DNA from: Rikenellaceae bacterium DTU001
GTDB lineage: Bacteria > Bacteroidota > Bacteroidia > Bacteroidales > DTU049
Assembly (NCBI GenBank): GCA_001512885.1
Contig: LFSZ01000074.1
Location: 1-47,407, forward strand
DNA: 47,407 nt
Reading direction: 5' to 3'
A program made the position numbers and the translations under genes. Positions 1 through 47,407 of the stretch are shown here, piece by piece. Every line of letters begins with the position of its first letter. Positions within the stretch are counted from its first letter, which is position 1. The notes under the pieces were generated by a model that was given only the letters and a program-made list of their open reading frames with translations, did no database searches and was not told where the DNA came from.

Positions 1-1
1 C

Positions 2-325
2 AGTAATAAAAAAGCATTCAAAAAGGTTAGAAGAAATGTAATCAAGCACAAGGAAATAGTAACTAGCAAGAGGCAAAAGCGAGGCATATATAGCCTAAGT
101 ACTGTCAAGAAAAAGGCTAGTGAATTCACAAATTGGATATATTTCAAATTTAGGGGTGTAGCTACCAAATACCTGCAAAACTACATTATGTGGTATGTAG
201 TGATGGGTAAATACCTCACAGGCAAGACTATAAGCAATACTGGGCGAATGCTTAACCTTGCATCCTCGGACAGGTGGGCGTGGTATCGGTATAGAGAGTT
301 AGTGAATTTAACATATGTTAATTGA
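2..325 (+). pseudogene. IS1595-family transposase, C-terminal fragment cut by window edge
   Basis: An open frame runs from the window edge to TGA at 323-325 and gives about 107 residues. It matches the end of the transposase at 15652-16638: the shared blocks are RGxYS, FRGVATKYLQ-YxMW, KYLT and LNLASSDRWAW. It is clearly diverged from that copy, so it is a related element rather than a recent duplicate. The N-terminal part lies outside the window, so I cannot tell whether the whole gene is intact. The right terminal repeat seen in the other copies is not recognisable downstream. Confidence 0.8.
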
Positions 326-633
326 AACATATATTAGATTCCCCAAATTTCCCGAACAACTTCATTTTACCCCTATTTTTTATATTCTTTTTTATTAATT
401 ACTTTAACATACATATTCTATTATAAAGCTTATCATTACAGTATATTATAGATTTTTGATTATTACACAATCAATTCTATTACTATTTATATATTTTTTG
501 TTAAAAACGTAAAAATTTACTAACTAATCAATTACATTGATATCATTCATTATTTTATAAAAATCTAAATTTTTATTTCATACCTAACTTTTTATGTATT
601 TACATAAAATACATTAATTTTGCAAAAACATAA
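326..633. other. Non-coding AT-rich spacer
   Basis: This stretch lies between the transposase fragment and tRNA-Pro. It is very AT-rich with many stop codons in all frames. The only recognisable signal is the tRNA promoter box near its right end. Confidence 0.6.
615..622 (+). promoter_or_regulatory. -7 promoter box for tRNA-Pro/tRNA-Thr
   Basis: TAATTTTG fits the Bacteroidetes TAnnTTTG consensus. It lies 11 bases before the tRNA-Pro 5' end, the right distance for a short 5' leader. Confidence 0.7.
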
Positions 634-706
634 CGGGATGTAGCGCAGTTGGTAGCGCACTTCGTTCGGGACGAAGTGGTCGCTGGTTCGAATCCAGTCA
701 TCCCGA
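634..706 (+). tRNA. tRNA-Pro (anticodon CGG)
   Basis: The cloverleaf folds completely. The acceptor stem is CGGGATG/CATCCCG, the anticodon stem CTTCG/CGAAG, the loop TTCGGGA and the T-loop TTCGAAT. The anticodon CGG reads CCG, and G37 fits a proline tRNA. The 3' CCA is not encoded. It is followed after 3 bases by tRNA-Thr, so the two are probably one transcript. Confidence 0.95.
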
Positions 707-709
707 TTT

Positions 710-782
710 GCCATCCTAGCTCAGTAGGTAGAGCAGCTCACTCGTAATGAGCAGGTCGTGAGTTCGAGTCTCACGGATGGCT
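710..782 (+). tRNA. tRNA-Thr (anticodon CGT)
   Basis: The acceptor stem is GCCATCC/GGATGGC, the anticodon stem GCTCA/TGAGC with loop CTCGTAA, and the T-loop TTCGAGT. The anticodon CGT reads ACG. CCA is not encoded. It is the second gene of a two-tRNA unit. Confidence 0.95.
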
Positions 783-822
783 CTTAATTTTATTAAATTT
801 TTTTCTATTTTTTAAATTTTTA

Positions 823-830
823 TAAGTTTG
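823..830 (+). promoter_or_regulatory. -7 promoter box for the NSS transporter
   Basis: TAAGTTTG ends 12 bases before the ATG at 843. Transcription would start only a few bases before the start codon, so the mRNA may be almost leaderless. Read-through from the tRNA genes is also possible. Confidence 0.5.
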
Positions 831-842
831 TAAAAATTTTTT

Positions 843-2195
843 ATGTCTAATAGAGAAAATTTTTCTTCAACTTTTGGTATTATAGCGGCTGCAGCGGGTT
901 CTGCTGTTGGTTTAGGAAATATATGGAGATTTCCTTATGTAGCAGGTGAAAATGGTGGTGGTGCTTTTTTATTAATTTACATATTTATTGTACTAATCTT
1001 GGGAATTCCATTATTAATCTCTGAAATGATGATAGGGCGCAGAGCACAAGCAAATGTCATAGGAAGTTTCAAAAAATTAGGGCCTAAAAGTAGTATCATT
1101 ATAGGTATCATAGGATTACTAGCAGCATTTATTATTTTGTCATTTTATAGTACAGTTGGTGGCTGGACTATACATTACATATATGCAAGTATTAGCGGCG
1201 AAGTTTTTAAATTAGATTATCAGCAATATTTTACAAATTTCAAGGATAAAAGTTTTTTACCATTATTATGGCAAGTCATATTTTTAATAATGACAGCGAT
1301 AATAATTTTAGGAGGAGTAAAAAAAGGAATAGAAAATTGTTCTAAAGTGCTAATGCCATTATTAATATTGATGTTAATAATCTTAATGATTAGAGCAGTT
1401 ACATTACCAGGAAGTAAGAGTGGAATTGATTTTTTTATAAAACCTGATTTTAGTAAAGTAACGGGTAAAACGTTTTTAGCGGCCATGGGGCAAGCATTCT
1501 TTTCACTTAGTATCGGTATGGGGGCAATGCTTACTTATGGTTCTTACATAAAAAAAGACCAAAATCTAACTTTTATCGGTTTTTCTATTACAATTGCTGA
1601 TACTTTAATAGCTATCCTTGCTGGTTTTGTTATTTTTCCTACTTTATTTTCTTTTAATGTAGCACCTAATCAAGGCCCAGGATTGATATTTGTTACTTTA
1701 CCAGCTATTTTTGATCAGATGCCTTGGGGGGCAGGTTTTTCTACCCTGTTTTTTATCCTTTTACTCATAGCTTCCCTTACATCTTCTATATCTTTATTAG
1801 AGGTAATAGTCGCAGTACTAAAGGAAGAACTTAAATGGTCTAGAACATTATCAACCATTATTACTACTATATTAGTTATGTGTTTAGGGGTTTTTACTAC
1901 TTTGTCTTGGAATACATTTCAAAATCTTTTCATCACTACTGCACAAGGTAATTGCATGTACATTTTTGATATTTGTGATTATTTTTCATCAAATATCTTA
2001 CTTCCTTTAGGTGGTTTTTTAATCATGCTTTATGTGGGTTGGTATTTAAAGAAAGATGTTTTTTACGAAGAATTATCTGCTGGTGTTAATAACAAATTTA
2101 CTCTATCATTGAGATCGATGATTTTTTTTATTGTTAAATACATCGCACCCCTAGTGATAATTTTAGTATTTTTAAATGGATTAGGAATTATTTAA
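843..2195 (+). CDS. Sodium-dependent symporter, NSS/SNF family
   Basis: This is an inner-membrane transporter of the neurotransmitter:sodium symporter (LeuT-fold) family, which couples uptake of amino acids or similar substrates to the sodium gradient. The signature GSAVGLGNIWRFPY lies at residues 19-32, in the unwound TM1 that binds sodium and substrate. The TM6 signature FFSLSIGMGAM lies at about 219-229. The 450-residue length and roughly 11 hydrophobic helices fit the prokaryotic members. The substrate cannot be read from sequence. Some bacterial relatives carry tryptophan or tyrosine, which would suit the tryptophanase at 43011-44390, but this is only a suggestion. It follows two tRNA genes after 60 bases and has its own promoter-like box. 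Confidence 0.93.
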   Translation: MSNRENFSSTFGIIAAAAGSAVGLGNIWRFPYVAGENGGGAFLLIYIFIVLILGIPLLISEMMIGRRAQANVIGSFKKLGPKSSIIIGIIGLLAAFIILSFYSTVGGWTIHYIYASISGEVFKLDYQQYFTNFKDKSFLPLLWQVIFLIMTAIIILGGVKKGIENCSKVLMPLLILMLIILMIRAVTLPGSKSGIDFFIKPDFSKVTGKTFLAAMGQAFFSLSIGMGAMLTYGSYIKKDQNLTFIGFSITIADTLIAILAGFVIFPTLFSFNVAPNQGPGLIFVTLPAIFDQMPWGAGFSTLFFILLLIASLTSSISLLEVIVAVLKEELKWSRTLSTIITTILVMCLGVFTTLSWNTFQNLFITTAQGNCMYIFDICDYFSSNILLPLGGFLIMLYVGWYLKKDVFYEELSAGVNNKFTLSLRSMIFFIVKYIAPLVIILVFLNGLGII

Positions 2196-2443
2196 TTTTA
2201 AAATCAACTGTTAACATACAAAGAAAAATATAAATCATATTAGAATTATTAAAATATGTTAATTTAATTAAAAAAAATTTGTATTGTAAAAACAAAAGCA
2301 TTAGATAAGACTAGAAAAAAAAGAAAAGAAAAACTAAAAGACAGAGATGAGAAGCTTAGAAATTTGATATTTTTCGCTCTTGTAGCAAATCCATTTTAAT
2401 AAAACCAGTCATTAATTAATAAATGATATAAATAATATTTCGA

Positions 2444-4051
2444 TTAATACAATTGTTCAAAAACCTTACCATCTTTCCCAAGCTCTACAGCTTTTTTAAG
2501 CTCATAATCAATCTCATAAATGTTGTAATAATAACCACTAACTCCATATAAATAACGTGCAATAGAGGCTTTCAACACACAATTTATAATCGATTTTGAT
2601 CTTTCTAATTCATCATTATTAATTTCTATTTCATTATTTTTTGCATAATTTAAAAAATTATTAAATAAATCATCATATATTATAAATTTTTTACGAAAAA
2701 CTTCTTTTGTTGGGTAACTATTCAACAATTTTTCTCTCTCCTTACTTATAATATCTATTACATACATATTATAAATATTTTTTCTAACTAATTGATTTGA
2801 TAATTCAGAACTTAAGCTTGTATCTAGAGGGATAAAGACATCAGGCATTATACCACCTCCACCATATACAAGGCGATTTTTATTTAGAGTATAATATTTC
2901 AATGAATCTGGCAAATGTACAGAATCAGGATGCATAAGTTCACCTTTTTTTAATCGATTTTCTATATCATGATAATATTCATTACTATTAGAATAAGGTT
3001 TTTGTATACATCTACCTGTAGGCGTATAATATTTAGCTATAGTCAATCTAACAAGTGAACCATCTAATAAATAATAAGGATTTTGTACCAATCCTTTGCC
3101 AAAAGATCTTCGTCCCATCAGTATTGCTCTATCCCAATCTTGCATAGCACCAGCGACTATTTCGCTGGCCGAAGCACTACGTTCGTCTATCAATACTATT
3201 AATTTGCCGTCTTGGTATTCACCTTTAGCAGAAGATGCATACTTGTTTACAGGCATACTCCTGCCTTGGGTATACACTATTAATTTACCTGCATCTAAAA
3301 ATTCATCTGCTAACTGCACTGCAGTAGATAAGTATCCCCCACCATTTCCACGTAAATCTAGAATCAAAAAATCTATTTTTTCTTTTTTTAATTCATTAAT
3401 AGTATTTTTGAATTCATTAATAGTATTTCGAGCAAATCTGTCTACCTTTATATAAGCAATGCCAGGCTCTAGCATATATGCTGCATTGATGGAGTTGAGT
3501 GGTATTTTATCTCTAATAATTATGAAATCTATTAGCTCTGAATGGTTTACTCTCTTGATTGTAACTTTTACAGATGTACCTTTTGGACCTCTAAGTTTTT
3601 TAGTTACATAATCATTAGTAACATAACTTCCATAAGCAACTGAATCATCTATTTTTATGATTTTATCTCCAGGAAATATGCCTACTATCTCTGCTGGTCC
3701 GCCGCTAATCACTTCTATTACATTTATCGTATCACGTATTATCTGAAATGTTATTCCTATACCTTCAAAGCTACCTACCAATGGCTCTTCTACACTTTTT
3801 ACATCTTTAGCTGGTATATATACACTATGAGGATCTAATTCTGATAATAATCCTTTGATAGCTTCTTCTGTTAAATGAGAAAAATTTACTGTATCTACAT
3901 AATATCTATCTAATAGATTTAGTAATTGCGAAAATTTTTGTACTTGAGTAGATATAATGTCATTGACAGGTTCTATATTTACAGTGTTTTTCTGACTATA
4001 AATAAAAGTAGAAAAATAAAAAATAATAATAAACACAATTATTTTTTTCAT
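2444..4051 (-). CDS. C-terminal processing peptidase, S41 family (CtpA/Prc-like)
   Basis: This is a secreted or periplasmic serine protease that trims or degrades envelope proteins from their C-termini. A signal peptide covers residues 1-19 (MKKIIVFIIIF then a Ser-Gln cleavage site). A PDZ domain lies at about 90-165, followed by the S41 catalytic core with LDLRGNGGG at 231-239. The Ser/Lys dyad is visible as SASASE, with Ser294 the likely nucleophile, and RSFGKG with Lys319, 25 residues apart as in Prc and plant CtpA. At 535 residues it has the usual Bacteroidetes length, with a C-terminal extension of unknown role. It is a single-gene unit behind a promoter box at 4079-4086. Confidence 0.93.
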   Translation of the reverse strand: MKKIIVFIIIFYFSTFIYSQKNTVNIEPVNDIISTQVQKFSQLLNLLDRYYVDTVNFSHLTEEAIKGLLSELDPHSVYIPAKDVKSVEEPLVGSFEGIGITFQIIRDTINVIEVISGGPAEIVGIFPGDKIIKIDDSVAYGSYVTNDYVTKKLRGPKGTSVKVTIKRVNHSELIDFIIIRDKIPLNSINAAYMLEPGIAYIKVDRFARNTINEFKNTINELKKEKIDFLILDLRGNGGGYLSTAVQLADEFLDAGKLIVYTQGRSMPVNKYASSAKGEYQDGKLIVLIDERSASASEIVAGAMQDWDRAILMGRRSFGKGLVQNPYYLLDGSLVRLTIAKYYTPTGRCIQKPYSNSNEYYHDIENRLKKGELMHPDSVHLPDSLKYYTLNKNRLVYGGGGIMPDVFIPLDTSLSSELSNQLVRKNIYNMYVIDIISKEREKLLNSYPTKEVFRKKFIIYDDLFNNFLNYAKNNEIEINNDELERSKSIINCVLKASIARYLYGVSGYYYNIYEIDYELKKAVELGKDGKVFEQLY

Positions 4052-4078
4052 TTATGTTCTTTTTTTTTTATTAATTTA

Positions 4079-4086
4079 CAAAGTTA
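4079..4086 (-). promoter_or_regulatory. -7 promoter box for the S41 protease
   Basis: TAACTTTG on the minus strand fits TAnnTTTG and ends 27 bases before the start codon at 4051. Confidence 0.55.
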
Positions 4087-4342
4087 AAGTTAAATTTTAT
4101 TATACTACTAAATAAAAAAAAACTTTTTATTATATTGCATTGAACAATTCTAACATATAAAACAAATTAATAATATTATTTTGTAATATTTTAATTTGTT
4201 ATCCGTGAAATATAATTTTGCTGATTATTTCACAGTTTATACAAATATCAACAAATCAATTTATAACTATTCGAATGTTTATCAAAGTTGTTAAGGTTTT
4301 ATTAATTTTTATCATTTTAATTATTAACATTAATACAAAATT

Positions 4343-5497
4343 TTATTCATTTATAATAGTGATAGTTACTAATCTACAATGCAACAAAGCACCGAAATCG
4401 GACTTGCAACTTTGTTTGGGTAGTTGAATAGTAAAACGACTTTGTGATATGCCATTACCATTTAATAAATAGAAAATATTCATTGCTCTTTTTTCAGCTA
4501 ATTTAATATCATCAGATTCGTTCGTTTCTTGATAGCCTTTAATCAATATTTTTAATGAAGGATTTTCGCGTAAAACTTCAACTACATAAGAAAAAAAACG
4601 ATAAATAGTATCATTTAATTTATATGAATTAGGTTCGAAATATATAAAAAAAGTTTTAGATCCGCCCTCATCAGGTATTAATTGCACTAATGTATCTTCC
4701 CTGTTGGGAGTTTTGATTATATCTTTGGCAGAGATATCTATCTCATCTATATCAAATAACTGACTATCAAGAGTAGTATTTAATGATAAAAAATACAATG
4801 TAGAATCTATACCTATTTCACATAACAAAACATCATCCACATAATAATAAGCCTCTCGTTTGCCAAATGAAAATATCGATTTTCTTTTAAATTTATCTCT
4901 ATTGTTAAGATCGAAATTACCGATAGTGAGAAAAAGTTCATTCCCCATAGCAGTAAATGTACCACTGATTTTTAACCATTCATTTTCAGGATCATCACTT
5001 TTTAGCCCTTTTTCGTCTCTTACTTCTATCTGAGGTCTATATGTTTCTAATACTAGGGGCGATAGGTAATTTGGTGCATTAGGATAAAAGCTTGCACCGA
5101 AAGATTTAGCATAGCAATTGCTATATTTGGATGGGGTAATATACACCTCGAAGTAATATATTTTACCTTTTTCTAAAGTTTTGTTTAGTTTTACTTGCAA
5201 AAATTCATTATAATTTTTGGGCCAAAAACGTAAACCTGCATAAGCATTGCCTGTGCGAGCAGGCCTAAGGATATAATTCTTGTCAAACTTTATTTTATTT
5301 ACGTCTTGTATTTTTTTACTTGTACTATAAACGAAATAGTCTGCTGTATTTAATTTTTTCCATGGTTTCAATGTAGTTTTACCATTGCCTTCGAAGCTTG
5401 CATTTGGCACCAAGTTTTCGCATTCTTCAGGATAAAAATCTTGAGCTAATAAAAAATTTATATTTAATATTAGAATAATTACAAATATTAATCTCAT
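4343..5497 (-). CDS. Outer-membrane/periplasmic OmpA-like protein with degenerate OmpA domain
   Basis: This 384-residue secreted protein has a signal peptide at 1-19. Its N-terminal half opens with NLVPNASFEGNG and looks like the beta-sandwich 'PNxxFE' domain common in Bacteroidetes. An OmpA-like domain occupies about residues 285-384, where FFIYFEPNSYKLN marks its first strand. The peptidoglycan-contacting motif is poor: GYQET replaces the usual GHTD, and CRLVTI replaces NRRVEI. It may therefore bind the cell wall weakly or not at all. It is paralogous to 39645-40826, which keeps the canonical motifs. The ATG lies one base after the stop of 5499-6161, so the two are probably translationally coupled. 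Its function is unknown. Confidence 0.8.
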   Translation of the reverse strand: MRLIFVIILILNINFLLAQDFYPEECENLVPNASFEGNGKTTLKPWKKLNTADYFVYSTSKKIQDVNKIKFDKNYILRPARTGNAYAGLRFWPKNYNEFLQVKLNKTLEKGKIYYFEVYITPSKYSNCYAKSFGASFYPNAPNYLSPLVLETYRPQIEVRDEKGLKSDDPENEWLKISGTFTAMGNELFLTIGNFDLNNRDKFKRKSIFSFGKREAYYYVDDVLLCEIGIDSTLYFLSLNTTLDSQLFDIDEIDISAKDIIKTPNREDTLVQLIPDEGGSKTFFIYFEPNSYKLNDTIYRFFSYVVEVLRENPSLKILIKGYQETNESDDIKLAEKRAMNIFYLLNGNGISQSRFTIQLPKQSCKSDFGALLHCRLVTITIINE

Positions 5498-5498
5498 T

Positions 5499-6161
5499 TT
5501 ATTCTATTGGAGAAAATATTTTTTTAAAATAAGGTATATGCCATAAGGCATGGAATATACCAATCAATACCATTACTATACCTATCTGTACATGCCAATA
5601 TAAAAAATCGTTATATAGAACCTTGTGAGGAAAATCGTAATTTATTTGTATAATTAATAAAATACCTAACAGGCAAGAAACTAAAAAACTAATCAATAAT
5701 AATAAATTCCATATACGCTTGTGCAATCTTTTGCTTATTACTTTATTCTTTGATAATATCCAAGATAATAAATATAAAATTATCGTTGTAGCCCCGATCT
5801 CTATTAAATTATATGAACGTTTCTTAATATTTAACCTCAAAACTGGTAAAACATTAAAATGATTTTGATAATTTACTAAATATTGTTGTATAGTTTTATG
5901 GATAAAATTATTATTTATTCCATTATCATTTGGCACATCATCCACTGATGATAATGTCATATTTTGTGAGATTGTATCGATATTTTTATTTTCTAATTTG
6001 ATACCAAAATCACAATAACCATCTTGATCATCATCAATGTATTTGCCACAATTGCCCGTGCAATTTACATTATCACATATATGCTTAGTAGTTTGTGCAT
6101 TAATATTGACACAAAAAACTAAAATATATGCAGTAAAAATTATAATGGCTATACGTTTCAT
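5499..6161 (-). CDS. Small membrane protein: calcium-loop-like Cys motif plus three-helix domain
   Basis: The 220-residue product has a signal peptide (1-22), then a short cysteine-containing segment CDNVNCTGNCG followed by DDDQDGYCD (43-51), which resembles an EF-hand or thrombospondin-type-3 calcium loop. A linker leads to three membrane helices at about 118-136, 149-172 and 188-207. Histidines 147, 190, 204 and 208 lie at or near helix ends (YWHVQIG, FHALWHIPYF). The last two helices recall small cytochrome b561/DUF4405-type haem-binding proteins, so electron transfer in the inner membrane is possible but unproven. It is the first gene of a two-gene unit with the OmpA-like protein at 4343-5497. 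Confidence 0.75.
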   Translation of the reverse strand: MKRIAIIIFTAYILVFCVNINAQTTKHICDNVNCTGNCGKYIDDDQDGYCDFGIKLENKNIDTISQNMTLSSVDDVPNDNGINNNFIHKTIQQYLVNYQNHFNVLPVLRLNIKKRSYNLIEIGATTIILYLLSWILSKNKVISKRLHKRIWNLLLLISFLVSCLLGILLIIQINYDFPHKVLYNDFLYWHVQIGIVMVLIGIFHALWHIPYFKKIFSPIE

Positions 6162-6173
6162 TATTATTTTTTA

Positions 6174-6181
6174 CAAAGTTA
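6174..6181 (-). promoter_or_regulatory. -7 promoter box for the 5499-6161 / 4343-5497 operon
   Basis: TAACTTTG on the minus strand ends 12 bases before the start codon at 6161. It is the same octamer as in front of the S41 protease, ruvB and tryptophanase. Confidence 0.55.
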
Positions 6182-6263
6182 TTTAAAATTTATCTAATTA
6201 TTACTCAATCTATTAATTTTTTTTATACATTTATCTATCTGTATGCAAATTGTAATTTTTGTA

Positions 6264-6271
6264 TATATTTG
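6264..6271 (+). promoter_or_regulatory. -7 promoter box for the hydroxyacid dehydrogenase
   Basis: TATATTTG fits TAnnTTTG and lies 43 bases before the ATG at 6315. It is divergent from the box at 6174-6181. Confidence 0.5.
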
Positions 6272-6314
6272 CTAAACATTTAAAGTAATAATAATTTAAT
6301 ATTATATAAATGTT

Positions 6315-7268
6315 ATGGAAAAAATTTTAGTTATACCACATCCAATAGAGATATCCGAGAAGCAAATTAGGTTTTTAAAAGATGAATTGAGCAAATATAA
6401 TGTCAAGCTAGTTTACTATACCGATGAACCCTCTAATGATGAAGAATTGATAAATCGAATAAGTAATGCTAATTATTTAATTATAGCTGTATTACCATTA
6501 AACGCTGATATATTGAGCAAAGCAAAGAATTTAGAATATATTTCTATTACTTTTACTGGTTACGATCATGTAGATATAAATTATTGCAAAGCTAATAATA
6601 TCAAAGTAAGTAATGTAGCTGGATATTCTACTACAGCTGTAGCTGAACTGACTATTGCTATGGCTATAATGCTCTATCGTCAATTAATACCTCAATATTT
6701 ATCTTTTAAATTATCTGGTGATAAAATAAATAAACCAGGTAGAGAAATATATAATAAAACATGGGGAGTGATAGGCTACGGTAACATAGGTAAAAAAGTA
6801 ACAGAATATGCTAAAAGTTTAGGTGCTAATATAATAGTGCATACTCGCTCTCTGCACCCCGAAGCTTCTAATATAGATTTCGTTTCTAAACAACATTTAA
6901 TAGCCAATTCTGATATTATAAGCATACATATGCCACTAAATAACGAAACCAAACATTTTATAAGTTTTAGAGAGTTTGATCAGATGAAAGATAATACAAT
7001 TTTAATAAATACAGCTAGGGGATTAATAGTAAATCAAGAAGCTTTAATAGATGCTTTGATAAACAAAAAAATAGCAGGTGCAGCATCTGACGTATTTGAG
7101 ATAGAACCCCCTCTCGATCCACAATATCCTTTATTACATATTGATAACTTTTTAGCTCTGCCACACATTGGCTATTATACCGAAGAAGCATTAGAAAAAA
7201 GAGCCGACATAGGAATTGATAATTTTCTTAATTATTTGAATGGCAAAATAACTAATGAAGTTTGTTAA
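6315..7268 (+). CDS. D-isomer-specific 2-hydroxyacid dehydrogenase
   Basis: This cytoplasmic NAD(P)-dependent enzyme interconverts a D-2-hydroxyacid and a 2-oxoacid. The Rossmann motif GYGNIG is at 154-159. The catalytic triad is Arg235 (NTARG), Glu264 (FEIEPP) and His284 (ALPHIG). At 317 residues it has the length of glycerate, lactate or phosphoglycerate dehydrogenases without a regulatory domain. The exact substrate is unclear. After the second Rossmann strand the chain reads HTRS instead of an acidic residue, which in this family usually favours NADP(H) over NAD(H). It is transcribed alone, divergently from the membrane-protein operon. Confidence 0.88.
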   Translation: MEKILVIPHPIEISEKQIRFLKDELSKYNVKLVYYTDEPSNDEELINRISNANYLIIAVLPLNADILSKAKNLEYISITFTGYDHVDINYCKANNIKVSNVAGYSTTAVAELTIAMAIMLYRQLIPQYLSFKLSGDKINKPGREIYNKTWGVIGYGNIGKKVTEYAKSLGANIIVHTRSLHPEASNIDFVSKQHLIANSDIISIHMPLNNETKHFISFREFDQMKDNTILINTARGLIVNQEALIDALINKKIAGAASDVFEIEPPLDPQYPLLHIDNFLALPHIGYYTEEALEKRADIGIDNFLNYLNGKITNEVC

Positions 7269-7721
7269 GTGACCATTAAACAAATAAAACTGGAGTGGCT
7301 AAGAGTGAGAAACTGAAAAAAACATTGAGAAATAATTTTTGAATGTTTAATTTACAATTTAGAAATTGTTGTTTAGGACTTTTTTGCAATTAATATTACA
7401 TTCTTGATTTTTTATTCGCAAATATTCCAAAAAAATAAATAATTTTGACTTTTAATTTTTAATAAAATTTTTTTTGACTATTTTTGAATTTATAAGGTAA
7501 AAAAGTTTAATTTATTAAAAAAGTTAAAAAAAAAATTAACAATATGTTAAAAGCATTTGCTTATTGAGCAAATTGAGGTAATTGATAGATTTGTTTATAT
7601 AAAAACTTAAGTTATTTGCTAAAGCTTATTTCAATAATCTCACAGATTCATTATATCATTTACCATATTTGTTCATATAGTATTATAAAACATTGTTCAA
7701 ATAGTTTATTAATTATAAAAT
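7269..7721 (+). other. Non-coding region upstream of meaB
   Basis: No gene is supported in these 453 bases. The only structure I see is a near-perfect direct repeat before meaB, TTGTTCATATAG at 7669-7680 and TTGTTCAAATAG at 7693-7704, with 24-base periodicity. A canonical TAnnTTTG box is absent. Confidence 0.5.
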
Positions 7722-8828
7722 ATGTTAACAGAAGATAATAAAAATAATAAAGAGTCAGCTCTTAAAATAAATGAAGGAATCGAACAACCATCCCAAGTAA
7801 ATCAAGAAGTAATAAATAAATTTTTGTCAAAAACAAAAACACCTTCTACTCAAGAATTAATAGAAGGAATAAAAAATGGTGATAGAGTTGCTCTGTCGAG
7901 AGCTATTACATTAATAGAAAGTCTAAATCCGAGACATTATTGCGAAGCTCAAAAAATAATTGAAGCTTGCTTGCCTCTCAGTGGGAATAGTATAAGAATA
8001 GGTGTAACTGGTATACCAGGAGCGGGCAAAAGTACTTTTATAGAATCTTTTGGTACTATGCTTACAGAGTTAGATTATAAAGTAGCTGTTTTAGCGATAG
8101 ATCCTTCTAGTCAATTATCTAAAGGAAGCATATTGGGCGACAAAGTAAGAATGGAACGACTAGCAACAAATCCAAAAGCATTTATTCGTCCTTCACCTTC
8201 GGCAGGTACTCTGGGGGGAGTATCTAGAAAAACTAAAGAAACTATGATTTTATGCGAAGCGGCTGGTTTTGATATAGTATTGATAGAAACTGTAGGGGTC
8301 GGACAAAATGAAGTAGCAGTGAGAAATATGGTAGATTTCTTTCTCTTACTTCTAGTAGCTGGCGCAGGCGATGAGTTGCAAGGTATGAAACGAGGTATCA
8401 TCGAAATGGCTGATGCTATTTTTATTAATAAAGCTGATGGAGACAATATCAATAAAGCTCTAGCCTCTGCTCAAGAATATAAACTAGCTCTCCATCTTTT
8501 GCCACCACACCCTGCAGGATGGACGCCTATAGTAGATGTTTGTAGTGCTATCACAGGATACAATCTCGACAAAGTTTGGGAAACAATTCAAAAATATATA
8601 AATCTTGTAAAACAAAATGCATATTTCGAAAAAAATAGACAAAATCAAGAAGCTCAACGAATATACGATTATTTGATAGAAGAGCTAAACATGTTTTTTT
8701 GGAACAACGAAAAATTACAAAATGAATATAATAAATTAAAAGATCTGGTACTAAAGCAAAAAATCACTGCATATCAAGCAGCTATTAAATTGAAAAAATT
8801 ATTTATCAAATTAATATCTAAACGATAA
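7722..8828 (+). CDS. meaB: Methylmalonyl-CoA mutase-associated GTPase MeaB
   Basis: MeaB is a cytoplasmic G3E-type P-loop GTPase that guards adenosylcobalamin loading and protects B12-dependent methylmalonyl-CoA mutase. The P-loop GIPGAGKST is at 97-105. The metal-linked DPSSQLSKGSILGDK follows from 127, the switch-region motif ETVGVGQ is at 189-195, and the base-specificity motif NKAD is at 236-239. The 368-residue length is normal, with an N-terminal extension of about 40 polar residues. The mutase genes are not in the window. The gene lies about 6.5 kb from the B12 uptake locus at 12116-15353, which fits a B12-dependent propionate or succinate pathway. Confidence 0.95.
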   Translation: MLTEDNKNNKESALKINEGIEQPSQVNQEVINKFLSKTKTPSTQELIEGIKNGDRVALSRAITLIESLNPRHYCEAQKIIEACLPLSGNSIRIGVTGIPGAGKSTFIESFGTMLTELDYKVAVLAIDPSSQLSKGSILGDKVRMERLATNPKAFIRPSPSAGTLGGVSRKTKETMILCEAAGFDIVLIETVGVGQNEVAVRNMVDFFLLLLVAGAGDELQGMKRGIIEMADAIFINKADGDNINKALASAQEYKLALHLLPPHPAGWTPIVDVCSAITGYNLDKVWETIQKYINLVKQNAYFEKNRQNQEAQRIYDYLIEELNMFFWNNEKLQNEYNKLKDLVLKQKITAYQAAIKLKKLFIKLISKR

Positions 8829-8840
8829 TTAATTTTTTTT

Positions 8841-9470
8841 TTAGCTGCCTCCTAATTCTCTAAAAAGATTTTTAATATTTAGCATTTGTATCATGAGCTC
8901 CATTGGATGATAGTCATAGATTTCATTAGTAGTGCAACATTCATCCACAAAAAACCAACTATACTTTATTGTATTGAAATTTGGCAATTCAATGTATTTA
9001 TTATTTATGATTTTTAATTTTTGATAATATACACTATCCAAATAGGTAGTAGGCTTATATGCTTGATTTTTGCTTTCCATTATTATTTTTTTATTATATT
9101 TATGTTGCAATTCTATGATTTCTTTGTTTACCCTTTCATTATTTTGTTTAGCAGATAATATTTTTTCTATCGACCAAATTGGTTCAAATTTTAGTAAAAT
9201 AAATACCTGTACCTTATCAGTTATAACTGATTCTAGGCTATCAGACTCGATATTTTTATTTTTACAATATAAAGAATCTTCACAATAAATTTTTAAATAT
9301 GGCTTATCTAATTCAAAATGCCAATTCGAGGGTAAAACAGATAAAATTTTTGATAGTGTAGGATCATCTTTAGCCCATGCTAAAACAAGTGAATCAGAAG
9401 AATTATTAACACCAAACAAAAAAATATATTGAAAAAATATAAATAAAATACTCAAATAATTCCTTTTCAT
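8841..9470 (-). CDS. Predicted secreted protein of unknown function
   Basis: This 209-residue protein has an N-terminal hydrophobic signal sequence (MKRNYLSILFIFFQYIFLFG) and no other membrane segment. Cys-containing segments (YCEDSLYC near the middle, DECCTT near the end) could form disulfides after export. The charged stretch around residues 100-130 may be helical. I recognise no family. It is convergent with meaB, 12 bases apart, and no partner gene is visible. Confidence 0.65.
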   Translation of the reverse strand: MKRNYLSILFIFFQYIFLFGVNNSSDSLVLAWAKDDPTLSKILSVLPSNWHFELDKPYLKIYCEDSLYCKNKNIESDSLESVITDKVQVFILLKFEPIWSIEKILSAKQNNERVNKEIIELQHKYNKKIIMESKNQAYKPTTYLDSVYYQKLKIINNKYIELPNFNTIKYSWFFVDECCTTNEIYDYHPMELMIQMLNIKNLFRELGGS

Positions 9471-9567
9471 CTTAAACTTTTAGAATAATACATACTAAAA
9501 TCGTGCCAACATTAGATAAAAATTTGAAAATATTATATTTTTTTACAAGTAATATAATTGTGATTTT

Positions 9568-9625
9568 ATTATTTGTAATTGATTACAAATAATTACAAAC
9601 GAATATATTCGTAAGTAATTGATTA
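9568..9625 (+). promoter_or_regulatory. Nested palindromes and direct repeats, probable operator
   Basis: Three overlapping symmetric elements lie here. At 9568-9593, two perfect 12-base arms (ATTATTTGTAAT and its complement) flank a TG centre. At 9591-9620 a 30-base palindrome is centred on the perfect 14-mer ACGAATATATTCGT (9599-9612), with two mismatched base pairs. The 11-mer GTAATTGATTA occurs at 9575-9585 and again at 9615-9625, exactly 40 bases apart. The block ends 28 bases before the promoter box of the SSB-like gene. The symmetry suggests binding by a dimeric regulator; the regulator is not known. Confidence 0.6.
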
Positions 9626-9653
9626 TTATCCGACTACAGCGAGAGCTTGATAT

Positions 9654-9661
9654 TAATTTTG
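9654..9661 (+). promoter_or_regulatory. -7 promoter box for the SSB-like gene
   Basis: TAATTTTG ends 30 bases before the ATG at 9692, just downstream of the palindrome block. Confidence 0.6.
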
Positions 9662-9691
9662 CCAAACAAACATTTCAAAAAAGAGTGAATT

Positions 9692-10165
9692 ATGAAAACA
9701 CAAGAAAAAAACAACGAAAAAATGTTAAACGAAGTAGAAAATGGTCAAGTAGAAGAATTTAGCGAAGATTTATGCTTAGACGAAAATGCTTTTGCAGAGA
9801 AATTAGCTGGTATTATCTCTGAACAACGTAGCGTAAATATGCTATTATTAAAAGGTTTCATAGCTTCTGATGTACAAGTATTCAATTATGGTACCTGGGA
9901 GAAATATAGCTTTACGCTTGGAGTATCTGAACGCAAATGGAATGGTGCAAACTTTGAATACTATAATCAATATTTACCAATAACACTAAATGGTGTATTA
10001 GCTGATATAGTAGGCAAGCAATATAAAAAAGGAAATGAAATAATAGTATTGGCTACTATACACCGTAGAGTAAAAGAAATTGATGGAAAGCGTAGAGCTT
10101 TTTATGACATCAAAGCTAATGATCTCTATGCTGTAAATAAGTCACAATCAGCTAAAGTAGCTTAA
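9692..10165 (+). CDS. Single-stranded DNA-binding protein-like OB-fold protein
   Basis: The product (157 residues) has an acidic N-terminal tail of about 45 residues and then a single OB-fold that follows the SSB pattern: LLKGFIASDVQVF, YSFTLGVSERKW, YYNQYLPITLNG, then a KKGNEIIVLATI strand and a DIKANDLY strand. It would bind single-stranded DNA in replication, repair or recombination. It lacks the acidic DDDIPF-type C-terminal tail that recruits partners in standard bacterial SSB; the acidic residues are at the N-terminus instead. It may be an auxiliary SSB rather than the main one. It is monocistronic, bounded by the operator-like block and a strong terminator. Confidence 0.75.
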   Translation: MKTQEKNNEKMLNEVENGQVEEFSEDLCLDENAFAEKLAGIISEQRSVNMLLLKGFIASDVQVFNYGTWEKYSFTLGVSERKWNGANFEYYNQYLPITLNGVLADIVGKQYKKGNEIIVLATIHRRVKEIDGKRRAFYDIKANDLYAVNKSQSAKVA

Positions 10166-10181
10166 AAAAGACAAAAAAAAT

Positions 10182-10213
10182 AAAAAAAGCGGAGTAGATG
10201 CTCCGCTTTTTTT
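10182..10213 (+). terminator. Rho-independent terminator of the SSB-like gene
   Basis: The stem is GCGGAG/CTCCGC (10189-10194 and 10201-10206) with loop TAGATG, flanked by seven A's and an eight-T run. It begins 16 bases after the stop codon. The A-tract on the left may let it work in both directions. Confidence 0.92.
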
Positions 10214-10405
10214 TATTGATTAAATGAAATTATCCAAAAAAGTTTTCTCAAAATTTTTATAACAAGGTATAGAATATTAATTATCTATAAAAAATTAAAA
10301 AAAAATCTCAAAAATAAACTAACAAAACGATGTTTATTAGTTAAAATTTTTAAATAAATAAATAAAAAAAAATTATTTATTTTATTCCAATTCAAAAATT
10401 TGATA

Positions 10406-10413
10406 TAAATTTG
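10406..10413 (+). promoter_or_regulatory. -7 promoter box for efp
   Basis: TAAATTTG fits TAnnTTTG and ends 12 bases before the ATG at 10426. Confidence 0.6.
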
Positions 10414-10425
10414 TCAAAAATATAA

Positions 10426-10992
10426 ATGGCAACAACATCAGATATAAGTAACGGAATTTGTATAGAATTTAATGGTGAACTATACACAGTGGTAGAATTT
10501 CAACATGTAAAACCTGGTAAAGGTGCTGCATTTGTTAGAACAAAGCTAAAGCATATACCCAGTGGCAAAATCATACAAAATACTTTTGCATCAGGTGCTA
10601 AAATAAATATACAACGTATCGAGAGACGTCCTTATCAATTTTTATATAAGGAAAATGAATATTATCATTTTATGCATACAGAGACTTTTGAGCAAATAAT
10701 GATTTCTGAATCATTGATAAATGCTCCTCAATTTCTTAAAGAAGGTCAAGAGGTTGAAATCATATTTCATGCAAATAGTGAGACACCACTTTTATGCGAA
10801 TTACCTACCTACGTTGTATTAGAAGTTACTTATAGTGAACCAGGAGTACGGGGAGATACAGCTACTAATGCTATGAAATTGGCAATTTTAGAAACTGGGG
10901 TAGAAATAAAAGTACCTTTATTTATAAATGTAGGCGACAAAATAAAAGTAAACACGCAAACAGGAGAATATGGTGAAAGAGTTAATAATTAA
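10426..10992 (+). CDS. efp: Translation elongation factor P
   Basis: EF-P binds between the P and E sites of the ribosome and relieves stalling at polyproline stretches. All three beta-barrel domains are present in 188 residues: an N-terminal KOW-like domain, then two OB domains ending with GDKIKVNTQTGEYGERV. The loop tip PGKGAAF (30-36) carries Lys32, the site modified in lysine-type EF-P. The modifying enzymes are not in the window. The lpxD-like gene starts 30 bases after the stop and is probably co-transcribed. Confidence 0.97.
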   Translation: MATTSDISNGICIEFNGELYTVVEFQHVKPGKGAAFVRTKLKHIPSGKIIQNTFASGAKINIQRIERRPYQFLYKENEYYHFMHTETFEQIMISESLINAPQFLKEGQEVEIIFHANSETPLLCELPTYVVLEVTYSEPGVRGDTATNAMKLAILETGVEIKVPLFINVGDKIKVNTQTGEYGERVNN

Positions 10993-11022
10993 TATTAAAA
11001 ATTTTAAAAAAATACTTGAAAA

Positions 11023-12030
11023 ATGACACTAGATAGATCATACAGTATTCAAGAAATTATTTCAATAATTGATAATCCACTTGCAAAAGTAATAGGAGAT
11101 ACTTCTATAAAAGCAACAGGTATAAATGAGATACATAGAGTGAATCCGGGAGATATCACCTTCGTCGATAATGAAAAATATTTTAATCGCGTTTTATCTT
11201 GTGATGCTTCTATCATTATATTAAATAAAGAAATAGAAGCTCCAGATGGAAAAGTTTTAATATACTCAGACGATCCATTTAGAGATTATGTAAAATTGGT
11301 TAAATTTTTTGCTCCTTTTATACCACAAGATATGGCCATTCATCCAAGTGCAGAAATAGGCAAAGGCACTATAATTCAACCTCTTGTATTTATTGGACCA
11401 AATGTTAAGATTGGTGAAAATTGTATCATTCACCCTAACGTAAGCATTCATGCAAATAGCATTATAGGCAATAATGTTATAATTAATAGTGGTTCTGTAA
11501 TAGGCGGAGAAGCTTTTTACTTTAAACGTAGACCTGACTATTTAGACAAATTAGAAGGTTGTGGTAGAGTAGTAATAGAGGATAACGTGGAAATAGGATC
11601 TTGCTGTACTATCGATAGAGGAGTATCTGCTGATACTATAATAGGGAAAGGAACTAAGTTGGACAATTTGATACAAGTAGGACATGATACCATAATAGGA
11701 AAAAATTGTTTAATAGCAGCTCAAGCTGGCATAGCTGGTGTAGTAAACATAGAAGATAATGTGATACTTTGGGGACAAGTAGGTGTACAAAAAGATCTTA
11801 CTATTGGTAAAGGGGCTGTAGTTTTAGGACAATCGGGGATAGCTAAATCAATTGAGCCCGGAAAAGTGTATTTTGGTAGTCCAGCTAGAGAAGCATCAGA
11901 TAAAATGAGAGAAATTGCATTATTAAAAAAATTACCTGAACTCTTTGAAATAGTAAATAACTTAATGAGAATTCATGGTATCGACTCAGATCTAAAAATA
12001 AATAATAAAAATCTTAATAATTTTGAATAA
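11023..12030 (+). CDS. lpxD: LpxD-like UDP-3-O-acylglucosamine N-acyltransferase
   Basis: This is a left-handed beta-helix acyltransferase of the lipid A pathway. The N-terminal uridine-binding domain covers about 1-100. Hexapeptide repeats run from about 105 to 285 ([35 protein letters not shown]). The general base is likely His221 in QVGHDTIIG. The segment [13 protein letters not shown] differs from the classical LpxD loop GGDGFGF. In Bacteroidetes such a variant exists as a second LpxD-like paralogue next to efp, so this may not be the main lipid A enzyme. The symbol is therefore provisional. Confidence 0.85.
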
Positions 12031-12115
12031 TTTTTTTTTAATTATTATGATTATGAAGTAAGAAAATAATGACATCGATGCTAATTCATTTACCATAATG
12101 GTAGGATGCAAAAGT

Positions 12116-13180
12116 CTACAATATGCGACATATCATACCAGGTACTAGCTCGGCTTCTATAGTCAAAAGTAATTCACCGTTTTCAGAAATTTTATAAACT
12201 GATCCATTGTGCATATAATCTTTTACATCACTCACCCAGAAGCAGTTATCATCACCATCCCACATTAGATAATACAAACTAGAACTACTAGAAGCAGCAT
12301 ATAAAGTATTGATAGACAATATGTTATGATCATCAATAGTAGCAGATTGTATAGCATTATTATTCAGAAAATACATTTTGCCATTCCTAATAATCAGATA
12401 AGATGGATAATCATTATTATTAGGAAAATTCCAATAGTGAACGATTTGATGATTATCTAAAGAAATTTTAGAAATTTTAGCATTTTCTTCGTGCATATAT
12501 CCACCTGTAGACAGTACCCATAAGTAATTATCTTTGTACACGATAGTTTGAGGTTCTATACCGACTTCGATGCTATCAATTAATTGATTCTGAACTAGAT
12601 CTATAACCATTACAAATTTATTAGCTTTGCCACTATAATAGTTGGACCAAGCTAATCCATAAATTTTACTATTTACCTCAATTATCTGCTCTATTGGCCT
12701 ATCACAATAAATTTTAGAAATACTATTGTCTATTGAGTTAATCACATATAAATAAGATTCAGTAAGGCTAGATACATAAATATGTCGTAAATCTCTAAAA
12801 ACTATTTCTCTAGGTGATGGCACATCATACTCACTCAAAAGTAAAAAATTATGCAGATTTACAATATAAACTTTATTAGAATTATTGACTGTGATAATGG
12901 CTACATCATCAGATACAGCTAGTCTGTATGGTAGATCACCGAGCAGTTTATTATTAATATTATAAAAAATCTGATGACTAACTTTATTAGTAGAAAAATC
13001 ATAATAAGATATCTCACCATTACCTTGACCAAAAAGCCCTTCATTGATGATAAGAACTCCATCAGTTATAAAGCTAACATCATTATCAGGATTTACTGGT
13101 GTCTCATTTGGCTCATCATTATTACAACTTATTAATATGAGAGCGAAAACTAAAAAAATAATTAAATTTAATTTTTTCAT
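12116..13180 (-). CDS. btuG: BtuG-like beta-propeller surface lipoprotein (B12 capture)
   Basis: I choose the ATG at 13180, not the in-frame upstream one at 13264, because it gives a clean lipoprotein signal, MKKLNLIIFLVFALILISC, with lipidated Cys19; the earlier start would overlap the receptor gene. The mature protein, 354 residues with signal, shows repeated strand motifs of a YncE-like seven-bladed propeller (GVLIINEG, VIDL, LWVLSTGG, DNCFWVSDV). It lies 29 bases downstream of the BtuB-like receptor and behind the same cobalamin riboswitch. In Bacteroides, BtuG lipoproteins with this fold and position bind B12 and hand it to BtuB. Function here is inferred from fold and context. Confidence 0.82.
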   Translation of the reverse strand: MKKLNLIIFLVFALILISCNNDEPNETPVNPDNDVSFITDGVLIINEGLFGQGNGEISYYDFSTNKVSHQIFYNINNKLLGDLPYRLAVSDDVAIITVNNSNKVYIVNLHNFLLLSEYDVPSPREIVFRDLRHIYVSSLTESYLYVINSIDNSISKIYCDRPIEQIIEVNSKIYGLAWSNYYSGKANKFVMVIDLVQNQLIDSIEVGIEPQTIVYKDNYLWVLSTGGYMHEENAKISKISLDNHQIVHYWNFPNNNDYPSYLIIRNGKMYFLNNNAIQSATIDDHNILSINTLYAASSSSSLYYLMWDGDDNCFWVSDVKDYMHNGSVYKISENGELLLTIEAELVPGMICRIL

Positions 13181-13209
13181 AATTTTATTTTTTATATGGT
13201 TTCTAAAAA

Positions 13210-15090
13210 TTATAATTCTATTTGCAAGGAAAAAATATAATATCTTCGAGGCATAGGATACCAAGCTACTGTACAGTAATTAGCATTAGTTAAATTTTTT
13301 ACCCAAATGCTATAATGCATAGATACTTTTTTGATATTATGCTCGTAAGATAATCCAAGATTTTGAACTGCATACCAGGGTAAATATCTATCATTATCAA
13401 AAGTACTAAATCGTTTAGAATTGTACGAATATTCATAATTTATTTTCCAATGATTTTTTATTGATAAATTAATAAGTTCATTAAAAATATAATTAGGTAC
13501 ATAAATAAGCTCTTTGTGAGTTTCTCTATCCTCAGCATATTGAACCAAAAAATTAGATGTAAAGCGTAAAATAAAATTATTAAACGTAAAATCTAGTTTC
13601 CAATTAGCTTGTATTCCATTTTGAATAGCTTTATTTATATTAATTGGGGTCCAGATAGCTTGATTTTCAGAGGGTTTCCATTGAATCAAATTATTGGTAA
13701 AATAATAAAAAGGATTTATTTCGCAAATAGAATAGAAAAATCCTTTATTAAATAACCATTTCACTTTAATATCAAAATTATTACTTGCTTCTGGTATCAG
13801 ATCAGGATTACCACCTGGCACCCAATATAAATCATTGAATGAGGGCAATCTCTCCAGATGGCTGAGAGCACCCGCTACAATAAAATTGTGATTACCATAT
13901 TTCCACTTTTTGCTAACTCCTATTCCGCCCTGTGGATAATATTTTTTAAAATTTTTAATTTGCAATTGCTCGCTTACCCACCATTGCCAGCCATTATTTT
14001 CGTAATTATAAATTAACGATTGATCTGTAATATATCTATCAGCTATTTTCTGATAAGCAGAGCTATTCAAATATTGATAAGAAAATCTAATTCTTAACAA
14101 CAACTGATGATCTCCAAAAGTAAAATTACTCTGATGATATATTTGTGGAGCTAAACTATTAGAAACAGTTTCTGCTGGCGGTAAATTAGAATTATATTCA
14201 TATTGCTCACTATACCAACCAAAGGAAGAATAATGCTGCCAATGAAAGCTCGATGACCAATTATATCTCAGATAAGCTAATTGAATATTTTCATTTTGCG
14301 TAGCATTATTATCTAATTGTGCACTTAATATAGAAGCTGGCACTTCATTTTGGTGATACTGAATATTAAAACCCATCTGCCATTTATTTAATTTAATATC
14401 AAAGCTGAGCTGTTGTCCCAAATGCTCATTATCTCTTTTCACTTCTAATTTATTATTATGCATTGTATTTATAAATTCATAATAATTTTTATCAAAACTT
14501 CCATTGTATTGAACTCTAAAGGCATTACCATTTTTTAACTGTTGTGAAATAGAAAATTCTATATCATTATTATTAATAGTAGCAAATGAATATCCAATAT
14601 AATAATGATTCTTGCCAGCAAAAACAGATTCAGCTTCTATGATGGAACCTAAGGCACCTGGAAAACCTAAGGAACTAAAAGCACCTTCATAATTATTAAT
14701 ACGAAAATTATTAGAAAAAAAAGATAACCATAAACTCTGCCCTAAAGAATATGACAATAAAGGAATATCATTCCAAATAAGTAAAGTATGACCAGCACCA
14801 AAACCACGAAAAGAAATAGAAGCATTCTGCACACCATATTCCTTTAGATATACAGGTGTTTGCATTTTTATTATTTGCAACCATTGTCTTTCTGCAATAG
14901 GTATGAAATGCATAGAATCGCTAATAGAGAAACTATTAATAAAAGTAGAAAGTCTACCCATTTTTTGTGTAGAATCAATGATTTCAATCTTTTGCAAATA
15001 AATGGTATCCTGACAACAAGAATAATCAGAATTGAAAATAATATAAATAAAACAAATAATAATAATCGTATGCTTATAAAAATTAATCAT
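13210..15090 (-). CDS. btuB: TonB-dependent outer-membrane receptor, BtuB-like (vitamin B12)
   Basis: This 626-residue TonB-dependent channel starts with a signal peptide (about 1-26). A plug domain follows (about 45-150), recognisable by SISFRGFGAGHTLLIWNDIPL, and then a beta-barrel of alternating aromatic strands. It ends in IFSLQIEL, although the terminal aromatic residue usual for barrel proteins is a leucine. There is no N-terminal carboxypeptidase-like extension of the SusC type. The cobalamin riboswitch 70-250 bases upstream and the BtuG-like gene downstream identify the substrate as a corrinoid. The TonB/ExbBD energising system and BtuCDF transporter are not in the window. Confidence 0.9.
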   Translation of the reverse strand: MINFYKHTIIIICFIYIIFNSDYSCCQDTIYLQKIEIIDSTQKMGRLSTFINSFSISDSMHFIPIAERQWLQIIKMQTPVYLKEYGVQNASISFRGFGAGHTLLIWNDIPLLSYSLGQSLWLSFFSNNFRINNYEGAFSSLGFPGALGSIIEAESVFAGKNHYYIGYSFATINNNDIEFSISQQLKNGNAFRVQYNGSFDKNYYEFINTMHNNKLEVKRDNEHLGQQLSFDIKLNKWQMGFNIQYHQNEVPASILSAQLDNNATQNENIQLAYLRYNWSSSFHWQHYSSFGWYSEQYEYNSNLPPAETVSNSLAPQIYHQSNFTFGDHQLLLRIRFSYQYLNSSAYQKIADRYITDQSLIYNYENNGWQWWVSEQLQIKNFKKYYPQGGIGVSKKWKYGNHNFIVAGALSHLERLPSFNDLYWVPGGNPDLIPEASNNFDIKVKWLFNKGFFYSICEINPFYYFTNNLIQWKPSENQAIWTPININKAIQNGIQANWKLDFTFNNFILRFTSNFLVQYAEDRETHKELIYVPNYIFNELINLSIKNHWKINYEYSYNSKRFSTFDNDRYLPWYAVQNLGLSYEHNIKKVSMHYSIWVKNLTNANYCTVAWYPMPRRYYIFSLQIEL

Positions 15091-15117
15091 AAAAATGATT
15101 TTAATAATTTTCTACTC

Positions 15118-15338
15118 CTTTTGACCCCGAAAAGAATAGTCCTAAAAAAGGATAAAAAGTTTTAGCAGGTCTTCTGGCTTGCTCACCTCTATCACCTTCC
15201 CATCTTATAAAAAGATAGTGGTTAATAGTATTAAGATAGAGGTAAAAAAGAGCTAACAGCTGCGGGCACAGCTCGGGATTCACACCCGATTCCCTATTAG
15301 TTTGTTTATAATGAATTTTTATTAAACAAACACTAAAA
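15118..15338 (-). ncRNA. Cobalamin riboswitch upstream of btuB
   Basis: Read on the minus strand, the leader contains the hallmarks of the B12 aptamer. These are AGGGAATCGGGTGTGAATCC around 15296-15277, then GAGCTGTGCCCGCAGCTGTTAG (about 15275-15254), and near the 3' end AAGCCAGAAGACCTGC (15180-15165). Just downstream, AAAAGGAG (15122-15115) can pair with CCTTTT (15151-15146), a possible expression platform that would occlude a Shine-Dalgarno-like purine run. When cobalamin binds, expression of btuB and btuG should fall. The 5' boundary is set by the promoter box and is approximate. Confidence 0.9.
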
Positions 15339-15345
15339 CTAATTG

Positions 15346-15353
15346 CAAAAATA
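15346..15353 (-). promoter_or_regulatory. -7 promoter box of the B12 uptake operon
   Basis: TATTTTTG on the minus strand fits TAnnTTTG and would start transcription near 15338, just before the riboswitch. Confidence 0.5.
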
Positions 15354-15622
15354 TATAATAAATTTAGAAGAAAAAAATTCAAATAAATATTGTGAATGGA
15401 TCATTTTAATTATTTCAGCTTTGTTCTAAAATTATTAATTAACTTATTGTTGGTATTTTTTTTGCTCTATTCAATAAATGAGTTTTGATTAGTGAAATAA
15501 TCATAATGTTATTTCTGTGTTATAATTCTGAATATAGCTAAAATAAATAAGAAACATTGGTAATTTTAATTGAATTAAAAAAGCCTATTGAGTATATTTA
15601 AAAGGAATCGAAAAAAGTCCAG

Positions 15623-16747
15623 AAACAAATCATTGTTTTACTTGAAGTAGTTTATCTATATTTCGTATTCACCAGCCGCCAATACTCATCCCACGCCCAT
15701 CTGTCCGAGGATGCGAGGTTTAAAAGCCTACCAATGTCTGATTCTATCTCACTTGTCAAGTATTTATGTGTGATTACAAACCACATCAGATAGCTCTGCA
15801 AGTATTTGGTAGCCACTCCTCTAAATCGTTGCAACCAAACCTTGAAATCATTTATATGCTTATCCACAACCTGTACACTGTATACACCGCGTCTAATCTG
15901 CGTTTTGTTTACAACAACTTTTTTGCTTTTGGTCCCTTTCACAGCTTTTTTGAATTCCTTCTTTTGCTTCACACATATTAAGTTGCTATCTGTCACTCTA
16001 TGCGATAGCTCTTCCCTTATCTGACTATTGGTTACTTTTTTGCGTCCTACATGTTTGAAAAGTAAATTGCCTTCTCTGTCTGTCATTACTAGCACAGCTA
16101 CTTTGGAATGTTTCTTTTTCTTTGCTTTTTCGTATTCTTTTCGGCTTCTGTATTTACGACCTTTTTCTGAATATTTCATTAGCAGCTCATCAGCCTCTAC
16201 AATGCCTGAGAAGCTGATACCTCCTTGTAATGATTTGATCGCTGCTAGTATCTTGTGTCGCCAATTGAAACTTGTTCTCAGACTTATGCCTACCTCAGAT
16301 GCGCAAGCTCTTAGACTTTTGCCTTCTAGCATGCATTTTAGGTATTCGAGCATTTTATCAGCTTTTCGCATGCGATATACGAAGGTTCTAGCTGTTTCGC
16401 GGTATTGTCGGCCACAATCTTTGCATTTGTACACTTGTTTGCCGTCACGTACTCCAGCTTTTATTACATTTTCGCTTTCGCATCTAGGACAGATGGGGGC
16501 TGTGCTTTGTATTTTTAGCTTCTGATAATCTACAGCCGTGTAGTTGTTTTTTAATAAAAATTGATATAGATTATCTAGAAATCTACGTTTCTGCTCTTTG
16601 GGTAGAGCTTGATAATCTAATAAATTAAAATTATCCATAATTATTTTTTTGTAAAATTAAATAAAAATTATTTAATGGTAGTATAAAATACGTAAAGTAA
16701 AACAAAGAATATTGTTCCTCTAACCCCCATACAAAGCCTAATATTTC
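15623..16747 (-). mobile_element. IS1595-family insertion sequence, full-length copy
   Basis: The element carries one transposase gene between imperfect inverted repeats. The left end AATCATTGTTTTACTT (from 15628) corresponds to CTTTGTTTTACTT read inward from the right (about 16708-16696). Similarity with the derivative at 41031-41392 begins at 15623 and continues past the right repeat to about 16747, which is why I set the right limit there. Target-site duplications could not be defined. The element sits between the B12 operon and mutS without breaking a visible gene. Confidence 0.75.
15652..16638 (-). CDS. IS1595-family transposase
   Basis: The 328-residue protein has an N-terminal zinc ribbon with Cys50, Cys53, Cys72 and Cys75 (CPRC, CKDC), a helix-turn-helix segment at about 93-135 (CMLEGKSLRACASEVGIS), and an ISXO2-like DDE domain from about 145. 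The first catalytic Asp is likely Asp150 in VEADEL. The second Asp, usually found in a C-T-D-G/S pattern, is not visible: this copy reads NLICVKQKKEF. The C-terminal block RFRGVATKYLQSYLMWF is typical of the family. The reading frame is intact, but the missing Asp raises doubt about activity. A truncated relative (41060-41296) shares nearly identical C-terminal residues. Confidence 0.88.
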   Translation of the reverse strand: MDNFNLLDYQALPKEQKRRFLDNLYQFLLKNNYTAVDYQKLKIQSTAPICPRCESENVIKAGVRDGKQVYKCKDCGRQYRETARTFVYRMRKADKMLEYLKCMLEGKSLRACASEVGISLRTSFNWRHKILAAIKSLQGGISFSGIVEADELLMKYSEKGRKYRSRKEYEKAKKKKHSKVAVLVMTDREGNLLFKHVGRKKVTNSQIREELSHRVTDSNLICVKQKKEFKKAVKGTKSKKVVVNKTQIRRGVYSVQVVDKHINDFKVWLQRFRGVATKYLQSYLMWFVITHKYLTSEIESDIGRLLNLASSDRWAWDEYWRLVNTKYR

Positions 16748-16871
16748 CAAAAAAAATTAAATTAAATGGTCAAAGCAAATAGTTTTTTAAAAAAAATTAT
16801 CATTATTTTTTATTAATTTTACTTCTGATTTTTTTTTAATTAAACAGTATTTTTTTTTAAAAAACTATTTC

Positions 16872-19460
16872 ATGGCAAAAAAACTCACACCTCTCATGAA
16901 GCAATATTGGGAAATAAAAAGCCAATATCCAGATACAATTCTTTTATTTAGAATAGGAGATTTTTATGAAACTTTTGGTGAAGATGCGCGTATAGCATCT
17001 CAAGTACTAGGAATAGTTCTTACCAAACGTCATAGTGGTGCAGCAGCAGATGAAGATTTAGCTGGTTTTCCACATCATAGTTTAGATACATATCTACCTA
17101 GACTTGTACGCGCCGGATATAGAGTAGCTATATGTGAACAATTAGAAGATCCAAAACTTGCCAAAACTATTGTAAAAAGGGGTGTTACTGAGCTTGTAAC
17201 TCCTGGTGTAGTTTTTACTGATAATGTTTTAATGCAAAAAGAAAACAATTTTTTAGCGGCTTACTATTATGAAAAAGATCTACACGGTATAGCTCTATTA
17301 GATGTATCCACTGGTGATTTTTTTGCCACTCAAGGCGATAAAGACTTTATTAAACGTATTTTAGAATCACATCATCCTACCGAAGTTTTATTATCAAAAG
17401 AACAAAAAGAATATTTCTTAGATGATTTGGGCGATTACCCTGTGTTTACTTTTGACTCTTGGATCTTTCAATATGATTTTGCACGTGATAAGCTGATAGA
17501 ACAATTCGAAACTGAAAACTTAAAAGGCTTTGGGCTCGAAGATATGCCATTAGCTCAGATTTGTGCAGGTGTATCTCTATATTATGTGAGTAGCACTCAA
17601 CAGAGACAATTATCTAATATTACTTCTATTAGTCGTATTGATAATAATGATTATATGTGGTTAGATAATTTTACAATCAAAAATTTAGAATTATTGGAAC
17701 CTCTACATAATGAAGGTATTTCTTTTCGCAAAATTATAGATCACTGTGTTACACCTATGGGTTCTAGATTGCTCTCGAGATGGATTATTATGCCCATTAT
17801 TGATATAAATATTATCAATTGGAGATTAAATATTGTCGATTTCTTTGTAAATAATAATGAGAAATTACAACTTATAAGAGAAAATCTTAGCTCTATTGGT
17901 GATATCGAACGAATGGTTGGTAGATTAGCAAGTCAAAAGATAAATCCTAAAGAGTTATTACAATTAGCTAATGCTATCGATGTAGCATTTAATATTCAAA
18001 AAATATTAGATGATGTGCCTGATTTTTTTAATAATAAAAAAAAGATAGATCACAAACTAATAAATATCGTAAACAAAATTAGAAATACTATTGTAGAAGA
18101 ACCTCCTGCTTCTATACAGAAAGGCGATTGTATTAAAGATGGTATTAATGTCGAATTAGACGAATTGAGAAATATTAAAAATCATAGCAAAGAGATTTTA
18201 AAGGAAATACTACAAAGAGAAATTAAAAATACTGGTATTGCAAGTCTAAAGATTGGCTTTAATAATATTTTTGGTTATTATTTCGAAGTTACAAATCCGC
18301 ATAAAAATAAAGTACCCGCCTCTTGGGTTCGCAAACAAACATTAACGCAAGCTGAAAGATATACTACCGAAGAATTAAAAACTTATGAAGATAAAATCAT
18401 AAGTGCAGAAACCAGAATTATGCAGTTAGAATTAGAAGAATATGATATACTATTAGATGGGCTAATACCTTACTGCAGAGACTTATTATACGCTGGACAT
18501 CTAATAGCAGAGTTGGATGTATTAACTAATTTTGCTCATATAGCAATAATAAATGATTATAAAAGGCCTGTTTTAACGGATGATTTAATCATAGATATTG
18601 ATCAAGGTAGACATCCAGTGATAGAAAAAATGCTAAAAGCTGGTGAGAGATATATACCTAATGATTTGTATTTAGATACTAATAATCAACAAATAATAGT
18701 ATTGACAGGTCCTAATATGGCTGGTAAAAGTGCATTTCTTCGTCAAACAGCGCTAATAGTAATAATGGCCCAAATGGGTAGCTTCGTACCTGCCAATAAA
18801 GCAATTATAGGTATTGTTGATAAACTATTTACTAGAGTAGGTGCTAGTGACAATATATCTTTAGGTGAATCTACATTTATGATGGAAATGAATGAAACTG
18901 CTAGTATTTTAAATAATTTGTCCGAACGAAGTTTGATATTACTAGATGAAATAGGACGTGGCACTAGCACTTTTGATGGTATATCTATAGCTATGGCTAT
19001 CATCGAATATCTGCATAATCACCCATATTATAGACCTAAAACTATCTTTGCTACTCATTATCATGAATTAAATGAAGTCGCTAATTATTTAGAAAGAGTA
19101 AAAAATTTTCATTTCAGTGTTAAAGAGATTGATAATAAAATAATTTTTTTGAGAAAATTAGAAGAAGGTGGTACTGAACATAGCTTTGGCATACATGTAG
19201 CTCGCATGGCTGGTATCCCTAATATTGTAGTAAATAGAGCTAATAACATTCTAAAACAATTAGAGGCTGACAGAGAAAATAATAAATGGGAAGAAAAACC
19301 ATTAAATAAAGGCATACAGCTTAGTCTGTTCCAATTAGATGATCCATTATTAGAAGAACTAAGACAAATGATTCTATCATTAGATTTAGATCAATTGACA
19401 CCATTAGAAGCTCTAATGCAACTAAATTTAATAAAATCAAAACTGAAATCTAGTAAATAA
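16872..19460 (+). CDS. mutS: DNA mismatch repair protein MutS
   Basis: MutS recognises mismatches and starts MutL-dependent repair. The mismatch-reading F-x-E motif is in GDFYETFGEDA (Phe31, Glu33). The connector, lever and clamp domains follow. The ABC-type ATPase has Walker A GPNMAGKS at 613-620, ABC signature region DNISLGESTFMMEM, Walker B LILLDEIGRGTSTFDG and the switch motif ATHYHEL. A short C-terminal tail (LTPLEALMQLNLIKSKL) corresponds to the tetramerisation/beta-clamp region. At 862 residues it is a standard MutS1. It stands alone between the IS element and a convergent operon. Confidence 0.98.
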   Translation: MAKKLTPLMKQYWEIKSQYPDTILLFRIGDFYETFGEDARIASQVLGIVLTKRHSGAAADEDLAGFPHHSLDTYLPRLVRAGYRVAICEQLEDPKLAKTIVKRGVTELVTPGVVFTDNVLMQKENNFLAAYYYEKDLHGIALLDVSTGDFFATQGDKDFIKRILESHHPTEVLLSKEQKEYFLDDLGDYPVFTFDSWIFQYDFARDKLIEQFETENLKGFGLEDMPLAQICAGVSLYYVSSTQQRQLSNITSISRIDNNDYMWLDNFTIKNLELLEPLHNEGISFRKIIDHCVTPMGSRLLSRWIIMPIIDINIINWRLNIVDFFVNNNEKLQLIRENLSSIGDIERMVGRLASQKINPKELLQLANAIDVAFNIQKILDDVPDFFNNKKKIDHKLINIVNKIRNTIVEEPPASIQKGDCIKDGINVELDELRNIKNHSKEILKEILQREIKNTGIASLKIGFNNIFGYYFEVTNPHKNKVPASWVRKQTLTQAERYTTEELKTYEDKIISAETRIMQLELEEYDILLDGLIPYCRDLLYAGHLIAELDVLTNFAHIAIINDYKRPVLTDDLIIDIDQGRHPVIEKMLKAGERYIPNDLYLDTNNQQIIVLTGPNMAGKSAFLRQTALIVIMAQMGSFVPANKAIIGIVDKLFTRVGASDNISLGESTFMMEMNETASILNNLSERSLILLDEIGRGTSTFDGISIAMAIIEYLHNHPYYRPKTIFATHYHELNEVANYLERVKNFHFSVKEIDNKIIFLRKLEEGGTEHSFGIHVARMAGIPNIVVNRANNILKQLEADRENNKWEEKPLNKGIQLSLFQLDDPLLEELRQMILSLDLDQLTPLEALMQLNLIKSKLKSSK

Positions 19461-19553
19461 TAGCTATTACAAAATCAATAATGAACAAACTAATAATAAA
19501 ATCAAATATAGGTTTTAAATATCATTATACATATCAATTAATAAAATGTTAAT

Positions 19554-20453
19554 TTATTGAACTGTAATATAAGGTAAAACTAAGTGATAAATACTATCAT
19601 TTACTGATTTTAAATTTTTTAGTTCCTCAATAGATTTATAATTACCATGATTTTGTTTATAATTATAAATAGAAATGGCTAAATTATACCCTATATAAGG
19701 ATGCTTAGCCATTTCTTTGATATTAGCATTATTGATATTAATTTTTTTAATCAAATATGGATTAATGGTTAAATAAGGTTTCAGTGTTTCTATTAGAGAA
19801 TCATTAAATCCATAAATCATTTTTAATTGATCATAATCAATAAATCCACCTAATTTATTTTTTAACTCTAAAATTTTTTTTGCCCTATATTTGCCAATGC
19901 CGGGTATTTTAATTAAATCAATGCTATCTGCTGCATTTAGCTCTATTTGAACTTTTGCTTTATCCGTTTTTTTAGTAGTTTTGACATTAGAATACGTAAT
20001 AGTATCTGGCAGTAATATATAAGGTGCTAAAACTGCAAATATATCATCATCTACAAAATATAATTTAAGTAAATCATTTTTTGTCTTAAAAGTAGCTCCT
20101 TTGCTTCTATAATTAATAAAAGTTTGAGTTTGTTTATCTGTAAATCCTAATTTTTTAAAATCATTAGCACTAATAGTATTCGGATCAAAAGGAAATGGAT
20201 TTATTGAATTTACTCCCCAAGTTTTATAATTAGTTTGAAAAAGAGAATCTCTACTTGCTAATGCTAAAATCCTATTATTTTGTAATAAAATTGATATACT
20301 GTCTAAATCATCAAAATTTAAGGCAGTAGGTTTATAATGATTTTTTAATGTATAAGGTAGTAAGGATATGAAAAAAATCAAAATTGCTAATAAAAATATT
20401 CCTCTCCATTCTGAGATAGATAAATGAAAAAATTTGAACCAAAAATTTTTCAT
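19554..20453 (-). CDS. Membrane-anchored helix-hairpin-helix (ComEA-like) protein
   Basis: The product has 299 residues with one N-terminal membrane helix at about 17-35, then a largely extracytoplasmic part with three helix-hairpin-helix units. The clearest is LIKIPGIGKYRAKKILELK; another begins ININNANIKEMAKHPYIGYNLA. HhH domains bind DNA without sequence specificity, and ComEA-type proteins pull DNA through the envelope during natural transformation. This Bacteroidetes form is longer than classical ComEA and its role is not established. The start codon overlaps the stop of the upstream gene by 4 bases (ATGA), pointing to translational coupling. Confidence 0.82.
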   Translation of the reverse strand: MKNFWFKFFHLSISEWRGIFLLAILIFFISLLPYTLKNHYKPTALNFDDLDSISILLQNNRILALASRDSLFQTNYKTWGVNSINPFPFDPNTISANDFKKLGFTDKQTQTFINYRSKGATFKTKNDLLKLYFVDDDIFAVLAPYILLPDTITYSNVKTTKKTDKAKVQIELNAADSIDLIKIPGIGKYRAKKILELKNKLGGFIDYDQLKMIYGFNDSLIETLKPYLTINPYLIKKININNANIKEMAKHPYIGYNLAISIYNYKQNHGNYKSIEELKNLKSVNDSIYHLVLPYITVQ

Positions 20454-20848
20454 AATAATAACAAAAAACTACCTCTCAATCTTTTTCTGGCACCATCACT
20501 AAATAGTACATTCAGATAATAAACGAATGTTTTGGTATTATTATGTATTGTTTCCATATCAGATTTATCACCACCCCACCTTGTAAAAGGGTCGGTAGAG
20601 TAAAAGACTTCCTGTCCATTCAAACCATATATTCTCAATTCATAAGAAACAATGGGATAATTATAAGATATAAAAGGATAAAAATAATCATTTATCCCGT
20701 CACCATTGGGAGTAAAAGCATTTGGCATAATAACTAGTGGTTCTGAATAATCAGGATTAAAATCTATAGTATCTGTGATTGTCTGAGCATTGCACATTAC
20801 TATTGAAACTGAAAAGATAATTATTAATATAGAAAAAATTTTTTTCAT
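20450..20848 (-). CDS. Stand-alone CHU_C (type B T9SS sorting domain) protein
   Basis: The protein has a signal peptide (1-21, ending CNAQ) followed almost directly by a single gliding-motility-associated C-terminal domain, with the hallmark PNAFTPNGDGINDYF, then ELRIYGLNGQEVF and RWGG. Normally this domain sits at the end of large type IX secretion cargo and directs export. Here there is almost no cargo, only about 20 residues between signal and domain, and 132 residues in total. It may be a remnant, a small surface peptide, or an adaptor. It is coupled to the HhH gene downstream. Known: the family is a type B T9SS signal. Inferred: this protein crosses the outer membrane. Confidence 0.82.
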   Translation of the reverse strand: MKKIFSILIIIFSVSIVMCNAQTITDTIDFNPDYSEPLVIMPNAFTPNGDGINDYFYPFISYNYPIVSYELRIYGLNGQEVFYSTDPFTRWGGDKSDMETIHNNTKTFVYYLNVLFSDGARKRLRGSFLLLL

Positions 20849-20868
20849 TTCTTGTTTTTTATTTTTAC

Positions 20869-20876
20869 AAAATTAA
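20869..20876 (-). promoter_or_regulatory. -7 promoter box for the CHU_C/HhH gene pair
   Basis: TAATTTTG on the minus strand ends 20 bases before the start codon at 20848, in the gap after nadC. Confidence 0.6.
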
Positions 20877-20901
20877 TTATTTTTTCTCATTTCAAAATAA
20901 A

Positions 20902-21753
20902 CTAAGTACCTTTTATTACTTTTAAGCTTAGATCTATGCTACCATAGTGATGAGTCATGTAACCACTCGAAATATAATCTACACCAGTTTCTGCATAAAC
21001 TTTTATATTTTTAAGGGTTATACCACCGCTGACTTCTAATTCTTTTTTCCCATTTACAATAGATACAGCTAATTTTACATCATCTACACTGAAATTATCT
21101 AACATAATACGTAATACTGAATCATAATTTAATATTTCTTTTACATCATCAATATTGCGTGCTTCGACTTCGATGGGTAATTTTAAATTATTTTTTGATA
21201 AATATATTTCTACTTTTTTAATAGCTTGTGATATGCCACCAGCGAAGTCTATATGATTGTCCTTTATTAATATCATATCATCTAAACCGAAACGATGATT
21301 GTACCCACCTCCTAATCTCACTGCTTCTTTTTCGAGTGTTCTGAGTAATGGAGTGGTTTTTCGTGTATCTAATAATTTAGCTCGTGTATGTGATATCTGA
21401 TCTACCATTGCTCTAGTAGTAGTAGCTATGCCAGACATCCTTTGCATAAAATTAAGTAAAACCCTTTCTATAGATAGTATTGATAGTTGTTTGCCATAAA
21501 GCATGAAAATAATATCTCCAGCTACTATAGCATCACCATCTGATTTTAATAGTTTTATTGAAATATTCGGATCATAGTAATGGATTAACCGCTTGGCAAA
21601 TGATATGCCTGCTATTACTCCATTTTCTTTGGCATACAAAGCTGTATTGCCCACAGCTTGTGGATCTATGATGGCTATAGATGTATGATCGCCATCACCT
21701 ATATCCTCTATTAAAGCCCATTTGATTATATCATCTATAGATAATCTATTCAT
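20902..21753 (-). CDS. nadC: Nicotinate-nucleotide pyrophosphorylase (carboxylating)
   Basis: NadC converts quinolinate and PRPP to nicotinate mononucleotide, CO2 and pyrophosphate in de novo NAD synthesis. Substrate-binding residues are visible: DTRKTTP (129-135), Glu141-Lys142 with Arg146, GGGYNHR (148-154) and KDNH (164-167). The alpha/beta barrel ends with EVSGGITLKNI and GVDYISSG. At 283 residues it has the normal length. It lies 23 bases after the omega-amidase gene and is probably co-transcribed with it. nadA and nadB are not in the window. Confidence 0.97.
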   Translation of the reverse strand: MNRLSIDDIIKWALIEDIGDGDHTSIAIIDPQAVGNTALYAKENGVIAGISFAKRLIHYYDPNISIKLLKSDGDAIVAGDIIFMLYGKQLSILSIERVLLNFMQRMSGIATTTRAMVDQISHTRAKLLDTRKTTPLLRTLEKEAVRLGGGYNHRFGLDDMILIKDNHIDFAGGISQAIKKVEIYLSKNNLKLPIEVEARNIDDVKEILNYDSVLRIMLDNFSVDDVKLAVSIVNGKKELEVSGGITLKNIKVYAETGVDYISSGYMTHHYGSIDLSLKVIKGT

Positions 21754-21776
21754 TTTTTTGATTTTTATATTTTTTT

Positions 21777-22568
21777 TTAAATTTTAAAGTTATCCCAATC
21801 AGAAGAGAACGGAAGCTTTTCTCTTATTTTTGTTAAGTGATCATAATAAGTATTTACGATAAAAATATTTTCATCTTGTTTAGCCTCCAAAACCACGCTA
21901 CCAGCAGGATCTATACACATAGTACCCCCAGAGTATTCAAATCCATTTCCATCTTTTCCTACACGATTAACTCCTATTACATAAGCTTGATTTTCAATAG
22001 CTCTAGCTATTAGTAGATGCTTCCAATGGTAATATCGTTTAGTAGGCCAGTTAGATACATATACTAAAATATCGTAATCAAACTTATTATCTGTCTTTTT
22101 GTTTCTATTCCATACTGGGAAACGTATATCATAACATATATAGGGACGTATTTCCCATCCTTGATAAGAAATAGTAATTGTATTGCTGCCTCGAGTGAAA
22201 TATATATTCTCATCAGCTAAGGAAAATAAATGTGCTTTATCATACTTAAAAATTTCTCCATCCGCAGAAAACCATATAAATCTATTATAAAGTTTGCCAT
22301 TCTCTTGTATCATAAAGCTACCACAAATAGCCAATTGATATTTTTTTGCCATAGATAATAATCTATCTATCATAAAACTATCCATAGTTTGGGCTATTTC
22401 TGGATTTTTAGTAGCATAAGCAGTAGTACACACTTCGGGACAAACTAATATATCTGCATCAAAAGATTTAGATTTTTTAATTACAGTTTCTATATTTTTT
22501 AGATTACCATCTATATCCATCCATAATGTATTAGCTTGATACAAGCTCCATATTAGATTTTTTTTCAT
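21777..22568 (-). CDS. Carbon-nitrogen hydrolase, omega-amidase (YafV/Nit2-like)
   Basis: This cytoplasmic nitrilase-superfamily enzyme has the Glu-Lys-Cys triad: Glu45 (CPEVCTTAY), Lys111 (YDKAHLF) and Cys145 (YICYDIRFP). The sequence around the cysteine and the 263-residue length fit omega-amidases, which hydrolyse 2-oxoglutaramate or 2-oxosuccinamate formed by glutamine and asparagine transaminases, and close methylthio-ketoacid salvage. Substrate assignment is by family resemblance. It precedes nadC in the same direction; the 139-base gap to secDF upstream holds no clear promoter box. Confidence 0.88.
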   Translation of the reverse strand: MKKNLIWSLYQANTLWMDIDGNLKNIETVIKKSKSFDADILVCPEVCTTAYATKNPEIAQTMDSFMIDRLLSMAKKYQLAICGSFMIQENGKLYNRFIWFSADGEIFKYDKAHLFSLADENIYFTRGSNTITISYQGWEIRPYICYDIRFPVWNRNKKTDNKFDYDILVYVSNWPTKRYYHWKHLLIARAIENQAYVIGVNRVGKDGNGFEYSGGTMCIDPAGSVVLEAKQDENIFIVNTYYDHLTKIREKLPFSSDWDNFKI

Positions 22569-22707
22569 TATTTTTTTAATTTTTTAAATATAATTTAATT
22601 AATTAACATTACTCAATTTATATGAGAATAATTTATAAAAAATTTTGTTAAATAAATAAAGTTCTTAGTAATAAATGATTCTCAGGCTCAATTATCTGAA
22701 AATATTA

Positions 22708-25700
22708 TTATTTCTTTTCGATTTTTTTAGATTTCTTGCCACCATCCATTATTAGCCAAGCTACAGAAGAAGCGATGAAAATAGATGAATAAGTACCTAT
22801 TATTACACCTAAAATCATAGCAAAAGTAAAGCCTTGTATCACTTCGCTACCAAGTAAAAAGATTGCCAAAAGTACTACAATAGTTGTACCAGCAGTATTT
22901 ATGGTACGAGATAGAGTAGCATTAATTGCTTCGTTCATATTTTGCTTTAATGGTCGTTTAGGAAACAGTATATTATATTCTCGTATTCTATCAAAAATTA
23001 CAACAGTATCATTAATAGAATAACCAATAAGTGTAAGAATTGCAGCTAAGAAATTTTGATCTATTTCGAGATTAAAAGGTAAAATACCATAGAAGATGCT
23101 AAAAAATCCTATCACTATGAAAGCATCATGAAATAATGCTACTGTAGCTCCAAGGCTATATTGCCATTTTTTGAATCTGATCATTATATATATAAACATT
23201 GCTAAGAGAGCTATGGCTATAGAGATAAAGGCAGAACGTTGAATATCCTTAGCTATTGATGGACCTACATTCTGTGAACTCATTATACCTATTACTTTAT
23301 TTGGATTATCAGTAGAAAAATCTTCAAAAGAAACAGGATTTTTATAAAATTCTTTTACCCCATCATAAAGTGCTTTTTCTATAATAGCTCCTACATTTCT
23401 TGATGTATCCTCGAGCATATATTTAGTTACTATACGGACCTGATTGTTATTGCCATAAATTTTTACTTCTGGTACTTCATTTAAAACTTTAAAAAGAGAA
23501 GATTGCACTTCGGTAGCTTTTACGGGTTGGTCAAAACGTATCACATAAGCGCGACCACCAGAGTAATCGATGCCTAATTGTAATCCCTTAGTTGATAGAG
23601 ATACTATAGAAGCCAAAATAACAATACCAGAAATTATAAAAAATGTTTTGTACTTAGTGATAAAATCTATTTTAGTATTAGCTAAGAAATTTTCTGAAAA
23701 TTTATGATAAAAAGTAACATTTTTGCCCTTATCTAGTAATAATTCAATAAACAATCTAGTAACAAATATCGCAGTAAATAAAGAAGTCAAAATACCAATC
23801 ACAAGTGTGGTAGCGAAACCTTGTACAGGTCCCATCCCGAATATCAATAAGACTACACCTGCTATTATGGTAGTAACATTGCCGTCTATAATAGCTGAAT
23901 AAGAGTTTTTATAACCATCTTTGATAGCTAGCCGTAGCCCTTTGCCAGCCCTTACTTCTTCTTTTATGCGTTCATTAATTATTACATTCGCATCTACGGC
24001 CATACCAAGTGTTAAAACTATACCCGCAATACCTGGCAGTGTCAAAGTGGCACCGATAGAAGCTAACACACCAAAAAGTATAATCAAGTTTAGCAATAAA
24101 GCTATACTAGCACCTATACCAGCAGTACCATAGAATGTTATCATATAGATTATTACTAAAATAAAAGCTATTAAAAAAGCAATCATAGTAGATTTAATAG
24201 CTTCTGAGCCTAATGATGGCCCCACTACATTTTCTTCTATTATACGAGCTGGAGCGGGTAATTTACCAGCATTTAATACAGTAGCTAGATCTTGAGCTTC
24301 CTCTATAGTAAAATTACCTGATATTTGTGATCTATCATTTGGTATTTCAGATTGTACGACAGGATAAGAATACACTAGATTATCTAAGACGATAGCTATA
24401 CTTCTACCAATATTTTTAGCAGTTAGATCCTTCCATATTTTAGCCCCTTCAGAGTTCATTTGCATATCTACTATTACATTACCATATTGATCTACGTCTT
24501 GCCGAGCATTTACTATCACATCACCTTCTAAAGGAGCTTTATTAGTCAAAGGATTTACTTTTAAGGCAATTAATTCATAGACATTCCTCGTATTAGCAAT
24601 AGGTTTAGCACTCCATAAAAACTTAACATCTCTGAAAAGATCTTGAGTCAAACGAAAATATTCATTGATTTTTGCTGTATCCTTAGCGTATGCATAACCA
24701 ATTAGAGGTCCTTCGCCATAAAATTGTTGATTACCTTCTTGTCTTATATTAATAGTTAGATAAGCAAAAAGTGGATTTTCTTTTTTGTATTGTTCGAATT
24801 CAATATCTTCAGGGGTTTCTCCGAGAGGTTTGGTTTCTAATGCTTTTAGTTGTTGTGCTAGTTTACTAGTATCTTTTAAAGTATCTTTTTTGGGTTTAGA
24901 TTCTACAATAGTCGCTGTGTCTTCGACAAAAAGAAGAGAATCTTGAGATTTGAGCATTTGAGCCAATCGTTTATTAGCTTGTTCGAGCCTGGGAGCTATC
25001 TCAGTCAGATTCCAAGTTTCCCAAAACTCTAATTTGGCAGTTGTTTGCAAAATACTTCTTACACGATTAGGATTATCTACACCAGGCAATTCTATCAGTA
25101 TACGACTTTGCCCCACTAATTTTTGAATATTAGGTTGAGTGACGCCAAATTTATCTATACGTTTACGTATAACAATAAAAGTATTGTCAAAAGCAGATTT
25201 TATCTCTCGTTTTAGATAATTTATTACATCCTGATCAGTAGAATTTACATTTAAATAATCACTAGTTTCGCGAGATAAAAAATATGTAACAAGTGGCTGA
25301 TTAGGATCTATTTTTTTTATTTCTTCTACAAATAAATCTACAAAAGACACATTACTGGCTACTTTTCTTTCTTGAGCTCTTTTTAGAGCTTCTTCGAGTT
25401 TGGGATCATTCTTTTTAGCAGCTAATGCCCTTATAATAGCAGCATCATCTACTTCGATTGTAAGATTCATCCCTCCTTTTAAATCCAGACCTAATTGCAG
25501 TTCTTTTTCTTTACATTCAGCATAAGTGTACTTTTTTATAAGTATATTATACACTTTTACATCCATCATAGAGTCTAGATATTGACTTTGTTTTTCGCGA
25601 GCGATAGAATCTAATAACATCATCATTTTAATAGAATCGCCCATAGCTAATTTCTCAGCTTCTTTATATGTAGCTTCGGAATAAGCAAATTCTTTAGCTT

Positions 25701-25800
25701 TGTTCTCTACTTTTCGCGTACAGAGTGTAAACGATAATGAAAATATCGAAGCTAATAAAAATAGGATTACAAAAAACCAAACAGTACCTTTTAAACGCAT
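22708..25800 (-). CDS. secDF: Fused protein translocase subunit SecDF
   Basis: SecD and SecF are joined in one 1030-residue polypeptide, as is usual in Bacteroidetes. SecDF uses the proton gradient to pull proteins out of the SecYEG channel. An N-terminal helix is followed by a large periplasmic P1 domain that contains LGLDLKGGMNLTIEVD and the region GQSRILIELPGVDNPNRV. A proline-rich, charged insertion of about 60 residues (about 285-345) follows. The SecD membrane half has GIAGIVLTLGMAVDANVIINER, and the SecF half starts near 725 with LQLGIDYSGG and contains GYSINDTVVIFDRIRE. It is transcribed divergently from the tmRNA. Confidence 0.97.
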   Translation of the reverse strand: MRLKGTVWFFVILFLLASIFSLSFTLCTRKVENKAKEFAYSEATYKEAEKLAMGDSIKMMMLLDSIAREKQSQYLDSMMDVKVYNILIKKYTYAECKEKELQLGLDLKGGMNLTIEVDDAAIIRALAAKKNDPKLEEALKRAQERKVASNVSFVDLFVEEIKKIDPNQPLVTYFLSRETSDYLNVNSTDQDVINYLKREIKSAFDNTFIVIRKRIDKFGVTQPNIQKLVGQSRILIELPGVDNPNRVRSILQTTAKLEFWETWNLTEIAPRLEQANKRLAQMLKSQDSLLFVEDTATIVESKPKKDTLKDTSKLAQQLKALETKPLGETPEDIEFEQYKKENPLFAYLTINIRQEGNQQFYGEGPLIGYAYAKDTAKINEYFRLTQDLFRDVKFLWSAKPIANTRNVYELIALKVNPLTNKAPLEGDVIVNARQDVDQYGNVIVDMQMNSEGAKIWKDLTAKNIGRSIAIVLDNLVYSYPVVQSEIPNDRSQISGNFTIEEAQDLATVLNAGKLPAPARIIEENVVGPSLGSEAIKSTMIAFLIAFILVIIYMITFYGTAGIGASIALLLNLIILFGVLASIGATLTLPGIAGIVLTLGMAVDANVIINERIKEEVRAGKGLRLAIKDGYKNSYSAIIDGNVTTIIAGVVLLIFGMGPVQGFATTLVIGILTSLFTAIFVTRLFIELLLDKGKNVTFYHKFSENFLANTKIDFITKYKTFFIISGIVILASIVSLSTKGLQLGIDYSGGRAYVIRFDQPVKATEVQSSLFKVLNEVPEVKIYGNNNQVRIVTKYMLEDTSRNVGAIIEKALYDGVKEFYKNPVSFEDFSTDNPNKVIGIMSSQNVGPSIAKDIQRSAFISIAIALLAMFIYIMIRFKKWQYSLGATVALFHDAFIVIGFFSIFYGILPFNLEIDQNFLAAILTLIGYSINDTVVIFDRIREYNILFPKRPLKQNMNEAINATLSRTINTAGTTIVVLLAIFLLGSEVIQGFTFAMILGVIIGTYSSIFIASSVAWLIMDGGKKSKKIEKK

Positions 25801-25834
25801 AATTTATTTTTTTTTAATTAACACTTTTGATTTG

Positions 25835-25842
25835 CAAAAATA
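25835..25842 (-). promoter_or_regulatory. -7 promoter box for secDF
   Basis: TATTTTTG on the minus strand ends 34 bases before the start codon at 25800. Confidence 0.5.
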
Positions 25843-25904
25843 AAAGAAATATTTTAATTATAAATAAAAAATTTAAAAAATTTTGATATATTAATTTTTT
25901 TTTG

Positions 25905-25912
25905 TAATTTTG
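25905..25912 (+). promoter_or_regulatory. -7 promoter box for ssrA
   Basis: TAATTTTG lies 17 bases before the tmRNA 5' end, inside TTTGTAATTTTGTATAA. The same 17-mer occurs at 26784-26800 before the secreted gene pair. Confidence 0.7.
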
Positions 25913-25929
25913 TATAACCTATAAATATC

Positions 25930-26297
25930 GGGGCCGGATTGGTTTCGACAGCAGGGACAGTGGATTAGCTTGCATGCCGAGGATGGGATGTGACCTCGTA
26001 AATCATCATTCCAAACAAATAAATGGCAACGATTATTCTGTTGCATTAGCTGCCTAATCTAGAGATTAGAAGCTAATTGCCTCCCCAGAAGCTGTGCTCA
26101 ATGGCGTCTGGGATAAGGTATCATAAAAATTGAGCTCACTTAGAGTGAAGCTACGACCTCTAAGTGATATATTGTAGCTTTGGAATTTGGTGGGAGCCTA
26201 TCCCCTAACCAAATTCTGAAATATAATAGATAGGCTAAGCATGTAGACAGCTATTTTGCTGACTGCTTGGACGAGGGTTCGACTCCCTCCGGCTCCA
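25930..26297 (+). ncRNA. ssrA: Transfer-messenger RNA (ssrA)
   Basis: tmRNA rescues stalled ribosomes and tags the unfinished protein for proteolysis. The tRNA-like ends pair: GGGGCCG at 25930-25936 with CGGCTCC at 26290-26296, then discriminator A, and the T-arm GGGTTCGACTCCC is intact. The 5' GGTTTCGACAG motif is typical. The tag reading frame at 26025-26057 encodes GNDYSVALAA and then TAA, with a Gly (GGC) resume codon. Pseudoknot-forming segments follow. The 3' CCA is not encoded beyond the acceptor stem. It is a one-piece tmRNA. Confidence 0.97.
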
Positions 26298-26947
26298 TTT
26301 ATTTTCAAAATAATAGTTTCTTTAACAAATTTTATCATTTGTCTGAGAGTGTTACAATGCACTCAAAATATAAAATTATATATTTTATCTGTTACACAAT
26401 ATTGAACACAATCATATTTGATATTAGGAATTCGCAGATTACTAAATAATAAATTACAAAAATCATAGTGTGAGATGTATTGCAATGTTCTACTTAATCA
26501 TATATCAGTAACCTGGTTTTTTATAACAATTTATTAAATAATATTCAATTTATAGTAAATCTTTTTAGAATTCAAGAAATATGAAAAACAAATAGTAATA
26601 GTGCAAGAGTTTAATATATGCTTTTTAATTTGAAATTTTATTTACCTTGTGAAAGTAAAAAAATTTAAATTGGGGAAATACATTATGATATATTTAACAG
26701 AGTCAACTGATTAGTATTAATATTTTTCTAATTATTATATTTCGAAATTTTTTTTATTAAATGTTATGATTATTTAAAAAATGTTTGTAATTTTGTATAA
26801 TAATTTTATGTATTTGTTTTAATGTATATTTAAATAATAGCAATTAATCGATTAATTTATTTTTTATAATTTATTTCATATTTTTTTAGATTAAATATTA
26901 TCCTAATAAATTTTAAAATAATCCCCCCCTTAAAAATATATAACATT
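26298..26947 (+). other. Gene-free region between tmRNA and secreted gene pair
   Basis: No open frame with plausible coding signs is present in these 650 AT-rich bases. They contain small inverted repeats just after the tmRNA (GAGTG/CACTC and AAAATATA/TATATTTT near 26346-26388), a promoter box at 26788-26795, and a seven-C tract at 26923-26929, 18 bases before the next start codon. Confidence 0.55.
26788..26795 (+). promoter_or_regulatory. -7 promoter box for the secreted gene pair
   Basis: TAATTTTG sits in the same 17-base context as the tmRNA promoter. It lies 152 bases before the ATG at 26948, implying a long leader that includes the C-tract. Confidence 0.5.
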
Positions 26948-27973
26948 ATGAAAAAATTATTTTTAATTTCAATTTTGATTGTCATATCAATGACAATGTA
27001 TGGGCAAAAAGCAGCCCTACACACAGCATCAGGAGTACAAATCTTCAATGGCTCCAATGCTTTCGTTAATGCACACAATGCAGCTAGCAGTGGCGATACT
27101 ATTTATCTCTCTGGAGGCACATTCTATGCACCAACAAGCATTACTAAAACATTATATATTTATGGAGCCGGGCATTATCTAGACTCTACTCAAGCAACTG
27201 GTAAAACTATTATAAGTGGTAATTTAATACTTGATAGGAATACTGATGGCACATACATAGAAGGAATAGACTTGACAGGCGAAGTTAGATTACAATTTAG
27301 CACTCCTGATACTATTAGCAATATAACTCTTGCTTATTGTAAAATATCTGGCAATATTAATTTAAGCTATAACGGCAATACTTATAGCAATAATTTTGCA
27401 CTCCAGCGTAGTGTGGTTATAGGCAGCATAAATTTCACACGCGCTACTAATGCTGCTGTATTCAATAGCATCTTACAAAGCCAATGCAATAGTTCTAATG
27501 GTGCACTTTATGAAAATAATATTTTGTTTTTTGCAATCGCATCTTATAGTAGCGGTTTTACTATTATTGGTGATAATAACATTATTAAAAACAATATATT
27601 TTTTAAAAATGACAATAAATCTGGAGTTGGTGGAAATGGAAATCAGTTTTTTAATAATCTATTTACAACTGCTACACCATATTTTGGTGGGTCATATACT
27701 GCAAGTGGAAACTATTATCCTGTAAATATAGATTCTGTTTTTGTAAATAATAATATTTATACTTTTGATTATTCTAAGAATTATCACTTGAAACATCCCG
27801 ATACATATATAGGCACTGATGGTACCCAGATAGGCATTTATGGTGGCACATTCCCATACAAAGAAGGTGCTGTCCCATCCAATCCTCATATACAACTGAA
27901 AAATGTAGCTCCTACAAGCGACTCTAATGGACAGTTACAGATAGAATTTAAAATAAGTGCACAAGATGAGTAA
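26948..27973 (+). CDS. Secreted parallel beta-helix-like protein of unknown function
   Basis: This 341-residue protein has a signal peptide (MKKLFLISILIVISMTMYG, cleaved before Gln20). The rest is rich in Asn, Ser, Thr and short hydrophobic strands with regular spacing (GKTIISGNLIL, YIEGIDLTGEVRL, NNIIKNNIFFK), as in right-handed beta-helix surface proteins. DTIYLSGGTFY near the N-terminus is typical of the first coil. It ends with NPHIQLKN and FKISAQDE and has no T9SS sorting domain. The stop overlaps the ATG of the next gene by 8 bases (27966-27973), so the two are very likely made together. Enzymatic residues are not apparent. Confidence 0.8.
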   Translation: MKKLFLISILIVISMTMYGQKAALHTASGVQIFNGSNAFVNAHNAASSGDTIYLSGGTFYAPTSITKTLYIYGAGHYLDSTQATGKTIISGNLILDRNTDGTYIEGIDLTGEVRLQFSTPDTISNITLAYCKISGNINLSYNGNTYSNNFALQRSVVIGSINFTRATNAAVFNSILQSQCNSSNGALYENNILFFAIASYSSGFTIIGDNNIIKNNIFFKNDNKSGVGGNGNQFFNNLFTTATPYFGGSYTASGNYYPVNIDSVFVNNNIYTFDYSKNYHLKHPDTYIGTDGTQIGIYGGTFPYKEGAVPSNPHIQLKNVAPTSDSNGQLQIEFKISAQDE

Positions 27974-29738
27974 TCCAAGCTACTTTTTCAGTACAATACT
28001 AAAGACATTGTCTGTATTATTGTTTTTAGCAATGTCGCAGAGTATCTATGCTCAGCAAACTATTGTGGAATATGAGTATTGGTTTAATGATGACTTTAAT
28101 AATAGAACAATTACTGCTATTACACCAGTATCTCAGTATCATTTAGATACAATGATATCTGTTTCCACCCTTCCTAATGGTATAAATGTGATAAACTTCA
28201 GAGCTAAAGATTCGCAAGGGAAATATAGCGTTATCACAAGCCAACTTTTTTATAAAAAAGAATTAACAGACTCGGATACTAATCACCTACTTTCTTATGA
28301 ATACTGGTTTGATGATGATTTTCAAAATAAAACCGTAGTAGATATTTCACCTGCTGAGCAGACAACAGTATTAGCACAATTAGATGTGAGTACCATGAGC
28401 AATGGTATGCATTTATTTAATTTCAGAGCAAAAGATGAACGCGGATATTACAGTAGCATAGCATATCAGTTTTTTTTCAAAAAAACAGTAACAAGTTCAG
28501 ATACTAATTACATTGTATCATATAAATATTGGTACGATGATGATTACAATAATTTAATCTATGTGGATTTACCTACGCCAACAAAACAACTTAATCTAAT
28601 TGATAACCTTGATATGACGAGGATACCAAAAGGCATTCACACAATTAATTTTCAATTTAAAGATGATGCAAACTTTTGGAGTGTCATTTCTACTGATACA
28701 ATAGAAAAGATTTCTCTGCCAATCGCTGATTATACTTATGAAGTATTATTATCTAATTGTGATTCCACAGTTATAGCATTTACAGACAATAGCATTGATG
28801 GGGACATGTATTTATGGGACTTTGCAGATGGCACTACTGATACATTAGCCAATCCAACTCATACATTTTATAATTCTGGCATTCATTCTGTTATTTTGAC
28901 AATTACTGATACTACTACACTCGCTGATAGCACTAAACAAATGGATATTTTAATTACAGGCCATACTGCAAATTCATTTGCGGTTATGAATTGTGACAGT
29001 TACACATCTCCGAGTGGTAATTACACATATACAACATCTGGCGTTTATTACGATACTATTCCAAATCATTGGGGATGCGATAGTTTATTAACTATTAATC
29101 TTACTATAAACTATTCAGATAATATAACAGACGTTATCACAGCATGTGATTCATACACATGGATAGACGGCAATACTTACACAGCAAGTAACAATACTGC
29201 TACTTTTACATTGACTAATGCGGCAGGGTGTGATTCTATTGTATCGCTTGATCTCACCATAAACTATACTCCTGATAATACAATTACACAAATGGGGGAT
29301 ACTTTAATTTCTAATGCAGATGGAGTAAACTATCAATGGCTAGATTGTAACAATGATTTCTCACCAATATTTGGTGAGAATAATCAAAATTTCACGCCAA
29401 CAGAAACAGGAAATTATGCTGTGGAAGTTACTAATTATGAATGTATAGATACTTCTGATTGCATAAATGTAATAATTGATAATATTTTAGAAAATACATT
29501 TGCAGGGAAAATCAAAATTTATCCTAACCCGTCAGACGGTAGTTTTTATATTGACCTTGAAAATTATTATGATAAAATCTCTATTTCACTTGCTAATGTG
29601 ATTGGCGAAATTGTTTATCAAAACAATTATTATAATACAAGGTTAATTTTGATAAACATTGAAAATGCAAAAGGTATCTATTTTATTTCTATAAGTTCAG
29701 CAGATGAAATAGCAACATTTAAAATTATTTTGAATTAA
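27966..29738 (+). CDS. Secreted T9SS cargo: three novel repeats, PKD domain, type A sorting domain
   Basis: I use the ATG at 27966 rather than the GTG at 27957, because it overlaps the upstream stop in the pattern ATGAGTAA. The 590-residue protein starts with a signal peptide (to about residue 28). Three repeats of about 80 residues follow (roughly 32-265), each beginning Y-YWF/YDDD(F/Y) and containing an NG-H-INF-R-KD core. A PKD domain comes next (LWDFADGTTDTLANPTHTF), then two Cys repeats of the form CDSYT...GCDSL, and finally a type A T9SS sorting domain (IKIYPNPSDGSFYI, about the last 75 residues). It should be exported to the cell surface or released. Its ligand is unknown. Confidence 0.88.
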   Translation: MSNPSYFFSTILKTLSVLLFLAMSQSIYAQQTIVEYEYWFNDDFNNRTITAITPVSQYHLDTMISVSTLPNGINVINFRAKDSQGKYSVITSQLFYKKELTDSDTNHLLSYEYWFDDDFQNKTVVDISPAEQTTVLAQLDVSTMSNGMHLFNFRAKDERGYYSSIAYQFFFKKTVTSSDTNYIVSYKYWYDDDYNNLIYVDLPTPTKQLNLIDNLDMTRIPKGIHTINFQFKDDANFWSVISTDTIEKISLPIADYTYEVLLSNCDSTVIAFTDNSIDGDMYLWDFADGTTDTLANPTHTFYNSGIHSVILTITDTTTLADSTKQMDILITGHTANSFAVMNCDSYTSPSGNYTYTTSGVYYDTIPNHWGCDSLLTINLTINYSDNITDVITACDSYTWIDGNTYTASNNTATFTLTNAAGCDSIVSLDLTINYTPDNTITQMGDTLISNADGVNYQWLDCNNDFSPIFGENNQNFTPTETGNYAVEVTNYECIDTSDCINVIIDNILENTFAGKIKIYPNPSDGSFYIDLENYYDKISISLANVIGEIVYQNNYYNTRLILINIENAKGIYFISISSADEIATFKIILN

Positions 29739-29937
29739 TCCATAAAAATTATTTATAAATTAATATTTTTGGTCATTTTTAAGTAGTTATTTACGTATTT
29801 AGTAAAAAATAAAAGATTATTTCCATAAAAACATATAAGAAGAATGTATTAATAAAACACTTAATACTTAAAAACAAAACATTACTATTAAGTCAAGAAT
29901 TATAAAAATATTAAAAAACAGGCATTAAAAAAAATTA

Positions 29938-29945
29938 TAATTTTG
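29938..29945 (+). promoter_or_regulatory. -7 promoter box for the trmH operon
   Basis: TAATTTTG ends 18 bases before the ATG at 29964. Confidence 0.6.
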
Positions 29946-29963
29946 TCAAGAAATTAATTATTT

Positions 29964-30647
29964 ATGAATCTACCTGTAAATATTAATTATAAAGAATTCT
30001 TTGATTTTATAAAGCAATTTTTGACAGATAATAGATTGGAAAGATTTTATAATGTCATAAATGATAGAATTACTAATGTACAAATAATATTAGAGGATAT
30101 ATATCAAGGGCATAATGCTAGTGCAATTATACGTACCTGCGATGCTATGGGTCTACAATATATCAATGTCATCGAGAAACGAAATAAATTTAAACCTAAT
30201 AAAGATATATCCCTGGGTAGTGATAAGTGGGTAGATATAATGACTTATAGTGGCGAAAAAGGACTTAATGATTGCATTAAAGTCCTCAAACAACGCGATT
30301 TCACTATCGTAGCTACATCATCGCATTTGCCCGAAGCATATACTCCAGAAACATTACCAATAGATAAACCAATAGCACTAATCTTTGGCGTAGAAAAAGA
30401 AGGCTTATCAGATGAGGCTATGTCATTAGCAAATGAATATATGTATATTCCTATGTATGGTTTTGCTGAGAGCCTAAATGTATCCGTATCAGTAGGTATC
30501 TCATTATTTAGTATTACACATCGTATTAGAAAAGCTGACAAAATGTTAAAACCCTGTGGTGATGAATATTACAAGATTTTATGCAAATGGGCATTAGCTA
30601 CATTATCAAATTCTGAATTTTATATAAAAACTTTCATAAACAAATAA
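29964..30647 (+). CDS. trmH: tRNA (guanosine-2'-O-)-methyltransferase TrmH-like (SpoU family)
   Basis: This SPOUT-class, SAM-dependent enzyme methylates the 2'-OH of G18 in tRNA. Motif 1 is HNASAIIRTCDA with Asn51 and catalytic Arg57. Motif 2 is ALIFGVEKEGLS (138-149), and motif 3 is IPMYGFAESLNVSVS (162-176), which forms the trefoil knot. The extra C-terminal region after the knot (to 227) is as in TrmH rather than TrmL. It is the first gene of a tight three-gene operon; the MFS gene follows after 4 bases. Confidence 0.9.
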   Translation: MNLPVNINYKEFFDFIKQFLTDNRLERFYNVINDRITNVQIILEDIYQGHNASAIIRTCDAMGLQYINVIEKRNKFKPNKDISLGSDKWVDIMTYSGEKGLNDCIKVLKQRDFTIVATSSHLPEAYTPETLPIDKPIALIFGVEKEGLSDEAMSLANEYMYIPMYGFAESLNVSVSVGISLFSITHRIRKADKMLKPCGDEYYKILCKWALATLSNSEFYIKTFINK

Positions 30648-30651
30648 AATC

Positions 30652-31866
30652 ATGCCAAATAATAAAGTAAGAAATAAGGCTTTCACTTTTTTACTATTAA
30701 TGGGTATTGTAAGTTTATTAGCAGACATGACTTATGAAAGTGCCCGTAGTTTGATAGGTCCGTATTTGTTATTTTTAGGAGCTAGTGCATCTGTATTGGG
30801 TTTCGTATTTGGCCTAGGTGAATTTATCGGATATACATTTAGATTGGTATTTGGTTTTGTAGTGGATAAAACTAAAAATTATTGGCTTTTTACTATTTTA
30901 GGCTATTCTATTAATTTAATTGCTATTCCACTCTTAGCTATTGTACCGCCTAATGGATGGATCTGGGCAGCTATATTAATCATATGTGAGAGATTTGGTA
31001 AGGCGGTGAGAGCACCAGCTAAAACTACTTTAGTATCATTCGCAGCTAAACGTGTAGGCACAGGTAAGGGTTTCGGATTTGTAGAAGTGTTAGACCAAAT
31101 AGGAGCAATGTTAGGTCCTTTATTTTTATTTTTTATTATGCAATGGAAAGAATCTGCTGGCACACATGCTCAATATCAATGGGCCTTTGCTAGTTTGGCA
31201 GTTCCAGCAGTACTCACACTAATTGTTTTATTTATCGCTAGAGCAATCTTCCCAAAAGCAGAAAAATTTGAATTAACTGATAAAAAAACTAATATCACTT
31301 CACAAAAATTAAAATTTAAAGAAATCAAACCTATATTATTATACATTATTGCTATAGGATTACTAGCAATGGGGATGGCAGATTTTCCTTTGATGGCTTT
31401 TCATATCGAAACTAATAAAGTGATAGATGTCAAATATATTACTTTGATCTATATGATAGTAATGGGAGTAGATGGACTATCAGCCTTTATTTTTGGCAAT
31501 TTGTATGATAAAAAAGGTGCTATGACACTCTTGATATCTGCTATTATTGGTTTGTTATTTGCTCCCTTGGTTTTTGTGTCAACAAATCTTACAAGCATTG
31601 TCATAGGATTGATATTGTGGGGAGTTTTGCTTGGTGCTATGGAGAGTGTAGCCTTAGCTTATATAGCAGATAATGTAGAAGTAGCTTATAGAGGTAGAAT
31701 ATTAGGTATATATTATACTTTTTATGGCATTACTTGGTTTGTTGGAAGCTGGTTAATGGGAATTTTGTATAATGTAAATCCTGTATATGTAGCCATTTTT
31801 TCAATTGTAATATTACTATCTGCTATAATAGTACTATGGCGACAAATAAAAATAAATAAACAATGA
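30652..31866 (+). CDS. Major facilitator superfamily transporter
   Basis: The 404-residue inner-membrane protein has about 12 hydrophobic helices in two halves split by a polar loop near 200-225 (FPKAEKFELTDKKTN). The start SLLADMTYESARSLIGPYL resembles the MFS subgroup in which this Asp/Glu-rich first helix is conserved. A conserved basic motif, RFGKAVRAPAKTTL, follows helix 4. The substrate is not predictable. It lies between trmH and a HAD phosphatase, with a 4-base overlap to the latter. Confidence 0.85.
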   Translation: MPNNKVRNKAFTFLLLMGIVSLLADMTYESARSLIGPYLLFLGASASVLGFVFGLGEFIGYTFRLVFGFVVDKTKNYWLFTILGYSINLIAIPLLAIVPPNGWIWAAILIICERFGKAVRAPAKTTLVSFAAKRVGTGKGFGFVEVLDQIGAMLGPLFLFFIMQWKESAGTHAQYQWAFASLAVPAVLTLIVLFIARAIFPKAEKFELTDKKTNITSQKLKFKEIKPILLYIIAIGLLAMGMADFPLMAFHIETNKVIDVKYITLIYMIVMGVDGLSAFIFGNLYDKKGAMTLLISAIIGLLFAPLVFVSTNLTSIVIGLILWGVLLGAMESVALAYIADNVEVAYRGRILGIYYTFYGITWFVGSWLMGILYNVNPVYVAIFSIVILLSAIIVLWRQIKINKQ

Positions 31867-32336
31867 GAATATTTTGTGATCTCGATGGAGTACTTACTGA
31901 TTTCGATGGTAGATTTTTTGAATTATTTGGTAAATATCCTAATGAATTTATTGACACATACGGCTATTCTTCATTCTGGGCATCTTTTACACGACAGGCA
32001 GAAGACTTTTGGAGTGGTATTAAATGGAAGAATGATGGAAAAAAATTATGGCAGTTTATTCGTCCATACAATCCAATTATCTTATCTTCTGTGCCCCCCT
32101 CCATGGCAAAAATAGCTACTAAATATAAGGAAAAATGGATTAGAGATGAGTTGGGTTTAGATATAGAATATTATATTACAAGTAGAAAAGAAAAACAAAA
32201 TTACAGCGACCAAGGAAGCATTCTAATAGATGATATGAAAAAAAATATTGACGAATGGTTACTTCGTGGTGGTATTGGCATATTACATATTTCAGCAGAA
32301 AATACTATTAAAGAATTAAAAAAAATCGGACTATAA
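31863..32336 (+). CDS. HAD-family 5'-nucleotidase (NT5C-like)
   Basis: This is a small cytoplasmic phosphatase of 157 residues. The HAD motif I is CDLDGVLTDFD, with nucleophile Asp6 and acid/base Asp8. Motif II lies in ILSSVPPS, and motif IV is ILIDDMKKN. Length and motif spacing resemble the 5'(3')-deoxyribonucleotidases, which dephosphorylate nucleoside monophosphates; the substrate here is unproven. Its ATG overlaps the MFS stop (ATGA), so it is the last gene of the trmH operon. It ends 6 bases before the convergent PP-loop gene. Confidence 0.8.
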   Translation: MRIFCDLDGVLTDFDGRFFELFGKYPNEFIDTYGYSSFWASFTRQAEDFWSGIKWKNDGKKLWQFIRPYNPIILSSVPPSMAKIATKYKEKWIRDELGLDIEYYITSRKEKQNYSDQGSILIDDMKKNIDEWLLRGGIGILHISAENTIKELKKIGL

Positions 32337-32342
32337 CCTTCT

Positions 32343-33284
32343 CTACACCTCGTCAATATTTTTAATAATATTAAGATCTACATTTTCACCTTCTTTTATT
32401 GCTAATTTTGCTTTTTTTGAATATTTTAATAATAAATCTTTTAAAATATCTTTATTACCTTTTAAAACAATTCCGACTGGAGATGGTTCGCTCAAGCAAT
32501 AGATGTCATAATTAGAATAGGCTATTTCATAAATTTTTTTATTCTCCTCATAATCTCTACCTATCATTATCCATGTATCATCTCTAATAAAATGTCTGCC
32601 AAATGTAATAAGTTCAGCTGTTATAGGATTAAAATCAAATGGGCCCTTTAAAACTTTCAAAATCCTATCGCCAATAACTGGATCTGCCAATAAACAACCA
32701 CCTGCTGGGCTAGGTATATCTTTGATACCATATTTTTCTGCTAGCATTAGCTGCTCTTTGCGAGATCTACCCGATATAGCTAATAATTTATCTCTATCCA
32801 CCAAACCATCCCTTTCTGGCTTAGTAGGGAAAAGTAACTTTGCAGATAATGGTCGAAGTAACAAATCCTCAGCTTTAGATTTTTGCTTTATTAATACTAA
32901 TGCATTTTTTGTTTGACTCATTGGCCTCTGACCTATCACTTCTCCTGTAGCTATGAAATCAGCTTTTTCTTCTTTTAGCAGTTCACAAGCTTCATTAATC
33001 ATTAATATTTTACAATCTATACAAGGATTAGCGTGGGAGCCATATCCATATTTAGGTTTTTTTAATAATTTTAAATATTTTTCTGTGATATCTATAATCT
33101 TGCCTTCATCAAATTCGTAATCTTCTATTTTTTTTAAAAATTTTTCTGGTTCTTTTTTTAATTCCCACCCAAAAAATGGCGTAATATATTTCAATGCTGT
33201 TACATATATTCCTTGCTCTTTAAGCAATTTTCCGGCTAAAATACTATCTAAACCACCAGAAAACAATAATAAAGCTTTAGTCAT
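32343..33284 (-). CDS. PP-loop ATP pyrophosphatase, probable tRNA thiolation-type enzyme
   Basis: The P-loop motif SGGLDS (9-14) marks an N-type ATP pyrophosphatase that adenylates a substrate before sulfur or amide transfer. Cys88 and Cys91 (NPCIDC) could serve as sulfur-carrying or metal-binding residues. A conserved block ATGEVIGQRPMSQ and PSPAGGCLLAD are typical of a family often annotated as MnmA- or ThiI-like, but it lacks the THUMP and rhodanese domains of ThiI. The 313-residue protein has an extra C-terminal domain of about 90 residues. The product is likely a tRNA-modifying enzyme, but the target position is unknown. Confidence 0.78.
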   Translation of the reverse strand: MTKALLLFSGGLDSILAGKLLKEQGIYVTALKYITPFFGWELKKEPEKFLKKIEDYEFDEGKIIDITEKYLKLLKKPKYGYGSHANPCIDCKILMINEACELLKEEKADFIATGEVIGQRPMSQTKNALVLIKQKSKAEDLLLRPLSAKLLFPTKPERDGLVDRDKLLAISGRSRKEQLMLAEKYGIKDIPSPAGGCLLADPVIGDRILKVLKGPFDFNPITAELITFGRHFIRDDTWIMIGRDYEENKKIYEIAYSNYDIYCLSEPSPVGIVLKGNKDILKDLLLKYSKKAKLAIKEGENVDLNIIKNIDEV

Positions 33285-33307
33285 AATTACTTAAATAAAA
33301 AGACTAT

Positions 33308-33315
33308 CAAAATTA
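33308..33315 (-). promoter_or_regulatory. -7 promoter box for the PP-loop gene
   Basis: TAATTTTG on the minus strand ends 23 bases before the start codon at 33284. Confidence 0.6.
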
Positions 33316-33487
33316 ATAAAAAATTATAAATTTCAAATCTATAACATGCTTATTTTCATACTTTCGCCACTTTATATTTTTTTTCAGTTTTTTATTAACA
33401 TTTTTTTTAATAAAGTATAAGAAAGTAAAAAAAATCCGTTAAATGGTAAGTATCAAATGGAAAACGAAAGAGTTATTAGAAAATTAA

Positions 33488-33710
33488 TAATTGTTTTACT
33501 TGAGGTAGTTTATTTATATTTCATATTCACTAGCCGCCGATACTCATCCTATGCCCATCTGTGCGAGGTTGCAAAGTTTTAAAGTCGACCAATGTCTGAT
33601 TCAATCACGCTCGTCAAGTACTTACATGTGGTTATAGACCACATCTAATAGCTCTAAAATAGCATTAGAATTATTTGGTAAACATTCCTCTGAATCATTG
33701 CAACCAAACA
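33488..33710 (-). pseudogene. Degenerate IS1595-family remnant
   Basis: This stretch matches the left end and C-terminal coding part of the IS at 15623-16747, starting at the terminal TAATTGTTTTACTT and running through the region for AWDEYWRLV and RFRGVATKYL. It carries many substitutions plus insertions and deletions (for example an extra run around 33655-33680), so no open frame remains. The rest of the element and its right end are gone. The remaining gap sequence (33285-33487, 33711-33870) shows no gene. Confidence 0.82.
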
Positions 33711-33870
33711 ACGGTAACAAAATAACTATATTAAAAATATAGTATAACATACTTAATGTATAACAATTATTTATTTTAGCAAATCTCGTTTCATCTACCA
33801 CAAATCGATTTTAACTTTAATAGAGTCAATATAATTATTATTTAATAAGATTTACATAATTTCGAATAAT

Positions 33871-34932
33871 TCAAGATTTCCAGATTTTATCTAAAATATT
33901 TAAAAATTCATATTCTAAATTTGGTGTAAAAAATTGTTTACCTAGTTGAGAAAAGATTTCTTTTTTTGTCCACCACCTCAGTTCATTAACTTCTTTACCA
34001 AGTTTTAATTGATTTTGATCTAATATTTTAGTAACAAAAACAAAAACTAATTCTTTTTCTATTTGCGACTCCCAAATATAATGATGAATGAGCTGAGGGA
34101 TAAATTTTTTTAAACCTATTTCTTCTTTTGCTTCTCTAAATAAAGCATCTTCTGGTTTTTCATTATATGCGATATGTCCACCTACACTAGCATCCCATTT
34201 GCCAGGTTGAATTTCTTTTTTATTACTTCGCTTTTGCAAAAGCAAATTACCCTCATTATTAAAGACATATAAATGTACTACTGGGTGCAACATTTTAGAT
34301 CCATTGTGCACTTCATCTCGATTAGCTACATTTATTATTTGTAATTGATCATTTAAAATAGGTACAAGCTCTTTTTTTCTATAATTCAAATTTATTTTGT
34401 TAATAATTAATTGTGCTATGAGCCAGACTCCCATTATAATATATAGTAATACACCACTAATAAATGCCCACCATTCATGTGATAAATTATATATAGAAAA
34501 TACAATTAATGCAATATGCAATGTAAAAAGTATTAGGAGTGTTAGTAAGTTTTTTCGAAATTCTATTGTTTGCTCTTCTGTTATCTCTGGTATTTCCATG
34601 TAATGTCCCATCCATTTGAAAAGTATGTTTATATTAGTAAAATAAATAATTGCTAATAATAACACTAGCAAAGTTTCTATTAGTGCTGGTTTCCATAAAA
34701 AAAATACTTCATTATCAAAAATTATTGATATACCACCGAGTAATGACAATAGTACAGTGTCTAAAAGAATAAATTTATCCCATTGTTTTTTTATTATACC
34801 AATTAAAACAAATTGTATTATACCAAATGATATGGCTACACTAATGGCAGTTTTAGGTGGCAAAAAACTATCTATTATTATATAAACAAGTAATGGTAAT
34901 AGACCAGGAAGTAATTTTAATAAAATTTTCAT
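33871..34932 (-). CDS. YciB/IspA-like membrane domain fused to Nudix hydrolase
   Basis: The 353-residue protein has two parts. Residues 1-178 form about six membrane helices. IIFDNEVFFLWKPALIETLL (71-90) resembles the FHDETFIKWKP segment of the intracellular septation protein family YciB/IspA. Residues 185-353 are a Nudix hydrolase with a perfect Nudix box from Gly252 to Leu274 (GHIAYNEKPEDALFREAKEE then IGL). The Nudix part resembles isopentenyl-diphosphate isomerase-type members more than MutT. The fusion would tether a pyrophosphate hydrolase to the inner membrane; the substrate is unknown. The gene starts 11 bases after tRNA-Gly in the same direction with no promoter between. Confidence 0.85.
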   Translation of the reverse strand: MKILLKLLPGLLPLLVYIIIDSFLPPKTAISVAISFGIIQFVLIGIIKKQWDKFILLDTVLLSLLGGISIIFDNEVFFLWKPALIETLLVLLLAIIYFTNINILFKWMGHYMEIPEITEEQTIEFRKNLLTLLILFTLHIALIVFSIYNLSHEWWAFISGVLLYIIMGVWLIAQLIINKINLNYRKKELVPILNDQLQIINVANRDEVHNGSKMLHPVVHLYVFNNEGNLLLQKRSNKKEIQPGKWDASVGGHIAYNEKPEDALFREAKEEIGLKKFIPQLIHHYIWESQIEKELVFVFVTKILDQNQLKLGKEVNELRWWTKKEIFSQLGKQFFTPNLEYEFLNILDKIWKS

Positions 34933-34943
34933 AATACATTAAG

Positions 34944-35016
34944 AGCGGTAAACGGGATTCGAACCCGCGACCCTCAGCTTGGGAAGCTGATGCTCTACCA
35001 CCTGAGCTACTACCGC
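34944..35016 (-). tRNA. tRNA-Gly (anticodon CCC)
   Basis: On the minus strand the acceptor stem is GCGGTAG/TTACCGC (one G-T pair), the anticodon stem TCAGC/GCTGA with loop TTCCCAA, and the T-loop TTCGAAT. The anticodon CCC reads GGG. CCA is not encoded. It probably shares its transcript with the downstream Nudix fusion gene. Confidence 0.94.
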
Positions 35017-35029
35017 TTATTTAGATATA

Positions 35030-35037
35030 CAAAATTA
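35030..35037 (-). promoter_or_regulatory. -7 promoter box for tRNA-Gly(CCC)
   Basis: TAATTTTG on the minus strand ends 13 bases before the tRNA 5' end. It is back to back with the metal-exporter promoter at 35061-35068. Confidence 0.65.
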
Positions 35038-35060
35038 ATAAATTTTTTTACATTTTTATA

Positions 35061-35068
35061 TAATTTTG
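35061..35068 (+). promoter_or_regulatory. -7 promoter box for the CDF transporter
   Basis: TAATTTTG ends 26 bases before the ATG at 35095. Confidence 0.6.
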
Positions 35069-35094
35069 CTCATAAATAATTTTAAAAAACATTT

Positions 35095-36006
35095 ATGAAC
35101 TTTACTAAATCGCCAGATTGGCAAAGGGAACACAATTTTTATAAAGAAAAAAAAACTGCTGAACAAAAAACTTTAATTGTTATCATAATTACATTTATAA
35201 CAATGTTAGCTGAGATAATAACAGGGTGGATATTTGGGTCTATGGCACTTTTTTCCGATGGATTACATATGGGTACCCACGTTTCTGCACTCAGTATTTC
35301 TCTGTTTTCTTATATACTTGCTAGAAAATATGCTAAAGATATTAGATATACTTTTGGCACATGGAAATTTGAAATCTTAGGTGCATACACTAGTGCATTA
35401 ATTTTAGGTTTAATGGGGTTATTCGTTTTAATAGTTTCTATTAAGCGTTTTTTTAATCCAGTTAAGATCAGCTATGACTATGCGTTACTAGTAGCAGTTA
35501 TTGGTTTATTGGTTAATGTTGTGTGTGCTTTTATTCTACGCGATAACAATAAGCATGAGCATAATAAAGATTTAAATCTCAAATCAGCTTATCTGCACGT
35601 AATAGTTGATGCGTTGACATCCATTTTAGCTATTATTGCTTTGCTAGGAGCCAAATATTTTAATTTGAATTTTTTAGATCCATTAATGGGATTTGTTAGT
35701 TCTTTTTTAATTTTTAGATGGACTTATTTTCTCATAAAAGATTCATCTGCTATATTACTCGATAAGCAAACAAATCCAACATTAGTAGAAAATATTATCC
35801 AAATTATAGAATCAGATGGCAAAAGTAAAGTAATAGATTTACACTTGTGGAAATTGACTTCTGATAAATACGCTTGTATAGTATCTATAGATACTTCAGG
35901 TTTATATAGTATATACGAATATAAAGATCGATTAAAAAAATTTGAAGAATTAGCACATATAAATGTAGAATTACATAAAAATAATGGTAATCTTAGAACT
36001 TCTTAA
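35095..36006 (+). CDS. Cation diffusion facilitator, DmeF-like metal exporter
   Basis: This is an inner-membrane antiporter of 303 residues that exports divalent metals in exchange for protons. It has six helices. The metal site in TM2 is His58-x3-His62 (LHMGTH), where zinc-type members have HxxxD. In TM5 it is His168-x3-Asp172 (HVIVD). The HxxxH form and the N-terminal SPDWQREHNF are as in DmeF proteins, which act on cobalt and nickel. A short His-containing loop (NNKHEHNKD) lies between TM4 and TM5, and the cytoplasmic C-terminal domain is shortened. Metal specificity is inferred from family resemblance. Confidence 0.88.
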   Translation: MNFTKSPDWQREHNFYKEKKTAEQKTLIVIIITFITMLAEIITGWIFGSMALFSDGLHMGTHVSALSISLFSYILARKYAKDIRYTFGTWKFEILGAYTSALILGLMGLFVLIVSIKRFFNPVKISYDYALLVAVIGLLVNVVCAFILRDNNKHEHNKDLNLKSAYLHVIVDALTSILAIIALLGAKYFNLNFLDPLMGFVSSFLIFRWTYFLIKDSSAILLDKQTNPTLVENIIQIIESDGKSKVIDLHLWKLTSDKYACIVSIDTSGLYSIYEYKDRLKKFEELAHINVELHKNNGNLRTS

Positions 36007-36114
36007 TAAATTTACTAATAAAAAATTATTTTATCTTTACTGATATTAATAGCTAGTTTTTTTTGTGTACTTATTTTTATTTTACAGATTCAAAAAAAAG
36101 TTTATAATATTTTA

Positions 36115-36122
36115 TATTTTTG
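36115..36122 (+). promoter_or_regulatory. -7 promoter box for the GT4 gene
   Basis: TATTTTTG ends 42 bases before the ATG at 36165. Confidence 0.45.
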
Positions 36123-36164
36123 CAAATGAAAATAAAGTAATATTTTTTCTAAAAAAAATCATAT

Positions 36165-37295
36165 ATGAGAATAGCTGTAAATACAAGATTTTTGCTTTAT
36201 CAAAGATTAAGTGGTTTTGGCGTCTTTATTGAAGAGATCTTTAGTAGATTAGTAAAAGAACATCCAGAGGTAGAATTTACTTTTATATTTGATAGGCCTT
36301 ATCATTCATCGTTTATTTATAATACAAATGTTACTCCTAAAGTTTTGTATCCACCTGCTAGACATCCTATATTAAAATATATTTATTATCAAATCTCACT
36401 CAAACGTTATATTAATAATAATAAATTTGATTTATTTATTTCACCAGATTCAGAATTGCCATTACATTTAAAATGTCCATCATTATTAGTATTACATGAT
36501 CTTAATTTTATGTATGATCATAAGTATTTACCATTATCTGATCGACGGTATATGTTGTATTTTACACCTAAATTTTTAAAACATGCTACACGCATTATTA
36601 CTGTAAGTGAATTCAGTAAACATGATATAGAACATAATTTTCCATTTACTAATAATAAGGTAGGTATAGTCTACAACGCGGCATCTGAAAAATTTAAGCC
36701 ATTATCAGAACAAAAAATTCAAAAATTTAGAGAAAAATATTCAAAAGGTAAACCATATTTTTTATTTGTAGGAGTAATAACTCCGAGAAAAAATCTTGCA
36801 AATTTATTAAAAGCTTATAGTATTTTTAGAGAAATGTCTGATATAGATTATCCTTTAATAATTGGTGGCAATAAAATTCATAAATATAAAGAGTTTGAAA
36901 AAGAATTAAAAAATAATAAATATTCTTCAGATATTTTCTTAATAGGCAAGGTACTGGATGAAGAAATAGCAAGTTTAATTGGTAGTGCATATTCCTTAGT
37001 ATTTCCTTCAAAATTCGAAGGCTTTGGTATACCTATAATAGAAGCTATGAAATCAGGTATACCTGTCATCACTTCTAATGTAAGTTCTATGCCAGAGGTA
37101 GCAGGTGATGCTGCCTTATTAGTAGATCCATATAATCCTAGATCAATTGCCGATGCTATGTTATTATTAACTAAATCAAATGATTTGTATGTTGATCTAA
37201 AAAATAAAGGATTAGAGAGAGCTAAATCATTTTCTTGGGACATTTCTGCTAAAAAAATGTGGGAAGAAATAGAAAAAACTATAGGTATTTCTTGA
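36165..37295 (+). CDS. Glycosyltransferase family 4
   Basis: This cytoplasmic or membrane-associated GT-B-fold transferase (376 residues) presumably adds a sugar during surface polysaccharide or glycolipid synthesis. The C-terminal half has FVGVITPRKNLANLL (201-215), a donor-binding loop, and the E-x7-E motif Glu285/Glu293 in FEGFGIPIIEA, followed by PVITSNVSSMPEVAGDAALL. The N-terminal acceptor domain is intact (NTRFLLYQRLSGFGVF). Donor and acceptor sugars cannot be told. It is a single-gene unit, convergent with rdgB, and about 4 kb from the O-antigen ligase-like gene. Confidence 0.9.
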   Translation: MRIAVNTRFLLYQRLSGFGVFIEEIFSRLVKEHPEVEFTFIFDRPYHSSFIYNTNVTPKVLYPPARHPILKYIYYQISLKRYINNNKFDLFISPDSELPLHLKCPSLLVLHDLNFMYDHKYLPLSDRRYMLYFTPKFLKHATRIITVSEFSKHDIEHNFPFTNNKVGIVYNAASEKFKPLSEQKIQKFREKYSKGKPYFLFVGVITPRKNLANLLKAYSIFREMSDIDYPLIIGGNKIHKYKEFEKELKNNKYSSDIFLIGKVLDEEIASLIGSAYSLVFPSKFEGFGIPIIEAMKSGIPVITSNVSSMPEVAGDAALLVDPYNPRSIADAMLLLTKSNDLYVDLKNKGLERAKSFSWDISAKKMWEEIEKTIGIS

Positions 37296-37401
37296 GATAT
37301 CTTAATTTTCAGAACTTTATATCTGACATTAATTACAATATAGCGAGCTATATTAAACTAAATTATTACAATTATTAAAATAAAAATTTTTAGATTAATC
37401 A

Positions 37402-37992
37402 TCAAAAAAGATGAGGGTCAGACATAATAAATTTTATCAATTTAGATACAGCTTTAGCTCTATGACTTATTTTATTTTTTTCATAAATATTCATTTCAGC
37501 GAATGTTTTGCTATAACCATTAGGAATGAAAATAGGATCATAACCAAACCCATTTACACCACTTTGATACTCCGCGATATGTCCATTTATTATACCTTCG
37601 AAAAAATTAACTTTATCATTAATGATAAGGCAAATAACTGTTCTAAATCTTGCTTCTCTTTGTTTTATTCCTTTTAATTCATCTAATAATTTTTTTATAT
37701 GAGGATCGAAGCTATTATACCCCTCACCTGCAAATCTAGCTGAAAAAACACCTGGTCTTCCATTTAAAGCTTTCACTTCTAAACCTGAATCATCTGCAAA
37801 AACAGGCTTATTATATATTTGATAAATTGTATTTGCTTTTATGAATGCATTCTCTTCAAATGTTTGACCAGTTTCATTTATTTCTCTTGAATATCCTATA
37901 TCATTTAAACTTAGAATTTTGATATTAGAACCTATCAAATTTTGAATTTCTTTCAATTTCTCCAAATTATGAGTTGCAAAAATCAATTCCAT
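37402..37992 (-). CDS. rdgB: Non-canonical purine NTP pyrophosphatase (RdgB/HAM1)
   Basis: RdgB removes ITP, dITP and XTP from the nucleotide pool. The N-terminal substrate loop is FATHNLEKLKE (5-15). The catalytic and metal-binding segment is PVFADDSGLEVKALNGRPGV, followed by SARFAG. The base-recognition block is NGFGYDPIF, and the C-terminal SHRAKA motif is present. At 196 residues it has the usual length. It follows ruvB after 110 bases without a clear promoter box. Confidence 0.96.
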   Translation of the reverse strand: MELIFATHNLEKLKEIQNLIGSNIKILSLNDIGYSREINETGQTFEENAFIKANTIYQIYNKPVFADDSGLEVKALNGRPGVFSARFAGEGYNSFDPHIKKLLDELKGIKQREARFRTVICLIINDKVNFFEGIINGHIAEYQSGVNGFGYDPIFIPNGYSKTFAEMNIYEKNKISHRAKAVSKLIKFIMSDPHLF

Positions 37993-38102
37993 ATTATTTT
38001 TTAAATTAACTAATGAATAAAAATTAATATATGATTACTACTAGTATTTAAAATAGATTTATTAATTATTTTTCGTTATATTTATTGATTAATTTCACAA
38101 AA

Positions 38103-39140
38103 TCAATCAAACAATGACATAGTATCGTCACTACCTTTATATTTAATACCCAGGTGCTCATAAGCTAATTTAGTAGCCTCACGTCCACGAGGTGTGCGTT
38201 TTATATATCCTTGTTGAATCAGAAAAGGTTCATAAACTTCTTCGATAGTACCAGGATCTTCACTTACTGCTGTAGCTATAGTATTTAAACCTACGGGGCC
38301 ACCACTAAACTTTTGAATGATAGTTGTTAAAATTTTGATGTCCATCTCGTCTAGGCCGTGTGAATCTATATTCAAAGCATTAAGAGCGTAGAGAGTTATT
38401 TGTTTTTCTATTATACCAGATCCCTTAATCTGTGCAAAATCTCTCACTCTGCGGAGCAATAAATTAGCTATGCGAGGCGTACCTCTACTACGGCGAGCTA
38501 TTTCTTCTGCTGCATTAATATTTATCTCTACATTTAATATTTTAGCAGAGCGAAGAACTATCTGAAGCAAGACATCAGAAGTATAATAATCTAATCTAGA
38601 ATTGATACCAAAGCGAGAACGTAAAGGAGAAGTAAGAAGTCCTGATCTAGTAGTAGCGCCTATGAGAGTAAATGGATTCAATTTTATTTGAATAGATTTA
38701 GCATTGGGACCAGACTCTATAAGTATATCAATTTTATAATCTTCCATAGCAGAATATAGATATTCCTCTACTACGGGGCTCAATCTATGTATCTCATCAA
38801 TAAATAGAACATCAAAAGGTTTCATAGAAGTTAATAATCCAGCCAAATCGCCAGGTTTTTCTAATACAGGACCGGAAGTTACTTTTATATCTACACCTAG
38901 TTCATTTGCAATTATGTAAGACAAAGTTGTTTTACCTAATCCAGGAGGTCCATGTAGCAAAACATGATCTAGAGCTTCATTGCGAGCTTTTGCTGCTTTT
39001 ACAAATACACGTAAGTTTTCTATTATTTGCGTTTGACCAAAAAATTCTTCAAAATTCTTTGGACGTATCAAGCTCTCATATTCTCGATCTTTTTCACTTA
39101 GTTGATTTTTATCTATACTTAATGCATCATTTCTAGACAT
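38103..39140 (-). CDS. ruvB: Holliday junction branch-migration helicase RuvB
   Basis: RuvB is the AAA+ motor that, with RuvA, drives Holliday junction migration. Walker A GPPGLGKT is at 64-71 and Walker [10 protein letters not shown] has Asp115/Glu116. Sensor 1 is GATTRSG, and the arginine-finger region is SPLRSRFG. The C-terminal winged-helix DNA-binding domain has [17 protein letters not shown]. At 345 residues it is complete. ruvA and ruvC are not in the window. Confidence 0.98.
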
Positions 39141-39162
39141 ACTAAAATGGATAAGTTTTTTT

Positions 39163-39170
39163 CAAAGTTA
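39163..39170 (-). promoter_or_regulatory. -7 promoter box for ruvB
   Basis: TAACTTTG on the minus strand ends 22 bases before the start codon at 39140, within the 62-base gap after tadA. Confidence 0.55.
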
Positions 39171-39202
39171 CTAAATAATATGAAATTAATAAAAAATTCA
39201 TT

Positions 39203-39640
39203 TCATCTTTTGTTTTCAAAAAAACTCTTCATTAATTTAATGGCATCATCTTTTAATATACCATTTTTAACTTCAGTTTTTTTATGAAGGATTGAAGGAT
39301 GAAATAATGTATATCCATATTTGATATCAGAAGCGGCATAAATAATTTTACTGATTCTTGTCAAAGACAAGGCACCAGCACACATAGGACAGGGTTCGAT
39401 AGTAACATATAAAGTACAGTGATCTAAATATTTATTATTAAAAAATTCTAAGGCAGTTGCAATAGCTATCATCTCTGCATGTGCTGTAGGATCTTTTAAT
39501 CTCTCAACTTCATTGTGAGCTTTACTGATTATTTTATTATTAGCTACAATAATAGCACCTATGGGCACCTCACCGTATTCAAAAGCTTTTTGAGCCTCTT
39601 TGAGAGCTTCTCTCATAAAATATTCATCTCGTGATATCAT
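39203..39640 (-). CDS. tadA: tRNA-specific adenosine deaminase TadA-like
   Basis: TadA deaminates the wobble adenosine of tRNA-Arg(ACG) to inosine. The zinc site is complete: His54-Ala-Glu56 in PTAHAEMIA, with Glu56 the proton shuttle, and Cys84/Cys87 in EPCPMCAGAL. The 145-residue length fits TadA; the related guanine deaminases share these motifs, so substrate is by best family fit. The start lies 4 bases after the stop of the OmpA gene, so the two are probably one transcript. Confidence 0.88.
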   Translation of the reverse strand: MISRDEYFMREALKEAQKAFEYGEVPIGAIIVANNKIISKAHNEVERLKDPTAHAEMIAIATALEFFNNKYLDHCTLYVTIEPCPMCAGALSLTRISKIIYAASDIKYGYTLFHPSILHKKTEVKNGILKDDAIKLMKSFFENKR

Positions 39641-39644
39641 TAAT

Positions 39645-40826
39645 TTATTTTTTTATTAAAACTATTTCCACCCTACGATTTTTTTGCCTACCTTCATTAG
39701 TTTTGTTAGTGCTTATAGGCTTTTTGTCTCCATAACCTACATACTGCATTCTAGCAGGAGATATTCCTTTATTAAAAAAATATTTATAAACAGCTTTTGC
39801 TCTCTCGGTACTCAACCATTTATTATAAAAATCGCTACCAATGTTGTCTGTATGACCATTAATTACAAATTCTATTTCTTGATAAGTTTTTAAAAAATCT
39901 ACTATTGAATCCAAATAAATTAAAGAATTAGCAGATAATTCATAACTATCAAATGTAAAATATACATTATCTAATACAAAAGGTTGATTCAATGGCAAAA
40001 CATCTAATTTTTTCCAGATATTAGTTTTAGTAATTAAAGATACTTCTAAGAAGCTATCTGTTTGAGTACATATAGTATTAATGATCAAATCATTAGGATT
40101 TTTTAATTCATATAATTTCACATTGTCAATAAAACAGTAAGCATAATAATCCATCTCATTTATGGATTTATTTTTTCTTATTATTTTGGTATTTTGTAAA
40201 TTATATGGCACAAAATTTCCTATAGTAATATACTTTTCATCACCCGAAGCTATAAAAAAACCCACAAAATCCATCCATTCTTGATTATCAATTATAATAC
40301 TATCATGCAAAAATATCTGCGGTTTATAAAATATATACTCATTATATTCATTAAAATCTGGTAACGACGAAGATAGATAAACACCCAATCCATTAGTAAT
40401 AATTCCGGAATTAGGAGCTGATTTATATGAAAATGATAAAGCATAATAAGAATTCTTTTTAAGCGATATAGCTATCTCAGTGGATATATGCTCTACATAT
40501 CCTTTATTATATTGATAAGAGGCTGTGTCTACTCTTAGTATTATTCCGACAAAACCATCCCCAGACTTAGGTTCAGAACAACCTGCAAAATTGCATGGAA
40601 CGCTCACATTAGTACCTTTAGCGCATCTATGAAAAAAATCAGGTGTTGACCTATTAATAAAATACCAAAAGGGTAAAAAAATATCATTAGTATCTACATT
40701 TAAATATTTAGTATGAGAATTAGGGCAACGTGATATTATTTCGAAATCGCCATTTGGCAAAAGATTTTTTTGAGCAATTAAAAAATATGAAATAAAAATA
40801 ATTAAACAAGTAATTAATTTTTTCAT
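39645..40826 (-). CDS. OmpA-family outer-membrane protein
   Basis: This is a 393-residue secreted protein with signal peptide 1-18. An N-terminal domain of about 240 residues (LLPNGDFEIISRCP, then a Cys-containing segment NVSVPCNFAGCSEP) resembles that of 4343-5497. The OmpA-like domain at about 285-393 has canonical motifs: VYFTFDSYEL, NGHTDNIGS, LSTERAKAVYKY and GRQKNRRVEI. It therefore should bind peptidoglycan and link the outer membrane to the wall. It is the first gene of a unit with tadA. Confidence 0.87.
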   Translation of the reverse strand: MKKLITCLIIFISYFLIAQKNLLPNGDFEIISRCPNSHTKYLNVDTNDIFLPFWYFINRSTPDFFHRCAKGTNVSVPCNFAGCSEPKSGDGFVGIILRVDTASYQYNKGYVEHISTEIAISLKKNSYYALSFSYKSAPNSGIITNGLGVYLSSSLPDFNEYNEYIFYKPQIFLHDSIIIDNQEWMDFVGFFIASGDEKYITIGNFVPYNLQNTKIIRKNKSINEMDYYAYCFIDNVKLYELKNPNDLIINTICTQTDSFLEVSLITKTNIWKKLDVLPLNQPFVLDNVYFTFDSYELSANSLIYLDSIVDFLKTYQEIEFVINGHTDNIGSDFYNKWLSTERAKAVYKYFFNKGISPARMQYVGYGDKKPISTNKTNEGRQKNRRVEIVLIKK

Positions 40827-40858
40827 CGAATATTTATTAGATTTTTTAAGTTGTTAAA

Positions 40859-40866
40859 CAAATTTA
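40859..40866 (-). promoter_or_regulatory. -7 promoter box for the ompA-like/tadA unit
   Basis: TAAATTTG on the minus strand ends 32 bases before the start codon at 40826. Confidence 0.55.
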
Positions 40867-41030
40867 AAAATTATTTTTCACATTTTCTATATTTTTCATT
40901 AGATATTAAATTGCATTCACTGAAAAATCAGCATTTATATTAATCTATATTGAAATGATTTTTGATATATAATTAAATTTTGAGTGGAGAATCAGTCAAT
41001 ATAAACGAATGTAATGTGGTGAGTAGATAT

Positions 41031-41392
41031 AAACAAATCATTGTTTTACTTGAAGTAGTTTATCTATACTTTGTATTCACCAGCCGCCAATACTCATCCC
41101 ACGCCCATCTGTCCGAGGATGCGAGGTTTAAAAGCCGACCAATGTCTGATTCTATCTCACTTGTCAAGTATTTATGTGTGATTACAAACCACATCAGATA
41201 GCTCTGGAGATATTTAGTAGCCACACCTCTAAATCGCCGCAACCAAACCTTGAAATCGTTTATATGCTTATCGACTACTTTATACACTGTATACACCGCG
41301 ACTAATTATTTAATTATACTATAAAATACGTAAAGTAAAACAAATGATAATTGCCTCTAATGCCCTTACAAAGCATAATATTTATAAATAAC
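41031..41392 (-). mobile_element. Internally deleted IS1595 derivative (MITE-like)
   Basis: This 362-base element keeps both ends of the IS at 15623-16747 and about 250 bases of the transposase 3' part, but lacks about 770 central bases. The junction is at 41303-41306, where ...CGACTAAT joins TATTTAAT.... In the full copy the corresponding points (15895-15897 and 16666-16668) share AAT. Its terminal repeats match better than those of the full copy (ATCATTGTTTTACTT against ATCATTTGTTTTACTT). It could be mobilised only in trans. Confidence 0.82.
41060..41296 (-). pseudogene. Transposase C-terminal fragment within the deleted element
   Basis: The open frame of 78 residues corresponds to about residues 251-328 of the transposase at 15652-16638, with only a few differences (for example WLRRF for WLQRF). 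It starts at a fortuitous ATG and lacks the zinc ribbon and the first catalytic Asp, so it cannot be an active transposase. Confidence 0.85.
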
Positions 41393-41406
41393 TTACTGGT
41401 ATATTT

Positions 41407-42663
41407 TTAGAATGGAGCTTTTCTTAGTGCAAAATGATGCCCCATAGCAATAGCTAAAAGTGTCGAAATCATAGGATGTGAAATAGGATTATTAGTAATA
41501 GCAGCTATCATCATTGATAATCCAAATAATAAATAAAATGGAGTAATGAATATCTTGAATTTTTTATTTTCATATTTAATTATTGGAAATAGATACCAAA
41601 AAATATAAAGTATTATACCAATGATACCATACCTCCACAAATAAAGTATATATTCATTCTCTGAATATATTGTATAAGAATAAAAAAAGTTTTTATATGG
41701 TCCATAACCAAAGATTGGTTTTTCTTTCCACATATCGATTAAAAACTTCCAAACATCTAAGCGACCTCTCACAGATTGATTGGTAGATACAATATTTTCT
41801 CCACTCTCCACAATATTTTTGAAAAAATCAGAAAAATAAATAATTGAATATTTATTTGTTATACTAAGTATAAAAAAAATAAAAGCCGTTCCCAATAAAA
41901 TACAGATTAAATATTTAATAGGTTTATGATAAAAAATAAAATAAATTATTGGTATAACTATAATAATAACTAAAGCTGTGCGAGATTGACATAAAATAAT
42001 AGCTGTGATAGATAAAAACAAAAATATCCATTGAAAATACTTAATCTTTTTTATTTTTTCATCAAACATAGACCATAAAAACCAGCAGAAATAAAACAAA
42101 AATATCAATGCATTATTATTAGGATTGCCTGCTGTGCCGAGCATACGTTTGGGACCTGGCTGCCCTAGTGAATTTTTACCAAAAGTAGACCAGTGTAATA
42201 AAGAAGGATCATAATATGGTACTATTAAATCATGAAAATGAAAAATATTGAAATATTGGAATAAATTAATAATCAATAATAATATAAATGTAATCTGGAT
42301 AAATAAATTAAAATGATGTGGAAAATATTTAAAATAGGATATAGTTATTATTGTTATGATAATAAATTTTATAATTTTATAAAATTCAAAAAAATCATTA
42401 TAAGAAACATTAGAATGATTAACAATCAAACAGATGGCTATCCATAATGCGAAGACGATAAAAAAAATAAAAGACTTTGGAATTATTCGATTTTTATCAA
42501 TAATAATTAATAATAGACTTAATGGTACAAATATATCTACAAACCTAAAATAAATACCCAATCCAATATCAAAAGGGGGTATAAAAATATTAGAAATAAA
42601 TATTAAATAAAAGCAAATAGCATAAAAAAAAGGGAAATTAATTTTTATAGATTTAATTTGCAT
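41407..42663 (-). CDS. O-antigen ligase/polymerase-like membrane protein
   Basis: The 418-residue inner-membrane protein has about 11 hydrophobic helices. A large periplasmic loop contains SVRGRLDVWKFLIDMWKEKP then IFGYGP, the typical Wzy_C/WaaL pattern in which the Arg and the GxGP-type end are conserved. Such enzymes polymerise or ligate undecaprenyl-linked glycans on the periplasmic face. Whether it is a ligase or a polymerase cannot be decided. It lies between the IS derivative and the tRNA terminator, and has its own promoter box at 42680-42687. Confidence 0.85.
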   Translation of the reverse strand: MQIKSIKINFPFFYAICFYLIFISNIFIPPFDIGLGIYFRFVDIFVPLSLLLIIIDKNRIIPKSFIFFIVFALWIAICLIVNHSNVSYNDFFEFYKIIKFIIITIITISYFKYFPHHFNLFIQITFILLLIINLFQYFNIFHFHDLIVPYYDPSLLHWSTFGKNSLGQPGPKRMLGTAGNPNNNALIFLFYFCWFLWSMFDEKIKKIKYFQWIFLFLSITAIILCQSRTALVIIIVIPIIYFIFYHKPIKYLICILLGTAFIFFILSITNKYSIIYFSDFFKNIVESGENIVSTNQSVRGRLDVWKFLIDMWKEKPIFGYGPYKNFFYSYTIYSENEYILYLWRYGIIGIILYIFWYLFPIIKYENKKFKIFITPFYLLFGLSMMIAAITNNPISHPMISTLLAIAMGHHFALRKAPF

Positions 42664-42679
42664 AAAAAAATTTCAAAAA

Positions 42680-42687
42680 CAAAAATA
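42680..42687 (-). promoter_or_regulatory. -7 promoter box for the O-antigen ligase-like gene
   Basis: TATTTTTG on the minus strand ends 16 bases before the start codon at 42663, immediately after the tRNA terminator. Confidence 0.45.
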
Positions 42688-42690
42688 AAC

Positions 42691-42725
42691 AAAAAAAAAC
42701 CGTGAAAAATTTTAGTTTTCACGGT
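42691..42725 (-). terminator. Rho-independent terminator of the tRNA-Gly/tRNA-Leu unit
   Basis: Read on the minus strand, ACCGTGAAAA pairs with TTTTCACGGT around a 7-base loop, followed by a run of eight T's. It is a ten-base-pair perfect stem, about 55 bases past tRNA-Leu. Confidence 0.88.
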
Positions 42726-42783
42726 CAAATTATATAAAATATTTCAAATTATAATTAACAAAAATTCTAGTTCAAAAATTTGG

Positions 42784-42871
42784 TACCTCGGGCGGGACTT
42801 GAACCCGCACGGCCATAAATAAGGCCACAGGATTTTAAGTCCGGCGCGTCTACCATTTCCGCCACCGAGGC
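42784..42871 (-). tRNA. tRNA-Leu (anticodon TAA)
   Basis: This is a class II tRNA of 88 bases with a long variable arm (GTGGCCTTATTTATGGCC region). The acceptor stem is GCCTCGG/CCGAGGT with the 1:72 G-U pair known from leucine tRNAs, and the anticodon loop CTTAAAA gives anticodon TAA. The anticodon stem CCGGA/TCCTG has one C-T mismatch. The 3' CCA is encoded (42781-42783), unlike in the other four tRNAs here. Confidence 0.93.
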
Positions 42872-42876
42872 CCTAG

Positions 42877-42949
42877 AGCGGAAAACGGGACTCGAACCCG
42901 CGACCCCAACCTTGGCAAGGTTGTGCTCTACCAACTGAGCTATTTCCGC
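42877..42949 (-). tRNA. tRNA-Gly (anticodon GCC)
   Basis: The acceptor stem is GCGGAAA/TTTCCGC (minus strand), the anticodon stem CAACC/GGTTG with loop TTGCCAA, and the T-loop TTCGAGT. The anticodon GCC reads GGC and GGT. It is the first gene of the two-tRNA unit, 5 bases before tRNA-Leu. Confidence 0.95.
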
Positions 42950-42974
42950 ATTTATTTTAAAAAAATTACATCTG

Positions 42975-42982
42975 CAAAATTA
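42975..42982 (-). promoter_or_regulatory. -7 promoter box for tRNA-Gly(GCC)/tRNA-Leu
   Basis: TAATTTTG on the minus strand ends 25 bases before the tRNA-Gly 5' end. Confidence 0.65.
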
Positions 42983-43010
42983 TTAATATTTTTTAAAATA
43001 AAAAAATTTT

Positions 43011-44390
43011 TTACAAAATTTTATCTAATTTAATTGTAAAATGTCTCATAATAGGAGCTTCTTCTACTATTCGATAACCATGCTTAATCTGATCACGTTT
43101 TTCATAAACAGCTTTTAATACTTCGCCCACATATCTTAAATGGTCATTAGAATAGATGCGACGAGGTATAGCTAGACGTACCAATTCCAATGCTGGATAA
43201 CGATCTTGTTTAGTTATAGGATCTCTATCAGCTAATAGAGTTCCTATTTCTACACCTCTCACTCCACCTTCTACATATAATTCTACTGCTAATGTTTGTG
43301 CTATATATTCTTCTTTTGGCACTTGAGGTAGAAACTTTTTAGCATCTACAAAAATAGCATGTCCTCCAGCAGGTTTTTGATATGGTATTCCGCTCTCTTG
43401 TAAGATATCTCCTAACAGTTTAACTTGCTTAACACGATAGTCTAAATATGTAAATTCAGTAGATTCATCTAAACCTACAGCCAGAGCATTCATATCTCTA
43501 CCTGCCATGCCACCATAAGTAACAAAACCTTCAAACATAACATTAAATGTGCTAGTTTGTTCCCATATTTTATGATCACGCATAGCAATAAAACCTCCAA
43601 TATTTACCAATCCATCCTTTTTAGCACTCATAGTCATGATATCAGCATAAGATAGCATCTCTTTTACTATTTCTTTAATATTTTTATCTTCATAACCTTT
43701 TTCCCTTGTCTTTATGAAATAAGCATTTTCGGCAAATCTAGCACCATCTATCACTACTAATTTATTGAAATGATTAGCTACTTCGCGTACTTGTTTTAGA
43801 TTTTCCATGCTTACGGGTTGGCCACCAGCAGTATTATTTGTAATAGTAACAATAATAAAAGGAATTTTAGATGCTTCATTAGTTTCTAATACTTTAACTA
43901 ATTTATTAATATCCACATTCCCTTTAAAAGGGTGAATGATATCTGTATCAAAGGCTTCATCAATAGTACAATCTATTGCTGTAGCTTGTCTATATTCGAT
44001 ATGTCCTTTAGTGGTATCAAAATGACTATTACCAGGAATAATATCCCCAGATTTTATTAAAACTGAGAAAAGTACATTCTCAGCGGCTCTCCCTTGATGT
44101 GTAGGCATGAAATAAGGAAAACCTAAAATATCTTCTATTACCTTTTTTAAATTATAATATGATGAAGCTCCGGCATAGCTCTCATCTCCAAGCATCAAAG
44201 CAGACCATTGCCTATCGCTCATAGCGCCAGTACCACTATCTGTCAATAAGTCAATAATCGTCCTTTCGCTGGGCAAATTAAATAAATTATAATGAGCCTC
44301 TTTGATCCATTGTTCACGTTCTTGTTTAGAACTCATATTAATAGGCTCTACCATTTTTACTTTGTAGGGTTCAAAAAAAATTTCTTTCAT
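43011..44390 (-). CDS. tnaA: Tryptophanase (PLP-dependent beta-eliminating lyase)
   Basis: Tryptophanase cleaves L-tryptophan to indole, pyruvate and ammonia in the cytoplasm. The PLP lysine is Lys258 in MSAKKDG, and the cofactor phosphate is held by HQGRAAEN (98-105). IDGARFAENAYF (214-225) contains the Asp/Arg pair that contacts PLP and substrate. The close relative tyrosine phenol-lyase has a substrate-binding Arg in an ERG motif; here the equivalent position is Ile382 (VEIGTLL), which favours tryptophanase. At 459 residues it has the normal length. There is no tnaC-like leader peptide and no tryptophan permease next to it. Confidence 0.88.
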   Translation of the reverse strand: MKEIFFEPYKVKMVEPINMSSKQEREQWIKEAHYNLFNLPSERTIIDLLTDSGTGAMSDRQWSALMLGDESYAGASSYYNLKKVIEDILGFPYFMPTHQGRAAENVLFSVLIKSGDIIPGNSHFDTTKGHIEYRQATAIDCTIDEAFDTDIIHPFKGNVDINKLVKVLETNEASKIPFIIVTITNNTAGGQPVSMENLKQVREVANHFNKLVVIDGARFAENAYFIKTREKGYEDKNIKEIVKEMLSYADIMTMSAKKDGLVNIGGFIAMRDHKIWEQTSTFNVMFEGFVTYGGMAGRDMNALAVGLDESTEFTYLDYRVKQVKLLGDILQESGIPYQKPAGGHAIFVDAKKFLPQVPKEEYIAQTLAVELYVEGGVRGVEIGTLLADRDPITKQDRYPALELVRLAIPRRIYSNDHLRYVGEVLKAVYEKRDQIKHGYRIVEEAPIMRHFTIKLDKIL

Positions 44391-44406
44391 AAATCAATTA
44401 TTTTGG

Positions 44407-44414
44407 CAAAGTTA
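44407..44414 (-). promoter_or_regulatory. -7 promoter box for tryptophanase
   Basis: TAACTTTG on the minus strand ends 16 bases before the start codon at 44390, so the leader is too short for a tnaC-type attenuator. Confidence 0.55.
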
Positions 44415-44513
44415 ATTGAAAAATTACATATTATTAAAAAAAATTTAATATTTTAAAGTTAAAATAAGCTTATGTAATGATTTTTTAAAAAACGAAATAA
44501 ATAATAATTAAGT

Positions 44514-45125
44514 TTAAAACTGTGGGATAATATTTAGATAAAAATCAATTAGTTCCCATTGTTCTTGAGTTTTATTAATATCTTTTCTAATTAAACCGAT
44601 TTTTTTAACATAATAATATCTTTCGTAATCTGACGTATCAGTATATGTTTTAATATATTTAAATACTTTTATATTATTGTAGCAACGTTGACCAACATCT
44701 AAAGAATCTAGATTTTTTTCATAAATTAAATTATTATAATTATAGCCTCTTGGCTTCATACTAAAAAACTTAGGTCCATTACCATATTGGTTTAAAACAC
44801 AAGTTTGATAATCTAGATAATATTCAGCGGTTCCCATGTATAACATATTAGCTTTTTTACGAGTAGAATATATAAATTGGGAGAAATATTCATATTCGAA
44901 ATCTTTTTCTGTAGATTCGTAAGTACCCATCTCGCCCCCTATAACCCTTAGAGTATCTTTCTCATTTGACAAAGAATCCATATATATCCAAAAAGTACCT
45001 ATGGGAAAATAAGTATAATCTTTTATTTCTTGATCTAATGGATAGAGGACTTTTTCTTCTTCACAGCTTATCATAATCAAAACTGTAAAAACTATTATAA
45101 AACTAACCAATATATTTCTTTTCAT
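44514..45125 (-). CDS. Predicted lipoprotein of unknown function
   Basis: The 203-residue protein has a lipoprotein signal MKRNILVSFIIVFTVLIMISC with lipidated Cys21, followed by acidic residues (EEEK), which in Bacteroidetes can favour surface export. The mature part is rich in Tyr and acidic residues, and contains YFPIGTFWIYMDS, a pattern seen in small beta-sheet lipoproteins of the phylum. I recognise no family. It is a single gene between tryptophanase and the nucleotide-sugar dehydrogenase. Confidence 0.7.
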   Translation of the reverse strand: MKRNILVSFIIVFTVLIMISCEEEKVLYPLDQEIKDYTYFPIGTFWIYMDSLSNEKDTLRVIGGEMGTYESTEKDFEYEYFSQFIYSTRKKANMLYMGTAEYYLDYQTCVLNQYGNGPKFFSMKPRGYNYNNLIYEKNLDSLDVGQRCYNNIKVFKYIKTYTDTSDYERYYYVKKIGLIRKDINKTQEQWELIDFYLNIIPQF

Positions 45126-45138
45126 AATTTATTTTTTT

Positions 45139-45146
45139 CAAAATTA
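45139..45146 (-). promoter_or_regulatory. -7 promoter box for the lipoprotein gene
   Basis: TAATTTTG on the minus strand ends 13 bases before the start codon at 45125. Confidence 0.6.
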
Positions 45147-45194
45147 AATAAAAAATTTAATTAAACATAATTTTAAAAATTTTTAGAAATTTTT

Positions 45195-46493
45195 TCACAG
45201 AGTCCAATATTTGAACTTATTAATTTTGCCTCTTAATATTCCCTTTATATCTACTACTATACCTTTACCATCATTACGTAGCAATTGCGTTAAATCATCT
45301 TCAGTCAATTTCTCATAATTTTTATGTTTTACTGCTAATATTACAGCATCATAATTATTACCAGGTATATCTTTTAGTTGATAGCCATATTCTTTGTAAA
45401 ATTCTTTAGCATCAGCCATATAATCTACAGCATCTACATTAATGCCATAAGTTTTTAGTTCAGATATCATATCTATGATGCGTGTATTACGAATATCTGA
45501 TACATTTTCTTTGAAAGTAACGCCTAGTACCAAGACATTAGTTTCTAAAATATTTTTACCAGTAGCTATCAACATTTTAGCAGTTTGCTCAGCTACATAA
45601 TATCCCATAGCATCATTTACCCTTCTGCCAGGCATTATCACTTGTGAGAGATAGTGATATTCATAAGCTTTATGCAACAAATAATAAGGATCTACACCGA
45701 TACAGTGTCCACCTACAAGTCCTGGTTCAAATTTCAGAAAATTCCATTTAGTACTTGCTGCCTCTAATACATCATAGGTATTAATATTCATTTTATTAAA
45801 AATGATTGACAATTCATTCATTAGAGCTATATTTATATCTCTTTGAGTATTTTCGATAATTTTAGCAGCTTCGGCTACTTTGATTGTAGGAGCTTGATGT
45901 ATACCAGCTTCTACTACCCAACTGTAAATGGTAGTGATCTGTTCTAAACTTTCTTTATCGCATGCAGATACGACCTTTATAGTATTAGATAAAGTATGAT
46001 TTGGATCACCAGGATTAATTCTCTCAGGCGAATATCCATATTTGAAATCTATCCCTGCTCTTAAACCACTGATATTTTCTATTACAGGAATACAATCTTC
46101 TTCAGTAGCACCTGGATATACTGTAGATTCATAAACTACATAATCACCTTTTTTGATTACTTTACCAATAGTTTCACTAGCTTTAATAAGTAGACTAAGA
46201 TCTGGAAAATTATGTTTATCTACTGGTGTAGGCACAGTAATAATATAAAAAGATGCATTATGTAAATCTTCATAATTATTAGTAAAGTCTATATCACAAT
46301 TATCAAATGCTTCAGATGGCAGTTCATTGCTTGGATCTACATGTTTTTTTAATAATTCTACTCTATCTGGCTTGATGTCATAGCCAATAACATGTACACA
46401 TTTAGCAAAAGCTAAAGCAATAGGTAATCCAACATAACCTAAACCTATAACCCCTAATGATTCTCGTTTAGATTTTAATTCTTCTGAAATCAT
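45195..46493 (-). CDS. UDP-N-acetylhexosamine 6-dehydrogenase (WbpO/TviB-like)
   Basis: This cytoplasmic NAD-dependent enzyme oxidises C6 of a UDP-HexNAc to the uronic acid. The Rossmann motif VIGLGYVGLP is at 15-24. The sequence follows the WbpO/TviB branch (YIITVPTPVDKHNFPDL, VVYESTVYPGATEEDCIPV). The catalytic nucleophile is Cys264 in GGHCIGVDPYYL, and the C-terminal domain carries VLGVTFKENVSDIRNTR. At 432 residues it is full length. Its ATG overlaps the stop of the upstream oxidoreductase by 4 bases. Whether the substrate is UDP-GlcNAc or UDP-GalNAc is open. Confidence 0.93.
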   Translation of the reverse strand: MISEELKSKRESLGVIGLGYVGLPIALAFAKCVHVIGYDIKPDRVELLKKHVDPSNELPSEAFDNCDIDFTNNYEDLHNASFYIITVPTPVDKHNFPDLSLLIKASETIGKVIKKGDYVVYESTVYPGATEEDCIPVIENISGLRAGIDFKYGYSPERINPGDPNHTLSNTIKVVSACDKESLEQITTIYSWVVEAGIHQAPTIKVAEAAKIIENTQRDINIALMNELSIIFNKMNINTYDVLEAASTKWNFLKFEPGLVGGHCIGVDPYYLLHKAYEYHYLSQVIMPGRRVNDAMGYYVAEQTAKMLIATGKNILETNVLVLGVTFKENVSDIRNTRIIDMISELKTYGINVDAVDYMADAKEFYKEYGYQLKDIPGNNYDAVILAVKHKNYEKLTEDDLTQLLRNDGKGIVVDIKGILRGKINKFKYWTL

Positions 46494-47407
46494 AATTCTT
46501 TAATTATTTGATTTGCAATAGGGTGGAGATCGCCATGTTTAGCATTTGGTGTACTATTGCGTATAAAATGTGCTAATTCTATCGATGCCCGAGCATCCTC
46601 GAGAGTAAAACCTTTACCAGTTAAAATTTCTTTATAACTCTCGGTATGAAGCTCAGTAAATCCTTCAGAAAACTCAAATTCTTCATTATTTAATAAAATA
46701 GACCGATAAGTTCTTTTTCCTTTATTAATAGCTTGTTCGGGTAAATCTGATGCGTTAATGGAAAGAAACCATCTAACGCGCGCTTTTTCTAATTCTAGAT
46801 ATCCAGCAGCTCTATCGCGCGTATGAAAATGTACATAAGAATCTTTTACACTACCAAAAATCCATAATAACATATCAAAAAAATGAATACCAATATTAGT
46901 AGCTATACCACCTGATTTTTGGATATCACCCTTCCATGAATAAAAATACCACTTGCCACGAGAAGTTATATACGTAAGATCTACATCTACTTTGCGTTTA
47001 TCAACTGAAGTTTCTATTTGTTTTTTTAATTCCTTGATCTTGTCATGTAATCGTAATTGAAGAATGGTATTAATTTTATACCCAGTTTCTTTTTCAATTA
47101 TTTGCAAAGCATCAATGTTCCAGGGATTGAGGACAAGGGGTTTTTCACAAATAGCATTAGCTTGATTTCTAAGTGCTAATCTTATATGAGCATCATGTAA
47201 ATAATTAGGAGAACAGATGCTAACATAATGAATTTTTTCTTTCTCTCCTTGTCGACGAAGTTTATCCAAATGCCTATCAAAGCGTTCGGGTTCTTTGAAA
47301 TAATCAGCTTCGGGCGCAAACGAATCAATAATACCTATCCCATCATAAGGATCTAAAACTGCTGTTAATAAGTTGCCAGTATCTTTAATAGCTTTCATAT
47401 GTCTAGG
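46490..47407 (-). CDS. Gfo/Idh/MocA oxidoreductase, WbpB-like (5' end outside window)
   Basis: The frame stays open to the window edge: before the first visible ATG (47398) the codons read Pro-Arg-His, matching the GAAGYIAPRH-M start of WbpB-type enzymes. The true start, with the Rossmann glycine motif, is therefore missing. The visible part has CEKPLVLN (EKP motif, nicotinamide site) and the conserved GGIATNIGIHFFDMLLW. WbpB oxidises C3 of UDP-GlcNAcA on the way to diacetamido-uronic acid sugars of O-antigens. The 4-base overlap with the C6 dehydrogenase supports that pathway; the aminotransferase and acetyltransferase would lie beyond the window. Confidence 0.88.
   Translation of the reverse strand, partial: PRHMKAIKDTGNLLTAVLDPYDGIGIIDSFAPEADYFKEPERFDRHLDKLRRQGEKEKIHYVSICSPNYLHDAHIRLALRNQANAICEKPLVLNPWNIDALQIIEKETGYKINTILQLRLHDKIKELKKQIETSVDKRKVDVDLTYITSRGKWYFYSWKGDIQKSGGIATNIGIHFFDMLLWIFGSVKDSYVHFHTRDRAAGYLELEKARVRWFLSINASDLPEQAINKGKRTYRSILLNNEEFEFSEGFTELHTESYKEILTGKGFTLEDARASIELAHFIRNSTPNAKHGDLHPIANQIIKEL

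Follow-up and report, generated by a model that had tools for sequence, protein, structure and literature searches.

Introduction

The late com genes of pneumococcus and the CRP-S genes of Haemophilus are competence regulons that include ssb, recA or comM. For Bacteroidota, the literature that we found, as far as its text was accessible, covers transformation genes without describing a regulator of competence. A paper on Riemerella (PMC8459023) discusses, in its accessible parts, ComEC, DprA and RecA as essential for transformation and gives a lower transformation frequency for mutants in YifB, the ComM homologue.

Operators of the OmpR/PhoB type consist of direct repeats spaced by about one helical turn. 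The available passages of the respective papers report the motif GTTACAnnnnGTTACA for OmpR and TACA-N6-TACA for RstA (PMC7315122), and ArcA sites of two to five direct repeats that are mostly 11 bp apart (PMC3798270). LexA-like repressors of Bacteroidetes control recA and, in some species, ssb, and their operators are described in the excerpts at hand as short palindromes with a 5-base spacer (PMC8565304).

Here, we analysed a stretch of 47,407 nucleotides from Rikenellaceae bacterium DTU001, in the following called the window, in which an unusual concentration of symmetric DNA lies in front of a gene for an SSB-like protein. We compared this locus with its counterparts in the genus, the order and the phylum.

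Results

A conserved block upstream of an SSB-like gene

The original prediction had pointed to nested palindromes and spaced repeats at 9568-9625, and these are all present. The 12+12 inverted repeat at 9568-9593, ATTATTTGTAAT-TG-ATTACAAATAAT, has perfect arms around a 2-base centre. In the near-palindrome at 9591-9620, 26 of the 30 bases agree with the reverse complement, and it contains the perfect 14-mer core ACGAATATATTCGT (9599-9612). The 11-mer GTAATTGATTA occurs twice, at 9575 and 9615, with a spacing of 40. Apart from a terminator stem, the 12+12 repeat is the longest perfect inverted repeat of the window; first-order Markov simulations predict 0.03 perfect repeats per window with arms of at least 12 and a spacer of at most 2, against one observed.

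However, the symmetry itself is not kept in relatives. Four congeners lack the left arm of the 12+12 repeat as well as the first GTAATTGATTA, and the window genome alone has the 14-base core in perfect form. Since the arms are not conserved, we rejected the palindromes as the functional unit; the essence of the element is a conserved block of 81 bp rather than its symmetry. The features of the locus are as follows.

9568-9593, no strand: 12+12 inverted repeat; its right arm overlaps array unit 1, its left arm is unconserved
9582-9662, + strand: 81-bp block upstream of the SSB-like gene, conserved gap-free in five species of the genus
9582-9591, + strand: array unit 1, ATTACAAATA (alignments, periodicity)
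9592-9601, + strand: array unit 2, ATTACAAACG (alignments, periodicity)
9602-9611, + strand: array unit 3, AATATATTCG, a weak copy (alignments)
9612-9621, - strand: array unit 4, TAAGTAATTG, opposite in orientation to unit 2 (alignments)
9622-9636, + strand: array unit 5, ATTATTATCCGACTA, in the place of the -33 box (alignments, spacing)
9654-9661, + strand: -7 promoter box TAATTTTG, TAnnTTTG (sequence)
9692-10165, + strand: SSB-like gene, 157 aa, no acidic C-terminal tip (PF00436 match, translation)
10182-10213, + strand: intrinsic terminator, 13-base arms with a T run (sequence)

Between the window genome and G004, the block is identical at 68 of 81 positions, while fourfold-degenerate sites agree at 16 of 36 in the SSB-like gene and at 43 of 113 in meaB. 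The 22-mer GTAATTGATTATTATCCGACTA is present as a single copy per genome in five of the six genomes of the genus, the window genome included; the copy in G003 carries one mismatch. The SSB-like gene starts directly downstream of the block in four of five genomes, and in G003 the contig stops before the gene, with the same leader sequence. Hence the block is kept in relatives, and the palindromes are not spread over many unrelated positions. The search for GTAATTGATTA gave 7 copies in the 1.9-Mb genome versus 4 for the reversed control pattern; two of the 7 lie in the 9568-9625 region and at least three of the others inside genes. With TTGTAATNNATTACAA and 3 mismatches allowed, the whole-genome search gave 942 matches versus 876 for the reversed control, which is no clear enrichment.

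Several candidate sites were dropped. A Fur-family promoter (L011) matches TTGTAATNNATTACAA closely; as congeners do not keep the palindrome, we put this down to chance. The Fur-family gene, which is followed by a peroxiredoxin gene, has TTGTAGTTAATTACAA upstream (L011:1501-1516), likely a box of the Fur/PerR type that is unrelated to the array. Neither an FNR-like match (TTGAT-N4-ATCCG) nor a minus-strand match of the IHF type (AATCAATTACTTA) is retained in the class-wide consensus.

The -7 box proposed ahead of the SSB-like gene fits the -7 box of Bacteroidota, and the terminator predicted to close the gene was found as well. The protein matches PF00436 with an E-value of 8.7e-7 and 29.4 bits, above the curated cut-off of 26. 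It ends in SAKVA and lacks the acidic tip (DDLPF) of housekeeping SSBs. Four congeners (G001, G002, G004 and G005) possess a separate canonical SSB ending in DDLPF, whose gene adjoins a CBS-domain gene. We found no housekeeping SSB in the 117 contigs of the 97.8%-complete window genome (G000), perhaps owing to an assembly gap. A phage origin was rejected: the relatives of the SSB-like protein on viral contigs are only partial and 41% identical, and the exact repeat pair TTACAAACGNTTACAAACG, present in 7 viral contigs, precedes an SSB gene in none of them.

Two other features of the neighbourhood were recorded. The divergent gene at 8841-9470 has a -7-like box of its own within 9500-9520, which is conserved in both G001 and G004. 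The gene is in synteny in these two genomes; G003 and G005 keep the array block without this synteny. Further downstream, a cobalamin riboswitch (15147-15352, minus strand) lies ahead of a 626-aa ORF (13210-15090) that resembles a TonB-dependent receptor.

Distribution and anatomy of the array

Built on sequence alone from the five blocks of the genus, profile R1 matched in other families of the order with E-values down to 4e-8. Most of its full-length intergenic matches lie before genes for small SSBs of 108-146 aa without the acidic tip, often in tandem copies. The exceptions among those examined are in G009, with copies ahead of an ORF6N gene and of a transposase gene; the other, weak matches are mostly intragenic. 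With a refined model trained on 23 R1 loci (R2; presence threshold E<=1e-3), we detected the element in 90 of the 393 order genomes and in 77 of the 396 phylum genomes. From the phylum sample we took the best 29 loci, excluding that of the window, as an independent set of which none had been used in training. All 29 precede an SSB gene, which at L141 is cut by the contig end.

Judged from the alignments, the element is a promoter-associated, helix-phased array of units of about 10 bp (xTTACAAACG), with the typical sequence TTTACAAACG-ATTACAAACG-ACTATATTCG-AAAGTAAATG-CTTATTAACCGAATCAGG-...-TATAATTTTGC. When each independent locus is compared with itself, matching is highest after a shift by 10, 20 or 30 bases (0.44, 0.48 and 0.41; 0.30 when shuffled). 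The pattern TAYA-N6-TAYA occurs in 26 of the 29 loci (0.9 expected), TTACA-N5-TTACA in 19 (0 expected). The helical phasing suspected from the spacing of the 11-mer is therefore borne out, since the period is 10 bp and the spacing of 40 corresponds to four units. The near-palindrome is likewise explained by unit 4, which runs in the opposite orientation to unit 2; the GTAA of unit 4 is conserved across the class. In the window, the CCGA of the last unit starts at 9630 and the TTTG of the -7 box at 9658, a distance of exactly 28 bases. This spacing of 28 is found in 28 of the 29 loci, and the TTTG is kept in all of them.

The dedicated regulator proposed for the SSB-like gene is thus strongly supported by the gap-free block across the genus and, in addition, by the fixed spacing to the -7 box before SSB genes through much of the class.

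Genes downstream of the array

In some genomes only, the array is shared by the DNA-processing genes ssb, recA and comM. It precedes bcp-recA in G008 and G009, recA in G210 with a short ORF in between, and comM/yifB in G210 and G356. A gene for a PIF1-type helicase follows the array in G210 and likewise, after a short gene, in G356; a tyrosine integrase gene follows it in G577. Further targets in multi-copy genomes are ORF6N genes, an IS200-type transposase and genes with PBECR1 or LPD3 domains, as identified by Pfam searches on representatives. The uptake genes comEC, comEA and dprA were not found among the array targets read in multi-copy genomes.

The IS200-type (Y1) transposases are a family of single-stranded DNA transposases. 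Such a gene and ORF6N-domain genes stand behind arrays at L085, L180, L184 and L084, and mobile genes may thus have taken up the array. In two Bacteroidales genera, several arrays precede phage-associated nuclease-like genes of the PBECR1/LPD3 type (L166, L169, L171, L175, L176, L183 and L214), an identity confirmed by Pfam for L214 and L176.

A zinc-ribbon protein accompanies the array

The commonest neighbour of the array-ssb loci encodes an uncharacterised protein of 116-128 aa with an N-terminal CxxC...GRxDKKFCxDxCRNxYNN knuckle. This zinc-ribbon protein is present in 120 of the 393 genomes of the order sample. Each of the 74 genomes that carry a strong array (E<=1e-8) encodes it, and the 273 genomes that lack it contain no strong array (Fisher p about 2e-48, without phylogenetic correction). 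In a second, independent set of genomes, the protein was detected in 60 of 60 array genomes (E<=4e-35). Among 15 class-mates without a detected array, it is canonical in 1, remote or partial in 3 and absent in 11. Moreover, array and protein are jointly present or jointly absent among the species of genera g225, g223 and g208. In 30 of the 60 genomes, at most 1 kb separates the zinc-ribbon gene from the array on the same contig; in a quarter the distance is 1-9 kb, and in another quarter the gene lies elsewhere. In the window genome, it is found on another contig (C2, L237:1540-1914) and encodes 124 aa.

The protein resembles DUF2116 (PF09889, a probable treble clef) in its CxxC...CxxxCR knuckle, with a weak match in all 17 members. 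It differs from this family in that the member shown scores below the family cut-off and about 85 C-terminal residues fall outside Pfam. NCBIfam gave only matches below cut-off for the three members tested, and a sequence search of the PDB gave no significant match for the protein. The AlphaFold model of a homologue from a viral contig is not confident (pLDDT 60, pTM 0.36), and it was too poor for a fold search. On the viral contig L224, a zinc-ribbon homologue is encoded beside a tyrosine recombinase and a small protein ending in DDLPF; the family therefore also travels on mobile elements.

Discussion

Our data suggest that 9582-9662 is a regulated promoter of an SSB paralogue, which would belong to a regulon for DNA recombination, perhaps for competence, with the zinc-ribbon protein as its probable regulator. 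We give this reading a probability of about 0.5. The sequence comparison shows the conservation, the architecture, the targets and the co-occurrence; from these we infer binding, activation, the identity of the regulator and the physiological role. About five 10-bp units would line up along a single face of the helix, the last of them ending exactly where the -33 box would be. A dedicated activator may bind them as a cooperative oligomer, whose last subunit would recruit RNA polymerase to the -7 box without a normal -33 element. We assume activation rather than repression because the -33 box is missing. The best candidate for the activator is the treble-clef/zinc-ribbon protein of about 120 aa, which is found almost wherever the array occurs.

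The main rival reading is that a response regulator of the OmpR/PhoB family binds the array and that the zinc-ribbon protein is just a functional partner with which the small SSB forms a jointly inherited module. The direct repeats at 10, 20 and 30 bp are phased by about one helical turn as in OmpR/PhoB-type operators, and the units closely match the OmpR and RstA motifs in the published passages available (GTTACAnnnn and TACA-N6-TACA; PMC7315122). The frequent TAYA-N6-TAYA speaks for the same reading, as do the several direct repeats of ArcA sites, as far as these are described in the available text (PMC3798270). In G755, the array, the zinc-ribbon gene and the small ssb are all missing, with the canonical SSB retained; because the whole module was lost together, the zinc-ribbon protein may be a part of it and not its regulator. 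On the other hand, we found no specific response regulator linked to the array, and a pure tandem site would not usually contain an inverted unit such as unit 4. The array further differs from the OmpR, RstA and ArcA operators in its phylum, its conserved CG/CCGA ends and its nearly perfect co-occurrence with the zinc-ribbon protein. We consider control by an OmpR-type regulator rather unlikely.

An SOS operator, at which a LexA-like repressor would govern ssb and recA after DNA damage, is not supported. The non-canonical LexA operators of Bacteroidetes share with the array the phylum and the targets ssb and recA, according to the consulted parts of the source (PMC8565304), and recA stands behind the array in three genomes. 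However, GGA-N5-TCC, CTAA-N5-TTAG and TTAC-N5-GTAA are all absent from 9568-9662, so that the block contains none of the short palindromes with a 5-base spacer, and the array is built of phased direct repeats. Moreover, comM is not among the LexA targets reported in those parts (PMC8565304). These observations make LexA control improbable.

The original prediction had also considered autoregulation; the SSB-like protein would then bind the palindromes or a cruciform. The element does lie almost always before ssb. Autoregulation found no support, since the array also precedes recA, comM, helicase, transposase and ORF6N genes and the co-occurring factor is a different protein. The palindromes are unconserved, and SSB proteins bind single strands; we regard autoregulation as very improbable. 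A structured RNA leader, such as a riboswitch or an attenuator, is least probable and likewise unsupported: none of the 20 pairs that RNAalifold predicts within the block from 5 sequences shows a compensatory change, the block has no Rfam match, nothing conserved upstream of the 81 bp could act as a promoter, and the block ends in the -7 box and should therefore lie upstream of the transcript.

Returning to the regulated promoter with the zinc-ribbon protein as its probable regulator, the output would be recombination proteins that handle single-stranded DNA, with an SSB in nearly all carriers and RecA, ComM and the PIF1 helicase added in some lineages. Such a composition would fit DNA uptake (competence) or recombinational repair. 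The targets ssb, recA and comM, together with the roles described for Riemerella in the accessible parts of PMC8459023, therefore point to single-stranded DNA processing and recombination and possibly to competence. Like the pneumococcal late com and Haemophilus CRP-S regulons, the array regulon has members among ssb, recA and comM. It differs from them in that no uptake genes were found behind the array and that the regulator and the site are unrelated. We found no description of the array element in the open-access literature; this novelty is provisional, because the coverage consisted of open-access papers, abstracts or selected passages.

It is conceivable, and we put this forward tentatively, that the array defines a new class-wide regulon of Bacteroidia, in which a new family of small zinc-ribbon transcription factors would polymerise on 10-bp-phased arrays and switch on SSB, RecA, ComM and the PIF1 helicase. 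One promoter element that can be recognised across the class links SSB to RecA and ComM and tracks a single uncharacterised protein almost perfectly. The question of the regulator can be addressed directly with one protein and one probe of about 90 bp. A regulatory role would give a function to a zinc-ribbon family that is only partly covered by Pfam and, if true, would provide the missing regulator of natural transformation or recombination in Bacteroidota.
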